NCBI RefSeq assembly: GCF_030127105.1
Contig: NZ_CP126161.1
Location: forward strand, 2,542,001 to 2,606,000
From: Haloarcula pelagica
GTDB lineage: Archaea > Halobacteriota > Halobacteria > Halobacteriales > Haloarculaceae
Reading direction: 5' to 3'
Length of the DNA: 64,000 nt
Below are positions 1-64,000 of the stretch, one piece after another. Each line of letters starts with the position of its first letter. Position 1 is the first letter of the stretch. A model generated the notes under the pieces. The model saw only the letters and a program-made list of their open reading frames with translations. It made no database searches and had not been told where the DNA came from. The position numbers and the translations under genes were made by a program.

Positions 1-121
1 CATACCGTTCCGTTGGTTCGTCGGGGACAAACCGCTTTCGGACGGGGCGCTCGGGGCCGTCGCCTCCGTTCGCGGGACTGCGGGGCAGAAGCTTCATGCC
101 ACTGCCACCGGATATGCGCCT

Positions 122-925
122 ATGAACGAGGGCGTACTGGGGGTCGACTTCAGCGGCGCGAGCGCGGCCGGCGACGCGCTCTGGGTCACCGAGGCGACGC
201 CGACCCCGCGCGGGCTTCGCGTCGACGAGTGTTACCGCGCGAGCGACCGCTGGGGCAGCGACCGCGAGGCCGCCCACGCCGGCCTCCGCGAGCGGATCAC
301 TGACGACGACATCGGGACTGTCGGGCTGGATTTCCCCTTCAGTCTCCCACAGACCGTCCTCGACGCCCAGTGTCGAGGTACCTGGACCGGCCTGTGCGCG
401 TGGCTCGGCGGTTCCGACGGCCCCAACGACCCCCGGTCGTTCTCCCAGCGCTGTCGCCAGACCGCCGAGATGGCCGTCGAGAAACGCGACGTTCGGCGGG
501 AGACGGACCTCCGCCGGGGCGCGCTCTGTCCGTACACCAACCGGACCCGCAGCATGACCTTCTACGGGGTTCGGGACGTACTCGGCCGACTGGCCGAGCG
601 TGACGACATCGCCGTCGTCCCGATGCAAGAGGAGACGAGCGAGACGACGACGCGGGTCTGTGAGGTCTACCCCGCCGCGACGTTTAGCTGGCTGGGCTGT
701 TACCGCGAGGGGTACAAGAACGTCGAGGGCGCCCGCGACCGACGGAGCGAGAACGTCGACGCCGTCTCGGACTGTAGCGTCCTCGTCGGCGCCCACCGGC
801 GGCAGTACCTCGACAACCACGACGCGCTGGACTCGCTCGCCGCGGCGGTCACGACGGCTCGGGTCGCCGACGGCGCGCGTCCGACCCCCGCCGGGCCGGT
901 CACCGAGGGCTGCATCTACGTCTAA
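122..925 (+). CDS. DUF429 family protein (predicted RNase H-fold nuclease)
   Basis: 267-residue soluble protein. Recognised as DUF429 from the VDFSG motif at about D9, LDFPFSLP at about D70, the CEVYPAATF block near residue 180 and DALDSLAAAV near residue 236; these acidic residues are spaced like the metal-binding positions of an RNase H fold. The DUF429 family is predicted to be a nuclease but its substrate is unknown. The ATG start is preceded at about 28 nt by an AT-rich GCTTCAT element, consistent with a short-leader transcript. It stands upstream of, and 59 nt from, an ABC exporter with its own apparent start; no functional link is evident. Family assignment is fairly sure; function is inference. 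Confidence 0.8.
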   Translation: MNEGVLGVDFSGASAAGDALWVTEATPTPRGLRVDECYRASDRWGSDREAAHAGLRERITDDDIGTVGLDFPFSLPQTVLDAQCRGTWTGLCAWLGGSDGPNDPRSFSQRCRQTAEMAVEKRDVRRETDLRRGALCPYTNRTRSMTFYGVRDVLGRLAERDDIAVVPMQEETSETTTRVCEVYPAATFSWLGCYREGYKNVEGARDRRSENVDAVSDCSVLVGAHRRQYLDNHDALDSLAAAVTTARVADGARPTPAGPVTEGCIYV

Positions 926-984
926 GGAACCGCCGCTCCGCGTCCAAACACGGCATATTTCTGCCTGCGGCCGGAACACCGGCC

Positions 985-2886
985 ATGTCCGACGACCACG
1001 GCGGGTTCGAGGGCGTCCGCGAGAACGTCGACGGACACCCGATGGTCAACCTCGTCGGGTACGCGAGCCCCTACTGGCTCCGGTTGCTGGCCGGGGTGTT
1101 GTCCGCGTTCTGTACCCGTTTTGCCCGCCTCGTCCCACCGATCGTCGTCGCCGCCGCCATCGACCGGGTGATCCTCAACAGCGGCGAGCCAGGCCTGCTG
1201 ACGGCCGCCGGGCTCCTCCCGGGCGGCTCGATCACGGGTGAAGCGGCCCGGATCGCCTTCCTCCAGCGGCTCGTCGTCATCGCCGCCGTCGCGTACCTGC
1301 TCCGGTCGGTCACGCGCTTTACCTCGCGGTACCTGTTGCAGTCGACCGCCCAGAAGATCCAGCGCGACCTCCGAGACGACACGTACGACCACCTCCAGCA
1401 CCTCTCGATGGACTTCTTCGCCAACCACCAGACCGGCGGGATGATGTCGATCCTCAACAGCGACATCAACCGCCTGGAGTCGTTTCTCAACACGGAGTTC
1501 CGCCAGCTCGTCCGCGTGGTCGCCACGGTCGGCGGGATCGCCGCCGTCCTCTACTGGCACTCGCCGACGCTGGCCCTGATCGCGCTGGCCCCGGTCCCGA
1601 TCATCGGCGTCGCCAGCGGCTACTTCCTCACCTGGATCGAGCCCCGGTATCGGTCGATCCGCCGGACCGTCTCCCGGCTCAACACCCGTCTGGAGAACAA
1701 CCTCAGCGGCGCGCCCGTCATCAAAGCGTTCGACCGCTACGCCTTCGAACGCGAGCGGGTCACCGAGGAGAGCCAGACCTACCACGACGAGAAGGTCGGC
1801 GCGTTGCGTATCCGGCGGGCCTTCTTCGCGGGGCTGCGACTGCTGACCGGCGTCGTCTTCGTCGGCATCCTCTACGTCGCGGGGATGGACTTCGTCACGA
1901 GCGCGCCCGGGGAGGCGGCGCTCCAGACCGGCACGTTCGCGCTCTTTTTCCTCTATCTCCGCCGGCTCTACTCGCCGATGCGCCGGGTCGGCAAGTCCGC
2001 GAACAAGTACCAGCTCGCCAAGTCCAGTGCCGAGCGCGTCTTCGGCCTGCTGGGACGGGAGCCGACGATCACCGATCCCGACGACCCACACCGGCCCGAC
2101 GACATCGAGGGGCGCGTCGATTTCACGGACGTGACCTTCGGCTACGAGGACGACCGACCGGTCGTCCGGGACGTTTCCCTCTCCGTGCCCGCCGGCGCGA
2201 CCGTCGGACTCGCCGGGCCGACCGGCGCCGGGAAGTCGACACTGCTGAAGCTCGTCCCGCGTTTTCACGACGTGGACGCGGGCGCGGTCCGGGTCGACGG
2301 GACCGATGTCCGGGAATACGCCCTGCAGTCGCTCCGGCAGGACATCGCCGTCGTCGAACAACAGCCCTACCTCTTCTCGGGGACCGTCGCCGAGAACATC
2401 GCCTACGGCGACCGTGCGGTGCTTGACGGCGAGGGCAACGGCGACGAGCGCGCCCGCGAACACGTCCGGGAGGCCGCCCGGGCCGCGGAGGCACACGCCT
2501 TCGTCGAGGACCTGCCCGACGGCTACGACACCCAGATCGGCGAACGGGGGATCAAGCTCTCGGGGGGCCAGCGCCAGCGGGTCGCCATCGCCCGGGCGCT
2601 GCTGAACGACCCCGAGATCATCATCTTCGACGAGGCCACGAGCGATGTCGACACCGAGACCGAGGAGCGCATCCAGGAGAGCATCGAACGCCTCGTCGAG
2701 GACCGGACCGCCTTCGTCATCGCCCACCGGCTCTCGACGATCCAGGACGCCGACCGGATCGTCGTCCTCGACGACGGGGAACTCGTCGAAGAAGGGACAC
2801 ACGCCGACCTGCTGGCCGCCGGCGGCGACTACGCCGACCTCTGGCAGGCTCAGGCCGACGAGCAGCCGGTCAGTGCCGACGACTGA
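985..2886 (+). CDS. ABC transporter, fused permease/ATP-binding half-transporter (exporter type)
   Basis: 633 residues with a type IV exporter architecture. The N-terminal half (about residues 30-330) carries the six-helix membrane domain, including the run around WLRLLAGVLSAF and the coupling segment MDFFANHQTGG. The C-terminal half is the nucleotide-binding domain: Walker A GPTGAGKST near 411, Q-loop region VVEQQPYLFSG, signature LSGGQ near 523, Walker B IIIFDEATSDVD near 545 and the switch histidine IAHR. It resembles the MsbA/multidrug lipid-exporter family and would act as a homodimer or with a partner. Substrate cannot be read from the sequence. The neighbouring genes (DUF429 and DUF4112) do not point to a pathway. 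Confidence 0.92.
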   Translation: MSDDHGGFEGVRENVDGHPMVNLVGYASPYWLRLLAGVLSAFCTRFARLVPPIVVAAAIDRVILNSGEPGLLTAAGLLPGGSITGEAARIAFLQRLVVIAAVAYLLRSVTRFTSRYLLQSTAQKIQRDLRDDTYDHLQHLSMDFFANHQTGGMMSILNSDINRLESFLNTEFRQLVRVVATVGGIAAVLYWHSPTLALIALAPVPIIGVASGYFLTWIEPRYRSIRRTVSRLNTRLENNLSGAPVIKAFDRYAFERERVTEESQTYHDEKVGALRIRRAFFAGLRLLTGVVFVGILYVAGMDFVTSAPGEAALQTGTFALFFLYLRRLYSPMRRVGKSANKYQLAKSSAERVFGLLGREPTITDPDDPHRPDDIEGRVDFTDVTFGYEDDRPVVRDVSLSVPAGATVGLAGPTGAGKSTLLKLVPRFHDVDAGAVRVDGTDVREYALQSLRQDIAVVEQQPYLFSGTVAENIAYGDRAVLDGEGNGDERAREHVREAARAAEAHAFVEDLPDGYDTQIGERGIKLSGGQRQRVAIARALLNDPEIIIFDEATSDVDTETEERIQESIERLVEDRTAFVIAHRLSTIQDADRIVVLDDGELVEEGTHADLLAAGGDYADLWQAQADEQPVSADD

Positions 2887-2925
2887 GCGGGCAACGGCTA
2901 TTATCACCGCGGCCGACGGACACGT

Positions 2926-3282
2926 ATGGAGACCGAACCGCCGGGGTTGGTCCGCATCCGCCGGGTCGCGCGCCTGCTTGACGACAGCGTCCGCCTCCCG
3001 CTGACCCGCTTCCGGATCGGACTCGACCCCCTGCTGGGTGTCCTCCCGGTCGCCGGCGACGCCGTCGCGGCACTGCTCTCGTTGTACATCGTCGCCGAAG
3101 CGGCCCGTCTGGGTATCTCCGGACGGACGCTCGCCCGAATGCTGCTGAACGTCGGCCTGGACTTCGCGGTCGGCTCCGTCCCCGTGATCGGCAGTCTCTT
3201 CGACGCGCTCTGGACGGCCAACGAACGGAACGCGGCGCTGGCGGCCGCCGACCTCGCGCAGTCCGACCAGACACCGTTTTAG
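2926..3282 (+). CDS. DUF4112 domain membrane protein
   Basis: 118 residues. The block FRIGLDPLLGVLPVAGDAVAA followed by a hydrophobic helix and then VGSVPVIGSLFDALWTANERN is the DUF4112 signature; the two short G/P-containing hydrophobic segments suggest re-entrant or hairpin membrane insertion. Function of the family is unknown. It starts 39 nt after the ABC transporter stop and ends 23 nt before the radical SAM gene, all on the same strand, so it may be co-transcribed with either. Confidence 0.8.
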   Translation: METEPPGLVRIRRVARLLDDSVRLPLTRFRIGLDPLLGVLPVAGDAVAALLSLYIVAEAARLGISGRTLARMLLNVGLDFAVGSVPVIGSLFDALWTANERNAALAAADLAQSDQTPF

Positions 3283-3305
3283 GCGTCGAGCGTCAACCCC
3301 GGGCT

Positions 3306-5045
3306 ATGACTGACCCCGAGACGCTCGACGTGACGATCGTCGACGGCTACGTCGATGAGCCAGCCCACTTCGGGGTCCCGCCGTACGTCTCGACGTACCC
3401 CCGGTACGCCGCCGGGGCGCTCGTCGACGCCGGCGTCCCCAGCGAGCGCATCAGCTACTACACGATCGACGAACTCCGTGAGGAGCGCCGCCACTGGCAG
3501 GCCGTCGAGGAGGCCGACCTCATGGTCTACGTGGGCGGGATGACCGTCCCCGGCAAGTACGTCGGGGGCACCCCCGCCGAACCCGACGAGGTACGGAAAC
3601 TGGCCTGGACCGCCGACGGGACCTCGATCATCGGCGGCCCCGTCCGCTTCGGCGTCGGCGAGGCCAACGAGGGCGCCAGCGAGACGGCACGCGACGATCT
3701 GGACTTCGACTTCCTGGCGATGGCCGACGTTGAGGCCGCCGTCTACGACCTCGTCGAGTCCGGCCTGGAGGGGTTCAACGACCGCTATCGCTCCGTCGCG
3801 GAAGAGACCCGCTGGGCGCGGGCCGGCGCCTTCGTCGTCGAGCAACACCCCAACCATCCCGACTATCTCATCTGCGAGATGGAGACCTCCCGGGGCTGTC
3901 CGTACCGCTGTTCGTTCTGTACGGAACCGATGTACGGCGACCCGGACTTCCGGCCGCCAGAGAGCGTCGTCGACGAGGTGGACGCCCTCTCGGACCGCGG
4001 GGTGAGACACTTCCGGCTGGGTCGCCAGGCCGACATCCTCGCCTACGGCGGCGACGGCGAGGCTCCCAACCCCGACGCCCTCCGCCGACTCTACGGCGGT
4101 ATCCGCGAGGTGGCACCCGATCTGGAGACACTCCACCTCGACAACATGAACCCCATCACCATCGTGAACTGGCCCGAGAAGGCCCGCGAGGGCATCCGGA
4201 TAATCGCCGAGCACAACACGCCCGGCGACACGGCCGCCTTCGGCCTCGAATCGGCCGATCCCGAGGTGATGAGCGACAACAACCTCAACGTCACCGCCGA
4301 CGAGTGTTTCGAGGCCGTGAAGGTCGTCAACGAGGTGGCGGGCTGGCGGCCCGGGGGCGACGGCGACCCGCGACGCGGGTCGGACACGCGAGCGCGGGAG
4401 TCGGCGCCCAACTTCGGGGACGACGCCGCACCGCGTCTCCCGAAACTACTGCCCGGGATCAACCTCGTCCACGGACTGAAAGGCGAGCGCCGGGAGACCT
4501 TCGAGCACAACAAGCGCTTCCTCCAGCGCGTCTACGACGAAGGCCTGATGCTCCGCCGGGTGAACATCCGGCAGGTGATGGCCTTCGAGGGGACCGACAT
4601 GGCCGAGACCGGGGCCGACATCGCCAAGGACCACAAGAAGCTGTTCAAGCAGTACAAACGCGAGGTCCGCGAGGAGATCGACAACCCGATGCTCCAGCGG
4701 GTCGCCCCGCCCGGCACCGTGTTGCCCGATGTCCACCTGGAGTACCACCAGGACGGCAAGACCTTCGGTCGGCAACTGGGCACCTACCCCCTGCTTGTCG
4801 CGATCCCCGGCGAACGCGAACTCGGGCAGGTGCTCGACGTGGCGGTCACCGACCACGGCTACCGGTCGGTCACCGGCGTCCCGCACCCGCTCGATCTCAA
4901 CGCCGCCTCGATGGACGAACTCCAGGCGATCCCCGGCATCGGCTCCCAGACCGCGGGCAACATCGTCGTCGACCGTCCGTACGACTCCGTGGAGGGGATC
5001 ACCGACGCCGATCTGACGAAGTTTGCGACCGCCGAGCGCCCGTAA
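3306..5045 (+). CDS. Radical SAM protein with C-terminal helix-hairpin-helix
   Basis: 579 residues. The radical SAM cluster motif is CPYRCSFC at residues 198-205 (C-x3-C-x2-C), which binds the [4Fe-4S] cluster that cleaves SAM. The N-terminal 170 residues (with PPYVSTYPRYAAGALVDAG) look like the B12-binding-like domain common in this superfamily but lack an obvious cobalamin DxHxxG motif. The C-terminus (about 520-560) holds a helix-hairpin-helix, LNAASMDELQAIPGIGSQTA, a nucleic-acid-binding element. Archaeal members are annotated only as radical SAM proteins. A Gly/Arg/Asp-rich stretch of about 35 residues near 345-380 reads like a low-complexity insertion. Substrate unknown; a nucleic acid is an inference from the HhH. 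Confidence 0.85.
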   Translation: MTDPETLDVTIVDGYVDEPAHFGVPPYVSTYPRYAAGALVDAGVPSERISYYTIDELREERRHWQAVEEADLMVYVGGMTVPGKYVGGTPAEPDEVRKLAWTADGTSIIGGPVRFGVGEANEGASETARDDLDFDFLAMADVEAAVYDLVESGLEGFNDRYRSVAEETRWARAGAFVVEQHPNHPDYLICEMETSRGCPYRCSFCTEPMYGDPDFRPPESVVDEVDALSDRGVRHFRLGRQADILAYGGDGEAPNPDALRRLYGGIREVAPDLETLHLDNMNPITIVNWPEKAREGIRIIAEHNTPGDTAAFGLESADPEVMSDNNLNVTADECFEAVKVVNEVAGWRPGGDGDPRRGSDTRARESAPNFGDDAAPRLPKLLPGINLVHGLKGERRETFEHNKRFLQRVYDEGLMLRRVNIRQVMAFEGTDMAETGADIAKDHKKLFKQYKREVREEIDNPMLQRVAPPGTVLPDVHLEYHQDGKTFGRQLGTYPLLVAIPGERELGQVLDVAVTDHGYRSVTGVPHPLDLNAASMDELQAIPGIGSQTAGNIVVDRPYDSVEGITDADLTKFATAERP

Positions 5046-5084
5046 CAGAAACTTCTTGGCCCCAGTGGCGTCTACCCTGATGCA

Positions 5085-6902
5085 ATGAGCGACATCGAGG
5101 TGAGCGTCGTCCTCCCCGCGTACAACGAGGAGGACACCATCGAGGAGACCGTCACGGTCACCCTTGAGACGCTCGCCTCCTTCCTCCCGGCCGAGAGCTT
5201 CGAGGTCATCGTCGCCGAGGACGGCTGTGCCGACCGGACACCCGAGATCGCTGCCCGATTGGCCGACGAAGACGACCGCGTCCGACACGTCCACAGCGAC
5301 GAACGGCTCGGTCGGGGCGGTGCCCTCGAATACGCCTTCGAACGCGCCGCGGGCCGGACACTCGTCTACTTCGACACCGACCTGGCGACAGACATGCGCC
5401 ATCTGGAGGAACTCGTCGAGAGCGTCCGCTCTGGAACCTACGACGTGGCGACCGGGTCGCGCTGGCTGCCCGAGAACCGGGCCGACCGCCCGGCCAAACG
5501 CGGGGTCCCGAGCCTGGGGTACAACACGCTGGTTCGGACGGTGTTGCGCTCGGAGTTACAGGACCACCAGTGTGGGTTCAAGGCAATCGACAGGGACGCC
5601 TTCGAGACGCTCGCACCGATGGTCGAGGACGAACACTGGTTCTGGGACACGGAACTGCTCGTGAAGGCCCAGCGAAACGGCTTTCGCGTCAAGGAGTTCC
5701 CCGTCGACTGGACGCCCAAGGGCGACTCGAAGGTCGACATCGTCCGGGACGTGTTCGGGATGGGCAGCCAGGTCCTCCGGACGTTCTGGGAACTGTCGGT
5801 CAGCCCGCGGATCACCCGCCGGGTGTCGCTGGGCGCCGGGACGCTGCTGGTCGTGGTCGCGCTGCTGTTGATGACCCAGTATCTCGACCCCCGCACCGTC
5901 CTCGAAGAGATGGCGGGCGCGGACCCGCGGCTGGTCGGGTTGAGCGCCGCCGTCTACACGCTCTCGTGGCCGCTCAGGGGCGTCCGCTACCGCGACATCC
6001 TCGATTCGATGGGCTACCGCGAGCGGTGGCGCTTTCTCACCGGCGCGGTCTTTATCAGTCAGACCGGCAACCTCGTGTTCCCCGCACGGGCCGGCGACGC
6101 CGTCCGCGCCTACGTCGTCAAGGCGCGACGCTCGATCCCCTACCAGACCGGCTTCGCCTCCCTGGCCGTCGAGCGCGTCTTCGACCTGCTGACGATCACG
6201 CTGCTGGCCGGCGTCGTCCTGATCGGCCTGGCGGTCACCGGGTCGGCCGACGCCCTGGTCGCGGCCCTGACCGGCGACGCCGTCGGCGGCGACACCGCGA
6301 GCAGCGGCCAGACGGCCGTCGTCGTCGCCGCGGCCGTCGGGCTCGCCGCCATCGGCGCTGTCGCGGCCATCGTCGCCAGCGCACGCACCGACCGGAACTT
6401 CGTGCGCGGGGCGGTCGGCCGGCTCAGCGACGACTCCTACGCCGACTACGTGGCCGGCGTCATCGAGGGGTTCGTCGCCGACATCCAGACGGTGACCGCC
6501 GACGGCTCGGCGTTCGTCCGCGTCGGGGTCGGGAGCCTCCTCATCTGGTTGCTGGACGTACTCACGGCGCTTGCGGTGTTCGTGGCGTTCGGCCAGCCAC
6601 TGACGCCGTCGCTGATCGCCGTCGGCTTCTTCGCGGTCAGCGTCGGTAACCTCGCGAAGGTCCTCCCGCTCACGCCGGGGGGTGTCGGGCTCTACGAGGG
6701 CGCGTTCACCGTCATCGTCGCGCCGCTGACCCCCGTCGGCGTGACGGCCGCGCTCTCGATCGCGGTCGTCGACCACGCGGTCAAAAACGCCGTCACGGTG
6801 GTCGGCGGCCTCGCCTCGATGGGGTGGCTCAACGTCTCGCTGACCGAGGCCGTCGAGGAGTCACGAACGGCGAGCGAGGTCGACGCCGAAGCGGAGGCGT
6901 AG
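5085..6902 (+). CDS. aglD: AglD-like dolichol-phosphate hexose synthase (GT2 plus flippase-like membrane domain)
   Basis: 605 residues. Residues 1-235 are a GT-A family 2 glycosyltransferase: SVVLPAYNEEDTIEE at the N-terminus, VAEDGCADRTPEI, and YFDTDLAT near residue 97 as the DxD metal site. From about 245 on there are roughly eight hydrophobic helices of the lysylphosphatidylglycerol-synthase/UPF0104 type, with TGNLVFPARAGDAVRAYVV as the family motif. This two-part arrangement is that of Haloferax AglD, which charges dolichol phosphate with the final mannose of the S-layer N-glycan. The enzyme should sit in the membrane with its catalytic part in the cytoplasm. Not in an agl cluster here; the GT87-like gene two genes downstream may be related. 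Family sure, exact sugar not. Confidence 0.82.
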   Translation: MSDIEVSVVLPAYNEEDTIEETVTVTLETLASFLPAESFEVIVAEDGCADRTPEIAARLADEDDRVRHVHSDERLGRGGALEYAFERAAGRTLVYFDTDLATDMRHLEELVESVRSGTYDVATGSRWLPENRADRPAKRGVPSLGYNTLVRTVLRSELQDHQCGFKAIDRDAFETLAPMVEDEHWFWDTELLVKAQRNGFRVKEFPVDWTPKGDSKVDIVRDVFGMGSQVLRTFWELSVSPRITRRVSLGAGTLLVVVALLLMTQYLDPRTVLEEMAGADPRLVGLSAAVYTLSWPLRGVRYRDILDSMGYRERWRFLTGAVFISQTGNLVFPARAGDAVRAYVVKARRSIPYQTGFASLAVERVFDLLTITLLAGVVLIGLAVTGSADALVAALTGDAVGGDTASSGQTAVVVAAAVGLAAIGAVAAIVASARTDRNFVRGAVGRLSDDSYADYVAGVIEGFVADIQTVTADGSAFVRVGVGSLLIWLLDVLTALAVFVAFGQPLTPSLIAVGFFAVSVGNLAKVLPLTPGGVGLYEGAFTVIVAPLTPVGVTAALSIAVVDHAVKNAVTVVGGLASMGWLNVSLTEAVEESRTASEVDAEAEA

Positions 6903-6992
6903 GCTCGCCGTTTCGTTCGTCCGTCTTGCTTCTCCGTGTCGCCTCCACGACGATCGCTGGATCGAAGTACCACCAAGTTGTACGACCAACTG

Positions 6993-7754
6993 ATGAAGAC
7001 GGTCACACTCTACCGGGCGCCGACGACTCCCGCCGATGTCGACGCCGTCGGGGACTGGCTCGACGACCGGATCGACGCGACCGTCCGGGTCCGAGACCGG
7101 TTCTGCGCGCTGTACGGTGACGAGCCGCTCGCCGAGGCCTTCGCCGACGCGCGCGTGCTCGACCCGTACGACCGCGAGACGGGCAACACGATGCTGGGGA
7201 TCGTCCGCTACGAGGAGCGGGCGCTGGACGACCCCGAGCGCGCCGGCGGCGTCATCTACGACGGGCTGGCCGTCCAGCGCGCGCTGTACGACCAGTTATC
7301 GGCCGAGGAGCGGACGCTCGATCACCTCCACGTCCCGGTACTCGACCGCGTGGTCGGGACCTGGGGCGATCACGACGGCCGCTGGCACAAACGTGTGAAC
7401 GTCCTCGGCCAGCCCGGACTGATCTCGGTCCCGGGGCTGTACGAGGCGCCCGCGAAGCCCGAACAGTACTACAAGGAGAAACAGCGACACGCGATGGTCT
7501 CCGGGGACGCCCCGCCCCGCGAAGTACTGGAGTCGACAATCGACGGCGAGTTCCTGGTCGCCGACGATCCGCGGACGACCGACGCACTGAAGGGCTATGT
7601 CCTGCAAGCAGTCCACTACCTGTCGACCGGCGAGACGTTCTGTGACGAGTCGGGCTGTCGCCTCCACAACGCGCACCGACAGCCCGGTGTCGTCGCGGCA
7701 CAGCTCGACACGCCCGAGTTCTGCCCACGACACGCCGAGCGATACCGGAGTTGA
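6993..7754 (+). CDS. Uncharacterised Cys/His-containing protein (possible archaemetzincin-like metalloprotein)
   Basis: 253 residues starting at MKTVTLYRAP; an earlier in-frame ATG at 6936 would add 19 poorly conserved-looking residues, so 6993 is preferred. The C-terminal part has CDESGCRLHNAHRQPG (a C-x4-C pair) and then FCPRHAERY, an arrangement that recalls the zinc-binding tail of archaemetzincins, but there is no HExxH. It may belong to the haloarchaeal DUF6775 'putative metallopeptidase' group, which I recall only loosely and cannot confirm. The rest is soluble and acidic with no signal peptide. It follows aglD after 90 nt and precedes a GT87-like gene; no function can be assigned. Confidence 0.55.
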   Translation: MKTVTLYRAPTTPADVDAVGDWLDDRIDATVRVRDRFCALYGDEPLAEAFADARVLDPYDRETGNTMLGIVRYEERALDDPERAGGVIYDGLAVQRALYDQLSAEERTLDHLHVPVLDRVVGTWGDHDGRWHKRVNVLGQPGLISVPGLYEAPAKPEQYYKEKQRHAMVSGDAPPREVLESTIDGEFLVADDPRTTDALKGYVLQAVHYLSTGETFCDESGCRLHNAHRQPGVVAAQLDTPEFCPRHAERYRS

Positions 7755-7790
7755 CCGCTGGGACGCCCCGCCGGACCCTTCCATCCGCCC

Positions 7791-9053
7791 ATGCCCCTCC
7801 CCAGTAACCGCCGCCACGTCTGGCTCGCCCTCGGGAGCGCCGTCCTCCTCGGGCTCTGTCTCGGGGGCTACTACGTCCTCGCCTGGCCGGTCAAGTTCGG
7901 GCTGAACTACCGGGTGTACGACGCGGCCGCCCGCGCCGCTATCGCCGGGACGGACTTCTACGCGGTGACCCCACCGAACAGCCGCTTTCACTACCTCTAC
8001 CCGCCGGTGACGGTGCTGGCGTTCGTACCGCTTGCGCGACTGGGGGACTGGCCCGTCGGTTACGCGGTCCTGACGCTGCATACGGTCGTCGCGAGCGGCT
8101 GGCTGACGCTCCTGCTGGCGAGGTACGTCGAATCGCTGGGCTACCGCGTCCCACGAAGCGACCGACTCCTCTTGGGTGCGTACGTCCTCGTCTCGGTCCA
8201 CGCCGTGCCGTCGCTGGCGTACGGCCAGATCAACCACCTGCTCGTGGCCGCGTTCGGGGCCGGCCTCGTCTGGCTCGAACGGGACCGGGAGTGGCTGGCC
8301 GGCGTCGCGCTCGCGCTGCCGGCCTTCGTCAAGGTGTTCCCGGCGGCGGTCGGCCTCTGGCTGCTCTACCGCCGTGCCTGGCGGACGATCGCCGCTGCCG
8401 TCGCGACCGCGAGCGCGCTCACTGCCGCCGGACTCGCGGCGTTCGGACCCGGAACGTACCGGACCTACGTCTTCGACGTGCTCCTGGCGCGACGCGACAC
8501 GCAGGCGTTCGTCGGCGGCCTCGATCCCGGCGTCAGCTACGTCACGCTCCGGCGGCCGCTGTCGGTGCTGTTCCCTGCGGTCGATCCGACGTGGTACGCC
8601 GTCGGCGCCGCCGTGTTGCTGGCGCCCGTGCTCGCCGCGCTGTACTGGCGCGCTTGTACCGTGACCGACCGGCTGGTCGCGCTGTACGCCACCCTCGTCG
8701 CGATGCTCCTCTTTTTCCCGTCGCTGTTGCTGTACTACGTCTTCCTGACGGTTCCGCTGGTCGTCCTCCTCTACGACCTCCCGCAGGGGTGGGGGCGACG
8801 GCTGTTCGTCGGCGGGACGCTGCTCGCGACGCTGTCGCTGTCGTTCAACGCCGTCCCGCGGCTGCTCTCGCTCCTCCCGCTGACGCCCGAAACGGCGACG
8901 CAGGTCGCTGCGGCGCTTCGCCCCGTCTTCGCGCTCGGGACGCCGGTCCTGTACGGCTGTCTCCTCTCGCTGATCGGCTGTCTGGTCTACCGGGTCGAGC
9001 GTGACCCGGTCCCGGACGCCAGGGAGACCGCGGCGCCGGAGACGAGCGACTGA
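7791..9053 (+). CDS. Polyprenol-phosphate-sugar dependent glycosyltransferase, GT87/DUF2029-like
   Basis: 420 residues, an integral membrane protein of about ten helices. The first luminal loop after helix 1 has the YRVYDAAARAAIAGTDFY segment followed by FHYLYPPVTVLAFVP, the pattern of the GT87 (PimE-like, DUF2029) family, which transfers mannose or another sugar from a polyprenyl phosphate donor on the outer face of the membrane. The aspartate in YDAAARA is the likely catalytic-loop residue. It ends only 3 nt before the stop of the convergent methyltransferase gene. The donor made by an AglD-like enzyme nearby would suit it, which is inference. Confidence 0.75.
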   Translation: MPLPSNRRHVWLALGSAVLLGLCLGGYYVLAWPVKFGLNYRVYDAAARAAIAGTDFYAVTPPNSRFHYLYPPVTVLAFVPLARLGDWPVGYAVLTLHTVVASGWLTLLLARYVESLGYRVPRSDRLLLGAYVLVSVHAVPSLAYGQINHLLVAAFGAGLVWLERDREWLAGVALALPAFVKVFPAAVGLWLLYRRAWRTIAAAVATASALTAAGLAAFGPGTYRTYVFDVLLARRDTQAFVGGLDPGVSYVTLRRPLSVLFPAVDPTWYAVGAAVLLAPVLAALYWRACTVTDRLVALYATLVAMLLFFPSLLLYYVFLTVPLVVLLYDLPQGWGRRLFVGGTLLATLSLSFNAVPRLLSLLPLTPETATQVAAALRPVFALGTPVLYGCLLSLIGCLVYRVERDPVPDARETAAPETSD

Positions 9054-9056
9054 TCG

Positions 9057-9707
9057 TCAGGCGACCCGGCCCGACAGCAGGCCCAGGTAGCCACCGGCCA
9101 GCGTCTCGTAGCGACGGTCGACGGTCCGCTCGGCGAGTCGCTCGCGTGCGGCCCGGACCCGCCGCTCGAAGGCGGTCGCCTGCGAGTCCCGGGCGAGCCG
9201 ACTCCCCGGCGAGGAGAGCCGGACGAACCCCTCGAAGGCGACGTTCAGCGGCGCGGCGGCGGCCGCCTCGCTGCGCTGGAAGTTCAACAGCGCTACCCGA
9301 CCGCCGGGGCCGACGGTGTCACACCACCGGTCGACGACGGGTTCGGGGTCGGGGAACAGACCCGCGACGAAGGTCGCCAGCACCGCGTCGGCGTCGGTGA
9401 CCGGCGGCCGCGCGGCGTCGCCCTGGACGTAGTGGACGCCGTCGCCGGCCCTGTCGGGGTGGTGTCGGGCCTGGTCGACCATCTCCCGTGTGAGGTCGAT
9501 CCCGAGGACGGTCCCCCCGGGGCTGACCCGCTCACGGAGATGCGGGACGTTCGCACCGGTGCCACAGCCCATCTCGACGATCGTCTCGCCGGGCGACAGC
9601 GCCAGCGATTCGACGGCCCGGGCCCGCCAGGAGCCGACAAAGGGGAGCGAGGCGACGGCGTCGTAGAGGCGCGCCCACCGGCCGTAAAACGCCTGCACGT
9701 CGGTCAC
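9057..9707 (-). CDS. Class I SAM-dependent methyltransferase
   Basis: 216 residues. SAM-binding motif I is VEMGCGTGANV near residue 45, followed by an acidic strand end GIDLTREMV and motif GDAARPPVTDAD; the fold is that of UbiE/COQ5-like methyltransferases. It begins with GTG (9707-9705) overlapping the TGA stop of thiR by 3 nt (GTGA), so it is the last member of the dcd-thiR translationally coupled unit. Substrate unknown. The tail GGYLGLLSGRV may form a short amphipathic membrane contact. Confidence 0.82.
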   Translation of the reverse strand: MTDVQAFYGRWARLYDAVASLPFVGSWRARAVESLALSPGETIVEMGCGTGANVPHLRERVSPGGTVLGIDLTREMVDQARHHPDRAGDGVHYVQGDAARPPVTDADAVLATFVAGLFPDPEPVVDRWCDTVGPGGRVALLNFQRSEAAAAAPLNVAFEGFVRLSSPGSRLARDSQATAFERRVRAARERLAERTVDRRYETLAGGYLGLLSGRVA

Positions 9708-10600
9708 AACAGCTCACGCGCGCGCTCGGCGACGGTGACGGCGTCCGGTCCCAGCACGTACACGACCGGCTCGACACCCATCCCGCCGGTCTGGTAGAGC
9801 ACGTCGGCGTCGGGCGTCTCGGCCAGGGCCGCCGCGACACCCGTCTCGACGCTCGCTTCGGCGTCGAACTCGGCGGTCGTGTAGCCGGCTTCGGCCAGCG
9901 CCGTCACGATGGCCTCGTCGTAGCGGACGTTCAGCGCCGCTCGTGCGTCGCTACCGGCCGCACGAGCCGCGAGCAACAGCGACGCGACGTGTTCGCTGAC
10001 GCCGAACTCCGGGTCGGCGGGGATCGTTGCCCGGCCCTTCACGTCCAGGATACGGCCCGGTACCGCGGCGACATCCTCGATACTGTCGCCCTCGGGGAGC
10101 GCCTCGACGAGGTTCGAGCCGACCGCGGGGATCAGCGTCGCGAACCCGCTCGTGTTCTCTAAGACCTGGAGTCCCCGCCGGACCGACGAGAGGGCCTGCT
10201 CGGCCGCCCGCAGCGTCGAGTCCGGATCGTGGACCGCGAACTCGCCCTCGTACTCGGCCAGCGCCGGCACCCGCTGTTCGTGGAGCTGGGCCAGCAGTCC
10301 ACCTCGTTCGAGTTCGCGGATGAACACCTCCGTCTCGACGAGCGCCTGGACCGAGGTCATCTCGCCGGACGCGAGCCCGTCGGCCAGCCGCTCGACGAGT
10401 TCGGCGAGTCCGCGGTGGTCGAGCAGCTCCGCGTTGCGGTCGACATCGCCGTGGACGTACTTCGAGACGGCGCTCTGGCTGATCCCCAGGTGATCGGCCA
10501 CTTCCGACTGGGTGAGCCCGCGCTCCCGGAGCGCCTCGGCCAGCAGCGACCGGAACGTCGGGAGGAACTCCTCGACGACGACCTCCTCGATGAACCGCAT
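9704..10600 (-). CDS. thiR: ThiR-type transcriptional regulator (HTH plus ThiN domain)
   Basis: 298 residues. An N-terminal helix-turn-helix (about residues 18-50, LRERGLTQSEVADHLGISQS) is joined to a C-terminal domain of the ThiN thiamine-phosphate synthase family (from about 125, with VGSNLVEALPEGDSIEDVAAVPGRI and a conserved ARAAGSDARAALNVRYDE segment). HTH-ThiN fusions are the archaeal thiamine regulators called ThiR; the ThiN part senses thiamine phosphates rather than acting as an enzyme. Its ATG overlaps the TGA of the second 19-codon ORF (TGATG), and a GGAGG lies 9-10 nt upstream, inside that ORF. It is therefore translated as part of a chain starting at dcd. It is not next to thi biosynthesis genes here. 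Confidence 0.85.
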   Translation of the reverse strand: MRFIEEVVVEEFLPTFRSLLAEALRERGLTQSEVADHLGISQSAVSKYVHGDVDRNAELLDHRGLAELVERLADGLASGEMTSVQALVETEVFIRELERGGLLAQLHEQRVPALAEYEGEFAVHDPDSTLRAAEQALSSVRRGLQVLENTSGFATLIPAVGSNLVEALPEGDSIEDVAAVPGRILDVKGRATIPADPEFGVSEHVASLLLAARAAGSDARAALNVRYDEAIVTALAEAGYTTAEFDAEASVETGVAAALAETPDADVLYQTGGMGVEPVVYVLGPDAVTVAERARELL

Positions 10601-10659
10601 CAGTGATCGCCTCCGAACTCACTCGTTCCCAGCCGAGATTCGGACACGAGCGTCCTCAT
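10600..10659 (-). CDS. 19-residue micro-ORF, repeat copy 2, directly before thiR
   Basis: Encodes [19 protein letters not shown]. It starts at ATG 10659-10657, sharing ATGA with the stop of the preceding micro-ORF, and ends at TGA 10602-10600, sharing one base with the thiR ATG. A GGAGG motif six bases before its ATG is contributed by the end of the previous ORF, and its own last codons (TTC GGA GGC) supply the same motif to thiR. It differs from its twin by Asn to Ser and Gln to His. Translation is inferred from the precise start/stop spacing and Shine-Dalgarno placement; the peptide itself has no recognised family. Confidence 0.5.
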   Translation of the reverse strand: MRTLVSESRLGTSEFGGDH

Positions 10660-10733
10660 TGGTCGCCTCCGAACTCATTCGTTCCCAGCCGAGATTCGGA
10701 CACGAGCGTCCTCATTGGTCGCCTCCGAACTCG
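10607..10733. repeat. 56-bp direct tandem repeat, two full copies plus the shared end in dcd
   Basis: The segment TCGCCTCCGAACTC recurs at 10607, 10663 and 10719, exactly 56 bases apart. Copies 10607-10662 and 10663-10718 differ at one base (C or T at the position after CTCA); the third occurrence is the 3' end of dcd. Because 56 is not a multiple of three and each unit has its own ATG and TGA, the repeats create successive overlapping ORFs instead of extending dcd. There is no spacer-like variable part, so this is not a CRISPR. Confidence 0.93.
10656..10715 (-). CDS. 19-residue micro-ORF, repeat copy 1, directly after dcd
   Basis: Encodes [19 protein letters not shown]. Its ATG (10715-10713) shares ATGA with the dcd stop codon, and the last codons of dcd (EFGGDQ) contain GGAGG six bases upstream. 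Its own C-terminal EFGGDQ is identical to the dcd tail, both in peptide and in DNA, which shows the unit arose by tandem duplication that included the dcd 3' end. It is followed without a gap by micro-ORF copy 2. No homologue recognised. Confidence 0.5.
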
Positions 10734-11299
10734 CGATCCCCCTGTATCTTGCTCGCCTGCGGGCCCTTCTGGTCCTGGTACTTCGAGCCCCGCCCCTCTC
10801 CGTAGGGGCGATCGGCTGGGGTCTTCAGCTCTGTGAACGTCAACTGTGAGATGCGCATCCCCGGCGAGAGCGCGACCGGCGCGGTGCCGAGATTCGACAG
10901 TTCGAGGGTGATCTGGCCCTGGTACCCCGGGTCGCACAGTCCCGCAGTCGCGTGGACCACGATCGCCAGCCGACCCAGCGACGACCGCCCCTCGACGTGG
11001 GCGATGAGGTCGTCCGGAATCTCGACGCGCTCGTGGGTCGTCCCCAGCACGAAGTCGCCGGGGTGGAGGATGTACTCGTCGTCGGCGGCGACGACCGTCT
11101 CCTCGACGTAGTCGGCGACCTCCTGCTCGCTGTTGGGGTGGATACACGGGATGTTTGCGTGCTGGAACTCCAGGAACTCCCGTCCCAGTCGGAGATCGAT
11201 GCTGGCCGGTTGGATCTGGATGTCCGGGTCGTCGAGCGGTTCGACGACCAGATCGCCGGCTTCGAGGCGCCGCAGGATGTCCGCGTCCGAGAGGATCAT
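10712..11299 (-). CDS. dcd: dCTP deaminase
   Basis: 195 residues, the usual length of the trimeric dUTPase/dCTP deaminase fold. Recognised by [49 protein letters not shown] and the catalytic region [13 protein letters not shown], whose Glu in LELS matches the general base of archaeal enzymes. It converts dCTP to dUTP (and, in bifunctional archaeal forms, to dUMP) for dTTP synthesis and keeps uracil out of DNA; sequence alone does not decide between mono- and bifunctional. The last residues EFGGDQ are duplicated in the two following micro-ORFs. It heads the chain dcd, micro-ORF, micro-ORF, thiR, methyltransferase. Confidence 0.93.
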
Positions 11300-11365
11300 T
11301 ACCCGACGTAGCGCGACGCGGCGCCTAAAACGTCCCGCCTCGGGGGCGGGCCGTCGTCCCCGAGA

Positions 11366-11968
11366 TCAGACCAGTACGACGAGCAACACCGCGACGACGA
11401 CGGCCGTCACGACCGCGCTAAACCGGTCGAGGTCGTGGGCGACCCGCAGGCCGGCCGCCCAGAGGAACGCCTGCCAGGCGCCGACACCGATCTGCAGGAG
11501 GAGGACCGCGAGCCCCGAGAACCCGGTCTGGAGCGACTGGAGTCGGGTTCCGAGCGCGGCCAGGCTGTCGACCGCGAGATCGGCCTGAGCGCCGTAGACG
11601 ACCAGGGCGGCGCAGACGACAGCGACGCCGAGGAGCGTCGGCAACAGCCCCCAGGCGGTCACTTCCAGCGTCGCCCCGAAGGTCCCGCGGCCGCCGCCCA
11701 GTTTCGCGCCGAGGAACAGCGCGACGCCCAGCACGAACCAGAGGACGAGCACCGCGAGGAAGACGAGCGGGAGCGCGTCGGTCACCGCCTGCCAGAACTC
11801 GGCCCCGACCGCGCCCAGGGTCTGCCCGAACAGCCACAGCGAGGCGCCGACGATACTGGTGAGGACGAGCGAGAACAGGACCGCCAGCCCGGCGCCGAGG
11901 ACGCCGTTCAGCTCCGTCTCGCGGTCGGTGAAGAACTGCCGGGGGCGGGTCAGGAGTCGCGGGGCCAT
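11366..11968 (-). CDS. Yip1-domain membrane protein
   Basis: 200 residues from ATG 11968 (MAPRLLTRPRQFFTDRETEL). About five hydrophobic helices, with the opening P-R-Q-F-F motif and the central LLGVA...WAAGLRVAHDL segment that are typical of haloarchaeal Yip1 family proteins. A TTG at 12025 would extend it by 19 residues, but that stretch would run across an inverted repeat and promoter-like sequence, so the ATG is preferred. Family function in archaea is unknown. It is divergent from pth2 and shares the AT-rich promoter block near 12050. Confidence 0.7.
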   Translation of the reverse strand: MAPRLLTRPRQFFTDRETELNGVLGAGLAVLFSLVLTSIVGASLWLFGQTLGAVGAEFWQAVTDALPLVFLAVLVLWFVLGVALFLGAKLGGGRGTFGATLEVTAWGLLPTLLGVAVVCAALVVYGAQADLAVDSLAALGTRLQSLQTGFSGLAVLLLQIGVGAWQAFLWAAGLRVAHDLDRFSAVVTAVVVAVLLVVLV

Positions 11969-12005
11969 CGGGGGAGTCGTGGGAGACTCCACGCCCACGG
12001 TGTAT

Positions 12006-12019
12006 GTACCCTGTGGTAC
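12006..12019. promoter_or_regulatory. Inverted repeat GTACC-CTGT-GGTAC in the Yip1/pth2 divergent region
   Basis: Perfect 5-bp arms with a 4-base loop, located about 40 bases upstream of the preferred start of the Yip1-like gene. It could be an operator or a small leader hairpin. Only the symmetry is seen; function is inference. Confidence 0.3.
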
Positions 12020-12048
12020 GTGCAACCGGTCGGGGACTCCGAGGGGGA

Positions 12049-12056
12049 TTTAAGTA
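12049..12056 (+). promoter_or_regulatory. TATA box of pth2
   Basis: TTTAAGTA centred about 24 bases before the pth2 ATG, which predicts transcription starting at or next to the start codon (leaderless mRNA). The element is nearly symmetric (TTAAAT on the other strand) and may also serve the divergent Yip1-like gene. Confidence 0.6.
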
Positions 12057-12075
12057 CGGGTCGCCATGTTGAGGT

Positions 12076-12414
12076 ATGAAGCAGGCCATCGTCGCTCGTG
12101 CCGACATCGGGATGGGCGAGGGGAAACTCGCCGCCCAGGTCGCACACGCTGCCCTGTCGGCCTACGAGGACGCGGGTCGGTCGGCCCGGAACGCCTGGAA
12201 GGGCGAGGGCCAGAAGAAGGTCGTGCTCAAGGCAACGAGCGAGGACGAGCTGTTCGAACTCGCCGATGTCGCCGAGCGCGAGGGCCTGCCGCATGCGGTC
12301 GTCAGAGACGCCGGTCACACCGAGCTCGATCCCGGGACCGTCACCGCGCTGGCGGTCGGTCCCGCCGAGGACGACCTCGTCGACCGGGTCACCGGCGACC
12401 TGTCGCTGTACTGA
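12076..12414 (+). CDS. pth2: Peptidyl-tRNA hydrolase, Pth2 type
   Basis: 112 residues, the full length of the archaeal/eukaryotic Pth2 family. Signature blocks: [27 protein letters not shown] at the N-terminus, [31 protein letters not shown]. The enzyme releases peptides from prematurely dropped peptidyl-tRNA in the cytoplasm. It has its own promoter and sits about 80 nt before psmA on the same strand. Its context next to the proteasome is a quality-control neighbourhood, but the separate promoter of psmA argues against strict co-transcription. Confidence 0.95.
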
Positions 12415-12443
12415 GGGCAGCGGCGACCATACCACCGGTATGG

Positions 12444-12450
12444 TTATATA
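12444..12450 (+). promoter_or_regulatory. TATA box of the psmA-psmB operon
   Basis: TTATATA lies about 46 bases before the psmA ATG, so the transcript should have a leader of roughly 20 nt. It is among the strongest TATA-like elements in the window, in keeping with high expression of the proteasome. Confidence 0.65.
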
Positions 12451-12492
12451 CAAGTACCACTAACCCCAGGTGAACAACAGAGAGCACACATC

Positions 12493-13227
12493 ATGCAAGG
12501 AAACGAACAGCAGGCGTACGACCGCGGGATCACGATCTTCTCGCCGGACGGGCGCCTCTATCAGGTCGAGTACGCCCGTGAGGCGGTCAAACGAGGCACC
12601 GCGAGTGTCGGCGTCAGGACCGCCGACGGCGTCGTACTGGCGGCCGACCGGCGCGCCCGGTCGCCGCTCATCGAGCGCGACAGTATCGAGAAGATCCACG
12701 AGATCGACGACCACGTCGGGATCGCCAGCGCCGGCCACGTGGCCGACGCCCGGCAGCTCATCGACGTGGCCCGTCGACAGGCCCAGGTCAACCGGCTGCG
12801 CTACGACGAGCCCGCATCCGTCGAGTCGCTGACCAAGGAGATCACCGACTACATCCAGCAGTACACCCAGACCGGCGGCGCACGCCCGTTCGGTGTCGCC
12901 CTGCTGGTCGGCGGTATCGAGAACGGCGAGCCGCGCCTGTTCGAGACCGACCCCTCGGGGACGCCCTACGAGTGGCAGGCCGTCGCCATCGGGGGCTCCC
13001 GCGAGGAGATCCAGAACTTCCTCGAAGACGAGTACGCCGAGGAGATGGATCTGGAAGCCGGCGTCGAACTGGCGCTGCGCTCGCTCGCCTCCGTCAACGA
13101 CGACGGCCTCGACGCGACCGGTGTCGACATCGCCACGATCGATGTCGAGACCGAGCAGTTCACCAAGCTCTCGGAGGACGACATCGCCGACCGCCTCGCC
13201 GAGTTCGAACTCGGAGGTGAGGAGTGA
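12493..13227 (+). CDS. psmA: Proteasome alpha subunit
   Basis: 244 residues. The alpha-type N-terminus YDRGITIFSPDGRLYQVEYAREAV is present, as are VGVRTADGVVLAADRR and GARPFGVALLVGG. Seven alpha subunits form each outer ring of the 20S core, gating entry and docking the PAN ATPase; the N-terminal residues before YDRG are the gate. The last residues are glycine/acid-rich. The stop codon overlaps the psmB start (TGATG), so the two rings are made from one coupled mRNA. Confidence 0.97.
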   Translation: MQGNEQQAYDRGITIFSPDGRLYQVEYAREAVKRGTASVGVRTADGVVLAADRRARSPLIERDSIEKIHEIDDHVGIASAGHVADARQLIDVARRQAQVNRLRYDEPASVESLTKEITDYIQQYTQTGGARPFGVALLVGGIENGEPRLFETDPSGTPYEWQAVAIGGSREEIQNFLEDEYAEEMDLEAGVELALRSLASVNDDGLDATGVDIATIDVETEQFTKLSEDDIADRLAEFELGGEE

Positions 13228-13919
13228 TGTACGACCCCGACAACCGCCTGACCGACGCCTACGAGCCCGAGGTCGGGACCATCCCATCCGACGACAGCAA
13301 CCGCGACGAGGAGACGGTGACCAAGACCGGGACGACCACCGTCGGCATCAGCACCGACGAGGGCGTCCTCATCGCGACGGACCGGCGCGCCTCGCTTGGC
13401 GGCCGCTTCGTCTCGAACAAGCAGGTCCAGAAGGTCGAGCAGATCCACCCGACGGCGGCGATGACGCTGGTCGGCAGCGTCGGCGGTGCCCAGTCTTTCA
13501 TCCGCTCGCTGCGTTCGGAGGCGAACCTCTTCGAGGTGCGCCGTGACGAACCCCTTTCGATCCACGCGCTGGCGACGCTCGCGGGCAACTTCGCCCGCGG
13601 CGGCCCCTTCTTCGCCATCAACCCCATCATCGGCGGGGTCGACGAGGAGGGCAGCCACGTCTACAGCGTCGACCCGGCCGGCGGCGTTCTGGAGGACGAC
13701 TACACCGTCACCGGCTCCGGGACCATGGTCGCGACGGGGACCATCGAGGGCGAGTACGACCCCGAGATGAGCCTCGAAGAAGCCCGCGCGCTGGCGATCC
13801 GCGCCGTCCAGTCCGCCGCCGAGCGGGACACCGGCTCGGGCAACGGGATCGTCCTCGCGGAGATCACCGACGACGGCGTCGAGATCGACCGGTTCGACGA
13901 CTACGAGTCGGCGGCCTGA
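13227..13919 (+). CDS. psmB: Proteasome beta subunit (catalytic)
   Basis: 230 residues from ATG 13227, which overlaps the psmA stop; a GTG three bases earlier is the alternative start. An N-terminal propeptide of 35 residues ends in KTG before TTTVGISTDEGV, so autocatalytic cleavage exposes Thr36 as the nucleophile. GSVGGAQSF and GSGTMVATG are the conserved substrate-pocket and loop segments, and the invariant lysine lies in the following DRRAS block region of the family. The beta ring forms the inner chamber of the 20S proteasome. Confidence 0.96.
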   Translation: MYDPDNRLTDAYEPEVGTIPSDDSNRDEETVTKTGTTTVGISTDEGVLIATDRRASLGGRFVSNKQVQKVEQIHPTAAMTLVGSVGGAQSFIRSLRSEANLFEVRRDEPLSIHALATLAGNFARGGPFFAINPIIGGVDEEGSHVYSVDPAGGVLEDDYTVTGSGTMVATGTIEGEYDPEMSLEEARALAIRAVQSAAERDTGSGNGIVLAEITDDGVEIDRFDDYESAA

Positions 13920-13946
13920 GAACGGGATCGTTCGCTTCGGCGCGAT

Positions 13947-14237
13947 TTAGTCCAGTCGTGTCGCCTCGTAGACGCCTGCCATCTCCGTCTCTCGCACCCG
14001 GGCAGTCACTTCCTCGCCCTCGTCGGCGCCCCGTTCGGCGACGAGCGTGACCGGCTCGATCGGTTGTCGCAGGAGGAAGGATCTGAGCCGCTCGATCCAC
14101 GAAGGGGTACCGCCCTCCCGGCAGACGAGGACGTACTGGGAATCGGCCAGTTCCCGCAGTTCCGGCTGGAGGTCGTAGTCGTCCAGGTCCGCCGGCTCGA
14201 CGACGTGGATGACTTCGCCGCGGATCCGCTCGGTCAT
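13947..14237 (-). CDS. Small conserved-looking haloarchaeal protein, unknown function
   Basis: 96 residues, soluble, with beta-rich segments (RGEVIHVVEPADLDDYDL, QYVLVCREGG, PVTLVAERG). No recognised family and no membrane segment. Convergent to psmB with 27 nt between stops. A codon-use pattern like its neighbours and a plausible start (MTERIRGEV) support it as a real gene. Confidence 0.6.
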   Translation of the reverse strand: MTERIRGEVIHVVEPADLDDYDLQPELRELADSQYVLVCREGGTPSWIERLRSFLLRQPIEPVTLVAERGADEGEEVTARVRETEMAGVYEATRLD

Positions 14238-14375
14238 ACCGATCTGTTGGCCCGGAGACCTATGTGTGTCTCGTGTCCGGACTCAGTATGTGAATATTTT
14301 ACACGGAAAGGTCCTATAGGCCTTGCTTGGGTATTTTTCCGAGAGTTAAGTGGCTCCCACACCTGGGATTGATCG

Positions 14376-15719
14376 ATGGCGACCGACACGGAGGAATCCG
14401 TCGACCTGCTCGATAGCTTCCGGCAGTTTTTCGCCCTGGAGCGGGACGTGCTCGTCCTCTCGCTGTCGATGCTCGCCTTTAGCCTGGCGTTCCAGATGAC
14501 TGGCCGGTACGTCCCCGAGTACCTGCGGGTGCTCGGCGCGAGTGCGGGCGTCATCGGGCTGTACGGGAGCGTCGGCAACTTCATCAGCGCCGTCTACCCC
14601 TACCCGGGCGGTGCGATCTCGGACCGGATCGGCTCGCGGCTGGCGCTGACGGCCTTCGCCGTGCTTGCGACGCTTGGCTTCGGCCTGTGGTATCTCGCCT
14701 CCGTCGTCGGCGATGTCGCGGTCGGACCGGTGACAGTCCCCGCCTGGGGACTCGTCTTCGTCGGGCTCTTCCTGGCGCAGGCCTGGAAGTCGTTCGGGCT
14801 CGGAGCCACCTTCGCCATCGTCAAACAGGCCGTCCCGCCGGATCGGCTGGCGATGGGCTTCGCCAGCACGGAGATGTTCCGCCGGATCGGCTTCCTGCTC
14901 GGCCCGCTACTCGCGGCCGCGCTGCTGGCGCTGACGCCGACGTTCGCCGGGGGCTTCCAGCTGATACTGCTCGCAGCTATCGCCTTCTCGCTGGTCGCGA
15001 CGGTCGCCCAGCACGTCCTCTACGACGCCAGCGAGGACTCGCTGGGCAAGTCCTTCCAGGGACTCCAACAGGTGCTCGCGGACCTGCGGTCGATGCCGGA
15101 ACCGCTGCGGCCGCTGCTGGTCGCGGACACCCTCGTCCGCTTCGCCAACGGGATGGTGTACGTCTTCTTCGTCATCGTGGTCACGGAGTTCCTGTCGGTG
15201 GGGTTCTCCGGATTCGGCGTGTCGCTGCGCCCGGACGCGTTCTTCGGTGTCTTGCTCGGCGTCGAGATGGTCGTCGCGATCCTCTCGATGGCGCCGGTCT
15301 CGAAGTTCACCGAGTACGCCGGGCTCAAGCCCGCGGTGGCGCTTGGCTTCTCGGTGTACGCGCTGTTCCCGCTGGCGCTGATCTTCGCGCCGGCGGACCA
15401 GTGGCTGATGGTCGCGCTCTTTGCGTACTCGGGCCTGCGATTTGCCGGCCTGCCGGCCCACAAGGCACTGATCGTCGGGCCCGCCGAGGCCGACGCCGGC
15501 GGCCGCGTCACCGGCACATACTACCTCGTCCGCAACACCGTCGTCATCCCGAGCGCCGCGCTGGGCGGGTGGCTCTACGGCAGCGAGTGGGCGTTCGACA
15601 TCGCTGGTCGGACGCTCCGGGCAGGGCCGGAACTGGCCTTTCTCACCGCTTCGGTGATCGGGCTGCTCGGTGTCGTGTACTTCCTCCTGTTCGGCGAGGA
15701 GTTCCGGGCCTACGAGTGA
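14376..15719 (+). CDS. MFS transporter
   Basis: 447 residues with about twelve hydrophobic helices. The cytoplasmic loop between helices 2 and 3 reads YPYPGGAISDRIGSRLALT, matching the major facilitator G-x3-D-R/K-x-G-x-R/K signature. The two halves are separated by a loop around LYDASEDSLGKSFQGLQQVLADLR. Substrate unknown. The stop is 1 nt before that of the convergent histidine kinase. The 138-nt upstream region is AT-rich for this genome and contains GAGTTAAGTGG about 35 nt before the ATG as a possible TATA element. Confidence 0.88.
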   Translation: MATDTEESVDLLDSFRQFFALERDVLVLSLSMLAFSLAFQMTGRYVPEYLRVLGASAGVIGLYGSVGNFISAVYPYPGGAISDRIGSRLALTAFAVLATLGFGLWYLASVVGDVAVGPVTVPAWGLVFVGLFLAQAWKSFGLGATFAIVKQAVPPDRLAMGFASTEMFRRIGFLLGPLLAAALLALTPTFAGGFQLILLAAIAFSLVATVAQHVLYDASEDSLGKSFQGLQQVLADLRSMPEPLRPLLVADTLVRFANGMVYVFFVIVVTEFLSVGFSGFGVSLRPDAFFGVLLGVEMVVAILSMAPVSKFTEYAGLKPAVALGFSVYALFPLALIFAPADQWLMVALFAYSGLRFAGLPAHKALIVGPAEADAGGRVTGTYYLVRNTVVIPSAALGGWLYGSEWAFDIAGRTLRAGPELAFLTASVIGLLGVVYFLLFGEEFRAYE

Positions 15720-15720
15720 C

Positions 15721-16899
15721 TCAGGCCGGTGCGGCGTCCGAGTGGCGCTGTTTGAGTGTCTGTCGCGGCCGAATCGGTGCCGCGTCCGCCGTTCCCTGTG
15801 CCCCCGGAAGCGTGAGCGTGACGACCGCACCGTCGTCGTTCGACAGCGTCAGATCGCCACCGGACTCCGTGACGGTCCAGTACACCAGCCAGAGGCCGAG
15901 CCCGACCCCGTGTTCGAGGGCTGGCTCGCTCGGTCCCGCCTCGGCGAACATGGACTCCTCGATGTCGGGGAGCCCGCGCCCGTCGTCGGCGATGCGGACC
16001 TGCACGGAATCGCTGTCGGTCGATTCCTCGATCGTGACGGTGATCGTGAGCGCGTTCGTGTCGTTGTGTTCGACGGCGTTCGAGACGACTTCCCGGAGCG
16101 CGGTCTCGATCCGGGGGTGAGCCTGTACAGCTACCGAATCGGGTGCGTCCATCCGGACGGTCACGCCGGAGTACTGAGCGTTGGCGTCCCCGAGCACCTC
16201 TTCGGTGAGTGCCGCGACGTTCACTGTCTGGCGTTCCGTCGTGTCCCAGATTTCCCGGATCTCGGCCATCTTCTCGGAAAGGCCCACGAGCCTGTCGGTG
16301 CGACTGGTGAGCAGACTGAGCCGGTCGCCGATTCCGGGCGTCTCGACGTTCTCGCGGAGGTCCGTCGCGACCCCGTCGATCACCGTGAGGTTGTTCCGAA
16401 GGTTGTGTCGAAGCACCCGGTTTGTCACCGACAGCCGGCGGTTCAGGACCGCCATCTCCTCGTAGCGGTGGTTCAGTTCCGTGTTGCTGCGCCGGAGGCG
16501 CGCGTAGTAGTAGCCCAGATACGGCCCGGCGACGGTCCCACCGGCGCCCATGATCATGGCGTAGTACAGCGGTTCGTTCAGCGAGTATCCCTGTAGCACC
16601 TGGATTCCCGAGGCGAGCAGCGACAACGCAGCGGTCGTCAGGCCCAGCCCGACCGTCGAGTAGCCGACGTACCGAAACTGCGCGGGAGCGACCCGGTCGG
16701 CGGTGTACCGGATCGACACGACGAGGGCGGCCGAGAGCGCACAGACGACCGCCAGCTCCATCAGACGGACGGGTAGTCCGGACGTATCCCCCGCTGCGTG
16801 GACGATACCGACGATGGCGAATGCCGGGCCGAGGAGGTACAGCGACCACAGCGTGTACCGAGAGCGAGCGCTATCGCTCACGGTGTTTGTGTCATCCAC
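15721..16899 (-). CDS. Membrane-bound sensor histidine kinase
   Basis: 392 residues. Six hydrophobic helices in the first 155 residues, a short coiled segment, then the phosphoacceptor block VLRHNLRNNLTVI and the ATPase domain with N box EVVSNAVEHND, G1 IADDGRGLPDIE and G2 HGVGLGLWLV. The start is GTG (16899-16897); CCTTTTTGA about 26 nt upstream predicts a leaderless mRNA. No PAS, HAMP or receiver domain and no response regulator next to it, the usual situation for haloarchaeal orphan kinases. Signal unknown. Confidence 0.88.
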   Translation of the reverse strand: MDDTNTVSDSARSRYTLWSLYLLGPAFAIVGIVHAAGDTSGLPVRLMELAVVCALSAALVVSIRYTADRVAPAQFRYVGYSTVGLGLTTAALSLLASGIQVLQGYSLNEPLYYAMIMGAGGTVAGPYLGYYYARLRRSNTELNHRYEEMAVLNRRLSVTNRVLRHNLRNNLTVIDGVATDLRENVETPGIGDRLSLLTSRTDRLVGLSEKMAEIREIWDTTERQTVNVAALTEEVLGDANAQYSGVTVRMDAPDSVAVQAHPRIETALREVVSNAVEHNDTNALTITVTIEESTDSDSVQVRIADDGRGLPDIEESMFAEAGPSEPALEHGVGLGLWLVYWTVTESGGDLTLSNDDGAVVTLTLPGAQGTADAAPIRPRQTLKQRHSDAAPA

Positions 16900-17035
16900 G
16901 ACAGAAAATACTGTGTGACTGTCAAAAAGGCTTGTGCCTGCTCCCGTCGCGTTTCACGAACGTACACCGCGGCCGGCGCCGTCGACGCCGGGAACGCCAA
17001 CGCTAAACCCGCCCCGCCGAAGAACTCAGTAGCAC

Positions 17036-18406
17036 ATGCGCGAGGCTCACCCGATAGAGCAGGCGGTCGGCATGGAGTACTACGTCAGCGATGCCGACGG
17101 GATCGGGGGACACCTCCGCGAGACGCCGGGGGACTTCCGGGTCACGGAACTGGAGGCGTTCGACACCGAACCCGTCGACGCCGACACCGGTGCGTACCCC
17201 CATCTCGTGTTTCGGGTGGAACTGCGGGACTGGGACACCAACGACTTCGCGAGCGCGCTCTCGGACCGGCTGGGAATCTCCCGCGAGCGGGTCTCCTGGG
17301 CCGGGACGAAAGACAAGCGCGCGGTCACCCGACAGCTCTTCTCGGTGAAGGGGATCGACGCCGCCGACGTGCCCGTGATCGACGACGCCGACATCGACGT
17401 GGTCGGGCGCGCGGGGCGGCCGATCCTCTTCGGCGATCTGGCTGGCAACGCCTTCGAGATCACCGTTCGGGACGCCGAGGCCCCCGAAAACGCCGCGTCG
17501 GTGGTCGCGGATCTGGCGGCCTTCGGCGCCGGCGAGGGCCCGCCCGACGAGCGGACCGGGTCGCTGCCCGACGGCGAACTGACCGTCGGTGTCCCGAACT
17601 ACTTCGGCCAGCAACGGTTCGGGTCGCGCCGGCCGGTCACCCACGAGGTCGGCCTGGCGATCGCCCGCGGCGAGTGGAAGGGTGCCGTGCTGGCCTACGT
17701 CGGGAACCCGAGCGAACGGGAACCCGAAGCCACCCGCGAGGCGCGGGCCTACGTCGACGAGACCCACGACTGGGCCGGCGCGCTGGAGCGTCTCCCCCGG
17801 GCGCTTGGCTACGAGCGGTCGATCTGTCACCGGCTGGTCGAGAACGGTGCGGCGACGCCCGCGGACTTCAGGGACGCGCTGGCGGCGGTCCCGTCGAACC
17901 TCCAGACGCTGTTCGTCAACGCCGCCCAGTCGTACGTCTTCAACCGGGTCCTCTCGGCGCGGCTGGAACGCGGGCTCCCCTTCGACCGCCCCGTCGAGGG
18001 CGACGTGGTCGCGTTCGCCGACGGCGACGCGCCCGAGGGTCTCCGCCTGCCGGACACCGACCGAACCCAGCGGGTGACCGAGCGACGCCTGCGGACCGTC
18101 GAACGCCACTGCGAACGGGGGCGGGCGTTCGTCACGGCGCCGCTCGTGGGAACCGAGACGGAACTGGCCGACGGCGAGCCCGGCGAGATCGAGCGGGCGG
18201 TGCTGGACGACATCGGGCTGGCGCCGGCCGACTTCGATCTGCCCGGCGAGTTCGACTCCTCGGGGACCCGCCGGGCGGTCTTGCTTCGGACGGACCTGGC
18301 CGTCGACCGCGACAGCGACGACCTGACGTTCTCGTTCTCGCTGCCGAAAGGCAGCTACGCGACGGTCCTCCTGCGGGAGTTCCGCAAGGGCGACCCGGAC
18401 GCGTAG
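17036..18406 (+). CDS. truD: tRNA pseudouridine(13) synthase TruD
   Basis: 456 residues. TruD family motifs: [17 protein letters not shown] near the N-terminus, [19 protein letters not shown] with catalytic Asp93 in [17 protein letters not shown], and the [14 protein letters not shown] segment of the TRUD insertion domain. It isomerises U13 (and in archaea also other sites) of tRNA in the cytoplasm. The long acidic insertions are usual for haloarchaea. It is followed after 54 nt by the DUF2103 gene on the same strand. Confidence 0.93.
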
Positions 18407-18460
18407 GGCGGACACGCGAAACCGCCCCGCTTATCCGCGACAGGTCCCCTACGGACAGGT

Positions 18461-19189
18461 ATGGACTGTCGGCAGTGTGCCACGCCGCTCGCCAGACCGG
18501 GCGACTACTGCCTGGTCTGTCACACTGCCAACACCGAAGTGGTCGTGCTGGATCTCGGGCGCGACCGCGCGACGGTCTCCTGCATCGCCGAGGAGGAGGT
18601 GGTCGGCCAGCGGACGGTGACGACCACGCCGGAGGGAGACGGCAGCGACCAGCAGGCCGTCACGGAGCTGCGGAACTTCGCCGGGCTGATCGCCGACGAG
18701 GTCCGGCGCAAGCGGCCCGAAGAGGTGTACGTCACCGGCGACCGGGCCGTCATCGGAGCCGTCCGCGGCCAACTGCACCACGAGTTCTACCGCGTCGAGG
18801 GCGACGACCCCGTCCAGCGCGTCCTCGACCGCCGGGGCGAACCCGCCCTGGAGGTCGTCGAGGCGTCGCTGGCCGAGAAACTCGGCGGGAGTCACTCGAC
18901 GCTGATCGGCGGCCGGACCGGCCAGCGGGCCTTAGAGACCGTCGCCGGCCACCCCCACGTCAAGAAGGTCATCCCCGGCCCCATCGACGCCAGCGGGTCC
19001 GGGGCTCGCGGTGGCGTCCGGGCGAAGGCCACGCGGGCGGACACGAACGGGAACGTCCGGGTGCTGATCCGTGACGGGTCGAGCGTCCAGGAGAACCGCG
19101 TGGTCACGACGGCCGGCGACCGAGAGCTAGGAGAACACGTCCGGGCGGACCTCAACGAGGCGCTGCGGGAAGCCGAACTCCAGGACTGA
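18461..19189 (+). CDS. DUF2103 family zinc-ribbon protein
   Basis: 242 residues. The N-terminus is a zinc ribbon with C3-x2-C6 and C17-x2-C20 (MDCRQCATPLARPGDYCLVC). The rest includes SHSTLIGGRTGQRALETVAGHPHVKKVIPG, the DUF2103 signature, and a basic stretch RAKATRADTNGNVRVLIRDG that could contact nucleic acid. Family is described as predicted metal-binding; function unknown. Placement behind truD is common-looking for archaea but not proof of a link. Confidence 0.78.
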   Translation: MDCRQCATPLARPGDYCLVCHTANTEVVVLDLGRDRATVSCIAEEEVVGQRTVTTTPEGDGSDQQAVTELRNFAGLIADEVRRKRPEEVYVTGDRAVIGAVRGQLHHEFYRVEGDDPVQRVLDRRGEPALEVVEASLAEKLGGSHSTLIGGRTGQRALETVAGHPHVKKVIPGPIDASGSGARGGVRAKATRADTNGNVRVLIRDGSSVQENRVVTTAGDRELGEHVRADLNEALREAELQD

Positions 19190-19204
19190 TTGGTGGCCCG
19201 CGGC

Positions 19205-19846
19205 TCAGGACACCATTCCGACGACGAGCACGACGGCGACGGCACCGATCACGGGAATCGCCCGACTCTCCCCGCTCCACTCGACCGTCGCGTCGACGAC
19301 CAGCGGCACGACGTGGAGGACGCCCAACAGCACGAACGCGACCGGTTCGACGGTGGCGAACGAGCGGACACCGACGAGTACCACCGACCAGGCCACGAGG
19401 GCGCTCGACAGATAGCCGACACCCCGTTCCCGGAAGCCGGCACGGAACAGGAGGGTCCCGGTCCCGAGGTAGCCGACGCCGAACGCGACCGCCCAGGCGT
19501 GCCAGAACGCGAGACGAGGCGGGAGCACCGAGGCGACGCCTGCGACGGTCGCCAGCATCGCCGTCCCGTTGGCGCTCCCCCAGACGAACATCGCGTCGGA
19601 GAACCGGACCGAAGCCGGGCCGTGGAACACGGTGAGCAGCCCGAATCCGGCGATCAGCACGACCCACCACGCGGTCGCCACCACTGGGGCCAGGGGGACG
19701 GCCGACCAGGCTACCAGTTGGGTTCCGCCCCAACCCAGCGCGCCGGCGGTCGCGCCCGCCAGCAGGAACCCGGCGTCGGAGAGGCGGCCGCTCGTCGCCG
19801 GAGCGATCCGCTGGAGAAACGCCCGGACGCCGTCGGTCGGTGCCAT
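19205..19846 (-). CDS. Seven-helix integral membrane protein, unknown function
   Basis: 213 residues from ATG 19846 (MAPTDGVRAFLQRIAP); the upstream extension in the same frame is arginine-rich and looks like antisense sequence, so this internal start is chosen. About seven hydrophobic helices (for example FLLAGATAGALGWGG, VVATAWWVVLIAGFGLLTV, VIGAVAVVLVVGMVS). No domain recognised. It is convergent to the DUF2103 gene with 15 nt between stops, and 38 nt downstream of the small membrane protein on its own strand. Confidence 0.65.
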   Translation of the reverse strand: MAPTDGVRAFLQRIAPATSGRLSDAGFLLAGATAGALGWGGTQLVAWSAVPLAPVVATAWWVVLIAGFGLLTVFHGPASVRFSDAMFVWGSANGTAMLATVAGVASVLPPRLAFWHAWAVAFGVGYLGTGTLLFRAGFRERGVGYLSSALVAWSVVLVGVRSFATVEPVAFVLLGVLHVVPLVVDATVEWSGESRAIPVIGAVAVVLVVGMVS

Positions 19847-19884
19847 CACCGACGGTTCGGGTCGAACGACCGTAAGTCGTCGCC

Positions 19885-20109
19885 TCAGGCGAACTCGGCG
19901 AGCACGAGCAACACGCTCGGTGCGGCGAGCAACACCAGGCCACCGAGGATGAGCAGCGCCGGGAGGACCAACAGTCCGGCCTCGGTGAACAGCCACATCC
20001 CGAGGCCCGCGAGCAGTACAACGAGCCCCAGAAGCCGCAGGGCCCAGGTGACGATGCCCTCGAACCCCGAGTCTGCGAGCACGTCGACGACTTCGAGTGC
20101 TTCGTCCAT
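19885..20109 (-). CDS. Small two-helix membrane protein, unknown function
   Basis: 74 residues: a short acidic N-terminus (MDEALEVVDVLADSGFEG) and two hydrophobic helices, TWALRLLGLVVLLAGLGMWL and LLVLPALLILGGLVLLAAPS. A TAAACC element about 26-30 nt upstream on the minus strand predicts a nearly leaderless mRNA. No family recognised. Confidence 0.6.
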   Translation of the reverse strand: MDEALEVVDVLADSGFEGIVTWALRLLGLVVLLAGLGMWLFTEAGLLVLPALLILGGLVLLAAPSVLLVLAEFA

Positions 20110-20167
20110 AGCGGGCAGCGGTTCTCGTTACAGTGGTTTAGATGCTGTGGGCGATTGTACCCCGTCT

Positions 20168-20189
20168 GACGTTAACTGAGGGTAACGTC
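20168..20189. promoter_or_regulatory. Perfect inverted repeat GACGTTA-N8-TAACGTC just upstream of a TATA box
   Basis: Seven-base arms at 20168-20174 and 20183-20189, ending 5 bases before an AAATATATT box. The position, overlapping the BRE side of a TATA box, is typical for an archaeal transcription-factor operator. Which protein binds is unknown. Confidence 0.5.
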
Positions 20190-20194
20190 CGGAG

Positions 20195-20203
20195 AAATAT
20201 ATT
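20195..20203 (+). promoter_or_regulatory. Strong TATA box, distal to rpl37ae
   Basis: AAATATATT predicts a start near 20225-20230, about 95-100 nt before the rpl37ae ATG. A closer and weaker box, CTTATGTG at 20292, could drive rpl37ae itself. The distal box therefore implies a long leader or a separate small transcript between 20226 and 20324. Confidence 0.45.
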
Positions 20204-20324
20204 GACACAAGCCCGGAAACGGCCGAGGCGCTGTCGCTGGCGTTCCGGTACCGTCGCCGAACGCGACTCGCCCGGACTCGTTCTCGAAGGGCTTATGTGG
20301 ACGCTCGGCGGACAGCAGAACACT

Positions 20325-20603
20325 ATGGCCAACAACAAGGGACGTACCGGAAGTGCCGGCCGATTCGGCGCTCGCTACGGTCGTGTCTCCCGTCGCCGTG
20401 TCGCCGAGATCGAAGCGGAGATGAACGAGGACCACGCCTGCCCGAACTGCGGCGAGAAGCGCGTCGACCGGCAGGGGACCGGGATCTGGCAGTGCAGCTA
20501 CTGTGACTACACGTTCACCGGCGGGAGCTACAAGCCCGAGACGCCCGGTGGCAAGACCGTCCGCCGCTCGATCCGCGCCGCGCTGGCCGAAGACGAGGAG
20601 TAA
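20325..20603 (+). CDS. rpl37ae: Large ribosomal subunit protein eL43 (L37Ae)
   Basis: 92 residues from ATG 20325 ([19 protein letters not shown]); longer in-frame versions are not supported by the family. The zinc ribbon is C39-x2-C42 and C57-x2-C60 ([21 protein letters not shown]). It is a component of the 50S subunit near the E site. It heads the cluster rpl37ae, rpoP, pcc1, with 26 nt to rpoP. Confidence 0.96.
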
Positions 20604-20629
20604 AGAGGCTCCGTCGATTCACACAACGT

Positions 20630-20764
20630 ATGAGCTACAAGTGTTCTCGCTGTAAGCGCGACGTGACGCTCGACGAGTACGGTGGCGTCCGCTGCCCGTA
20701 CTGTGGGCACCGGGTGTTGCTCAAGGAGCGCGCCCCCGACATCAAAGAAATCGAAGTCGAGTGA
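20630..20764 (+). CDS. rpoP: DNA-directed RNA polymerase subunit P (Rpo12)
   Basis: Only 44 residues, [19 protein letters not shown] and onward, with zinc-binding C5-x2-C8 and C22-x2-C25 ([16 protein letters not shown]). This is the archaeal counterpart of eukaryotic Rpb12, which joins the Rpo3/Rpo11/Rpo10 assembly platform. The TGA stop overlaps the GTG start of pcc1 (GTGA), so both are co-translated. Length and motif match the family fully. Confidence 0.95.
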
Positions 20765-21027
20765 GCGCGCCACACAGCACTGTTCTCTCCGTCACCTTCG
20801 AGTCTTCTGACCGCGCCCGCAGGATCGAGCGCAGCGTCAGACCCGAGATCGGCGCGATCGACGGCGACCGGACGACGGCGACGCTCTCCCGCGACGGCGA
20901 CACCGTCGAGGTACTCGTCAGTGCCGACGACCTCGTCGCCGTCCGGGCCGGCTGTAACACCTGGCTGACGCTGCTTGGAACCGCCGAACGCGCCGACGAC
21001 GCCGTCCGTGACGCCGAAGGACTATAG
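20761..21027 (+). CDS. pcc1: KEOPS complex subunit Pcc1
   Basis: 88 residues starting at GTG 20761, which overlaps the rpoP stop. The block [27 protein letters not shown] followed by [22 protein letters not shown] is the Pcc1 fold signature. Pcc1 dimerises Kae1 in the KEOPS complex, which adds threonylcarbamoyl to A37 of tRNAs reading ANN codons. The linkage of rpl37ae, rpoP and pcc1 is a widespread archaeal arrangement. Confidence 0.93.
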
Positions 21028-21068
21028 TGGATCCACGGCGCTGGTGCTGTACGACCGATGTGTCTGAC

Positions 21069-24000
21069 ATGACGATGGATTCGCTCGACAGCGACCGACC
21101 GCCGACAGCCAGGGCAGCGGACGCTGTCGTCCTGTACGCCGACGCCGATCCGGACGCCCGCGAGGCGGCCGTCCCACCCCTCGAACGCCGACACGCGGGA
21201 CTCTCCGTCGTCACTGCAGGCACTGCCGATGGCGCCCGGGACGTTCTGGAGACCGGTTCGGTCGATTGTCTCGTCGTCGACCCTGCCGGGTTCGACGCCC
21301 TCGACACGGTTCTTGCCGCCACGGACTGCCCGGCGGTCCTCTACACCGCGCTGGACGCGCCGACGCTGGAGACGCTCTCCGATCGGGTCCGGACGATCGT
21401 CGAGAAACCGATCGACACGACGTGTCCGACACTGCTCGTCGAGAAGGTCCACAACATCGTCAGCGAGCGGCCCGAGCGGACGAGTGCCCACGCGGTCGCC
21501 GAAGAGTCGCTCGTGACCGACGAGGTGCTGGTGGCTCTGGCGGCCGACGGGCGGATCACCTGGACGAGCGACGGGCTTTCGAGCGTCCTCCCGCCGACCC
21601 TGGACACGGCTGCCGACACGCTGTCCGGACGGATCGAACCGGCCGTTCCCGACGGCGATGCCGGCCGGCGTGCACTGGCACGGCTTCGGGACGGCCTCCA
21701 CGAACCGGTGGTGGTTCCGATCGGGACGGCCCGGCGGGACCGATACCTGCTGATTCGACCCCACGACGCCCCGCCGGGCACGGACGGGGAGAACCTCGTC
21801 GCCGTCGCGGATGTCTCCGACCGGGTCGAGTCCGTCACACAGAGCGAGCAACTGTCGCTGCTCGTCGACGAGGCCCGCGACGGGCTGTACACGCTCGACG
21901 AGGACGGCGTGGTCGACTTCTGTAACGACGCGTTCGCGGCGACACTGGGCTACGACCGAGAGCGCCTGCGTGGGACACACGCCGCGGAGCTACTCGCCCC
22001 CGGCGAACTCACGAAGGGCCAGCGAACCGTCGAACGGCTGTTACACGACCCCGAACGGGAGCAGGCGACCGTCGAGTTGCGCTTTCGCTGTGCCGACGGC
22101 GTGGAACGCCTCCTGTCGATCCGATACACGCTCCGGCTGGGGCCGGACGGTACTTACGACGGGCTGATGGGGGCCGTTCGCGATGTCACCGAGCGTCGCG
22201 AACGCGAGCACGCGCTCGAACAGGAACGGGCGCTGTTCGAGAGCCTGGTCGAACACTTCCCCAACGGCGGCGTGTTCCTCTTCGACGACGACCTGCGGTT
22301 CGTCGAGGCCGGCGGCCAGGAACTCCCGTCGCTCGGGCTCGACAACGAGGCGATGATCGGGCAGACACCCGCGGATATCTTCCCCCCGGAGAACGCGCGC
22401 GTCCTCGAAGAACGCTATCGGGCGACACTCTGGGGCGAACACTCGTCGTTCGAGGACACGTATCAGGGGAACCGATACCGGGTCCAGACGATCCCGATTC
22501 CGGACAACGACGCGGCTGCCGGGATGGCCGTCGCACAGAACGTCACCGAACAGCGCGAGCGCCAGTGGGAGCTCGAACGGTCGAACTCGCTGCTCTCGAC
22601 CCTGCTCGACACCTTGCCGCTGGGGATTCTCGTCGAGGACAGCGACCGCGAGATCACGGCCGTCAACCAACAGTTCCTGGACATGTTCGAACTGCTGGGC
22701 ACACCCGAGGGGCTCGTCGGACGCGACTGCGTGGCCCAGGCGCGGGACGTGTGTGAGCTGTTCGTCGACGGGACGGCGTTCGTCGAGGGGATCGCGTCCG
22801 TGCCGGCCCAGCACCGCGCGCGTCACGACCAGGAACTCGAACTGCACGACGGGCGCATCTTCGAGCGCAGTGCCGTCCCCGTCTCGCTGACGGACGGTCG
22901 GGGGACGATCTGGCTCTACCGGGATGTCACCGACCGCGTCCAGGACGAGCGCGAACTCGCCGAGACGACCGAACGGCTCGATCTGGCGCTCGAAGGTGCC
23001 GAGCTGGCGGTCTGGGACTGGGACCTCGAAACCGGGTCGGTCACCCGCAACGACCGGTGGGCGGCGATGCTCGGGTACGACCCGGACGACATCGCGGACG
23101 AACTCGACGAGTGGGCCCAGCGGATCCACCCGGCAGACCGGGACCGGGCCGAGGCGGAGCTTGCCGCCCACTTCGAGGGCGAGACCGACTACTACCAGTG
23201 TGACATCCGCTTGCAGACGAAGTCCGGGGAGTATCGGTGGGTCCGGGACTCCGGGAAGGTCTTCGAGTGGGACGACGCGGGCGAACCGATCCGTGCGGTC
23301 GGCATCCACCAGGACATCACGGCGCGCAAGGAGCAGAAACGCGAACTCCGACGCCAGCGCGACGAACTGGAGCTACTGGCACGCATCCACTCCCTGATCC
23401 AGGATGTCATCCGTGCGCTCGGGGCCGCGGCGAGCCGCGAGGAGATCGAGGAGATCGTCTGTCGCCAGCTCGTCGAGTCGTCGCTCTATCAGTTCGCCTG
23501 GGTTGGCGAGCGCGAGGGCGGCGACAACCGGCTGGCGACCCGGACCGCGGCCGGTGACGACGACGGCTACCTCGACATCGTCCGCGAGCGGGCGACGGCA
23601 GCCGACCGCGAGCAGGGGCCGGGGACGGTGGCCGTCGCGACCGGGGAAGTTCAGGTCGTCCGTGACGTGACCGAGGAACCCACGATGACCGACTGGCGGG
23701 ACGAAGCGACCGAGCGGGGCTACCGCTCGGCCGCGGCGATCCCGCTCGTCCACAACGACGTGGTCCACGGCGTCCTCGTCGTGTACGCCACGCGGCCGGA
23801 CGCGTTCAGCGACCGCGCCGTCGAGAGTTTCACCGTCCTGGGTGAGATGGTCGGGTTCGCGCTCACCGCCGTTCAGAACCGTCAGTTGCTGGCTCACGAC
23901 ACCGCGCTGGAACTGACCTACCGCGCCCGGGACGATCCGCTCGTCGCCGCGGCCGCCCGGGCGGACTGTCGGATCGAACTCGCCGGCTCGGTCGCGGTCG

Positions 24001-24542
24001 AGGACGGCTCCCTCCAGTACCTCCGGATCACCGACGGCGACCCCGCGGTGGTGCTGGACGCGGTCCGGGAGGAGGGCGCCGCCGTGGACGGGCGGATCGT
24101 CGCCGACGACGGGACACACGGTGTCGTCGAACTCACGACGCCCGACGGCTTCGAGGCGTCACTGCTCGACGTGGGGGCACGGCTCCAGTCCGTCGTCGCG
24201 ACGCCGACCGAACTCGTCGTCACCACGGAAGCACCGACGGACGCCGATCCCCGGACGATCCGGGATGTCCTCGCGAGACGCGCACCGAGCACCGAGTTGA
24301 CGGCGAAACACGAACGGACGCGCTCGCCCGCGTCGCTGACCGACACCGTGACGGTGACCGACGGCCTGACCGATCGACAGCAGGAGGTCCTCAGAGCGGC
24401 GTACTTCGCGGGCTACTACGCCTGGCCCCGGGACACTACCGCCGAACAGCTCTCCGAGCGGCTCGGGATCGCCTCGCCCACGCTCCACCAGCACCTCCGG
24501 CGTGCACAGCGGAACCTCCTCGGGGCGCTGTTCGATGACTGA
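21069..24542 (+). CDS. Multi-domain sensory regulator: receiver-like, PAS repeats, GAF and Bat-type HTH
   Basis: 1157 residues from ATG 21069; a GTG at 21027 would add 14 unlikely residues. The first 130 residues look like a receiver domain (CLVVDPAGFDALD around the acceptor Asp, VEKP for the conserved Lys). Then come several PAS/PAC units, each closing with a V-R/T-D-V-T-E/D-R block, a GAF domain (about 770-950; QFAWVGEREGG, AAAIPLVHNDVVHGVLVVYA), a bacterio-opsin activator-like domain and a C-terminal HTH_10: LTDRQQEVLRAAYFAGYY. Such Bat-like proteins are cytoplasmic transcription regulators that integrate redox, light or oxygen signals. There is no histidine kinase domain. Ligands cannot be told. 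Confidence 0.85.
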   Translation: MTMDSLDSDRPPTARAADAVVLYADADPDAREAAVPPLERRHAGLSVVTAGTADGARDVLETGSVDCLVVDPAGFDALDTVLAATDCPAVLYTALDAPTLETLSDRVRTIVEKPIDTTCPTLLVEKVHNIVSERPERTSAHAVAEESLVTDEVLVALAADGRITWTSDGLSSVLPPTLDTAADTLSGRIEPAVPDGDAGRRALARLRDGLHEPVVVPIGTARRDRYLLIRPHDAPPGTDGENLVAVADVSDRVESVTQSEQLSLLVDEARDGLYTLDEDGVVDFCNDAFAATLGYDRERLRGTHAAELLAPGELTKGQRTVERLLHDPEREQATVELRFRCADGVERLLSIRYTLRLGPDGTYDGLMGAVRDVTERREREHALEQERALFESLVEHFPNGGVFLFDDDLRFVEAGGQELPSLGLDNEAMIGQTPADIFPPENARVLEERYRATLWGEHSSFEDTYQGNRYRVQTIPIPDNDAAAGMAVAQNVTEQRERQWELERSNSLLSTLLDTLPLGILVEDSDREITAVNQQFLDMFELLGTPEGLVGRDCVAQARDVCELFVDGTAFVEGIASVPAQHRARHDQELELHDGRIFERSAVPVSLTDGRGTIWLYRDVTDRVQDERELAETTERLDLALEGAELAVWDWDLETGSVTRNDRWAAMLGYDPDDIADELDEWAQRIHPADRDRAEAELAAHFEGETDYYQCDIRLQTKSGEYRWVRDSGKVFEWDDAGEPIRAVGIHQDITARKEQKRELRRQRDELELLARIHSLIQDVIRALGAAASREEIEEIVCRQLVESSLYQFAWVGEREGGDNRLATRTAAGDDDGYLDIVRERATAADREQGPGTVAVATGEVQVVRDVTEEPTMTDWRDEATERGYRSAAAIPLVHNDVVHGVLVVYATRPDAFSDRAVESFTVLGEMVGFALTAVQNRQLLAHDTALELTYRARDDPLVAAAARADCRIELAGSVAVEDGSLQYLRITDGDPAVVLDAVREEGAAVDGRIVADDGTHGVVELTTPDGFEASLLDVGARLQSVVATPTELVVTTEAPTDADPRTIRDVLARRAPSTELTAKHERTRSPASLTDTVTVTDGLTDRQQEVLRAAYFAGYYAWPRDTTAEQLSERLGIASPTLHQHLRRAQRNLLGALFDD

Positions 24543-24545
24543 CCG

Positions 24546-24559
24546 CCTAGTCGACTAGG
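24546..24559. promoter_or_regulatory. Perfect 14-bp palindrome CCTAGTCGACTAGG
   Basis: Lies 4 bases after the stop of the Bat-like regulator and 42 bases before the next gene. It contains two CTAG tetramers, a word that is generally under-represented in haloarchaea. It may be an operator for the DUF7344-type gene or a terminator stem without loop; only the symmetry is certain. Confidence 0.45.
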
Positions 24560-24600
24560 TGCGCAGTTGATACCCGCGACAGTCTTTGGTGTAGGCGCGT

Positions 24601-25008
24601 ATGTCCGACCAGAGTGGCGACGGTCCAGACAGCGAGCAGTGGCAGGGAATGACGCCACAGGACCGTGGATTCACGACGCCGATCGCTGACGATGTCTTCG
24701 AGGCCCTGGCGGACTGGCGACGACGCGCCGTCTGTCGGCACCTCTCGACGGCCGACCAGTGTGCCGTGGACGTTCGGACGCTCGCCGTCGCCGTCAGCAG
24801 TCGCGGGCAGTCCAGTTCGGTCCCGGACGCCGAGGCGACTGTCGACGCAGTCGAGACCGAACTGCTCGAGACACACCTCCCGAAACTCCACGACCTCGGT
24901 GTCCTGGACTTCGACGAGCGAAGCGAGACGGTCCGGTACTGGGGATCGCCGACCGTCGAGAAGTGGGCCGAACACGCCGACGCTGTCACCGACCACAACG
25001 AGTTCTGA
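24601..25008 (+). CDS. DUF7344-type winged-helix protein
   Basis: 135 residues. The segment DDVFEALADWRRRAVCRHLSTAD followed by VDAVETELLETHLPKLHDLGVLDFDERSETVRYWG is the haloarchaeal winged-helix pattern catalogued as DUF7344: a helix-turn-helix and a beta wing. Presumably a small DNA-binding regulator, cytoplasmic. It follows the Bat-like gene at 58 nt with a palindrome in between, so it may be separately controlled. Confidence 0.7.
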   Translation: MSDQSGDGPDSEQWQGMTPQDRGFTTPIADDVFEALADWRRRAVCRHLSTADQCAVDVRTLAVAVSSRGQSSSVPDAEATVDAVETELLETHLPKLHDLGVLDFDERSETVRYWGSPTVEKWAEHADAVTDHNEF

Positions 25009-25045
25009 CCGACAGCGACTTCGGGGTGTCGGCCGACCACCGCGT

Positions 25046-25810
25046 ATGGACCTGCCGCCTGTCGGCCTGGGGACGATGGGGCTTTCCGATCCGTCGACGG
25101 TCACGACCGCCATCGATCTCGGCTACCGTCATCTCGACACCGCACAGATCTACGAGAACGAAGGTATCGTCGGGGAGGGGATCGCCGCCGCGTCGATCGA
25201 CCGGTCGGAACTGCTCGTCGCGACGAAGCTGTGGACCGATCGCCTGGCCGGTGACGACGTTCGTCGGGGGACCGAGGCGAGCCTCGACCGGCTCGGCCTC
25301 GACCGGGTCGATCTGTTGTACGTCCACCGACCCCGCGACGACTACGCGCCCGACGAGACGCTTCCCGCGCTCGATGCGGTCCGAGCGGACGGGCTGACGG
25401 CCCACGTCGGCCTCTCGAACTTCGAGCCCGCGCAACTGGAAACCGCTCGCGAGCACCTCGACGCGCCGATCGCGGCCCACCAGGTCGAGTTTCACCCCTT
25501 CTTCGCCCGCCAGGCGTTGCTCGACGACGCCCAGGCCCACGGCTATCCGCTCGTGGCGTACTCGCCGCTGGCTGGCGGGGCCGTCTTCGAGGACCCGACG
25601 ATCACCGAGATCGCGGCCGACCACGACACCACGCCGGCCGCGGTCAGTCTCGCGTGGGTGCTCTCACACGACAACGTCGTCACGATCCCGAAGGCGTCCT
25701 CCCCGACCCACCTGCGAGCCAACCGCGAAGCCGCCGCGTTGGAACTCGACGCGGCGGAGATCGACCGGATCGACGCGATCGACCGCGAGGAGGAACTCTA
25801 CCCCGAGTAG
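25046..25810 (+). CDS. Aldo/keto reductase
   Basis: 254 residues from ATG 25046 (MDLPPVGLGTMGL); longer in-frame readings run over the preceding gene and are rejected. The catalytic tetrad is visible as D31, Y36 (HLDTAQIYENEG), K61 (ATKLW) and H94 (LLYVHRP). LSNFEPAQLE and the C-terminal NADPH site TIPKASSPTHLRAN are present. It is a TIM-barrel NAD(P)H oxidoreductase acting on small carbonyl compounds; at 254 residues it is shorter than typical bacterial members (about 275-280). Substrate unknown. Confidence 0.92.
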   Translation: MDLPPVGLGTMGLSDPSTVTTAIDLGYRHLDTAQIYENEGIVGEGIAAASIDRSELLVATKLWTDRLAGDDVRRGTEASLDRLGLDRVDLLYVHRPRDDYAPDETLPALDAVRADGLTAHVGLSNFEPAQLETAREHLDAPIAAHQVEFHPFFARQALLDDAQAHGYPLVAYSPLAGGAVFEDPTITEIAADHDTTPAAVSLAWVLSHDNVVTIPKASSPTHLRANREAAALELDAAEIDRIDAIDREEELYPE

Positions 25811-25869
25811 GGTCACGGCGCTCGGGGTGAAAGCGTGGGTTTAACAGTCCGGACCCCGACCGTCGGAGT

Positions 25870-26259
25870 ATGCAAGGAAATCTCCCGCCCGAAGCACAGG
25901 AGAAGCTCGAGGAACTGCAGGACCTGCAGGAGACCGCACAGCAGGTCGCCGCACAGAAACAGCAGGCCGAGACAGACCTCCAGGAGTCCCAGACAGCCCT
26001 GGACGAGCTCGACGATGTCGAGGACGACACGGTGATGTACCGCGAAGTCGGCGAACTGCTCGTCCAGACGGACCTCGACGAGGCCCGAGAGGACCTCGAA
26101 GAGAAGGTCAGCAACCTCGAAGTCCGCGTCGAGACCCTCGAAAAGCAGGAAGAGCGCGTCCAGGAGCAGTTCGAGGACCTCCAGGGCGAGCTCCAGCAGA
26201 TGCTGGGCGGCGGCCCGGCCGGCGGCCCGGCCGGCGGTCCCGGCGCTGGCGGCGCGTAA
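25870..26259 (+). CDS. pfdB: Prefoldin beta subunit
   Basis: 129 residues made of two long coiled-coil helices (about 5-45 and 75-115) around a short beta-hairpin with [25 protein letters not shown], the prefoldin beta signature. The C-terminal tail is Gly/Pro/Ala-rich ([17 protein letters not shown]), common in haloarchaeal versions. Two alpha and four beta subunits form the jellyfish-shaped chaperone that hands unfolded proteins to the thermosome. A TTTAACAG element about 30 nt upstream is the likely TATA box. DUF3194 follows after 4 nt. Confidence 0.95.
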
Positions 26260-26263
26260 GGCG

Positions 26264-26500
26264 ATGCCGACAGACGACGAAGTCGTCGAGACGGCCGCCA
26301 AAGCGGCCGAAGATGTCGTCTTCTCGCGGTTCGACATCGGCGAAATCGAGGACATCGACGTGACCGTCACGTTCGAGGACGGCGTCCTCGACGTGGCTGT
26401 CTACGTCAACGCACCGGACGCCCGACTCGACGAGGGACGGGTCGCCGACGACGCCGCGCTCGCCGCGCGTGCGGCCGTCGACGACCTGTTCGGGGATTAG
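26264..26500 (+). CDS. DUF3194 family protein
   Basis: 78 residues with the pattern DDEVVETAAKAAEDVVFSR, IEDIDVTVTFEDGVLDVAVYV and a C-terminal VADDAALAARAAVDDL. It is recognised as DUF3194, a small archaeal family usually adjacent to prefoldin beta, as here with a 4-nt gap. Function unknown; co-translation with pfdB suggests a protein-folding role, which is inference. Its stop overlaps by 4 nt the stop of the convergent membrane protein. Confidence 0.8.
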   Translation: MPTDDEVVETAAKAAEDVVFSRFDIGEIEDIDVTVTFEDGVLDVAVYVNAPDARLDEGRVADDAALAARAAVDDLFGD

Positions 26501-26799
26501 TTCTGCGGGCGTTCCTCGCCGGTTCGCTCGCTCGCGAACCCGGTCCGGAACGCGATCCAGGCGAGCACGCTGACGAACAGGATCGGCGGGAGGATCATAA
26601 AGCCCCACAGCGGGTCCAGCCCCCAGCCGAGCAACAACACGAGGTCGAACAGCCCCAGCGCGAGAAACGGCGCCACGTACTTGGCCGCGCGCCGGCGGTC
26701 GACACCCGTCTCGTCCTGCTCGTCGTCGTCCTGCAAGAGGTCGGCGGTCGTGCGGGCGTGCCCTTCGGCCCCCGTCCCGCGTCCGGCGGCGTCGTCCAT
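26497..26799 (-). CDS. Small membrane protein, unknown function
   Basis: 100 residues from ATG 26799 (MDDAAGRGTGAEGHA). An acidic cytoplasmic N-terminus with DDDEQDE is followed by two helices, APFLALGLFDLVLLLGWG and PILFVSVLAWIAFRTGF. A GCAAAAGTA block on the plus strand (TACTTTTGC on the gene strand) 25-30 nt upstream is the likely TATA box. No family recognised; DUF-type haloarchaeal proteins of this size and layout are common. Confidence 0.62.
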   Translation of the reverse strand: MDDAAGRGTGAEGHARTTADLLQDDDEQDETGVDRRRAAKYVAPFLALGLFDLVLLLGWGLDPLWGFMILPPILFVSVLAWIAFRTGFASERTGEERPQN

Positions 26800-26835
26800 A
26801 CACCGGCCTTGGACGGCGACGGGCAAAAGTACCGT

Positions 26836-26850
26836 GTTCGACGGTCGAAC
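26836..26850. promoter_or_regulatory. Perfect inverted repeat GTTCGAC-G-GTCGAAC in a divergent promoter region
   Basis: Seven-base arms around one central base, sited just upstream of the TATA-like box of the minus-strand membrane protein and 75 nt before the bifunctional-nuclease gene. A good candidate for a dimeric repressor or activator site; the binding protein is not known. Confidence 0.4.
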
Positions 26851-26925
26851 GACCACCGCCGCCCGGGAGTGTGGCCCTCGGTAGCAAGGTATACATTTTC
26901 ATAGCTCCGCCCACAACTTCGAGGT

Positions 26926-27378
26926 ATGGAACACGAGGCCACGGTCGAGGGCGTCGGTGTCGGCGTCGACGACGAGGGGACGGGGACGCCGGTCGTCCTC
27001 CTCCGTGCGCGTGGAGAGATCGTCCCGATCTTCGTCAGCTCCGACCAGGCGCAGTCGATGCAGCTGGCGATCGACGGCGAACCGTTCGAACGCCCGCTGA
27101 CCCACGACCTGCTGGTCGAGATGGTCGCGGAGTTCGGCGGTGCGATCGATCGCGTCCGGATCGACGACCTGGCCGACGGGACCTTCTACGCGAAGATCGA
27201 CGCCGAGCAGTACACCGAGGACCGCCGGCGTGACGTGGTGTTCGACGCCCGGCCCTCCGACAGCATCGCCGTCGCGTTGCGGGTCGACTGTCCGATCGTC
27301 GTCTCCGACGAGGTCGTCGACCAGGCGGGGCGATCGCCCGAGCAGTTCGAACCAGAGGACGACGACCCCGGCTTCTGA
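26926..27378 (+). CDS. Bifunctional nuclease (BFN/DUF151) family protein
   Basis: 150 residues. Recognised by LLRARGEIVPIFVSSDQAQSMQLAIDG, ERPLTHDLLVEMVAEFG, FYAKIDAEQ and the ARPSDSIAVALRVDCPI signature of the BFN family. Plant and bacterial relatives have DNase and RNase activity or act in stress responses; archaeal function is untested. GGTATACATTTTC about 30 nt upstream serves as TATA box. Soluble, acidic C-terminal tail. Confidence 0.87.
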   Translation: MEHEATVEGVGVGVDDEGTGTPVVLLRARGEIVPIFVSSDQAQSMQLAIDGEPFERPLTHDLLVEMVAEFGGAIDRVRIDDLADGTFYAKIDAEQYTEDRRRDVVFDARPSDSIAVALRVDCPIVVSDEVVDQAGRSPEQFEPEDDDPGF

Positions 27379-27423
27379 CCGAGAGCGAAACGTTTCTGTC
27401 GGCCGGCCTCCCACCCACTCTCG

Positions 27424-28080
27424 ATGAGCTACGAGTCGGTCATCTTCGACAACGACGGTGTCTTGCTGACGCTGACGAGCATGGACACCCACCAGGCGGG
27501 GACCCGGCGGGCCTTCGAGCGTGTCGGCGTCGTCGACCCCGAGCCCGACCACCTCGAAGCGATGCGGATCGGTGTCACGCCCGATCGGCTCGACGCGGTC
27601 TGTCGCCACTACGACCTCGATCCCGACCGGTTCTGGACGGCCCGCGACGGCGCGATCTCCGAGGCACAGCGCGCGGCGATCCGTGCGGGCGAGAAACGCC
27701 CCTACGGCGATATCAGGGCGCTGGACCGACTCGACGGGCCGCTGGGCGTGGTCTCCTCGAACCAGCAGGCGACCGTCGACTTCGCGTTCGATCACTTCGA
27801 TCTGGACCGGCATTTCGAGACTGTCCGCGCTCGCCCGCCGACGGTCGAGAGCATCCATCGCAAGAAACCACGCCCCTACTACATCGAGCAGGCGCTGGCC
27901 GATCTCGGCGTGACCGACGCGCTGTACGTCGGCGACAGCGAGTCAGATATCGAGGCGGCCCGGCGGGCGGGCATCGACTCGGCGTTCGTCCGCCGGCCCC
28001 ACACCGTCGACACCGACCTCTCGGTGACGCCCACGTACGATGTCGACGGACTGGAGACGGTCGTCGACCTCGCGGACTGA
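27424..28080 (+). CDS. HAD superfamily hydrolase
   Basis: 218 residues. Motif I is VIFDNDGVLL with nucleophile D9 and acid D11; motif II LGVVSSNQQ; motif III Lys in HRKKPRPYY; motif IV VGDSESDIEAARRAG. The cap inserted after motif I is helical (C1 type), as in phosphoglycolate phosphatase-like enzymes. A cytoplasmic phosphatase on a small phosphorylated metabolite is likely, but the substrate is not readable. Starts 45 nt after the BFN gene. Confidence 0.88.
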   Translation: MSYESVIFDNDGVLLTLTSMDTHQAGTRRAFERVGVVDPEPDHLEAMRIGVTPDRLDAVCRHYDLDPDRFWTARDGAISEAQRAAIRAGEKRPYGDIRALDRLDGPLGVVSSNQQATVDFAFDHFDLDRHFETVRARPPTVESIHRKKPRPYYIEQALADLGVTDALYVGDSESDIEAARRAGIDSAFVRRPHTVDTDLSVTPTYDVDGLETVVDLAD

Positions 28081-28118
28081 CGCGGTCGACCCCGATTCTG
28101 ACCGAGCAGCGAGCCACG

Positions 28119-28126
28119 TTTTATTG
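28119..28126 (+). promoter_or_regulatory. TATA box of the EF-1 alpha gene
   Basis: TTTTATTG lies about 63 bases before the ATG, predicting a start near 28148 and a leader of about 38 nt that carries the hairpin described separately. Confidence 0.55.
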
Positions 28127-28133
28127 TTGACGG

Positions 28134-28149
28134 AAGTGAACTATCACTT
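28134..28149. promoter_or_regulatory. Inverted repeat AAGTGA-ACTA-TCACTT at the predicted EF-1 alpha start site
   Basis: Perfect 6-base arms located between the TATA box and the predicted start of transcription. An operator at this place would block initiation. Only symmetry and position support it. Confidence 0.4.
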
Positions 28150-28157
28150 TGCGGCAC

Positions 28158-28177
28158 CTCGCTCCACCCCGAGCGAG
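28158..28177 (+). promoter_or_regulatory. Leader hairpin CTCGCTC-cacccc-GAGCGAG before EF-1 alpha
   Basis: Seven-base perfect stem with a 6-base loop that ends 8 bases upstream of the ATG. It would fold in the mRNA leader beside the start codon and could tune translation. Confidence 0.45.
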
Positions 28178-28185
28178 TGAGACAC

Positions 28186-29451
28186 ATGAGTGAGAAACCA
28201 CACCAGAACCTGGCCATCATCGGCCACGTCGACCACGGCAAGAGCACGCTCGTCGGGCGTCTGCTCTTCGAAACCGGGTCGGTACCCGAACACGTCATCG
28301 AGCAGTACCGCGAGGAAGCCGAGGAGAAGGGCAAGGGCGGCTTCGAGTTCGCCTACGTCATGGACAACCTCGCCGAGGAACGCGAGCGGGGGCTGACCAT
28401 CGACATCGCCCACCAGGAGTTCGACACCGACGAGTACTACTTCACCATCGTCGACACGCCGGGCCACCGGGACTTCGTGAAGAACATGATCACGGGCGCG
28501 AGTCAGGCCGACCACGCGGTCCTGGTCGTCGCCGCCGACGACGGCGTCCAGCCACAGACCCGCGAACACGTCTTCCTCTCGCGGACGCTGGGCATCGAGG
28601 AGCTGATCGTCGCGGTCAACAAGATGGATCTCGTCGACTACGACGAGGACCGGTTCCGCGAGGTCGTCGAGGAGGTCAAGGGCCTGCTGAAGCAGGTCCG
28701 CTTTGCCGTCGACGACGCGTCGTTCCTCCCCATCTCGGCGTTCGAGGGCGACAACGTCGCCGACCACTCCGAGAACACACCCTGGTACGACGGGCAGACG
28801 CTGCTGGAGACGCTGAACAGTCTGCCCGAACCAGAGCCACCGACCGACGCGCCGCTCCGCCTCCCGATCCAGGACGTGTACACCATCTCCGGCATCGGGA
28901 CGGTCCCGGTCGGTCGCGTCGAGACGGGAACGCTAAACACGGGGGACACCGTCTCGTTCCAGCCCTCGGATGTCGCCGGCGAGGTCAAGACCATCGAGAT
29001 GCACCACGAGGAGGTCCCGCGGGCCGAGCCCGGCGACAACGTCGGGTTCAACGTCCGCGGGATCGGCAAGAACGACATCCGCCGCGGCGACGTGTGTGGC
29101 CCGGCCGACGATCCGCCCTCGGTCGCCGAGACGTTCCAGGCCCAACTCGTCGTGATGCAACACCCCTCGGTCATCACCGCCGGCTACACGCCGGTGTTCC
29201 ACGCCCACACGGCCCAGGTCGCCTGCACGATCGAATCGCTGGACCAGAAGCTCGATCCAGCGTCGGGCGAGGTCGCCGAAGAGAACCCCGACTTCATCGA
29301 GAACGGCGACGCCGCGGTCGTCACCGTCCGCCCGCAGAAACCGCTGAGTATCGAACCGGCCTCGGAGATCCCGGAACTCGGCTCGTTCGCTGTCCGGGAC
29401 ATGGGCCAGACCATCGCGGCCGGGAAGGTCCTCAGCGTCACCGAGCGCTAA
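28186..29451 (+). CDS. tuf: Translation elongation factor 1 alpha (EF-Tu homologue)
   Basis: 421 residues from ATG 28186 ([18 protein letters not shown]). G1 is GHVDHGKST (13-21), switch I ends [16 protein letters not shown]3 is DTPGH (90-94), G4 NKMD (145-148), G5 SAFEG. Domains II and III follow with full archaeal EF-1 alpha signatures ([34 protein letters not shown]). It delivers aminoacyl-tRNA to the ribosome. Two features are odd: the G3 motif is DTPGH where EF-1 alpha normally has DCPGH, and no rps10, rps7, rps12 or EF-2 gene adjoins it. It may be a second copy. The leader contains two inverted repeats. Confidence 0.93.
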
Positions 29452-29460
29452 GCAGTTGCC

Positions 29461-29625
29461 GACGGCCGGGCGATCCGTCGGGATCGCTCAGTCGTCGGCG
29501 ACGATCACCGTTCTGTTGCCGAAGGGCAGGCGATCCGTCTGGATCGCTCAGTCGTCGGCGACGATCACCGTTCTGTTGCCGAGGGCCGGGCGATCCGTCT
29601 GGATCGCTCAGTCGTCGGCAACGAT
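29461..29625. repeat. 60-bp tandem repeat, two full copies and a partial third, ending inside leuA
   Basis: Copies at 29461-29520, 29521-29580 and 29581 to about 29625 share GCGATCCGTCTGGATCGCTC and the following TCAGTCGTCGGCGACGATC; copy 1 has one base change in the hairpin loop. The third copy includes the leuA stop codon and its last codons, so the array duplicates the 3' end of leuA outward into the convergent intergenic region. Confidence 0.92.
29470..29607. terminator. Triplicated hairpin between convergent EF-1 alpha and leuA
   Basis: GCGATCC-GTCT-GGATCGC (7-bp stem, 4-base loop; GTCG in copy 1) occurs at 29470-29487, 29530-29547 and 29590-29607. It is self-complementary, so it would form in transcripts from either side. 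It is followed by TTCTGTTGCC on the plus strand but no long T run. A bidirectional terminator or mRNA 3'-end stabiliser is the most likely reading; the function is inference. Confidence 0.45.
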
Positions 29626-31152
29626 CCGCTCGTCGTCGTCGGCGACGAGCCGGTCCATCGCGTCGACCATCGCCCGCACCGACGCGCGGGTGATGTCCGA
29701 GTCGCTGGCCGAGACGCGGACGTGGTTGTCGCCGCGCGACATCTCGATCTCGACGGTGACGACGGCGTCGGTCCCGCCGGTGATCGCGTCGACGTGGTAG
29801 TCCTCCAGGGTCGCGTCGGCGGCGTGAGAGAGCGCCGTCTCGGCGGCGTTCATGGCGGCGTCGACCGGGCCGGACCCGACGGAGGCCTCCTTGCGCTCCT
29901 CGCCGTCGACCGAGAGCCGGACGCTCGCGGTCGGGGTGTCCGAACCGGAGACGGCCGTCAGCCCGAGCAACTCGACGCGGCGGTCCTGCTCCTGGCCGGT
30001 CACGTCGTCGGCGATGGTCAGCAGGTCGGCGTCGGTGACCCGCTTGCCGCGGTCGCCGATCTCCTTGACGCGGGAGACGATCTCCGCGAGCTGGTCGTCG
30101 GTCACTTCCACGTCGTGTTCGTCCAGCGCGGCCTCGACGCCGGCGCGGCCGGCGTGTTTCCCGAGCGCGAGGCGGCGCTCGCGGCCCACCTTCTCCGGCG
30201 GGTACGGTTCGTACATCGCGTCGTCTTTGAGCGTGCCGTCGGTGTGGATGCCGCTCTCGTGGGTGAAGGCGTTCTGGCCGACGACGGCCTTGTTCGGTGC
30301 CAGCGGGATGCCGGTCCGGTTGGCGATCAGGTCCGCCAGGTCGTAGGCCTCGGTCAGGTCCATCGTCTCGACGCCGTAGCCGTGGTCCAGCGCGATGGCG
30401 ACCTCCTCTAAGGCGACGTTGCCGGCCCGCTCGCCGATGCCGTTGATCGTGCCGTGGACCAGATCGGCGCCGGCGGCCACGGAGACCAGCGCGTTCATCA
30501 CGGCCAGCCCGAGGTCGTCGTGGGTGTGAGCGCTGACCGGGCCCAGGTCGGCGAGCCGGTCGACACACTCCAGTGCGCGGTCGGGGGTCGCGTGTCCCAC
30601 CGTATCCGCCCAGCAGATACGGTCGGCGCCGGCCTCCAGGGACGACCCGAGTAGCTCTTCGAGGTAGTCCAGGTCGGCACGGGAGCCGTCCTCGCCGATG
30701 ACCTCGACCCAGAGGCCGTGGTCTTTGGCGTACTCGACGAGGTCCATCGTCGCGGCGACGTTCTCCTCGCGTGAGGTCCCGACCTTCTGCTCGACGTGTC
30801 TGTCGCTGGCGGGGACGACGAGGTTGATCCCGTCGACGCCACACTCCAGGGCGAGGTCGATGTCGTTCTGGATGCCACGGCAGAAACTCGTCACCGTCGC
30901 GTCGAGGTCGAGTTCGGCGACCCGCGAGATGGTCTCGCGCTCGCCGGGACCGGTGCAGGCGCTGCCGGCCTCGATCACGTCGATCTCGGCGTCGTCGAGC
31001 TTGCGGGCGATACGGGCCTTGTCGTCGGGCGTCAGGGAGACGCCGGGGGCCTGCTCGCCGTCGCGCAGGGTCGTGTCCAGGAACTGTACCTCACCGACAT
31101 CTGTGAGGGCACGCGTCGCTGGGTGCCCTCCGAACAATGGGTTCTGACTCAC
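29608..31152 (-). CDS. leuA: 2-isopropylmalate synthase / (R)-citramalate synthase
   Basis: 514 residues starting at GTG (MSQNPLFGGHPATRAL). The HMGL-like TIM barrel shows FLDTTLRDGEQAPGVSL, the metal-binding SAHTHDDLGLA and NGIGERAGNVALEEV; the C-terminal 120 residues are the LeuA allosteric domain (ELLGLTAVSGSDTPTASVRL). It condenses acetyl-CoA with 2-oxoisovalerate (leucine path) or pyruvate (citramalate route to isoleucine); barrel and regulatory domain alone do not settle which. It stands alone, without leuBCD or ilv genes. Upstream is a 24-codon leader ORF with a hairpin; downstream a 60-bp tandem repeat duplicates its 3' end. Confidence 0.88.
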   Translation of the reverse strand: MSQNPLFGGHPATRALTDVGEVQFLDTTLRDGEQAPGVSLTPDDKARIARKLDDAEIDVIEAGSACTGPGERETISRVAELDLDATVTSFCRGIQNDIDLALECGVDGINLVVPASDRHVEQKVGTSREENVAATMDLVEYAKDHGLWVEVIGEDGSRADLDYLEELLGSSLEAGADRICWADTVGHATPDRALECVDRLADLGPVSAHTHDDLGLAVMNALVSVAAGADLVHGTINGIGERAGNVALEEVAIALDHGYGVETMDLTEAYDLADLIANRTGIPLAPNKAVVGQNAFTHESGIHTDGTLKDDAMYEPYPPEKVGRERRLALGKHAGRAGVEAALDEHDVEVTDDQLAEIVSRVKEIGDRGKRVTDADLLTIADDVTGQEQDRRVELLGLTAVSGSDTPTASVRLSVDGEERKEASVGSGPVDAAMNAAETALSHAADATLEDYHVDAITGGTDAVVTVEIEMSRGDNHVRVSASDSDITRASVRAMVDAMDRLVADDDERIVADD

Positions 31153-31168
31153 AGAAAATCCTCTTCCA

Positions 31169-31243
31169 TCACACAGCGGGACGAATTTCTCGGCCAGCCG
31201 CCTTGCGGCGACTTCCTCTATCCTCCGTCGGGTGTTCCGACAT
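31169..31243 (-). CDS. 24-codon leader ORF upstream of leuA
   Basis: Starts at ATG 31243 and reads MSEHPTEDRGSRRKAAG, then seven more residues to a TGA 16 nt before the leuA GTG. A CCTTTTAG box (31278-31271) centred about 31 nt upstream predicts a transcript starting a few bases before this ATG, so this would be the first ORF on the mRNA. It has an internal hairpin. It lacks the Leu, Ile or Val codon runs of a classical attenuator peptide. Expression is inferred from position only. Confidence 0.4.
   Translation of the reverse strand: MSEHPTEDRGSRRKAAGREIRPAV
31197..31209 (-). promoter_or_regulatory. Leader hairpin GCCGC-AAG-GCGGC inside the leuA leader ORF
   Basis: Five-base GC stem with a 3-base loop in the transcript upstream of leuA. 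Together with the leader ORF it could make a translation-dependent control element. Confidence 0.35.
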
Positions 31244-31270
31244 AGTGATGAGTACTCTAACCTTCATGGT

Positions 31271-31278
31271 CTAAAAGG
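31271..31278 (-). promoter_or_regulatory. TATA box for leuA and its leader ORF
   Basis: CCTTTTAG on the minus strand, 18 nt upstream of which the DUF192 gene ends. It gives leuA its own promoter, with the predicted start close to 31248. Confidence 0.5.
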
Positions 31279-31295
31279 TGGCGGATGCGGAGCGG

Positions 31296-31640
31296 TCACT
31301 CGACGACGACGGTGTCGCCCTCGCTGACGCCGTTGGCCGCCCCTGCAGGCAGTTCGAGCACCGTATCCGCGCTCGCCCAGCCGACCGAGCGCCAGGGGTG
31401 CATCGTCTTCGTGGCCTGGACCTCCCCGTCGGCCAGCCAGACCACGTCAAGCGGAAACGCGACGAACAGCATGTGGATGAACCGACGGCCGACCCCGTCG
31501 AAGGGAAACACCAGCGCGTAGTCGTCGGGGATCGACCGCCGGAACATCAGCCCGCGTGACTGTTCGAGGGCCGATTCGGCCCGGTCGACCTCCGTCGCAA
31601 GCGTTCGGGCGACCCCCTCGGGCTCGTGGACGACGCGCAT
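31296..31640 (-). CDS. DUF192 family protein
   Basis: 114 residues. DUF192 is recognised by EQSRGLMFRRSIPDDYALVFPFDG, FIHMLFVAFPLDVVWL and the C-terminal VLELPAGAANGVSEGDTVVV. The fold is a small beta-barrel; many bacterial homologues are exported, but this one has no signal peptide. Function unknown. Divergent from the histidine kinase at 31751 and upstream of leuA on the same strand, which has a separate promoter. Confidence 0.85.
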   Translation of the reverse strand: MRVVHEPEGVARTLATEVDRAESALEQSRGLMFRRSIPDDYALVFPFDGVGRRFIHMLFVAFPLDVVWLADGEVQATKTMHPWRSVGWASADTVLELPAGAANGVSEGDTVVVE

Positions 31641-31750
31641 TGTCGAGCCCAGGGCAGAGAGACAGATAGCTGTTGTGTCCGCCGGGGCGCGTTCCTATCC
31701 GGTGGGAACTCGCGCTCGGCTTCATACTCGGGGACGGTGTGATCCCATCC

Positions 31751-33271
31751 ATGGACGGAGGCGCCAGGTCGGTTCGGACAGCGATGGTTCGGTCGGTCGA
31801 CCGGCTCACGGACCGTAAGTGGCGCATCGTCGGGGCCGCGGTGTTGCTCGTGCCCGCGCTCGTCGTCGGGGCCGTGACGGCGATCAGGCTCGGCGGTCGG
31901 TCGACACCTACCGGGGGACAGGTCGTCGCTGGCGCGGCACTGCTCTGTCTTGTCGTCCCACTGGTCGCGGGTGCCCACCGGCTCCTCGCGAGTGAGCGGG
32001 GGGCAGACGCGGTCCGACGGCTCGTCGCCTGGTCGCTGGCCGGATCGCTCCCGATCACCGCGCTGGCACTCGTCGTCGTCGCCTACCAGCGCGCACACGG
32101 CGTCGCGCTGGCCGACCCGTATCTCGTCACCGCCTGGGTGGCCGGCACCGGCGCGGTCGGCGGGCTGTTGACCGGTGTCTACGATGTCCGTCGCGCGACC
32201 GAGCGCCGCCGAAGCGAGCGGTCCCGGAACCGGCTCGAAGCGATCTTCGAGACATCCCCGGTGGCGCTGGTCGCTATCGACGATGGTGGGACGGTCCAGG
32301 CGTGGTCCAGCGGTGCGGAGCGGTTGTTCGGCTGGTCGGCGGCGGAGGTCCGGGGCCGCCAGTACCCGCTCGTCCCCGAGGACCGAACCGACGAGTTCCA
32401 GCGGCACAAGGCCTGGGTCGACGCGGGGAACGTCATCGAGGGCGTCGAGACGAAACGTCAGCGAAAGGACGGGGCGCTGGTCGACGTGAGCGTCTGGTCG
32501 GCACCGATTACCGACGCCGTCGACGATTCGGTCTCCGGACACATGGTCGCGCTCGCGGATGTCACCGACCGCCGACAGCGCGAGCAGCAACTGGCCGTCC
32601 TCGAACGGGTCCTGCGTCACGACATCCGAAACACGGTCAACGTCATCGAGGGCAACGGTGCGGCCCTCACGGAGCAACTCGACGGGGAACTCGGGAGGGC
32701 AGCCACCCGTATCGTCGACCGCGCCCGACGGCTCGGCCGCCTCGGTGAGAAGGCCCGGGAAGTCACCGATGTCCTGCGCTCTTCCTCGCCCGACCGGACC
32801 GTCGACGCGGTCTCGGTGCTCGATCGGGAACGGCGACGCCTCGCGGCGGAGCATCCCGACTGCCAGTTCGTCGTCGATACCCCGGAGATCGCTCCAGTCG
32901 CGGGCGACGAGCGGCTCGCGATCGCCGTCCGCGAGGTACTTGAGAACGCCGTCGAACACGGCTACCACCAGACGCCGGAGGACATCGAACCGGCGGTGCG
33001 CGTCCGGATCGGCGTCGAGTCGGACCACGTCGTCCTCGCCGTCGCGGACACGGGTCCCGGTATCCCGGAACGGGAGCGACGGCCGCTGAGCGAGGGAACG
33101 GAGACGGCGCTCCAGCACGGGAGCGGTATCGGGCTCTGGGCGGTCTTCTGGCTCGTCAGGAGCCTCGGGGGCGAGGTCACGATCGCCGACCGCGAACCAC
33201 AGGGCGCGGTCGTGACGATGCAACTCCCACGAGCAAGCGCGCAGCGACACGGGCCGGCCAGCACAGATTGA
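31751..33271 (+). CDS. Membrane-bound sensor histidine kinase with PAS domain
   Basis: 506 residues from ATG 31751; a GTG at 31673 is a less likely start. Four hydrophobic helices lie in residues 22-145 (WRIVGAAVLLVPALVVGAV and others), then a PAS domain (about 165-285; FETSPVALVAIDDGGTVQAWS), the phosphoacceptor block VLRHDIRNTVNVIEG, N box EVLENAVEHGY and G boxes VADTGPGIPERE and HGSGIGLWAVFW. It is an orphan kinase, with no receiver protein nearby; another kinase follows 645 nt later. Signal unknown. Confidence 0.9.
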   Translation: MDGGARSVRTAMVRSVDRLTDRKWRIVGAAVLLVPALVVGAVTAIRLGGRSTPTGGQVVAGAALLCLVVPLVAGAHRLLASERGADAVRRLVAWSLAGSLPITALALVVVAYQRAHGVALADPYLVTAWVAGTGAVGGLLTGVYDVRRATERRRSERSRNRLEAIFETSPVALVAIDDGGTVQAWSSGAERLFGWSAAEVRGRQYPLVPEDRTDEFQRHKAWVDAGNVIEGVETKRQRKDGALVDVSVWSAPITDAVDDSVSGHMVALADVTDRRQREQQLAVLERVLRHDIRNTVNVIEGNGAALTEQLDGELGRAATRIVDRARRLGRLGEKAREVTDVLRSSSPDRTVDAVSVLDRERRRLAAEHPDCQFVVDTPEIAPVAGDERLAIAVREVLENAVEHGYHQTPEDIEPAVRVRIGVESDHVVLAVADTGPGIPERERRPLSEGTETALQHGSGIGLWAVFWLVRSLGGEVTIADREPQGAVVTMQLPRASAQRHGPASTD

Positions 33272-33297
33272 ATAGCGTCCGACCCACAGACAGCGGC

Positions 33298-33864
33298 ATG
33301 GAGAAGGCACCGGGCGGCACGAGTGTCGGTGTCGACGACCCCTACGACCACGTCGACCGCTGTGACTTCGTCACCGACGAGGGCAAGTGTCGGTGGGCGC
33401 GTGAACACGGTCACCACGACCCCGCGTTCGCGAACGCCCGCAGTGCCGAGGACTTTCGGTGTCCGGCCGCAGTGGGTCCCGACAGCGAGAGGTCCGGGGA
33501 TGCCGAGTGGGAGTGGGCCGACTGTCCGCACTTCCGGTGTCGACAGCACGACCGCGAGTGTGTCCGCTGTGGACTGGCCGAGCGGCGGATGGCCCACTCC
33601 GAGGAGCGGCCGCTGCTGGAGGAACACCACCTCTCCTACAGGGACGCTACGGGGGCGGATCTCGACCACGAGATCACGGTCTACCTCTGCCGGTGGTGTC
33701 ACGCGAAAGTCCACCAGTCTTGGGCGCGGATCGACGACGAAGCCGGGCCGGACCCCGAGGCGCTGGCCGAACGCGAGGGCCGCCGCTCGAAGGAGCAGTC
33801 GGAACTGGGCTTCGAGTCCGCGGCCGACCGGTACGGGGACGACAGCGACAGTTATCAATCGTGA
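33298..33864 (+). CDS. HNH-like zinc protein, unknown function
   Basis: 188 residues from ATG 33298 (MEKAPGGTSVGVDDPYDHVDRC). The central part has C88-x2-C91, then EEHHLSYRD (H110, H111) and C131-x2-C134-H135-x3-H139 (YLCRWCHAKVHQSW), the layout of a Cys4 HNH endonuclease. Several further Cys/His pairs (C22, C31, C55, C76, C81) could hold a second metal. It is probably a haloarchaeal DUF family (DUF7097 comes to mind, unconfirmed). It lies between two histidine kinases; nuclease activity is a guess from the motif. Confidence 0.6.
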   Translation: MEKAPGGTSVGVDDPYDHVDRCDFVTDEGKCRWAREHGHHDPAFANARSAEDFRCPAAVGPDSERSGDAEWEWADCPHFRCRQHDRECVRCGLAERRMAHSEERPLLEEHHLSYRDATGADLDHEITVYLCRWCHAKVHQSWARIDDEAGPDPEALAEREGRRSKEQSELGFESAADRYGDDSDSYQS

Positions 33865-33915
33865 AACTCGAAGGGGGCGGCTCTAAGTAGCCCCACGTGG
33901 TACGCACGGACACTC

Positions 33916-35001
33916 GTGAAGACCCCGACGGTGTCGAAAGGGACACTCGGGACAGGCTATCTGGTCGCCATCGGCGTGACGCTGACGCTCGCGCTGCTTG
34001 GCCACGCGGCGTCTGTCCTCGCCGTTGGACCCTCGGGTCTGCTGGTCGTCGCGACCGGGCTCGTCCCCGCCCTGTCGCTCGCGGCGGCGAACTACTGGCT
34101 GCCCCGCAGCGGTCTGGAGGGCGAGCAGATCTGGACGGTCGCCGAGTGGGGCGGACTCGGGGTCGCGCTCCTGACGCTCGTCAACCTCGGTATCCTGGTC
34201 GTCGGTGCGCCTTCCACGGCGCTGGTGCCCGCGTTGCTGGCGAGCAGCGTCGCCATGGGCGGGTTCGTCGGGATTCTGGTCGGGGCGTTGCTCGAACTCC
34301 GGCGAGCGCGCCGGCGGCTCTGTCAGAGCAACGCCGTCCTCAACCGCGTCCTCAGGCACAACATGCGAAACGACTTCAACGTCGTGCTCGGCCACCTGAG
34401 CGTTCTGGAGGACCAGACGACCGGTGACGCCGCCGAGCGCGTCGACCGGATGGCGACGACGATCGACCGGATGATCTCGACCGCCGAGAAGGCACGCCAG
34501 GTCGACGCCGCCGTCGCCGCCGACCGCGACTCACAGGCACCGATGGACCTCGTGCCGCTCATCGAGGACCGGGTCGCGGCGATCGAGCAGGACCGACCCG
34601 CCGTGACAGTCGACGTGACGCTCCCGGAGACGGCCGTCGCCTACGCCGACTGGCAGTTCGAGACGGTCCTGGACAACCTCCTGGAGAACGCCGTGGTCCA
34701 CGCGGAGAGCGACCCGTGGATCGGCGTTACCGCCGAACGGGTCGGGGACTGTGTCCACGTCCACGTCCAGGACGACTGTCCACCGATCGAGCAGCGGGAA
34801 CTGACGGCGTTTTCCGCGACCAACGAGACGCAACTGGATCACGCAAGCGGCGTGGGACTGTGGCTCGTTACCTGGGTGATCGAGAGCTACGACGGCTCGG
34901 TGTGGGTCGACCGAGTCACGGACGGCAACGTCGTCACCCTCGAACTGCGGGCCGCGACACCACTTGACCGCTTCTCGCAAACAGTCCAGAACCAGCTTTG
35001 A
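33916..35001 (+). CDS. Membrane-bound sensor histidine kinase
   Basis: 361 residues from a GTG start (MKTPTVSKGTLGTGYL). Four membrane helices in residues 12-125, phosphoacceptor block NRVLRHNMRNDFNVVLGHL, N box NLLENAVVHAESD, a degenerate G1 (DDCPPIEQRE in place of D-x-G-x-G) and G2 ASGVGLWLV. The CTCTAAGTAG element about 30 nt upstream is the likely TATA box. The missing glycines in G1 may weaken ATP binding. No partner regulator adjacent. Confidence 0.87.
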   Translation: MKTPTVSKGTLGTGYLVAIGVTLTLALLGHAASVLAVGPSGLLVVATGLVPALSLAAANYWLPRSGLEGEQIWTVAEWGGLGVALLTLVNLGILVVGAPSTALVPALLASSVAMGGFVGILVGALLELRRARRRLCQSNAVLNRVLRHNMRNDFNVVLGHLSVLEDQTTGDAAERVDRMATTIDRMISTAEKARQVDAAVAADRDSQAPMDLVPLIEDRVAAIEQDRPAVTVDVTLPETAVAYADWQFETVLDNLLENAVVHAESDPWIGVTAERVGDCVHVHVQDDCPPIEQRELTAFSATNETQLDHASGVGLWLVTWVIESYDGSVWVDRVTDGNVVTLELRAATPLDRFSQTVQNQL

Positions 35002-35024
35002 GCCCGGGAGCACTCGGTTCCAAG

Positions 35025-35034
35025 ACATATATAC
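35025..35034 (+). promoter_or_regulatory. TATA box of guaA subunit A gene
   Basis: ACATATATAC centred about 29 bases before the ATG at 35059, predicting a leader of only a few bases. Confidence 0.6.
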
Positions 35035-35058
35035 GGCCCCGCGGCGTCGTGGCCAGTA

Positions 35059-35628
35059 ATGACCCGTATCGCAGTCATCGACAACCACGGCCAGTTCACC
35101 CACCTGGAGCAGCGCGCGCTCCGGGACATGGGCGTCGACGTGGAACTCGTCGACAACACGACCCCGCCCGCGGAGATCGACGCCGACGGCCTCGTCCTCT
35201 CGGGCGGCCCGGACATGGACGACATCGGTAACTGCCCGGAGTACCTCGATCTGGACGTTCCGGTCCTGGGTATCTGTCTCGGGATGCAACTGATCGCGGC
35301 GGAACTGGGCGGCCGTGTCGGCAGCGGCGAGTACGGCGGCTACGCCGACGTGACCGTCGAGATTCTGGACGAGGACGATCCGCTGATCGGTTCGCTGTAC
35401 CCCGAGACGCGGGTCTGGGCCAGCCACGCCGACGAGGTCAAGGCGGTCCCCGACGGCTTCGAACGGACCGCGACCTCCGATGTCTGTGGCGTCGAGGCGA
35501 TGAGCGACACCGACGCGGACATCTACGGCGTCCAGTGGCACCCCGAGGTCGCACACACTGAAGAGGGCGAAGCAGTCTTCGAGAACTTCCTGTCGGTCTG
35601 TGAGCGCAACGCGGCGCCGCGACAGTAG
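35059..35628 (+). CDS. guaAa: GMP synthase, glutamine amidotransferase subunit
   Basis: 189 residues, the stand-alone class I amidotransferase of archaea. Nucleophile C73 is in VLGICLGMQ, and the His/Glu pair is in VQWHPEVAH near residue 165. MTRIAVIDNHGQFTHLEQRALRD is the typical archaeal GuaAa N-terminus. It releases ammonia from glutamine for the separate ATP-pyrophosphatase subunit GuaAb, which makes GMP from XMP; that gene is not in this window. Confidence 0.94.
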   Translation: MTRIAVIDNHGQFTHLEQRALRDMGVDVELVDNTTPPAEIDADGLVLSGGPDMDDIGNCPEYLDLDVPVLGICLGMQLIAAELGGRVGSGEYGGYADVTVEILDEDDPLIGSLYPETRVWASHADEVKAVPDGFERTATSDVCGVEAMSDTDADIYGVQWHPEVAHTEEGEAVFENFLSVCERNAAPRQ

Positions 35629-35688
35629 CCGACAGGAGGCGGTCGCGAGTGGATAGCTTTAGTACGGTCGGTGGAGTGTGATATATAA

Positions 35689-37551
35689 ATGACGGCGACA
35701 CAGGGCAACCTGGCGAGTCTCTCCCGGTTCATCTTCCGGGCGCCCAACTGGTACTCCAGTCTCGTCTTCGCGCTGTGTATCGCTGCGATCACCGGCGTCG
35801 CCGCCTTCGACTCGCGGTTCGTGCTGGACGACGCCTGGCAGGGCGTGTTCTTCATCGGTATCCCGACCGCCGTCGCTGGCGCGGTGACACCGTGGGTCGA
35901 CAAGCAACTCGGCGGCCAACTGACACACAACCACGCGTCGCTGCTGGCGCTCGTCTGTGAGGTCATCACCATCGCCATCCTCACCGTCGCCGGCGCGGTC
36001 GTCCTGCTGATCCCACAGTTGGGCCAGAACTTCGTCTTCGACGCACTCATCGTCGCGCTGGCCTCGATCTTCGCCTTCCGCATCTTGATCATGATGGCGA
36101 TTTCCCGGCACTCGCTGCTCCGGGCGATCGTGCCGGCCAGCGTCCAGACGGTGACGGCGGCGGTCCTGCTGGCGATCTACAGCGGGACGACCGCCTTCAT
36201 CCTCGAAGACCCGATGCTCCAGGAGGTACTGGCTCGCGCCGAGAAGGCGCCCCCGGAGATCCAGGGGTTCATCCCGGCCGACTTCGTCGTGCTCGCGGTC
36301 ATCTGTGCCATCTACGGGCTAGCGGTCTGGCTGTTCCTGGTCGCGATCGACCAGCCCTGGCGCCGGTCGCTGGGCGTCTCGGCGCTTGACTTCCTCCGGG
36401 GGTTCGTCGGCCACATCGCCGAGGGGACCCGCGAACTGGAGGAGTTCTTCGAGGAGATCGGCGAGGAGGCGATCGTCCCGGTGACGGTGCTGTCGGTCAG
36501 ACGCCCCGACGGGACGGAGAAAGCGCGGTTCGTCCTCCCGATGATCCACCCCGGGCCGATGGGCGAGATCGGCGGCGGGAATCTGCCAAAACGGGTGGCA
36601 ACCGACGCCGAGGGGCTCGCGTTCCCGCCACACGCCACCGCCGGCCACGACTTCAACCTCGTCACCGAACGGGAAGTCGATACGATCCTCTCGGCGGCAG
36701 AAGACGCCTACGAGGGGATCGAGTACGACACCGAGGCGACGGTCGGCGAGCGACTCACCGAGGGGGAGGCGACCCTGACCGGCCAGTCGTTCGGCGACGA
36801 CGCGCTGATCGTCACCACGTACGCGCCCGGCTGTGCAGACGACGTGGACTACGCCGTTGGACTCTCGGCGATGTCCGAAGCCCGAACGGGCGCGATCGAG
36901 GACGTGCTCCTGGTCGACGCCCACAACTGCAACGACGGCCTGGAGGGCGAGGACCTGGGCCACGTCGTTCCGGGCAGCCAGCGCTCGTTCGACATGATCC
37001 AGGGCGCGGGCCGGCTCGGGGACGTGCTGGGCGACAGCGAACGGGGGGCCCTCCGCTGTGGCGTCGCCTGGGACGAGACGCCCTGGGAGCCCGAGGACGG
37101 GATCGGCCCGCTGGGGATCCGCGTCTGTGTCTTCGAGGTCGGCGACCACCGGACCGCCTACGTGCTCGTCGACGGCAACAACATGGAACCGGGGCTCCGG
37201 GACGACGTGATCGACGCTATCGACGGGGTCGACGTAGTCGAGGTGATGACAAGTGACACGCACATCGTCAACACCGTCGAGGCCGAGAACCAGGTCGGAC
37301 AGGCGATCCCCGAGACGGAACTGTCGACACTGATCGCCGACCTCGTCAACCGAGCCATCGAGGACTTAGAACCCGTCGAGGCCGGGATGGCAAGCGAGCG
37401 CGCCGCGGTCACGGTCTTCGGGAACGATCGGACCGAGACGCTCGCCTCGACGGCCAACGCGATGGTCTCGCTGGGCGGGGCGCTAGCCGCGGCGTTCATC
37501 CTCGCGGTGATGGCCGTCAGCATCCTCGTGTTCATCGCGGCCGGGCTGTGA
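35689..37551 (+). CDS. DUF2070 family membrane protein
   Basis: 620 residues. The first 225 residues hold about seven membrane helices (YSSLVFALCIAAITGVAAF and others), followed by a large soluble domain with MIHPGPMGEIGGGNLPKRV, HATAGHDFNLV and VLLVDAHNCNDGLEGEDL, the DUF2070 signature, and a last C-terminal helix (LGGALAAAFILAVMAVSILVFIAAG). The His/Asp-rich motifs HPGP, HATAGHD and DAHN suggest a metal site. Function of this archaeal family is unknown. It starts 60 nt after guaAa. Confidence 0.85.
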   Translation: MTATQGNLASLSRFIFRAPNWYSSLVFALCIAAITGVAAFDSRFVLDDAWQGVFFIGIPTAVAGAVTPWVDKQLGGQLTHNHASLLALVCEVITIAILTVAGAVVLLIPQLGQNFVFDALIVALASIFAFRILIMMAISRHSLLRAIVPASVQTVTAAVLLAIYSGTTAFILEDPMLQEVLARAEKAPPEIQGFIPADFVVLAVICAIYGLAVWLFLVAIDQPWRRSLGVSALDFLRGFVGHIAEGTRELEEFFEEIGEEAIVPVTVLSVRRPDGTEKARFVLPMIHPGPMGEIGGGNLPKRVATDAEGLAFPPHATAGHDFNLVTEREVDTILSAAEDAYEGIEYDTEATVGERLTEGEATLTGQSFGDDALIVTTYAPGCADDVDYAVGLSAMSEARTGAIEDVLLVDAHNCNDGLEGEDLGHVVPGSQRSFDMIQGAGRLGDVLGDSERGALRCGVAWDETPWEPEDGIGPLGIRVCVFEVGDHRTAYVLVDGNNMEPGLRDDVIDAIDGVDVVEVMTSDTHIVNTVEAENQVGQAIPETELSTLIADLVNRAIEDLEPVEAGMASERAAVTVFGNDRTETLASTANAMVSLGGALAAAFILAVMAVSILVFIAAGL

Positions 37552-37634
37552 TCTGTCGCCCGAGCGAGTCTCGACAGTCGCAGAGGTGGCTCGGCGGCGA
37601 TATCACGCTCTCACCGAAGTCGGTCGCGGAGAAA

Positions 37635-37719
37635 CGCCGAGGAGGAGATTTGAACTCCTGAGTCCGTGAGGACAGTTGCTCTCGAAGCAACCGCCTTGGC
37701 CAGGCTAGGCTACCTCGGC
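37635..37719 (-). tRNA. tRNA-Ser, anticodon CGA
   Basis: Read on the minus strand, the acceptor arms GCCGAGG and CCTCGGC pair perfectly with discriminator G. The D arm begins GCCTAGCCTGGCCAAGGC, the anticodon stem-loop is GTTGC-TTCGAGA-GCAAC (anticodon CGA, reads UCG), the extra arm GTCC-TCAC-GGAC is long as in class II serine tRNAs, and the T arm has GGAG-TTCAAAT-CTCC. No intron and no encoded CCA. It is antisense to nothing and sits between DUF2070 and moxR. Confidence 0.95.
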
Positions 37720-37815
37720 TCACCCGAGTATTCCGGTGGTTTCACTTTAGGGGTTTCGATTCGGTCGCCGTCATGTTCTCGACACACATTTACCGCACGC
37801 GTGACAGGGACGACC

Positions 37816-38763
37816 ATGGACGTTACTGACGCCAGTGAGCTGTCGAGCCGACTCCTGGACGAGGTCGGGAGCGCAGTCATCGCCGACCGTGGCTTCTTCG
37901 AGACTGTCCTCCTCGGCGTCGTCTCGAAGGGGCACGTCCTCCTGGAGGACGTTCCCGGGACCGGCAAGACGCTGACCGCCCGCAGTATGGCCACTGCCCT
38001 CGGCCTGTCCTTCTCCCGCGTACAGTTCACCCCCGACCTCCTGCCCGCCGACATCACCGGCACGCACGTGTTCAACGAGCAGACCCGCGAGTTCGAGTTC
38101 ACCCGCGGGCCGATCTTCGCCAACGTCGTCCTGGCCGACGAGATCAACCGCGCACCGCCGAAAACCCAGTCGGCGATGCTCGAAGCGATGGAGGAGGGCC
38201 AGGTCACCGTCGACGGCGACACCTACGACCTCCCGCAGCCGTTCTTCGTGCTGGCGACCCAGAACCCGGTCGACATGGAGGGGACCTTCGAACTCCCCGA
38301 AGCCCAGGTCGACCGCTTCCTCGCGAAGACCGCTATCGGCTACCCCGAAAGCGACGGCGAGGTCGAACTCCTCCGCCGGCGGGCCGGCCGCGACACACAG
38401 AGTCCGACGGTCGAACCGGTGCTCGACCCCCAACAGGTCGAGGAACTGCGCGCGGTCCCCGAGACCGTCCAGGTCGACGACGACCTGCTGACCTACATGG
38501 CCGACATCGCCCGCGCGACCCGCGAGGACTACCGCGTCGAGGTCGGCGTCTCGCCGCGTGGGACCCAGCGCCTCTTCGAGGCCGCTCGCGCGATGGCGGT
38601 CATCACCGGCCGCGAGTTCGTCGCGCCCGACGATATCAAGCGGGTCGCACAGCCGGTGCTCGCCCACCGGCTCGTGTTGACCCCCGACGCCCGCGTCGAG
38701 AACGTCGACAAGGCCAGCATCGTCGAGAACGTCCTCGGCGAGGTTCCCGTCCCGACGGTCTAA
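37816..38763 (+). CDS. moxR: MoxR family AAA+ ATPase
   Basis: 315 residues from ATG 37816 (MDVTDASELSSRLLDE); the frame stays open upstream through the tRNA, so that part is rejected. Walker A is PGTGKT around residue 48-52, Walker B VVLADEINRAPPKTQSAMLEAMEE near 110, sensor 1 FVLATQNPVDMEGTFELPEAQ, and a C-terminal lid. MoxR ATPases act as chaperones or activators, usually together with DUF58/VWA proteins. Here its stop (TAA) overlaps the stop of the convergent membrane protein gene at 38760, and the DUF58 and DUF4129 genes are on the opposite strand. Confidence 0.93.
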   Translation: MDVTDASELSSRLLDEVGSAVIADRGFFETVLLGVVSKGHVLLEDVPGTGKTLTARSMATALGLSFSRVQFTPDLLPADITGTHVFNEQTREFEFTRGPIFANVVLADEINRAPPKTQSAMLEAMEEGQVTVDGDTYDLPQPFFVLATQNPVDMEGTFELPEAQVDRFLAKTAIGYPESDGEVELLRRRAGRDTQSPTVEPVLDPQQVEELRAVPETVQVDDDLLTYMADIARATREDYRVEVGVSPRGTQRLFEAARAMAVITGREFVAPDDIKRVAQPVLAHRLVLTPDARVENVDKASIVENVLGEVPVPTV

Positions 38764-39239
38764 TCGCTCAGCCCGGCGACCGCGAGCACCGACCCGATCA
38801 ACAGAAGTCCGGTCGTTACCGGCCCGACGGTCGGGACGGTGAGTGCCAGTCCGGCGAGCGAGAGCGCACCCACGGTCAGCGCCGCGAGGAGCGTTCCGCC
38901 GGCGACTCGGACCAGTTCCGCGTTGTGCGTGATCGCGTCGTCGGCCATCGACTCGGCGAGGTCGACGGCGTACTGCCCGAAGTCCCACGCCAGCAGCGCC
39001 GCCGCCACGGCCAGTACGAGGACGATCGCCCCCGCAGCAGTGAGCCCCGCGAGGACGACCCCCGCACACTGCAGGACCGTCCCGAGGGTGACGAGGCGTC
39101 GTCTGGTATCGAGGACGCCGGCGGCGAGCACGAGCGCGCCGAGAAGGGCCACGCGTCCGCCCGCCGTCGCCGCCAGGACGGCCGTCGCGACGAGCGCGGC
39201 CACGAGCGACGCCACCCCGACCAGCCGTGGCCGTCTCAC
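38760..39239 (-). CDS. Membrane protein of the MoxR/DUF58 cluster (DUF7519-like)
   Basis: 159 residues from GTG 39239, which overlaps the DUF58 stop codon (GTGA). About five hydrophobic helices such as VASLVAALVATAVLAATAG and LVLAVAAALLAWDFGQYAV. It resembles the small membrane proteins, catalogued as DUF7519, at the end of haloarchaeal MoxR-DUF58 clusters; I am not certain of the number. Translational coupling to the DUF58 gene supports a shared job in a membrane complex. Confidence 0.62.
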   Translation of the reverse strand: MRRPRLVGVASLVAALVATAVLAATAGGRVALLGALVLAAGVLDTRRRLVTLGTVLQCAGVVLAGLTAAGAIVLVLAVAAALLAWDFGQYAVDLAESMADDAITHNAELVRVAGGTLLAALTVGALSLAGLALTVPTVGPVTTGLLLIGSVLAVAGLSD

Positions 39240-41086
39240 CGGGACCACTCCCGTGCGCGCTCGAAGGCCGCGGCCAGCGGTTCCCCGTGGTGCCAGTCGA
39301 CGACGGGGATGCCCTCCCGGCGGAGTTCGCTGATCCGGAACAGCCGATCGGCCGCCGCGACGGTCCCGTCGGCCGTCGGGGCGACACCGGGGTCCGGGCT
39401 GACGACGGTGACCGCGTGGCCGTACGCCGCGAGGTACCGGAGGATCCGCCGGATATCGTCGTCGACCAGCGGCGAGCAGCAGACGACCTGTGCGCTGGCG
39501 GGCAGCTCCCGCCGGAGCCACCGCAGCGTCGGGCCCGGGTAGAACTCGCCGTCGGGCGGCGAGGGTCGGAAGACGGGGTCCGCGGCCAGCGTCGTCTCCA
39601 GGCGGTTCTTGTGCGTCGGGCCGCCGCTGGGACCGATGAACAGCCGGTCCGGCGAGAGCGCCGCCAGCCCGACCCGGTCCTCGGCGTCGAGCCGGGACTC
39701 GATGACGCTCCGGGCCGCGATCACCGACCGGTCGACCGTCGCGTCGAGTTCCGGCGCGGCGGGCGCCTCGTAGGCTCCGGGTCGCGCGTCGACGAGGACG
39801 ACGACGGTCGCGGCCTGTTCCTCGCGAAACTCCAGGGTCGACAGCTCGCGGGTCCCGGCGTAGCGGTTCCAGTCGATGCGCGAGAGCGGATCGCCAGGTC
39901 GGTACTCACGGGTCGCGTAGAAGGCGATCCCGTCCCCGCCCTGGTCGGCGTCGATCCGGCCGCGGTGTCGCGTCGTCTGTGACTGGACCGGTGCGTCGGC
40001 TTCGATCGCCGGGAGCGAGACCGACAGCGCAGTGACGCCGGTGACGCTCGCGTCGGCGACCGTGGCCGTCGCGCCGACGGCGTCCGTCGCGACCACTGTC
40101 GGCGCGGCGAACTCGTGGTCACCCCTGGTCGCTCGCACGGTGTACTCGACGGTCGCGGTCCGCTCGGGGCGCAGCGCCGTCGCCAGCTGTGGCGTGCCGT
40201 CGGTGACCGCAAGCGTGTCCGGGACGCCGTCGGCGATCCGGCAGTCGGTCAGGGTCCGGTCGCCGTCGTTGCGGACGGTCAGCGTCACGGTCACCTCGTC
40301 GCCGTGGGTGGGGGCCGTCTCGGAGACGGCCCGGTCGACAGTCACGGATGGGTCCGGCGTCGACGCCCCGGCCCGGACGGCCAGTGCGACCACGGCCGCC
40401 GCGCCTGCGAGCACGAGCGCCGGTCGCTTCCCGACGATACCGACGCCGACGAGGCCGAGCGGGACCGTGTAGAAGCCGGCCCAGCGCCCGGTCTCGACGA
40501 CCCCGTTTGCGGGCGTGGTGGCACGTTCGGCGGGCGCCTCGTCGACGGCGTCGATACCCAGCACGGACCGGAGTTCCGCCGCCACTCGTTCGACCCGGTA
40601 CCGGTAGCGACTCCGGCCGGTGGTCCGTGCCGCGATCCGGTCGCGGTACTGTCGAGTGCGCTCGACGGCGTCGGCAAACAGGGCCGCCGCGGTCGGGTCG
40701 TCGGTCCAGTTCCCCTCGTGGATCGCGGTCTCGGCCCCCGCCTCGTCCCGTTCCCGGCTCCGAACGAGCGCTCGCTGGAGCAGCGCCTGCAGGTCGTCGG
40801 CGACCCGGTAGTCCCGGGTCAGCGTCGAGGCCGCTCCGGCGCCGTCGGTGGCCGGCTCCGGCGGCGACACGTCACGCACGCCCCGGTCGGGGAGCCGCGG
40901 AGTCCGCTGTGGGGTCGCGTACCGCCGATACCCCGCGTAGACCGCGAGCCCGGCGGCGAGCAGCCCGACGAAGACGACGAACCCGCGCTCGATCGTCACG
41001 CCGCTGGTCCCGCCCGCTGCGACCCCGAAGCCGGCGAGGATCAGGCAGACGCCCGCTCCGAGTGAGAGCCGGCGGAGGAGCGTCAC
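39236..41086 (-). CDS. DUF58 domain membrane protein
   Basis: 616 residues. Two N-terminal helices, a linker with tandem Arg-rich helices, another helix pair near 205-240 (VPLGLVGVGIVGKRPALVLAGAAAVVALAV), a CARDB-like beta domain (about 245-340; VTVTLTVRNDGDRTLTDC) and the DUF58 block YRPGDPLSRIDWNRYAGTRELSTLEF, followed by a VWA-like end with VVVLVDARPG. The DUF58 partner works with MoxR in many prokaryotes. Its start overlaps the DUF4129 stop (4 nt) and its stop the next gene, forming a three-gene coupled unit. Confidence 0.87.
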   Translation of the reverse strand: MTLLRRLSLGAGVCLILAGFGVAAGGTSGVTIERGFVVFVGLLAAGLAVYAGYRRYATPQRTPRLPDRGVRDVSPPEPATDGAGAASTLTRDYRVADDLQALLQRALVRSRERDEAGAETAIHEGNWTDDPTAAALFADAVERTRQYRDRIAARTTGRSRYRYRVERVAAELRSVLGIDAVDEAPAERATTPANGVVETGRWAGFYTVPLGLVGVGIVGKRPALVLAGAAAVVALAVRAGASTPDPSVTVDRAVSETAPTHGDEVTVTLTVRNDGDRTLTDCRIADGVPDTLAVTDGTPQLATALRPERTATVEYTVRATRGDHEFAAPTVVATDAVGATATVADASVTGVTALSVSLPAIEADAPVQSQTTRHRGRIDADQGGDGIAFYATREYRPGDPLSRIDWNRYAGTRELSTLEFREEQAATVVVLVDARPGAYEAPAAPELDATVDRSVIAARSVIESRLDAEDRVGLAALSPDRLFIGPSGGPTHKNRLETTLAADPVFRPSPPDGEFYPGPTLRWLRRELPASAQVVCCSPLVDDDIRRILRYLAAYGHAVTVVSPDPGVAPTADGTVAAADRLFRISELRREGIPVVDWHHGEPLAAAFERAREWSR

Positions 41087-41934
41087 GACGACCTCCCGTA
41101 GGACTGCTCGATGTTCCGGAGTGCGGTCTCCGCGCGCTCTTCGCGACGGTCGGTCGCCGGCGAATCACTGTACCGGACCGTCTCGAACAGCTCCGTCAGC
41201 GTCGACACGTCGTCGTCCTCGAGCCCGGCGTCGACGGCCTCGGCCGCGAACTCGCGGGGGGTACAGCTCGCCTCGTCGTCGACATCGAGAATCCCGGTCA
41301 TCTCGTTCCAGGCCCGGTAGACGGCGTTGTCCAGACTCTCGTCGGCTGCCAGGCGGTCCGCGGCCCGACCCGCGGCGTCGGCGAGCTCGGTCGCGTCCTC
41401 CGTCTCGGCGTCGCCGGCGTCCGGTTCGGTGTCGTCCTCGGTCTCGACCCACGTCTCGTTCCCGGTCACGCGTCGGAGCAACACGCCGGCGAGGACGACC
41501 AGAGCGAGCGCGCCGACAAGCCCGAGCAGCCACGGCGATCCGGCCGCCGCTGCCGCGCCGGAGGTGGCCTCGGTGAGGCTCGTCTCCGGGTTGGCCGGGA
41601 GAGCACCGCCCGCCGTCTCCGGGTTGAACCCGATGAGCAGGACGACGACGAACAGCGCGACGGACGTTAGCGCCGCAAGCACCAGGTCGTCGGTTCCGTA
41701 CTGTCGAAGCCCGTAGGCAAGCGTGAGCACCAGAATCGCGATGGTGATCGCGAGCAGCGTCGGTCCGGCCTCCGGCGTCTCGGTACCGGCGTTGCTCGCC
41801 CCGAGGGTGGTGCTCCCGTCCCCGCTTGTGCCCGCAGCCTCGCTCCGGGCCGGCGCGTCGAGCGCCGACGCACCGACGACCAACGCCAGGAGGACCAGTC
41901 CAGTAACGAGTGTGATTGACAGGCGGCGTGACAC
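41083..41934 (-). CDS. DUF4129 domain membrane protein
   Basis: 283 residues from GTG 41934, giving a clear signal peptide or first helix (SRRLSITLVTGLVLLALVVG). Further helices at about 60-80, 85-105 and 130-150, then a cytosolic acidic region and the DUF4129 core ESLDNAVYRAWNEMTGILDV, CTPREFAAEAVDAGL, LTELFETVRYSD. A TTAACAC element about 28 nt upstream supports the GTG start. In bacteria and other archaea DUF4129 is fused or next to a transglutaminase (TgpA) which is absent here. First gene of the DUF58 unit. Confidence 0.8.
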   Translation of the reverse strand: MSRRLSITLVTGLVLLALVVGASALDAPARSEAAGTSGDGSTTLGASNAGTETPEAGPTLLAITIAILVLTLAYGLRQYGTDDLVLAALTSVALFVVVLLIGFNPETAGGALPANPETSLTEATSGAAAAAGSPWLLGLVGALALVVLAGVLLRRVTGNETWVETEDDTEPDAGDAETEDATELADAAGRAADRLAADESLDNAVYRAWNEMTGILDVDDEASCTPREFAAEAVDAGLEDDDVSTLTELFETVRYSDSPATDRREERAETALRNIEQSYGRSS

Positions 41935-42023
41935 GACAGGCTGTTGCGGTGCTGGTCGTGTTAAGATTACGCACTCCCGTCGGGACAACACCTAACCTGA
42001 TCCATCCCGTCCCTCTACGAGAG

Positions 42024-42743
42024 ATGTCGCTCTCGGAGCTCATCGCTGGGGTCGAGGACTACGAGCAGACGCTGACGGTGTTCAACGCCGCGGAGTCCGT
42101 CGTCGCGGACCTCCGCGAGCAGTTCGCCGACCGGAACGTCACCGTCCGGGCCGAACGGACCGAGAGCGGTCGGCCAGGGGAGTTCGTCACGCTCAGCGAC
42201 GACGGCGAGGTGGTGACGGCCACGGGACTGGCGTCGTTTCGCGACTCCGTCGCCGGCCCCGAGATGTCGCTGTCGGAAGCGTCCTACCGCCCGATCCTGG
42301 ACAACCTCGACGAGACGATGTTCACCTCGTGGTCGATCTCGCAACTGGTCGCGGCCTCCCGAGAGATCGAGGACCGCGCCGCCCGCGTCGGCGGCGGGAC
42401 GCTCCACGCGGGGTTCCAGACCGTCTCGACGCTGAAAGGCGAACTGGACCTCTACGAACACCTCGGCGAACGCGGCGTGGACGTACACGCCTACGCCGTC
42501 CCGGACGAGGAGTCACCGTCCCACAGCGAGTTCACGCTCCACGTCGACCGCGGGTCGGAGATCGCCGAGTCGTGGTTCGTCGTCTTCGACGGGGACGGCG
42601 ACGACGAACAGAAGTGCGCCCTGCTCGCCGAAGAGCGCGAACCACGCGCGTTCTACGGGTTCTGGACCTACGATCCGGGGACCGTCGACTACATCATCGA
42701 CCATCTGGAGTCGACGTACTGGCTGGCCGAATCACAGCGTTAA
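42024..42743 (+). CDS. DICT sensory domain protein
   Basis: 239 residues from ATG 42024 (MSLSELIAGVEDYEQTLTVFNA). The DICT domain spans about 110-230: MFTSWSISQLVAASREIEDRA, GTLHAGFQTVSTLKGELDLYEHL and ESWFVVFDGDG. DICT domains sense light or other cues in diguanylate-cyclase and two-component systems of bacteria; haloarchaeal stand-alone versions are untested. No effector domain. Convergent with the hydrolase gene downstream (19 nt). Confidence 0.75.
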   Translation: MSLSELIAGVEDYEQTLTVFNAAESVVADLREQFADRNVTVRAERTESGRPGEFVTLSDDGEVVTATGLASFRDSVAGPEMSLSEASYRPILDNLDETMFTSWSISQLVAASREIEDRAARVGGGTLHAGFQTVSTLKGELDLYEHLGERGVDVHAYAVPDEESPSHSEFTLHVDRGSEIAESWFVVFDGDGDDEQKCALLAEEREPRAFYGFWTYDPGTVDYIIDHLESTYWLAESQR

Positions 42744-42762
42744 TGTCGGGACGGCACCCCGC

Positions 42763-43548
42763 TCAGGCCAGCGACTCGAACACCGAGAGGTCGTGGCCCA
42801 ACAGTACGTCGGCCCCGGTCTCGCGCTGGATGTTCCGACACCGTTCGAGGCTCTCCTTCCAGGCGGCGTTGCTCCAGAGGAGACTCGTCGCCATCGACTG
42901 CCCGGCGTAGTTGGCTTCGACGTAGGCCTCGTCGCCGACGACGAGCAGGGGGGTGTCGGACCGGTCGATCAGCGCGCCCATGAGTCCGGGGGTGTGGCCG
43001 GGGAGGTGGAGCAGTTCGACGCCGTCGGCGAGGTGGTAGCTGTCGCCGTGGACGACCTGCCAGTTCAGGTCGTGGTCGAAGTCGCTGGCGAGGTAGGCGA
43101 TCGATCCCTCCGCCGTGTTCGCGCTGAAGTACGCGAAGGGGAGTTCCTCGCGGTGGACGTAGATCGGCACGTCCGTACCGGCGAACTCCGCGAGGCCGCC
43201 GGCGTGGTCCAGGTGGAGGTGGCTCATCACCACGGCGTCGATGTCGGCAAACTCGTAGCCGGCCGCGCCGAGGTCGTCCGCGAGGTGGTGCTCGTCGGCG
43301 TCGACGTGGGCGAACGCCTCGTACAGCGGTTCGGGCCAGTAGCCGTCGCCGGCCTCGGGGTGGGAGCCGGTGTCCCAGAGGACGGTCATCTCTGGCGTCT
43401 CGATCACCAGGTTCCAGACGGCGTACGTCTCGTACTCGTGGGCGGGGTCGCGGTTCGAGGCCGTCGCGACGCTGGTGCCGTCGACGACGAAGTTCCGGTC
43501 GGCCATGACACGCCCGCGGTCGAGGAAGGTGACTGCAACGTCTGCCAT
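42763..43548 (-). CDS. Metallo-beta-lactamase hydrolase, N-acyl homoserine lactonase-like
   Basis: 261 residues. Zinc-binding motif HLHLDH is at residues 110-115, with a further His in LPGHTPG, Asp in VGDEAY and His in LLGHD. The overall order matches the AttM/AiiA-like branch of the superfamily. It should be a cytoplasmic dinuclear zinc hydrolase of a lactone, thioester or similar compound. Homoserine-lactone signalling is not established here, so the lactonase name is only a family label. A similar-sized gap of 74 nt separates it from the acyl-CoA dehydrogenase upstream on the same strand. Confidence 0.8.
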   Translation of the reverse strand: MADVAVTFLDRGRVMADRNFVVDGTSVATASNRDPAHEYETYAVWNLVIETPEMTVLWDTGSHPEAGDGYWPEPLYEAFAHVDADEHHLADDLGAAGYEFADIDAVVMSHLHLDHAGGLAEFAGTDVPIYVHREELPFAYFSANTAEGSIAYLASDFDHDLNWQVVHGDSYHLADGVELLHLPGHTPGLMGALIDRSDTPLLVVGDEAYVEANYAGQSMATSLLWSNAAWKESLERCRNIQRETGADVLLGHDLSVFESLA

Positions 43549-43622
43549 ACGTGGTGTACGACAGCCGACAAGATAAGCGGTCGCCCAAACAGGTCGGGTG
43601 TCGATCCGGCCCGGACGGGGGG

Positions 43623-44777
43623 TTACTGGGGGGCCTGCCGGTAGATGAGGTTGCGCTGGATGTCGTTTGCACCCTCGTAGATGACCGGGATGCGCACGTC
43701 GCGGTAGACACGGGAGATGCGGTTCTCGGTCAGCACCGAGCGCCCGCCGTGGAGTTGCATCCCGCGTTCGGCACAGTCCATCGCCGCCTCGGTCGCGGAG
43801 GTCTTCGCCAGCGCGGCCCAGTAGCCGGCGTTCTCGTCGTTCGCGACCCGCTCGGCCGCGTCCCAGGTGAGCGAGCGAGCGGTCTGGAAGTCCAGGTGCA
43901 TGTCCGCGAGTTTGTGCTGGACGGCCTGGAACTCGTCGACGGTCCGGCCGAAGGCTTCGCGGTCGTGGACGAACTCCCAGGCTTCCTCGATGGCGGCCGC
44001 CGCGAGACCGATGCCGTGGCCGCCGACGATGACGCGGCCGTGGTTGAAGAAGTCCGCGAGCATGTAGAAACCGGCGCCCTCGACGCCGACGAGGTTCTCC
44101 TCGGGGATGCGACAGTCGTCCAGCACGATGTGGCCCTGTTTCGACGCCCGGAAGCCCATCTTCTCGGGGATGTGCTCGGCGTGGTAACCCGGCGCGTCCG
44201 TCGGGACGATGAACATCGAGTAGTTGCCGTAGCGGTTGTTCTCGTCGTCGCCGGTCTTCGCGTAGAGGGTGAGCCAGTCGGCTTCGACGGCGTTACCGAC
44301 CCAGTACTTCTCGCCGTTGATGACCCACTCGTCGCCGTCTTTCTCGGCGGCGGTGGTCATCCCGGCCAGGTCGCTGCCGGTCTCTGGTTCGGAGACGGCC
44401 AGGCCCGTGATCTGGTCGTTGTTCGCGACCGGCTCCAGGAACTCCTCTTTCTGCCAGTCGGCGCCGTGTTCCTCGACGATCTCGGCGCCGAAACTCGCCA
44501 ACTGAAGCGTCAGCGCGATGCCGGCGTCGGCCTTGTAGAACTCCTCGGCGATCGCGAGCACCTGCTGGAGGTCGAACCCTTTGCCGCCCCACTCCTCGCC
44601 GAGATCCTGGGCGACCAGGCCGGCGTCCATCCCGGCTTCGAGGATCTCCCAGGGGTACTCCCCGGACGCGTAGTAGTCGGCCGCGTTGGGCTCGATGTGT
44701 TCGGCTGCGAACTCGCGGGCCTCCTGTTTGACCTCGCGGGCGTGTTCCGGGACCGGATAGTCGGACAGTAGCTCCAT
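43623..44777 (-). CDS. Acyl-CoA dehydrogenase
   Basis: 384 residues from ATG 44777 (MELLSDYPVPEHAREV); three upstream codons runs are poorly supported. The FAD-binding LAVSEPETGSDLAGMTT and the WVINGEKYWVGNA blocks are present, and IPVIYEGANDIQRNLIYR near the C-terminus contains the catalytic-base Glu of the IYEG type. It oxidises acyl-CoA thioesters with FAD, passing electrons to an electron-transfer flavoprotein. The acyl-CoA ligase gene lies just upstream on the same strand (102 nt). GGTATATGA about 35 nt before the ATG is the TATA box. Confidence 0.92.
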   Translation of the reverse strand: MELLSDYPVPEHAREVKQEAREFAAEHIEPNAADYYASGEYPWEILEAGMDAGLVAQDLGEEWGGKGFDLQQVLAIAEEFYKADAGIALTLQLASFGAEIVEEHGADWQKEEFLEPVANNDQITGLAVSEPETGSDLAGMTTAAEKDGDEWVINGEKYWVGNAVEADWLTLYAKTGDDENNRYGNYSMFIVPTDAPGYHAEHIPEKMGFRASKQGHIVLDDCRIPEENLVGVEGAGFYMLADFFNHGRVIVGGHGIGLAAAAIEEAWEFVHDREAFGRTVDEFQAVQHKLADMHLDFQTARSLTWDAAERVANDENAGYWAALAKTSATEAAMDCAERGMQLHGGRSVLTENRISRVYRDVRIPVIYEGANDIQRNLIYRQAPQ

Positions 44778-44879
44778 AGCCCCACACATGCACGGTGTCA
44801 TCATATACCTCGTGGAACTAGCGGAAACACCTCGACAGTTGTTTCTATCTGCTACTCGGGGCGTGTACCTCCGTGGGAA

Positions 44880-46535
44880 CTACCGCTCGGGGGCGGCGTC
44901 CTCGGGCACACGGCCCTCGACGAGCGACTCGTCGCCGTACTCCGCGCGCAGCGCCTGTTTGTTGAACTTCCCGGTCGCGGTCTTTGGAACCTCGTCGATG
45001 ACGACGACGCTGTCGGGCACCCACCACTTCGGGTACGAGGCCAGGATATGCTCGCGGAGACCGGCTTCGAGCGTCCCGGTGTCGGCGTCTTCGGTCGGGA
45101 CCACGAGCGCGAGCGGCCGTTCCTGCCAGCGCTCGTGGGGCACGCCGATGACGGCCGCCTCGGCGACGGCCTCGTGGGCCATCAGTTCGTTCTCCAGTTC
45201 GACCGACGAGATCCACTCCCCGCCGCTCTTGATCACGTCTTTCGCGCGGTCGACGATCTTGATGTAGCCGTCTCCGTCGACCGTGACGACATCGCCGGTC
45301 TTGAGATAGCCGTCGACGAACTCCGCCTCGGTCGCCTCGGGGCGGGCGAAGTACTCCGTCGTCACCCAGGGGCCACGGACGTGTAACTCCCCGAACGCCT
45401 CGCCGTCGTGTGGCACCGCTTCGCCCGCGTCGTCGACGACGCGAAACTCCAGTCCCGGGACGATCAGTCCCTGTTTGGTCCGCTTGTCCAGTCGCGTCTC
45501 GTAGTCGGCGTCTTCGAGGTCTGCCTTGACGTGGGCGACCGTGCCGACCGGTGCCGTCTCCGTCATCCCCCAGGCGTGGATCAGTTCCACGTCGTGGTCG
45601 TCGAAAAAGCGGATCATCGCTTCGGGCGCGGCGCTGCCGCCGACGACCAACCGATCGAGCGAGGAGAGGTCCACGTCGTTGTCCTCGACGTACTCCATCA
45701 GGCCAAGCCACACCGTCGGGACCCCCGCGGTGAGGGTGACCCCCTCGTCCTCGATGAGCGCCGCCAGATCGGCCGGCTCGGGCTGTGGACCGGGGTAGAC
45801 GTGTTTGGCACCCCCTGCCGTCGTCGAGAACGGGAGCCCCCAGGCGTTGACGTGGAACATCGGAACCACCGGCATCACGACATCGTCGTCCGCGACCGGG
45901 ATGCCCTGGGGCGTCTGGAGCGCCATAGTGTGTGACCACAGCATCTGCTGGGTGTACTCGACGCCTTTCGGTTTGCCCGTCGTCCCCGACGTATAGCAGA
46001 GCCCGGCCGGCCGCTCCTCGTCGAGGGTCGGCCAGTCGTAGGTCGTCGAGTGACCCTCGATGAACGACTCGTAGGCCACCGCGTCCAGCTCCGTCTCGGG
46101 GACCTGCCCGCCCATCACGACGTACCGGTCGACGGACGCGAACGACTCGGGGTCGTCGGCGACGGCCCCCTCGACTTTCGGCAGGAACGACTGATCGACG
46201 AATATCGTCCGGTCGGCGGCGTTCTCGACGATGTACTGGATATGCTTGTCCGGTAACAACGGGTTGATGGTGTGGAGCTGTGCCCCCATCCCCGGCACGC
46301 CGAAGTACGTCTCGAAGTGACGGTGGTGGTTCCAGCAGACGGTCCCGATACGCTCGCCGTCACCGTAACCGGCGGCGTCGAGCGCGTTCGCGAGCTGTGC
46401 CGTCCGGTCGGCGTACTCGCTGTAGTCGGAGCGAACGATTCCTTCGTGGGTACGAGAGACGATCTCGGTGTCGGGATACAGTGTCTCGGCACGCCACGCG
46501 AACGGCTGTAGGGTCTGGTCGGTCCCACCTGGCAT
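44880..46535 (-). CDS. Acyl-CoA ligase (long/medium-chain fatty-acid type, AMP-forming)
   Basis: 551 residues from ATG 46535 (MPGGTDQTLQPFAWRAETLY). The AMP-binding motif is CYTSGTTGKPKGVEYTQQ, then MFHVNAWGLPF, HAWGMTETAP, TGDVVTVDGDGYIKIVDRAKDVIKSGGEWIS and catalytic Lys in KTATGKFNKQALR. It joins a fatty or other carboxylic acid to CoA through an acyl-adenylate, and feeds the adjacent acyl-CoA dehydrogenase. Together these give a two-gene beta-oxidation entry; chain length cannot be predicted. Confidence 0.93.
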   Translation of the reverse strand: MPGGTDQTLQPFAWRAETLYPDTEIVSRTHEGIVRSDYSEYADRTAQLANALDAAGYGDGERIGTVCWNHHRHFETYFGVPGMGAQLHTINPLLPDKHIQYIVENAADRTIFVDQSFLPKVEGAVADDPESFASVDRYVVMGGQVPETELDAVAYESFIEGHSTTYDWPTLDEERPAGLCYTSGTTGKPKGVEYTQQMLWSHTMALQTPQGIPVADDDVVMPVVPMFHVNAWGLPFSTTAGGAKHVYPGPQPEPADLAALIEDEGVTLTAGVPTVWLGLMEYVEDNDVDLSSLDRLVVGGSAAPEAMIRFFDDHDVELIHAWGMTETAPVGTVAHVKADLEDADYETRLDKRTKQGLIVPGLEFRVVDDAGEAVPHDGEAFGELHVRGPWVTTEYFARPEATEAEFVDGYLKTGDVVTVDGDGYIKIVDRAKDVIKSGGEWISSVELENELMAHEAVAEAAVIGVPHERWQERPLALVVPTEDADTGTLEAGLREHILASYPKWWVPDSVVVIDEVPKTATGKFNKQALRAEYGDESLVEGRVPEDAAPER

Positions 46536-46591
46536 GCCACTACACTGGGGCCGCCCACACAAGAAACCCTACCCGATTAATGATGACGGAC

Positions 46592-47194
46592 TCAGACTTC
46601 GATCTGTTGCATCAGGTCGACCAGTTCTTCGAGTCGCGGGAACGTGTAGACCTTGACGTTGATGTTCGACTCCAGGGCGTGGACCCGCGAGTCGAACATC
46701 AGCGCCATCTCGTTGTCCCGGTCGCCGACGAGCTGATCGATCATACCGCTGCCGGGGCCGAAGGTGAAGTTCGGCGTCGAGATGTCGATGGTCGTATCCA
46801 ACACGTTCGCCCAGCCGTCGATGAAGCCCGATGTCATGATGTTGCCGATCTCCTGGATCGCCGACCGCTCCATGTCGGTGAAGCCGCTGGCATTGGGGTC
46901 GGTCTCGCCCATGTCGCCGATCATCCCGTGGGCGAGTTCCTTGGCGCTCTGGGCGTTGAACAGAAAGAGGATGTGCCCGTGGGGCTGTTCGATCATCTCG
47001 ATACTGATCCCGATCTGTTTCTGATCGCCGACGTGTGTCTTGATGTCCGGGACATCGATGAAGTTGATCTTCGTGATCTCCATCTCCGTCTCCATCCCGG
47101 TCATCTGGCTCAGGTGGTTCGCGACCGTGTTTCCGCCCTCTTTTGCCATCTTGTTGAACAACCCGAGCTTCCGGATATCTATCATCAGACTCAT
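46592..47194 (-). CDS. cheC: CheC-family chemotaxis protein (CheY-P phosphatase-like)
   Basis: 200 residues from ATG 47194 (MSLMIDIRKLGLFNKMAKEGG). The CheC phosphatase signature D/S-x3-E-x2-N is met by SAIQEIGNIMTSGFIDGWANVL; only one such half-site is clear. CheC proteins dephosphorylate CheY-P and can bind CheD. No che or archaellum gene adjoins it, so it is a stand-alone CheC, as haloarchaea have several. CTTATGTGG about 50 nt upstream may be its TATA box. Confidence 0.82.
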   Translation of the reverse strand: MSLMIDIRKLGLFNKMAKEGGNTVANHLSQMTGMETEMEITKINFIDVPDIKTHVGDQKQIGISIEMIEQPHGHILFLFNAQSAKELAHGMIGDMGETDPNASGFTDMERSAIQEIGNIMTSGFIDGWANVLDTTIDISTPNFTFGPGSGMIDQLVGDRDNEMALMFDSRVHALESNINVKVYTFPRLEELVDLMQQIEV

Positions 47195-47290
47195 GACTGG
47201 GACAGCTACTGGCCCAGTGTTGCTGGCCCTCCCACATAAGCTATGCACCCCGATTTTCGCAGGCGAGAATGAGCCTCGCGACGGCCCGTC

Positions 47291-47965
47291 TCACCCGACG
47301 TGGACGCGGACGCTGACGGCGACGCCCTCGCCCAGCGGGAGCAGTCCGGTCTCGAAGTCGGGATCGTCCCGGACGCGTTCGAGGTAGTCGGCGATCCCCC
47401 GACTGGACTCGTTGGTCTCGATCTCCTCGCCGGCCAGCAGAGCGCGCACGTCCCCGAAGTCGAGCGGACCGGCCTCGATCGCGTTGTCCGCGGCGACGAC
47501 GCCGCCGACGGGCACCCGGTCCCGGACGGCCTCGAACGCCTCTCTGTAGCGGTGTTTCTCGTTGTCGATCAGGACCACGTCGAACGGGCCGTCGTACTCC
47601 TCGACGGTCTCGATGGCGTCGCCGTGTTCGAAGACGGCCCGGTCGGTGTAGCCACCGCGGTCGAGGAACTCGCGGGCCTCGTCGAGTTCGTCGGCGTCGA
47701 TCTCGGTCAGGACGATCTCGCCGTCGGCGGGGATCGCCGGGGCCATCCAGTAGGCGGAGTAGCCGTAGCCCGAGCCGAACTCGAAGACACGCTCGGCGTC
47801 GACCATGCGCGCCAGCAGCCGGAGCCAGCCGCCGACGGCCGGACCGACCGTCGGGAACCCCTCGCGGTCGGCCTTCTCGTCCATCTCGGCGATCACCTCG
47901 TCCGGGTCGGGTGCGAGCGTCCGTGCGAACTGTTCGGTGACCGCGGGCAGTGGCTCCTCGTCCAT
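47291..47965 (-). CDS. O-methyltransferase, SAM-dependent (family 3 type)
   Basis: 224 residues. SAM-binding FEFGSGYGYSAYWMAPAIP, EIDADELDEAREFL, and DVVLIDNEKHRYREAFEAV with the metal-binding Asp region of class I O-methyltransferases; VPVGGVVAADNAI follows. Probably a cytoplasmic Mg-dependent methyltransferase; acceptor unknown. Starts at ATG 47965, 48 nt downstream of the MscS stop on the same strand. Confidence 0.87.
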   Translation of the reverse strand: MDEEPLPAVTEQFARTLAPDPDEVIAEMDEKADREGFPTVGPAVGGWLRLLARMVDAERVFEFGSGYGYSAYWMAPAIPADGEIVLTEIDADELDEAREFLDRGGYTDRAVFEHGDAIETVEEYDGPFDVVLIDNEKHRYREAFEAVRDRVPVGGVVAADNAIEAGPLDFGDVRALLAGEEIETNESSRGIADYLERVRDDPDFETGLLPLGEGVAVSVRVHVG

Positions 47966-48013
47966 GTTCGCTACTGCGTGGCGACGGCCGTTAAACCCCC
48001 GCGACCGACGGCC

Positions 48014-48964
48014 TCAGCGGTTCCGCCCGACCGGGAACTTCACGCGCTCCGGCTCGTCGTTGAACGCCCCGATGATCCGCTCGTATAGTTCGTTCCGGAC
48101 CCGCTGGCCCCGTCTCGGGTGGACGAGATATCGCAGTCGCAGTTCCACCCAAGACTGCTCCTGGACGACGTTGACCGTCGGCCGGTCCCGCACTTCGAGT
48201 TCGACCGGGGTCTCGGCCAATCGCTCGCGGTAGCGCTGGATGCGCGTGGCCATCTCGTCGCCGAGGAACTCGTCGGCCTCCCGGCGCATCGTCTCGGTCG
48301 CGTAGTCGAGTTCGGTTTCGTAGGCGACCTGTATGGTCAGTTCGTTCCAGACGAAGGGGAACTCCTCGCGGGTGTAGTTCTTGACGTGCGAGGAGAGGAC
48401 GACGCTGTTTGGCAGCGTGATGATCCGGCCGGAGGGCTGGTTCGAGGAGACGAGTTCGCCGTTGATCTCCCAGAGCGTCGTCACCAGGAACGACACCGCC
48501 ACGACATCGCCTTTCGAGGACTCGATAGCGACCCGGTCCCCGACCTGATAGGGCCGCTTGATCATGATGTACAGCCAGCCGATGAGCGAGAAGAGCGGCT
48601 GCTGGAGGGCAAAGGTCACCGCGAACCCGACGACACCGAGCGAGAACAACAGCCCGAGCCACTGTTCGGTGACGACGCCCAGCGCCGCGGCGACGCCGGC
48701 GATCCCGAACGCGAGCCGGAAGACGTTCTTCGCGTCGTGGCGCCGCCGCTTGTCCGGCGTGTACCGGTCGAAGCCAGTCAGGGCGAGCCGATAACAGCCG
48801 TACGTCGTGAACACGACGGCCAGCAGCGAGAAGGCTCGCAGGAGGACGAACGAGACGGCGACACGTCCGATCGTCCCCTCTACACCCAGCTGCCGGACGA
48901 CGGCCGCCGCGGCACCGCAACACAGCGCGAGGACGAGCGACAGGTACCCGAGCGGACGACTCAC
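48014..48964 (-). CDS. Mechanosensitive ion channel, MscS family
   Basis: 316 residues from GTG 48964 (SRPLGYLSLVLALCC). A TTTTGTAC box about 26 nt upstream on the minus strand supports this leaderless start. Four membrane helices cover the first 145 residues; the pore-lining TM3 with GVVGFAVTFALQQPLFSLIGWLYI is followed by the MscS beta domain (RPYQVGDRVAIESSKGDVVAVSFLVTTL, ITLPNSVVLSSHVKNYTR) and the C-terminal cytosolic vestibule. It releases solutes upon hypo-osmotic shock. Divergent from ptsH. Confidence 0.9.
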   Translation of the reverse strand: MSRPLGYLSLVLALCCGAAAAVVRQLGVEGTIGRVAVSFVLLRAFSLLAVVFTTYGCYRLALTGFDRYTPDKRRRHDAKNVFRLAFGIAGVAAALGVVTEQWLGLLFSLGVVGFAVTFALQQPLFSLIGWLYIMIKRPYQVGDRVAIESSKGDVVAVSFLVTTLWEINGELVSSNQPSGRIITLPNSVVLSSHVKNYTREEFPFVWNELTIQVAYETELDYATETMRREADEFLGDEMATRIQRYRERLAETPVELEVRDRPTVNVVQEQSWVELRLRYLVHPRRGQRVRNELYERIIGAFNDEPERVKFPVGRNR

Positions 48965-49041
48965 ACCAGTGACCTCGCGTGGGCCGTACAAAACGGTGGG
49001 GGCGCCAACACGGTAATAGCCGTCGCCTGCGATATGTGCGT

Positions 49042-49329
49042 ATGGAACGCACTGTCGAGATCGTCCCCGAGGCCGGGCTTCACGCCCGACCGGCATCGAA
49101 GTTCGTCCAGACGGCCGGCCAGTTCACGGCCGAGATCGCGGTGGGGCGAGCCGACGACGGCGACGACGCACTCGTCGACGCTCGCAGTATGCTCGCGGTG
49201 ACGGGACTCAACGTCAAACACGGCGAGTCCGTCCGGATCGTCGCCGAGGGCACGGACGCCGCGGCCGCACTCGACGCGCTCGAAGCGGTCCTGACGACAC
49301 CGGTCGAGGGGGAGGGCGAGGAGTCGTGA
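49042..49329 (+). CDS. ptsH: Phosphocarrier protein HPr of the PTS
   Basis: 95 residues from ATG 49042 (MERTVEIVPEAGLHARPAS). Phosphorylatable H14 is in GLHARPA, the regulatory-site-like S49 in RSMLAVTGLNVKHGE. It takes phosphate from enzyme I and passes it on, here most likely to DhaM. The TGA overlaps the GTG start of ptsI (GTGA). GGTAATAGC about 30 nt upstream is a plausible TATA element. Confidence 0.93.
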   Translation: MERTVEIVPEAGLHARPASKFVQTAGQFTAEIAVGRADDGDDALVDARSMLAVTGLNVKHGESVRIVAEGTDAAAALDALEAVLTTPVEGEGEES

Positions 49330-51011
49330 CCGACACGCTCTCGGGCGTCGGGAGTACGCCGCTGGTCGGCGTCGGGACCGCCCGCTGGTACCGGCCGACG
49401 CGGCCGGAACTCCCGGAGCGACCCGACCCGGAGACGGTCGACACTACCGCCCAGCGGGAGCGGTTCGACCGGGCGCGTGCGACCGCCAGGGAGGCCATCC
49501 AGCGCGCCCGTGACCGGACGGCGGACAGCGTCGGGGCCGACGAGGCGGCCGTCTTCGAGGCCCACGAGCAGTTCCTCGACGACCCGCAGTTGGCCGACGA
49601 AATCGAGACCGCCATCGCGGACGGGACGCCGGCGGAACACGCCGTCGCCGACGCCTTCGGCGGACACATCGAGCAGTTCGAGGCGATGGACGGGCGGATG
49701 GCCGAGCGTGCCGACGACCTCCGCGAGGTCCGTGATCGGCTCCTCCGGGCGCTGCTCGGCGTCGAGAGCGCCGACCTGACCGCGCTCCCGGACGGCACTG
49801 TTTTGTTGGCCGACCGGCTCACGCCCGGCGACACGGTCCAACTCGACCCCGAGTCGGTCGCGGGGATCGTGACCGTCACGGGCGGCCGCACCGCACACGC
49901 CGCGATCATCGCCCGGTCGCTGTCGATCCCGGCCGTCGTCGGCGTCGGCGAGGCGCTGGGCGTCGTCACCGACGGGACCGAACTGCTCGTCGACGGCGAA
50001 CGCGGCGAGGTGGTCGTCGACCCCGGCCCGAACCACCGGAAGGCCGACAGTACCGTCGACACCGATCCGGTCCCCGAGCGGGTCACGACGGCCGACGGCC
50101 GCGCCGTCGAGGTCGCCGCGAACGTCGGGAGTCCGACGGAGCTGGCCCCGGCGGGCGACCGCGGTGCGGACGGCGTCGGCCTGTTCCGGACGGAGTTTCT
50201 CTTCCTGGATCGCGAGGAGCCGCCCGACGAGGACGAGCAGTACGAGGCGATCACGGCCGCGCTACGGGCCTTCCCCGACGACCGGGTCGTCGTCCGCACG
50301 CCGGACATCGGCGGTGACAAACAGGTGCCGTACCTCGATCTGCCCACGGAGTCGAACCCGTTTCTCGGACAGCGCGGGATCCGACTGTCGCTCGGGCCAC
50401 ACTCCGCCCTCTTCGAGACGCACCTGCGTGCACTCCTGCGGGCAGGCGCGACCGACGAGGGCGGCCGGTTGGCGGTGATGCTCCCGATGGTCGCCCGCGT
50501 CGAGGAAGTCGTCGCCGCCCGCGAGCGGATCGAGACGGTCGCCGAGATGCTCGACGACGAGGGCGTCGACTACGCCCGGCCGGAACTGGGCGCGATGGTC
50601 GAGACGCCCGCCGCGACCTACGTCGCCGACGCGCTGGCCGACCGGCTGGACTTCCTGAGCCTCGGGACCAACGACCTCACCCAGTACGTGATGGCGGCCG
50701 ACCGCGAGAACGACGCCGTCGCGGAGCTTCAGGACCCCCTCCACCCGGCCGTGCTCCGGGCGATCGACCGGACCACGACCGCTGCCCACGAGGGCGACGC
50801 GTGGGTCGGTATGTGCGGCGAGATGGCGGGCGACCCCGGACTGACCGAACTGCTCGTCGGCCTCGGGCTGGACGAACTGAGTATGAGCGCGGTGACCGTC
50901 CCGGCGGTCAAGCGGGCGGTCCGTGAAATCGACGGCGACGCCGCCGCGACCCTCGCACGCGACGCCGTCGCGTGTGAGACCCGCGAGGCGGTCGCGGCCC
51001 TGCTGGAGTGA
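49326..51011 (+). CDS. ptsI: PTS enzyme I (PEP-protein phosphotransferase)
   Basis: 561 residues from GTG 49326. The N-terminal domain ends in the phospho-histidine loop GGRTAHAAIIARSLSIPAVVG with H191; the C-terminal PEP-binding barrel shows GLFRTEFLFLD, VRTPDIGGDKQ, LGAMVETPAA, SLGTNDLTQYVMAADREN and MCGEMAGDP. It uses PEP to phosphorylate HPr. Co-translated with ptsH. Its stop is 5 nt from that of dhaM on the opposite strand. No EIIB or EIIC sugar permease is present, so the phosphate acceptor here is likely the Dha kinase. Confidence 0.95.
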   Translation: MTDTLSGVGSTPLVGVGTARWYRPTRPELPERPDPETVDTTAQRERFDRARATAREAIQRARDRTADSVGADEAAVFEAHEQFLDDPQLADEIETAIADGTPAEHAVADAFGGHIEQFEAMDGRMAERADDLREVRDRLLRALLGVESADLTALPDGTVLLADRLTPGDTVQLDPESVAGIVTVTGGRTAHAAIIARSLSIPAVVGVGEALGVVTDGTELLVDGERGEVVVDPGPNHRKADSTVDTDPVPERVTTADGRAVEVAANVGSPTELAPAGDRGADGVGLFRTEFLFLDREEPPDEDEQYEAITAALRAFPDDRVVVRTPDIGGDKQVPYLDLPTESNPFLGQRGIRLSLGPHSALFETHLRALLRAGATDEGGRLAVMLPMVARVEEVVAARERIETVAEMLDDEGVDYARPELGAMVETPAATYVADALADRLDFLSLGTNDLTQYVMAADRENDAVAELQDPLHPAVLRAIDRTTTAAHEGDAWVGMCGEMAGDPGLTELLVGLGLDELSMSAVTVPAVKRAVREIDGDAAATLARDAVACETREAVAALLE

Positions 51012-51016
51012 GCGGG

Positions 51017-51397
51017 TCAGCGCTTGTTCACATCGCGGGCCGCCTCCGCCTGCTCGCGGACCGACTCCAGGGTCGCCGTGGGGCTGGTCGCGGCGACGGC
51101 GGCGTTGACCGCGCCCTCCAGGACTGGCGCGTCGGCGATGACGGCGTCGACGCCGCTGAGTTCGATCGCCACCTCGGCGTTCATGACGGCGCTGCCTAGG
51201 TCGACCAGGACGACCACGCCGTCCCCGTCGTCGGCCGCCTCGATGGCGTCGGCGATGGCGTCCGCGACGGTCCCCAGACCCCCCTGGCCGTCGCCGCCGA
51301 CGGGTTCGATCACCGTGTCCCCGCCCATCTCCGCCGCGACCTCTGCGATGCCCTCGGCGGCGGTCCGGCTGTGGGAGACGACGACGAGTCCGACCAT
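51017..51397 (-). CDS. dhaM: PTS-dependent dihydroxyacetone kinase, phosphotransfer subunit DhaM
   Basis: 126 residues from ATG 51397, overlapping the dhaL stop (TGATG). An EIIA-mannose-type domain with the phosphorylated H9 in MVGLVVVSHSRTAAEG, DLGSAVMNAEVAIEL and the C-terminal APVLEGAVNAAVAA. It transfers phosphate from HPr to the ADP bound on DhaL. It is the short form: E. coli DhaM also carries HPr and EI domains, which are separate genes (ptsH, ptsI) right next door here. Confidence 0.92.
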   Translation of the reverse strand: MVGLVVVSHSRTAAEGIAEVAAEMGGDTVIEPVGGDGQGGLGTVADAIADAIEAADDGDGVVVLVDLGSAVMNAEVAIELSGVDAVIADAPVLEGAVNAAVAATSPTATLESVREQAEAARDVNKR

Positions 51398-52107
51398 CAG
51401 TCCTCCGCGGCCTCCTCCTCGGGGACCGTCGGCGAGGTGGCGTCGACCGCCTCGATCTCGGTGTCGAGTTCCGCCTGTGCGGCGGCCAGCAGTTCCTCCA
51501 TGATGAACAGCGTGCTCGTCGCCCCCGGGTCCTGGTGGCCCACCGAGCGCCATCCGAGATACGACGCCCGGCCCTTCGCCGCACGGATCGGCACGGTAAA
51601 CTCGACGCCGCGTTCGGCCGCGTCGACGGCCTTGGCCAGCGCCTCGGCGGGTGGGAGGTCGTCGACCTCGATTGACTTCTTGAACGTGTGGACCGCCGGC
51701 ACCAGCGCGTCGACCATCGTCTTGTCGCCGACCGAGGCGTCGCCGCGGTCCTGGACTTTCTCCAGGTAGGTCTCGGCGAAGGCGACGGCCGTCTCGGCGG
51801 TGATCCCGTCGTCGAGCGCCGTGCTGGCGAACACCAGCGAGCCGCCGTACAGCGGCCCGGAGGCGCCGCCGACCTCCGACAGCAGCGTCTTGCCGGCGGT
51901 CTTGACCATCGTCGCCGGGTCCGGATCGTCGAGGTCGGCGACCGCGTCGGCCGCGGCCCGCCAGCCGCGCGCCATGTTCCCGCCGTGGTCGGCGTCGCCG
52001 ATCGCGGAGTCCAGTTCGGTGAGGGCGCTCCGTTCGCGCTCGATCCGTGTCGCGATGCGTTCGATGGCGTCCAGGACGGCCGCCCGCTCTGTCGCTTCGT
52101 CTGCCAT
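51397..52107 (-). CDS. dhaL: Dihydroxyacetone kinase, ADP-binding subunit DhaL
   Basis: 236 residues. The metal-nucleotide cluster ELDSAIGDADHGGNM holds D33, D38 and D40, the Mg-binding residues; GGASGPLYGGSLVFAS and AAKGRASYLGWRSVGHQDPGA are family signatures. DhaL holds ADP as a permanent coenzyme; DhaM re-phosphorylates it and it passes phosphate to dihydroxyacetone on DhaK. A TGTTTACTCC box about 20-25 nt upstream gives its own promoter in the divergent region shared with the nucleotidase-like gene. Confidence 0.93.
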   Translation of the reverse strand: MADEATERAAVLDAIERIATRIERERSALTELDSAIGDADHGGNMARGWRAAADAVADLDDPDPATMVKTAGKTLLSEVGGASGPLYGGSLVFASTALDDGITAETAVAFAETYLEKVQDRGDASVGDKTMVDALVPAVHTFKKSIEVDDLPPAEALAKAVDAAERGVEFTVPIRAAKGRASYLGWRSVGHQDPGATSTLFIMEELLAAAQAELDTEIEAVDATSPTVPEEEAAED

Positions 52108-52178
52108 GTGGTACCATGGCTGTTCGGGGAGTAAACAGTTCCGACGGATTCATACCCGCGCTGGCGTACCTCCCGGCA

Positions 52179-53546
52179 GTGTCTCTCACGCTCCTCCACT
52201 ACTCCGATGTCGAGACGGCACTCGACGACCCCCAGCAGTGTGCTCGGCTGGCCGGCGCGATCGACGCCCGCCGCGACGGTGACACCGTCGTCGTCGGCAC
52301 CGGCGACAACACCGCGCCGGGCGCGCTCCCGCTGGCGACCGACGGGCGCGTGGCGCTGGAGTTCTTCGCGGCGGTCGCGCCCGATGTCGACACGTTCGGG
52401 AACCACGACTTCGACTTCGGCGTCGACACCGCTCGGGAACTGGCCGACGACGCGCCACAGACGTGGCTCTGTGCGAACGCGACCGTCGACGGCGAGCGGT
52501 TCGCCGACGCCGAGACGGTCCCACACACCGTCGTCGAGACCGACCAGTACCGGGTCGGTGTCGTCGGTGTCGCCCACCCCGAGACCGACGAGATCAACCC
52601 CGCCGCGGCGCCCGTCGACTTCGACGATCCGGTGCCGGCGATCCGGGAGTCGGCCGCCACGCTGCGCGAACGGGGCGTCGACTTCGTCGTCGTCGCCTCC
52701 CACTGCGGCGAGGGAGACGGCCGAATCGCCCGCGAGACCGACGCGGACGCCGTCCTGGGCGGGCACGTCCACGACGTGCACGTCGAGACGGTCGCGGACA
52801 CCTTCGTCGTCCGGCCGGGCCGTGCCGCCCGGTACTTCTCGGAGGTTCGGCTGGGGCCGGACGCCGACGTGACCGTCCACGAGGTCGGCGACGGCCACTG
52901 CGACGACGCGCTGGCCGCGACACTTCGGGATCGCCTCGCCTCGACGGGGCTGGACGAGGTGGTCGCTACCGTCGCCGACCCGATCGAACTGACCGAGGAG
53001 GCGGTCACGGTCGCCGAGAGCAGGGCGGGGAACTTCGTCACCGACGCGCTCCGGTGGCGTGCCGGTGCCGACGTTGCGATCAGCCCCACGGGCGCGCTCC
53101 GCTCGGGCGACCCGCTGGCCGGGGACGTGACCGTCGCGGACCTGCTGGGTCTCGCCCCCTACCGGGACGACCTGACGCTGCTTTCCCTCTCCGGCCAGCG
53201 GCTACTCGCCGCCCTCGCCGCGGTCCCGGTCGGCGCGCACGCCGACTCGTTCCCCGCCCGGTTCTGTAGCCACGTCAGCGGCGCTCGCATCGTCTTCGAC
53301 GACGCGGCCGGCGAACTCCGGTCGGCGACCGTCGGCGGCGAGCCGGTCGACCCCGACGCCACGTACACGCTTGCGGTCGCCGAGTACCTCGTCGAGACCG
53401 ACCACGTCGTCGGCGTCTTCGGCCCGGAGGACATCGTCGACCGCTGTGGGATCGCCCGGGACGCGATCGTCGAGTACGCCCGCGAGGTTGGGATCGATCC
53501 CGCGGTCGACGGCCGGATCGAACGGCCGACCCTCGCGGAGCACTGA
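52179..53546 (+). CDS. 5'-nucleotidase/UDP-sugar diphosphatase-like metallophosphoesterase
   Basis: 455 residues from GTG 52179 (SLTLLHYSDVETALDDP); an ATG at 52116 is a possible longer start but would overlap the promoter. The metallophosphatase domain shows TGDNTAPG, FGNHDFDFG, SHCGEGDGR and GGHVHDVHV; the first motif is SDVE where most members have ND-x-H. The C-terminal 5'-nucleotidase domain begins AESRAGNFVTDALRW, with ISPTGALRSGD. No signal peptide, so a cytoplasmic enzyme. It sits on the opposite strand between dhaL and dhaK, with 1 nt to the dhaK stop. Confidence 0.82.
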   Translation: MSLTLLHYSDVETALDDPQQCARLAGAIDARRDGDTVVVGTGDNTAPGALPLATDGRVALEFFAAVAPDVDTFGNHDFDFGVDTARELADDAPQTWLCANATVDGERFADAETVPHTVVETDQYRVGVVGVAHPETDEINPAAAPVDFDDPVPAIRESAATLRERGVDFVVVASHCGEGDGRIARETDADAVLGGHVHDVHVETVADTFVVRPGRAARYFSEVRLGPDADVTVHEVGDGHCDDALAATLRDRLASTGLDEVVATVADPIELTEEAVTVAESRAGNFVTDALRWRAGADVAISPTGALRSGDPLAGDVTVADLLGLAPYRDDLTLLSLSGQRLLAALAAVPVGAHADSFPARFCSHVSGARIVFDDAAGELRSATVGGEPVDPDATYTLAVAEYLVETDHVVGVFGPEDIVDRCGIARDAIVEYAREVGIDPAVDGRIERPTLAEH

Positions 53547-53547
53547 C

Positions 53548-54543
53548 TCAGCGTTTCAGCGCCGGCGTGTCCGCGGGGTGAGAGAGCAGTTCCGTCAGTT
53601 CGTCGTCGACGGCACAGACGGTCACCGAACAGCCCATCATGTCGAGCGAGGTCATGTAGTCCCCGACCATGGCGTCCCACGTCTCGAGCCCGTGGTCGTC
53701 CATCAGTTGCTGGAGCTTCCGATTGACGATGAACAGCTCTGAGAGCGGCGTCCCGCCCATCCCGTTGACGATGGTGACGACCTCCTGGCCCTCGTCCAGA
53801 TCGAGGTCGTCCAGGACCGCAGTAGTCAACTCCTCGGTGATCTCGTCGGCGGACATCATCCCGGTCCGCTCGACGCCGGGTTCGCCGTGGATGCCGATGC
53901 CGAGTTCGATCTCGTCCTCGCCGAGATCGAAGGTCGGTTCGCCCTTCTCCGGGGTGACACAGGAGGTCAGCGCCGTCCCCATCGTCCCGACGTTGTCGAT
54001 CACTTTCTGGGCGACCCGCTGGACTTCTTCGAGGTCGTCGCCGCGGTGGGCGGCCGCGCCCGCTACTTTGTGGACGAGGATGGTCCCACAGACCCCCCGC
54101 CGGCCGGAGGTGTACAGCGAGTCCTCGACCGCTACGTCGTCGTCGACGACGACCTGGGCCACGTCGGCGCCCTCCATCTCGACCATCTCGCCGGCGGTCT
54201 CGAAGTTCATCACGTCGCCCTCGTAGTTCTTGATGACCATGAGGACGCCCGAACCGCTGTCACAGGCCGCGACCAGTTCCTCCAGTTCGTCCGCGGTCGG
54301 CGAGGTGAACACCTCGCCGGCGGCCGCGCCGTCTAACATCCCCTCGCCCAGATAGCCCGCGTGTGTCGGTTCGTGGCCGCTGCCGCCGCCGCTGACGACG
54401 CCGACCTTCCCGTCGACCGGCGCGTCCGCGCGGACCAGGACCCCGGTGTCGGGTAATCGGCGCAGACGGTCGGGATAGGCCGCGACCATTCCGTCGAGCA
54501 TCTCGTCGACCACGTCGTCCGGGTCGTTGATGAGTTTCTTCAT
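53548..54543 (-). CDS. dhaK: Dihydroxyacetone kinase, DHA-binding subunit DhaK
   Basis: 331 residues from ATG 54543 (MKKLINDPDDVVDEML). VSGGGSGHEPTHAGYLGEGML contains conserved DHA-binding-site residues, and the hemiaminal-forming His is H219 in GIGIHGEPGVE. DhaK binds dihydroxyacetone covalently and receives phosphate from the ATP on DhaL to yield DHAP. A CTTTATCAG box about 33 nt upstream is its promoter. Unlike the contiguous dhaKLM of Haloferax-type operons, here it is separated from dhaL by an opposite-strand gene. Confidence 0.95.
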   Translation of the reverse strand: MKKLINDPDDVVDEMLDGMVAAYPDRLRRLPDTGVLVRADAPVDGKVGVVSGGGSGHEPTHAGYLGEGMLDGAAAGEVFTSPTADELEELVAACDSGSGVLMVIKNYEGDVMNFETAGEMVEMEGADVAQVVVDDDVAVEDSLYTSGRRGVCGTILVHKVAGAAAHRGDDLEEVQRVAQKVIDNVGTMGTALTSCVTPEKGEPTFDLGEDEIELGIGIHGEPGVERTGMMSADEITEELTTAVLDDLDLDEGQEVVTIVNGMGGTPLSELFIVNRKLQQLMDDHGLETWDAMVGDYMTSLDMMGCSVTVCAVDDELTELLSHPADTPALKR

Positions 54544-54615
54544 GGTACATGATGACAATAGTCGCAGACGCTGATAAAGCTAGCTTCGCTGATGTGTCGG
54601 TGACGGAGCGGCCGG

Positions 54616-55419
54616 TCAGCCGAACGCGGCAGCGACGCGTTCGACCCGGTGTTCGTCGACCGGGTTCGTCGTCACGCCGTCGGTCTTGAGGGCCGTCCCG
54701 ACGACGGCGCCGTCGGCGAGTGCCAGCAGGTCCGGGGCTGTCTCGGCCGTGACCCCGCTGCCGACGAACACCGGGACCGACGGGTCGACGGCGTCCCGGG
54801 CCTCGACGACCGCGGCCAGTGTCGACTCGTCGGTCGCCTCTCCGGTGCCCGGCCCCGAGACGACCAGGCCGTCCGCGTGCCCGCGCTCGACGGTGTCGGC
54901 GACCTGCTGTGCCAGCGACTGCTCGCCCAGCGGCGCCGAGTGTTTGACCGCCACGTCCGCGAGGACGGCCGCGTCGGCGTCGATCCGCTCTCGCAACCGC
55001 ATCGTCTCGGCGGCCGCCCCCTCGATCACCCCCTGGTCGGTCACCCGGGCACCGGTGTGGACGTTGACCCGGACGAACCGGCTGCCGGTCGCCGCTGCGA
55101 CCGACAGCGCCGCTGTGGCGTCGTTCCGGAGGACGTTGACGCCCACCGGGAGATCCACCGCACGCGTGACCGACTGGGTGGCCGCGGTCACGTCGGCGAC
55201 GACGTGTGCCGGCACCTCGTCGGTGTAGAAGGGTGTATCGCCGTAGTTCTCGACGATCAGGGCGTCGGCGCCGCCCCGTTCGAGCGCCCGTGCGTCGGCG
55301 ACGGCCCGCTCTCGGATGTCGGCCCGGGACCCGCCGTCGTCCGGTGCGCCGGGCAACGCCGGCAGGTGGACCATCCCGACCAGCGGCGTCGCCGTCCCGA
55401 ACAGTTCCTCGGTGTCCAT
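54616..55419 (-). CDS. BtpA/SgcQ family TIM-barrel protein
   Basis: 267 residues from ATG 55419 (MDTEELFGTATPLVGMVHLP). BtpA signature blocks: GMVHLPALPGAP, ALERGGADALIVENYGDTPF, VGVNVLRNDATAALSVAAA, DVAVKHSAPLGEQSLAQQV, and a phosphate-binding-like LVVSGPGTGEATD. BtpA is needed for photosystem I stability in cyanobacteria, but archaeal homologues are related to SgcQ, a putative nucleosidase or sugar-metabolism enzyme. No activity can be assigned. Seventy-two nt upstream of dhaK on the same strand, so possibly linked to triose metabolism. Confidence 0.83.
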   Translation of the reverse strand: MDTEELFGTATPLVGMVHLPALPGAPDDGGSRADIRERAVADARALERGGADALIVENYGDTPFYTDEVPAHVVADVTAATQSVTRAVDLPVGVNVLRNDATAALSVAAATGSRFVRVNVHTGARVTDQGVIEGAAAETMRLRERIDADAAVLADVAVKHSAPLGEQSLAQQVADTVERGHADGLVVSGPGTGEATDESTLAAVVEARDAVDPSVPVFVGSGVTAETAPDLLALADGAVVGTALKTDGVTTNPVDEHRVERVAAAFG

Positions 55420-55533
55420 GCGGCGGTGTTCGCGTTCGGGGATGAAAACGTCGTGGTCGGCACGAAACGGACTGTCACCTACCGGTGCGACCGCGGCGAC
55501 CGATTTATCAGTCAGGCTGGACAAAGAGGTCAC

Positions 55534-55908
55534 GTGAACGACGACGGAGCGTCCGGCCGCTCGGTCCTCGGGACCGTCGGCCGCGGTGTCAAGGTCGTGC
55601 TCTCGCTCCCGGTGCTCGCGTTCGTCGTGGGTCTCCCGGCGCTGTTTTTCGGCATCGTCTGGTTCTTGCTGTTCGCGTTCGTAGAGGCGCAGTTCGGGCT
55701 CCCAGTCGTCACCCTCGGGCTGGCGGCGGCGGTCGGCGTCCAGCCCGTCCAGAACGGCGTTCCAGTGCTCTACCCCGCGGTGCTCGGGCTCGGGTCGGCG
55801 CTCGTGCTCGTCGCGTCGAGCGACGGCTCCGGGAGCGGGTCGGTGGGTGGGTCCCGGAGCCACACCCTCGGCGGTGGCGGCGACCGGGGCGGTGGTGGCC
55901 CGGACTAA
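55534..55908 (+). CDS. Small membrane protein, unknown function
   Basis: 124 residues from GTG 55534, supported by GATTTATCA about 28 nt upstream (leaderless). Three hydrophobic segments (VVLSLPVLAFVVGLPALFF, IVWFLLFAFVEAQFG, AVLGLGSALVLVASS) and a Gly/Ser-rich C-terminal tail. Divergent from the BtpA gene. No family recognised. Confidence 0.6.
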   Translation: MNDDGASGRSVLGTVGRGVKVVLSLPVLAFVVGLPALFFGIVWFLLFAFVEAQFGLPVVTLGLAAAVGVQPVQNGVPVLYPAVLGLGSALVLVASSDGSGSGSVGGSRSHTLGGGGDRGGGGPD

Positions 55909-56043
55909 CTGGGGTGCCCGCCGACTGCGCCCCATTCGGTCGGCCCCGAACCCGCTGACCCCACGCCCGGGACGAGGCTGCTGCCATGGCGCCCGGAGCC
56001 GGTCGACACACGGTACCACGAACCACGCCACGACAGCGGGAGC

Positions 56044-56634
56044 CTACGCGTTCCAGTAGTCGGGCTCGTTGCCTTCGCGCCACTTGATCGAACAGCCCCG
56101 GGACGGCTTCTCTTCGGCAGTGATCTCCCCGCCGGAAAGCAGCGTCTCGACGTGGCCGGCCATCTCGCGGTCGGTCGGCTCGTCGTCGGGGCTGGTGGCG
56201 TCGTCCAGGCGACCGTGGTACGCGAGTCGGAAGACGCCGTCGTCGCTGGCAAAGAGGAACGGATCGGGGGTACAGCGGGCGCCGTAGGCCGCCGCGACCG
56301 ACTGGGACTCGTCGAACAGGTAGGCGTCGTAGTCGATGGTGCCGTCGGCGACCAGCTCCTGCATCCGTTCGAAGGAGTCGTCGGGGTACTGTCCGGGGTC
56401 GTTGGCGCTGATGCCCACGACGGCGAGATCGTCGTACTCCGCGGCCAGGCGGTTGAGTTCGTCGAACTTCGCCTTGGCGTACGGACAGTGGTTGCAGGTG
56501 AACACGACCAGCAGGGCCTCGGCGTCGGCGAAGTCCGCGAGCGTGTGCGTCTCACCGTCGGTGCCGGGCAGTTCGAAGTCCGGTGCGGCGTCGCCGTGCT
56601 GGAGTACGTCTGACTCGGAGTCCATCGCGACCAT
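56044..56634 (-). CDS. Thioredoxin-like/redoxin family protein
   Basis: 196 residues. Residues 15-150 form a thioredoxin fold of the AhpC/TSA-redoxin kind: HGDAAPDFELPGTDGETHTLADFADAEALLVVFTCNHCPYAK, with active site C47-N-H-C50. Later cysteines in YGARCTPDPFLF and SRGCSIKW may complete the reaction cycle. Two starts are possible (ATG 56634 and 56625). It probably reduces disulfides or peroxides in the cytoplasm. No signal peptide. Confidence 0.83.
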   Translation of the reverse strand: MVAMDSESDVLQHGDAAPDFELPGTDGETHTLADFADAEALLVVFTCNHCPYAKAKFDELNRLAAEYDDLAVVGISANDPGQYPDDSFERMQELVADGTIDYDAYLFDESQSVAAAYGARCTPDPFLFASDDGVFRLAYHGRLDDATSPDDEPTDREMAGHVETLLSGGEITAEEKPSRGCSIKWREGNEPDYWNA

Positions 56635-56681
56635 TGTGGGTCGAGGTACGTGACTGAGCGACTAAAACCGCGTGGCTCCGT

Positions 56682-57937
56682 TCAGTCGCCCGGGTCGGGC
56701 GCCACGTCGAGGCGGGTCCGCCCGACCGCCAGGACGCCGGCGGTCAGGAGCGCCGCAAGCGCGCCGAGGCCGGCGACGACCCAGAAGGCGGCCTCGACGC
56801 CGGCGCGTTCGACGACTGCTCCCAGGACCGGCGGCGCGACGGCTCCACCCCCGAGATACCGATGGTGAGCAGGCCGAAGTTCTTCCCCGCGGCGCCCTCT
56901 GGAGAGAAGGCGTCGGCCAGCGCCGCCCGGGCCGGGCGGCTGGCGTCGACGGTCGCGCTCAACACCAGGACCAGTGCGAGCGCGGCGAGGACGGGGAGTG
57001 TGCCCAGCGCCAGCAGCCCGGCGACGGCGACCAGCGCGACGTAGCCGCCGAGCAACACCGGCCCGGGGCTGTACCTGTCGGTCGCCCAGCCGCCGCCGAA
57101 GATCAGGACCGCGCCCGTGACGAGCATCGCCGAGACGGCGGCGTTGGCCGTCGCCTCCCCGAGGGGGTAGCCGCCGGTCAGGAGGCTCGCGGTGTACTGT
57201 TTGATCCCCCACCCGGCCATCGAGGAGACGAACCAGAGGACGGTGAGCGCGACGATCGGCGGCGCCGAGACCAGTTCGCGAAGTTCGCGCCGGGCGCGGA
57301 CGAGCAGCGACTCGCCGCTGGGACCGTCGGTCGCCGTCGGCCCGGTAATCTCGTCGTCGACACGGGCGGCGAGGAGCCCGACGGCGACGACGGCGTAGAC
57401 CGCACCGACGGCGGCGATCGCCCCGATGGCCAGCCGCCAGTCCAGCCCGAGGGCGCTGGCGGCGGCGACGGCCGCGGGCGGCACGGCGAACCCGACCGCG
57501 CCGGTGAACCCGTGGACGCTGTAGGCCCGGCCGCGGGTCGCCGGCGTCGTCGCGGCACCGATCAACGGGTAGTGTGCCGGGTGGTGGCCGGCGATGCCGA
57601 CGCCCACGACGACGCTCGCGAGCAGGAGCTGTGCGTAGCTCCCGGCGGTGGCCGTCAGCGCCGCACCGGCCGCGCCGACGAACAACGAGAGCGCGAGCAC
57701 CGGTGTTCGACCCCGCGAGTCGGAGACCGACCCGAGCGGTAACTGAAGCGCGGTCACGACGACACCGACGAGTCCCAGCGCGACGCCGAGCTGTGGGTCG
57801 GTGAGTCCCAGTTCGGCCTGGAGCGGCCCGAAGACGGGCGGCAACAGCATGAAGTAGGCGTGATTGACGACGTGGGACCCGCCGACGAGCCCGACGACCA
57901 GCCGTGACTGGGAGGTCGAGGCCACTGTAGTGGGCAC
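56682..57937 (-). pseudogene. MFS transporter disrupted by a frameshift
   Basis: The first 360 residues read as an MFS transporter (helix 2-3 loop GSVSDSRGRTPVLALSL, twelve-helix pattern) in the frame starting at 57937, down to NFGLLTIGISG. At the C5 run 56848-56852 the frame changes: the expected continuation GGAVAPPVLGAVVERAGVEA and the last helix, FWVVAGLGALAALLTAGVLAV, are found in the next frame, ending at 56682. One extra base in the homopolymer would restore a full-length protein of about 417 residues. This could be a recent mutation, phase-variable switch or sequencing error. Confidence 0.8.
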
Positions 57938-57982
57938 TGACCGGGCGGCAGTGAAAACGGTCGCGGTTCGATCGTCGTGCGG

Positions 57983-58333
57983 TCAGTCCGCGTCCGCGCT
58001 GGACTCCGCGGTCTGGAGCTGTTTGACGACGGCGTCGTCGAACGCGGTCGCCGCCTGGTACACTTCGCCGTCGGTGTCGACGGAGAACGTCGCTTCCTCG
58101 CCCTCGGGGTCGTCTTTCTCCAGGAGGCCGATGTCGACGATGTCCTCCAGGGTCCCGTCGAGATACAGCGTCTTCAACGGGACGCCCGCGGCGTCGCTCA
58201 GTTCGGTCTTCGTGTACACTTCCTCGGGGTCGAGCCGGAGCGCAGCGTCGATGACAGCGGCCGACTCGTCGTGGCGCGCGACGTGTGCCCACCCGGAATC
58301 TGTGTCGGGTCGCTGGGTACCCTCGTCGTACAT
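57983..58333 (-). CDS. Winged-helix-like small regulator, unknown function
   Basis: 116 residues. A helical stretch DESAAVIDAALRLDPEEVYTKTELSDAAGVPLKTLYLDGTLEDIVDIGLLEK fits a helix-turn-helix with wing, as in haloarchaeal regulators; the C-terminus is an acidic tail. DNA binding is inferred from this pattern only. It sits between the disrupted MFS gene and the Lrp regulator, on the minus strand. Confidence 0.6.
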   Translation of the reverse strand: MYDEGTQRPDTDSGWAHVARHDESAAVIDAALRLDPEEVYTKTELSDAAGVPLKTLYLDGTLEDIVDIGLLEKDDPEGEEATFSVDTDGEVYQAATAFDDAVVKQLQTAESSADAD

Positions 58334-58460
58334 CGTCAGCGTGGTTGGACCCGACCACAGTAAAGCCTCCGTCGTCCTCGGCGGCTGTGTCCGCGCCGCC
58401 CCTGACAGCTATTCACACGACGGAGCAAGGCTTTTGTCCACCGCCGCGCGCGGTCTGTGT

Positions 58461-58955
58461 ATGAGCAGCCGCCGAGAGATTCTCGAACTCCTCCGGGAGA
58501 ACGCCCGGTACACGACGGAAGACATCGCGCACATGACCGGCGAGTCGGTCGACGATATCGAGTCGACCATCGAGGAACTCGAAGAGGCCGGCGTCGTCCG
58601 CGGCTACCAGGCTGTCGTCGACTGGAACGCCGTCGAGACCGACGAGGAGCGGGTCCGAGCGATCGTCGAACTCAACGTCACGCTCGATCGGGAGACCAGC
58701 TACGCCGACATCGCGAACCGGATCGCCAAGTTCCCCGAAGTGACTTCGCTGCGGCTGATCAGCGGTGACTACGACTTCGACATGGAGGTCGAGGGCGACT
58801 CCATGCGTGAAGTGTCACACTTCATCAGCAACAAGGTCGCGCCGATCCCCGAGATCACCCAGACGGTCACGCACTACGTGATGGACTCCTACAAGGAACA
58901 GGGGATGCGCTTCGACGATCACGACGACGACGAACGGCTCTCGGTCTCGCCATGA
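58461..58955 (+). CDS. Lrp/AsnC family transcriptional regulator
   Basis: 164 residues from ATG 58461 (MSSRREILELLRENARY). N-terminal HTH (about 5-55; YTTEDIAHMTGESVDDIESTI) and a C-terminal RAM-type ligand-binding domain (VRAIVELNVTLDRETSY, EVTSLRLISGDYDFDMEVEG). It should bind amino acids as a dimer or octamer. Its stop overlaps the ATG of the aminotransferase (ATGA), an operon that suggests it senses or controls an amino acid made or used by that enzyme. A GGCTTTTGTCC element 30 nt upstream is the likely TATA box. Confidence 0.9.
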   Translation: MSSRREILELLRENARYTTEDIAHMTGESVDDIESTIEELEEAGVVRGYQAVVDWNAVETDEERVRAIVELNVTLDRETSYADIANRIAKFPEVTSLRLISGDYDFDMEVEGDSMREVSHFISNKVAPIPEITQTVTHYVMDSYKEQGMRFDDHDDDERLSVSP

Positions 58956-60097
58956 CGTTCGAACCCTCCGCTCGCGTCGAGTCGGTGCCACCGTCGGGCA
59001 TCCGGCGTTTCTTCGAACTGGCCGAGGAGATGGACGACATCATCTCGCTCGGGGTCGGCGAACCCGACTTCTCGGCGCCGTGGGCGGCCCGCGAGGCGGC
59101 GATCACGTCCCTGGAACAGGGCAAGACCGCCTACACGGCCAACCGCGGCAAGCGCGAACTCCGCGAGCGGATCGCGCGCTACGAGGCGGCCGAACACGCC
59201 CTCACCTACGACCCCGACGAGGAGATCCTGGTGACCGCCGGCGCCAGCGAGGGTATCGACCTGGCGTTTCGCGCCCTGTTGGACCCCGGCGACGCCGTCG
59301 CCGTCGCACAGCCGTGTTACGTCTCGTACGTCCCCGGCGTGACCTTCGCCGGCGGCGAGGTCATCGACGTGCCCACCCGTGCGGACGACGAGTTCAAACT
59401 CACCCGCGAGGTTCTCGAAGCCGCGGGCGCGGCCGACGCGGAGGCGCTCATCTACTGCTACCCGAACAACCCGACGGGCGCGACGATGACCGGCGAGGAA
59501 CTGCGGGAAGTCGCGGCGTTCTGCCGGGAGCACGACCTGATGGTCTTCGCCGACGAGATCTACGCCGACCTGACCTACGAACACGAACACACCTCCATCG
59601 CGACGCTGCCGGGGATGCGCGAACGGACGGTCGTGTTCAACGGCTTCTCGAAGGCCTTCGCCATGACCGGCTTCCGGCTGGGCTACGCGATGGCGCCGCC
59701 CGAGGCGATCACGGCGATGAACCGCATCCACCAGTACACGATGCTGTCGGCTCCGACGACCGCCCAGCACGCGGCGATCGAGGCCCTCGACAACTGCCGG
59801 GAGGAAGTCACCGAGATGACCACCCAGTACGACCGCCGACGGAAGTTCATCCTCTCGCGGTTCAACGAGATGGGGCTGGACTGTTTCCCCGCGGCCGGCG
59901 CGTTCTACGCGTTCCCCGAGTGTCCGTGGGACGACGCCGAGGCGTTCGCGGAAGCGCTGCTCGAAGACCAGGGCGTCGCGGTCGTTCCCGGGACCGCCTT
60001 CGGCGCCGGTGCCGAGGGTCACCTGCGGGTGTCGTACGCGACCGGCATGGCCGAGTTGAAGGAAGCGATGGACCGCATCGAGACGTTTCTGGCCTGA
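58952..60097 (+). CDS. PLP-dependent class I/II aminotransferase
   Basis: 381 residues. SLGVGEPDFSAPWAARE, TAYTANRGKRELRERIA, YCYPNNPTGATMTGEEL, VFADEIYADL and the Schiff-base lysine K234 in NGFSKAFAMTGFRLGY match fold-type I aspartate/aromatic aminotransferases. It moves amino groups between an amino acid and a 2-oxo acid; the exact substrate is not visible. Co-translated with the Lrp regulator (4-nt overlap). Confidence 0.93.
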   Translation: MTFEPSARVESVPPSGIRRFFELAEEMDDIISLGVGEPDFSAPWAAREAAITSLEQGKTAYTANRGKRELRERIARYEAAEHALTYDPDEEILVTAGASEGIDLAFRALLDPGDAVAVAQPCYVSYVPGVTFAGGEVIDVPTRADDEFKLTREVLEAAGAADAEALIYCYPNNPTGATMTGEELREVAAFCREHDLMVFADEIYADLTYEHEHTSIATLPGMRERTVVFNGFSKAFAMTGFRLGYAMAPPEAITAMNRIHQYTMLSAPTTAQHAAIEALDNCREEVTEMTTQYDRRRKFILSRFNEMGLDCFPAAGAFYAFPECPWDDAEAFAEALLEDQGVAVVPGTAFGAGAEGHLRVSYATGMAELKEAMDRIETFLA

Positions 60098-60186
60098 AGG
60101 GAACACCCGTTCGAGTTCCTGCTGTGCGCACCCGTTGCCGCTACCCCTCCCGTTATCAATAATAAAATACGGCCCGAAAGCTTCAG

Positions 60187-60202
60187 TACAGATGGGACTG
60201 TA
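60187..60202. promoter_or_regulatory. Inverted repeat TACAG-ATGGGA-CTGTA in the pilB upstream region
   Basis: The 212-nt gap before pilB is AT-rich for this genome. It contains AATAATAAAATACGG near 60160, this 5-base inverted repeat, and GTTTTACAGTC near 60255, any of which could be promoter or operator elements. No ORF is visible in the gap. Confidence 0.3.
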
Positions 60203-60309
60203 TCGTTGCTAAACCATGTCAGGGAGTGTCGGCTACGCGGACGACCGGTCAATCGTTTTACAGTCTTGTCCGGTAAAGTTTTTTCACCCGCAGGGGTGGA
60301 TGAATTACA

Positions 60310-62799
60310 ATGGCAATTGATGACACGGACGGGACCGTCGACACTATGGGTCGTGTCGACGGTCGGGGCGCCGCCGTGGGCGAGTACACGTGGGACGACT
60401 TCAGGCAGGAGTACCACGGCGGGGGACGGTTCGATCGGAGCGAGTACCTCGGCTTCGAGCCGCGGTATCTCGAACAACTGATCGAGGACGGGGGTGCCGT
60501 CGCCAAGACGGTCCAGGAACCGCTCGACGCCTCGCTCGACCCGGCGGTTACGCCGGTCGCGAAAGACCGATACAGTTGGGAGCATTTCAAACGCGAGTAT
60601 CACTACAAGGGCGGCGAGCCGCCCGCGAACACGGCGAACGCCGATCCGTTCGACGCCGAACAGTATCTGGAGTTCGATCCCGCCGACACCGAAGCCCGGA
60701 TCGGCGAGGCCGGGAGCGTGGCTACCGCACTCGCCGACTACGTCGACGAACACACCGTCGATGTCAACGAGGAACTGGACGAGGACGCGTTCTTCTCGAC
60801 CCGGGAGGGGTACACGACCGTCGTCAACCGGTACGACCTGGAGAAGGCGGTCCCGGAGAACAAGAAGAAGCACTTCCGGGAACTCGAACGCTACTGGGTG
60901 AACAAGCCGTACGCGTGTGTCGTCATCTTCCATTCGCGGAAGGAAAACGAGAAGAAGTACTACGTCGTCGAGCCGTACCTCAACCCGATCGAAGACGATC
61001 TCAAGGAGTTCCTCTCGGGGAAACTCAAGACCGCGATCAAATACTCCGAGGACGACGTGATCGTCCAGGGCTCGACCGAGGACCGCGCCCAAGTCATCCA
61101 GCGCGAGGCCGAAGACCTGCTCTCCCGATACGACCTCTACAGCGGCGGCGTCTCCAGCGGGACCGGCGAGGGCGGTGGGATGTTCGACCAGTTCAAGGAA
61201 TTGCTCGGGATGGGAGCCGACACCGAGCAGTCCAGCGGCGAACTCGAAGGCCTCTCGACCCGCCCGGAACCGAAGATCCTCGAAGACGACCCGGCGACGC
61301 TCAACGAGTATCAGGTCGAGAAACTGCTGTACGAACTCAAACGGAACTTCGTCGGTTACGCGCGGATCGACCCGATCAAACACGACATCAACGTCGAGGA
61401 CATCTCCTGTGACGGCTACAACTCCCGCGTGTTCGCGTATCACACCGACTACGAGCAGATCATATCGAACGTCGAACACGGCGAACAGGAACTGGACGAC
61501 TTCGTGGTCAAACTCGCCCAGCGGTCGGGGAAAGGGATCTCCAAGCGCCAGCCCCAGGTCGACGCGACCCTCCCGGACGGCTCACGCGCCCAGTTGACGC
61601 TAGGGCGGGAGGTCTCCGATCACGGGACCAACTACACGATCCGGCAGTTCAAGGACGTTCCGTTCACGCCGATCGACCTCATCAACTGGAACACCTTCAG
61701 CCTGGACGAGATGGCGTTCCTCTGGCTCTGTATCGAGAACCACAAGTCGCTCATCTTCGCCGGCGGGACCGCCTCGGGGAAGACGACGAGCCTGAACGCC
61801 GTCTCGCTGTTCATCCCGTCGAACTCCAAGATCGTCTCGATCGAGGACACCCGCGAGGTGGAACTCCCCCAGCGCAACTGGGTCGCCAGTGTCACCCGCC
61901 CGTCCTTCGGCGAGGACGACACGGGCGATGTCGACGAGTTCGACCTGCTGGAGGCCGCACTGCGCCAGCGCCCCGACTACATCGTCATGGGTGAGATCCG
62001 TGGCGAGGAGGGGCGGACCCTCTTCCAGGTGATGTCGACGGGCCACACCACCTACACCACGTTCCACGCCGACTCGGTCGGCGAGGTGATCAAGCGGTTC
62101 ACGACCGAACCGATCAACGTCTCGAAGACGCTGTTTACGGCGCTGGATCTCGTCTCGATCCAGACCCAGACCCGTGTCGACGGCAACAAGGTCCGCCGGA
62201 ACAAGTCCCTGACCGAGATCAACGAGTACTCCGCCGAGAACGACGAGATCAACGTCCGTGACGTGTACGAGTGGCGCGCCGAGACCGACGAGTACATCCA
62301 GATGGGCAACTCCAACACCCTCGAAGAGGTCAAGTTCGACCGCGGGTGGACCCAGGAGAAACTCGACGAGGAACTGTTCAAACGCAAGGTCGTCCTGGCC
62401 TATCTCATCGAGCAGGGACTGAACACCTACACGGAGGTCGCCGCGACGATCCAGGCCTTCATCAACGACCCCGACACCATCCTCACGCTCATCGCCAACG
62501 GCCAGCTCGAACGGTCGCTGGAGGACCTCCGGGAGATGGAGTCGGTCCAGATCGACATCGATCCCGAGAAAGAGGAGATGGTCCCGCGGCCCGACGCGCC
62601 CGAGGAGATGCTCGAAGAGAGCGAGACGATCCTCGACAACGCACAGCCGCTGTTCGACCAGTTCATGAGCCGCGAGACGCCAGACATCGTCTCGGCGCTG
62701 ATGGACGGCGACGCGATCCAGGAGGAGGAAGAAGAGGACGACGAGGTCGACTTCGGCCAGTTCGTCCCGAAGGCCGGGACGGAGGCTGACGACGGATGA
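60310..62799 (+). CDS. pilB: Type IV pilus assembly ATPase PilB (GspE/FlaI family)
   Basis: 829 residues, longer than a typical FlaI (about 550). The ATPase core has FAGGTASGKTTSLNAV (Walker A near 484-491), the Asp-box IEDTREVELPQRNW, Walker B DYIVMGEIRGEEGR near 556, and the His-box TGHTTYTTFHADS. The N-terminal 170 residues contain a duplicated W-x3-F motif unit (YTWDDFRQEYH and YSWEHFKREYH). PilB hexamers drive pilus extension at the cytoplasmic face, working with PilC, whose gene overlaps by 4 nt (ATGA). It lies far from the archaellum genes, so it belongs to one of the haloarchaeal adhesion pili. Confidence 0.92.
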   Translation: MAIDDTDGTVDTMGRVDGRGAAVGEYTWDDFRQEYHGGGRFDRSEYLGFEPRYLEQLIEDGGAVAKTVQEPLDASLDPAVTPVAKDRYSWEHFKREYHYKGGEPPANTANADPFDAEQYLEFDPADTEARIGEAGSVATALADYVDEHTVDVNEELDEDAFFSTREGYTTVVNRYDLEKAVPENKKKHFRELERYWVNKPYACVVIFHSRKENEKKYYVVEPYLNPIEDDLKEFLSGKLKTAIKYSEDDVIVQGSTEDRAQVIQREAEDLLSRYDLYSGGVSSGTGEGGGMFDQFKELLGMGADTEQSSGELEGLSTRPEPKILEDDPATLNEYQVEKLLYELKRNFVGYARIDPIKHDINVEDISCDGYNSRVFAYHTDYEQIISNVEHGEQELDDFVVKLAQRSGKGISKRQPQVDATLPDGSRAQLTLGREVSDHGTNYTIRQFKDVPFTPIDLINWNTFSLDEMAFLWLCIENHKSLIFAGGTASGKTTSLNAVSLFIPSNSKIVSIEDTREVELPQRNWVASVTRPSFGEDDTGDVDEFDLLEAALRQRPDYIVMGEIRGEEGRTLFQVMSTGHTTYTTFHADSVGEVIKRFTTEPINVSKTLFTALDLVSIQTQTRVDGNKVRRNKSLTEINEYSAENDEINVRDVYEWRAETDEYIQMGNSNTLEEVKFDRGWTQEKLDEELFKRKVVLAYLIEQGLNTYTEVAATIQAFINDPDTILTLIANGQLERSLEDLREMESVQIDIDPEKEEMVPRPDAPEEMLEESETILDNAQPLFDQFMSRETPDIVSALMDGDAIQEEEEEDDEVDFGQFVPKAGTEADDG

Positions 62800-64000
62800 G
62801 CCTCGACACCCGGGGGCAACAACAGATAAGCGACAGCGGGACGCTGGGGGACACGTTCTATCCGGCCTACCAGATGCTGTTCGACGAGGAGAGTGACTTC
62901 GTCAGCAGCGTCGAGAAGAAACTCTCCCAGGCCAGGATGGCCGACAACGTCGAGATGTTCCTCGCCCGGGCGCTCGCTGTCGGTGTCATCTCCGGTATCG
63001 CGCTGTGGCTGCTTGGAACTTTTCTGGGCGTCGTCTTGGTCGAGTTCTTCTCGCTGACCGGTGAGGAACTCGAACTGCTCGGGATCGCGGTCTCGGACTC
63101 GGTCGCCAGCGTCATCAACATGCTGAAGATCCCGCTGTTGATCCTGATAACCGGGCTGGTGTTCGGTGCGATCGGGTTCGGTATCGGCTTCGGATCACTG
63201 GTCTCGATCCCCTACTTCAGGTCCAACGCCCGCGAGCGCGAGATCAACGTCTTGCTGTCCGACGCCGTCTCGTTCATGTACGCGCTGTCGGTGGGTGGAC
63301 TGAACCAACTGGAGATCCTCCAGGCGATGGCCCAGGCCGACGACACCTACGGCGAGGTGGCCCGTGAGTTCCAGTCGATCGTTCTGGAGACGGAGTACTT
63401 CGACACCGACTACCGGACCGCCGTCCGCAACCAGGCGCTGGAGACGCCGTCGGACGAGCTCTCGCAGTTCCTCACCGACATGCTCTCGATCATCAACTCC
63501 GGTGGGGACATGACCTCATTCCTCGAAGATCAGAAGGAGAAACACATGCGAACCGCCCGCCAGGAACAGGAGAAGATGCTCGAGACCCTGGAGCTGTTCG
63601 GCGAGATGTACATGACCCTCTCGCTGTTCCCGCTGCTTCTCATCATCATCCTCGTGATCATGTCGATGATGGGCAACGCCCAGCAGATGCTCATCTACGG
63701 GACGGTGTACGTCTTGATCCCGCTGGTCGGGATCGGTTTTCTCGTCCTCACGTCGACGGTCACCCAGGACTCCATCGGGGACGGCTACCTCCGGCCAAAC
63801 GCCGGCGAGGAGGAGATCGTCGTCGACGAGGGCGTCGGCGTGTTCAACCTCGGTCTCGTCGAGCGCTACACCGGCGAGTTCAGCGTCTTCGACCGGATCA
63901 AGAGCCGGGAGGGGACCTACGAACTCGTCAACATCCTCGCCGAGCCCCACTACTTCTTCCGTGACCACCCGCTGTTGGTGCTGGGGCTGACGATCCCGCT
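62796..64000 (+). CDS. pilC: Type IV pilus platform protein PilC (T2SS F family), cut by window end
   Basis: At least 401 residues, open at the right edge; starts ATG 62796 overlapping the pilB stop. N-terminus MSLDTRGQQQISDSGTL. Membrane helices at about 55-80 (LAVGVISGIALWLLGTFLG), 110-145 and from about 265 on (TLSLFPLLLIIILVIMSMM). The T2SF/FlaJ cytoplasmic domain lies between, with LSDAVSFMYALSVGGLNQLEIL and LSIINSGGDMTSFLEDQKE. It anchors the PilB motor in the membrane. Remaining residues and the rest of the locus lie outside the window. Confidence 0.9.
   Translation, partial: MSLDTRGQQQISDSGTLGDTFYPAYQMLFDEESDFVSSVEKKLSQARMADNVEMFLARALAVGVISGIALWLLGTFLGVVLVEFFSLTGEELELLGIAVSDSVASVINMLKIPLLILITGLVFGAIGFGIGFGSLVSIPYFRSNAREREINVLLSDAVSFMYALSVGGLNQLEILQAMAQADDTYGEVAREFQSIVLETEYFDTDYRTAVRNQALETPSDELSQFLTDMLSIINSGGDMTSFLEDQKEKHMRTARQEQEKMLETLELFGEMYMTLSLFPLLLIIILVIMSMMGNAQQMLIYGTVYVLIPLVGIGFLVLTSTVTQDSIGDGYLRPNAGEEEIVVDEGVGVFNLGLVERYTGEFSVFDRIKSREGTYELVNILAEPHYFFRDHPLLVLGLTIP

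Follow-up and report, generated by a model that had tools for sequence, protein, structure and literature searches.

The window analysed here is a 64,000-nucleotide stretch of a 4.46 Mb genome of the Haloarcula type, and the named relatives nearest to it in a ThiR search were Halomicroarcula and Haloarcula. On its minus strand, a dCTP deaminase gene, two micro-ORFs, a regulator gene and a methyltransferase gene follow one another in the order dcd-ATGA-ORF1-ATGA-ORF2-TGATG-thiR-GTGA-methyltransferase. This two-unit layout, first described in a sequence-only reading of the stretch, is borne out by the sequence (Table 1). The dcd assignment is backed by a match to the TIGR02274 equivalog at 224 bits against a cut-off of 92.8. 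The thiR product is, judged by its N-terminal HTH and C-terminal ThiN domain, a ThiR-type regulator.

Table 1. Features of the dcd-thiR locus and its surroundings in the window.
Feature	Positions	Strand	Evidence or remark
AT-rich box ACGTTTTA, candidate operon promoter	11326-11333	-	34 nt upstream of dcd; resembles archaeal TATA boxes
dcd (dCTP deaminase)	10712-11299	-	C-terminus EFGGDQ*; Pfam DCD 1.3e-47
Module 1, inside dcd tail: GAGTTCGGAGGCGACCAATGA	10712-10732	-	Repeat search
Micro-ORF 1, 19 codons	10656-10715	-	ATGA overlap of its start with the dcd stop
Small hairpin GGACGCTCGTGTCC, unit 1	10698-10711	-	MFE z -1.7, p 0.06
Module 2: GAGTTCGGAGGCGACCAATGA	10656-10676	-	Repeat search
Micro-ORF 2, 19 codons	10600-10659	-	ATGA with the micro-ORF 1 stop; TGATG with the thiR start
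Hairpin GGACGCTCGTGTCC, unit 2	10642-10655	-	MFE z -1.8, p 0.055
Module 3: GAGTTCGGAGGCGATCACTGA, predicted SD for thiR	10600-10620	-	Repeat search
thiR, predicted relay destination	9704-10600	-	HTH and ThiN; Pfam ThiN 5e-53, HTH_3 1e-07
Class I SAM methyltransferase	9057-9707	-	Pfam Methyltransf_11 1.3e-14; GTGA overlap with thiR

The dcd tail itself holds a 21-nt module, so that three GAGTTCGGAGGCGA modules are arranged around two spacers. The module has three matches in the window against 0.12 expected, and none was found elsewhere in the same genome within two mismatches. The 56-bp array scores 245 in TRF, ranking second by strength among the 14 tandem arrays of the window, and micro-ORF 2 differs from micro-ORF 1 by two residue changes, N to S and Q to H. 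The dcd tail encodes the first predicted reinitiation signal, GGAGGCGACCAATGA, and GGAGG precedes all three downstream starts (micro-ORF 1, micro-ORF 2 and thiR). The spacing of six bases that had been given for every ATG holds for the two micro-ORF starts; at the thiR ATG it is 9 nt. Searches of the region found no Rfam family, sigma-70 promoter or terminator. Elsewhere in the window, a second tandem array (29455-29626, 60 bp in 2.9 copies) lies between convergent ORFs. Read on the minus strand, it repeats the ORF tail VIVADD* with its stop codon and holds the palindrome GCGATCCGTCTGGATCGC; it may be another gene tail duplicated with a hairpin.

The junction was compared across Halobacteria in 143 distinct dcd-thiR junctions, which were obtained from ThiR searches in GTDB genomes and from the window's family. 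An exact 4-nt overlap (ATGA or GTGA) joins the genes in 47 of the 143, with approximately 20 more within 5 nt. About half of the junctions touch directly, and the spacers of the remainder run from 10 to 1025 nt. Units are present in ~39 of 141 junctions. Their copy number ranges from 0 to 4 per junction and varies between species, even among close relatives; their length is mostly 56-74 bp. In each unit the module GAGTTCGGAGGCGACCA is followed by an overlapping (A/G)TGA, then by a variable stretch that often forms a hairpin and, ahead of the next module, by a short terminal run like TCGGCGAGAAACGAG or TCTCGGCTGCGAGCGAG. The closest relative found (L070, ThiR 95% identical) has zero units, and its junction is the product expected from recombination between the first and last modules.

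By these sequence comparisons the element is a labile, locus-specific tandem element. A dispersed repeat was considered and rejected: the module, a unit-core pattern and the hairpin loop GCGAGCACTGCGAGCG gave no repeats elsewhere when sought genome-wide, and the unit core patterns were essentially absent away from the locus in 41 genomes. A viral scan with the module matched five contigs. At two loci (L022 and L161) the dcd match stops at residue 164 and the frame continues into the unit, giving the tail RRRVGEKRRGVRRRPVRR; this is possibly a Dcd-unit fusion or a frameshift.

Whether or not units are present, most spacers share an arrangement of overlapping ORFs. Chains were traced from the dcd stop through overlapping ORFs, with each next start allowed to lie at most 4 nt before or 3 nt after the preceding stop. 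Such a chain reaches the thiR start in 61 of the 69 junctions with spacers of 10-330 nt, against 18.0 expected from dinucleotide shuffles of the spacers. Related genomes are not independent and P-values are therefore too small, making the counts the safer statement, and the 55 different spacer lengths soften this non-independence. When one junction is counted per spacer length, 48 of 55 are chained and 13.9 are expected from shuffles. Among co-directional gene pairs with 10-330 nt gaps on the Haloarcula marismortui plasmid pNG700, 2 of 63 were chained, a loose baseline as some of these genes have their own promoters. Along the chains the start/stop offsets are mostly -4, and an SD (at least 4 nt) lies ahead of thiR in 48 of the 61 chained junctions, where 20.4 would be expected. 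The translational relay from dcd to thiR that had been proposed is thus strongly supported by comparison with both shuffled spacers and ordinary pairs.

The lengths of the units follow the same arrangement. Lengths of 56, 62, 65, 68, 71, 74 and 119 nt are all 2 modulo 3, which means that each ORF stops on the next module; those of 63, 66, 67 and 75 nt fall outside this rule. In the 63-nt units (L121, L125, L127, L014) the ORF crosses the modules in another frame and still ends at the thiR start. Spacers with no unit bridge the gap too, for example by encoding MNGTAHGGGRR or MSDRGGQ. Hence it is the chain that is kept, and not the peptide. The near-constant chain across relatives suggests that ribosomes would be handed from dcd to thiR whatever the length of the gap. 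The spacer comparison called for in the sequence-only reading gave a divided answer: in many relatives units are missing or the spacer is unrelated, as expected of a chance duplication, and the unrelated spacers are nevertheless chained. A chance duplication that is never translated agrees with the 102 of 141 junctions that have no unit, and is made very improbable by the chain counts against shuffles and ordinary pairs and by the 2-modulo-3 lengths.

The explanation favoured here, to which we assign a probability of about 0.7, is that the two units form a bridging relay carrying ribosomes from dcd to thiR. Ribosomes ending dcd would reinitiate at the overlapping micro-ORF, which would end 20 or so codons on, over the next SD and start codon, and the hand-over would repeat ORF by ORF until thiR is reached. 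We infer that the micro-ORFs are translated and that thiR is translated by reinitiation. Every unit would supply an SD of its own, formed by GGAGG in the codons of the GGDQ tail, together with a start and a stop that overlap their neighbours, such that gain, duplication or deletion between the 17-21 bp modules would leave thiR joined to dcd. Selection would act chiefly on the chain, rather than on the peptide or the copy number. In Haloferax volcanii, reinitiation is substantially reduced at a gap of 13-14 nt and almost absent at 22-23 nt, with an efficiency that depends on context (PMC10666635), and SDs are used in reinitiation and not at 5'-UTRs (PMC6728339). As reinitiation fails past ~20 nt, a spacer of 60-300 nt would isolate thiR unless micro-ORFs bridge it.

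Junctions in which the chain is broken differ in what lies before thiR. An AT-rich box, defined as eight bases of which seven or more are A/T, some 29-37 nt upstream of thiR, was found in 7 of the 11 junctions whose chain is broken or whose spacer exceeds 330 nt and in 5 of the 132 others (Fisher p 1e-6); the broken class is set by the tight gap limit (at most 3 nt), and two of its cases have gaps of only 4-6 nt. These promoter-like boxes fit a separate promoter where the chain has been lost. All three Halorientalis loci (L018, L019, L025), which are among the 7, have a TTTTTAT box before thiR, with unit-like repeats kept and the chain closed, as if thiR there had gained its own candidate promoter. 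These loci show that units do not form a relay in every case. Two further loci (L165, L175) have spacers of 488 and 949 nt, apparently with an extra gene, and a AATTACTA box before thiR. A promoter within the region serving thiR alone had been named as an observation that would remove the relay idea; in this window no TATA-like box was found before thiR.

The suggestion that the peptides themselves act is disfavoured. The EFGGDQ tail is common to Dcd and most units, as would be expected of an active 19-residue peptide. When compared with the module consensus, however, the dcd tails of unit-bearing genomes vary at third codon positions only (0/0/26 changes at positions 1/2/3), whereas unit modules vary at all three (5/14/35). 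The E and F codons of the modules are not part of the SD and reveal no bias in synonymous usage, and in the 63-nt units the module is read in another frame. The N-terminal halves of the peptides diverge widely across species, and the short relays encode arbitrary peptides. An active peptide is accordingly given very little weight. In L130 and L141 the first and last modules differ synonymously, which was considered as a sign of selection on the peptide and set aside: the L130/L124 comparison suggests that the last module is an old dcd tail, and the differences are then no evidence for a peptide.

The GGDQ-ATGA sequence also joins another ORF pair in relatives: the upstream ORF has the tail LLDLMLGGDQ, the downstream one begins MSDNDQQLRVSKIQNGTVIDHI, and the two are presumably pyrB and pyrI. 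With this occurrence at an unrelated ORF pair, together with the codon pattern, the conserved tail is well accounted for as an SD read in frame. The 18-nt signal TCGGAGGCGACCAATGAG, which comprises GGDQ and ATGA, recurs away from dcd and thiR in many Haloarcula genomes, at a junction of other genes (L208:601-618; L209, minus strand), and is apparently a favoured reinitiation signal. This Haloarcula site was rejected as a dispersed copy of the element, being a different gene junction that shares the SD-ATGA signal.

The hairpins of units 1 and 2 are weak in this window and are the counterpart of a compensated hairpin in other unit classes. Among the 14 units of the 65-nt class, 92% of the cells of an 11-pair hairpin that includes the start codon are paired, with double changes at 6 of the 11 pairs and a covariation score reached by 0 of 500 shuffles. 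The hairpin region over all unit classes has a mean z of -1.18. These results would suit a reading in which the RNA hairpin is the functional part, for example by keeping free ribosomes off the start codon or by steering mRNA processing, with the ORF secondary. This is considered improbable, as p falls below 0.05 in only 28% of units and is about 0.06 in the window, Rfam gives no match, and chained spacers without units have no such hairpin units; the compensation could equally come from palindromic DNA. Folding of a 34-nt segment around the SD was tried as a candidate and was not clear (mean z -0.49). A combined form, in which a hairpin gates the relay and the number of units sets how many ribosomes reach the vitamin regulator, with fast change through module recombination, is likewise thought improbable.

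The gain and loss of units bear on who benefits from the relay. Unit presence changes ~30 times on the dcd tree, close to the 34 changes obtained with shuffled labels, which points to frequent gain and loss or to units moving between species. In several sister pairs (L130/L124, L147/L163) the last module of the unit-bearing genome retains the dcd-tail codons and stop of the empty sister and the first module is generic, a pattern resembling the upstream entry of a cassette that brought its own first module. The empty and filled sister sites match insertion or excision between modules, and equally transfer by recombination; loss of a unit by recombination between modules would be easy to picture. 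The part of the unit that precedes the module was also compared with the dcd tail as a possible copy, and no such origin was detectable (mean z -0.06).

These patterns would be expected if the units were a MIRU-like repeat, selfish or neutral, that invades the dcd tail, perhaps via interspecies recombination, and is tolerated since its ends hold an SD and overlapping start and stop codons. The chain would then be a condition of survival with no gain to the host. In addition to the near-random flips and the apparent cassette entry, direct repeats flank each unit and would permit clean loss, and the L070 junction resembles such an empty site. Against this, dispersed copies are absent from the window's own genome and from relatives, and no transposase or donor was seen. 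We regard this explanation as evenly poised; it shares the mechanism of the relay and differs only by who benefits. Another possibility is that ribosomes are lost at each reinitiation step, such that 0-4 units would fix the ThiR:Dcd ratio. The number of steps does vary while the chain is preserved, and reinitiation efficiency is context-dependent in Haloferax volcanii (PMC10666635). However, units come and go on the dcd tree nearly as often as chance predicts, many relatives have a plain ATGA overlap, and the near-random flipping argues against a conserved set-point for ThiR. Such a dosage device is unlikely, if somewhat less so than a role for the hairpin. Both the passenger and the dosage explanations contain the bridging relay, and the difference is one of benefit only.

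Several known systems resemble the element. The MIRUs (Supply et al. 1997) are described in PMC12548453 as short repeats of mycobacteria, each with an ORF coupled at -4 nt to the gene beside it. Compared by that description, the dcd-thiR units are likewise variable-number tandem intergenic units of tens of bp between operon genes, and the small ORF of each overlaps the flanking stop and start at the NTGA -4 spacing, so that insertion need not silence the neighbour. They differ from MIRUs in being archaeal and confined to a single locus where MIRUs are dispersed, with no evidence of transposition here, in apparently having their own sequence, and in the compensated hairpin of one unit class. 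The element is therefore MIRU-like in its working, yet not a MIRU, because it is not interspersed. No earlier account of a MIRU-like element in archaea was found in the literature searched, which lay mostly outside subscription journals.

Haloarchaeal termination-reinitiation pairs (Huber et al. 2019, 2023; PMC6728339, PMC10666635) share the ATGA and TGATG overlaps and likewise have an SD in the preceding ORF, and their coupling requires that the genes overlap or lie a very few nucleotides apart. The pairs studied there are ordinary genes, whereas the micro-ORFs here restore overlaps over 10-330 nt, often serially. Short upstream ORFs and bicistronic designs, reviewed in PMC12548453, offer a further parallel in a short ORF that solely delivers a ribosome to the next start, as predicted here. 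They are leaders of one gene, whereas at dcd-thiR one to several ORFs link two genes and their number varies. On H. marismortui pNG700 (L204:34197-34293), a sugar ABC permease gene and ugpC are separated by 91 nt, bridged by one 31-codon ORF, with an ATGA overlap at the upstream stop and TAATG at the next start; this is a possible second relay.

The dcd-thiR gap constitutes a natural experiment: its size varies between an overlap of 4 nt and a spacer of over 300 nt, its sequence is often replaced, and the predicted path of the ribosome is kept. This would give evolutionary support to what laboratory work has claimed, namely that ribosomes in archaea do not scan over a gap. The series of 0 to 4 units offers a ready allelic series for the cost of each reinitiation step, and the element itself would represent a MIRU-like element in archaea. 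If the hairpin-gated form of the relay were true, related strains would tune ThiR with the promoter untouched.
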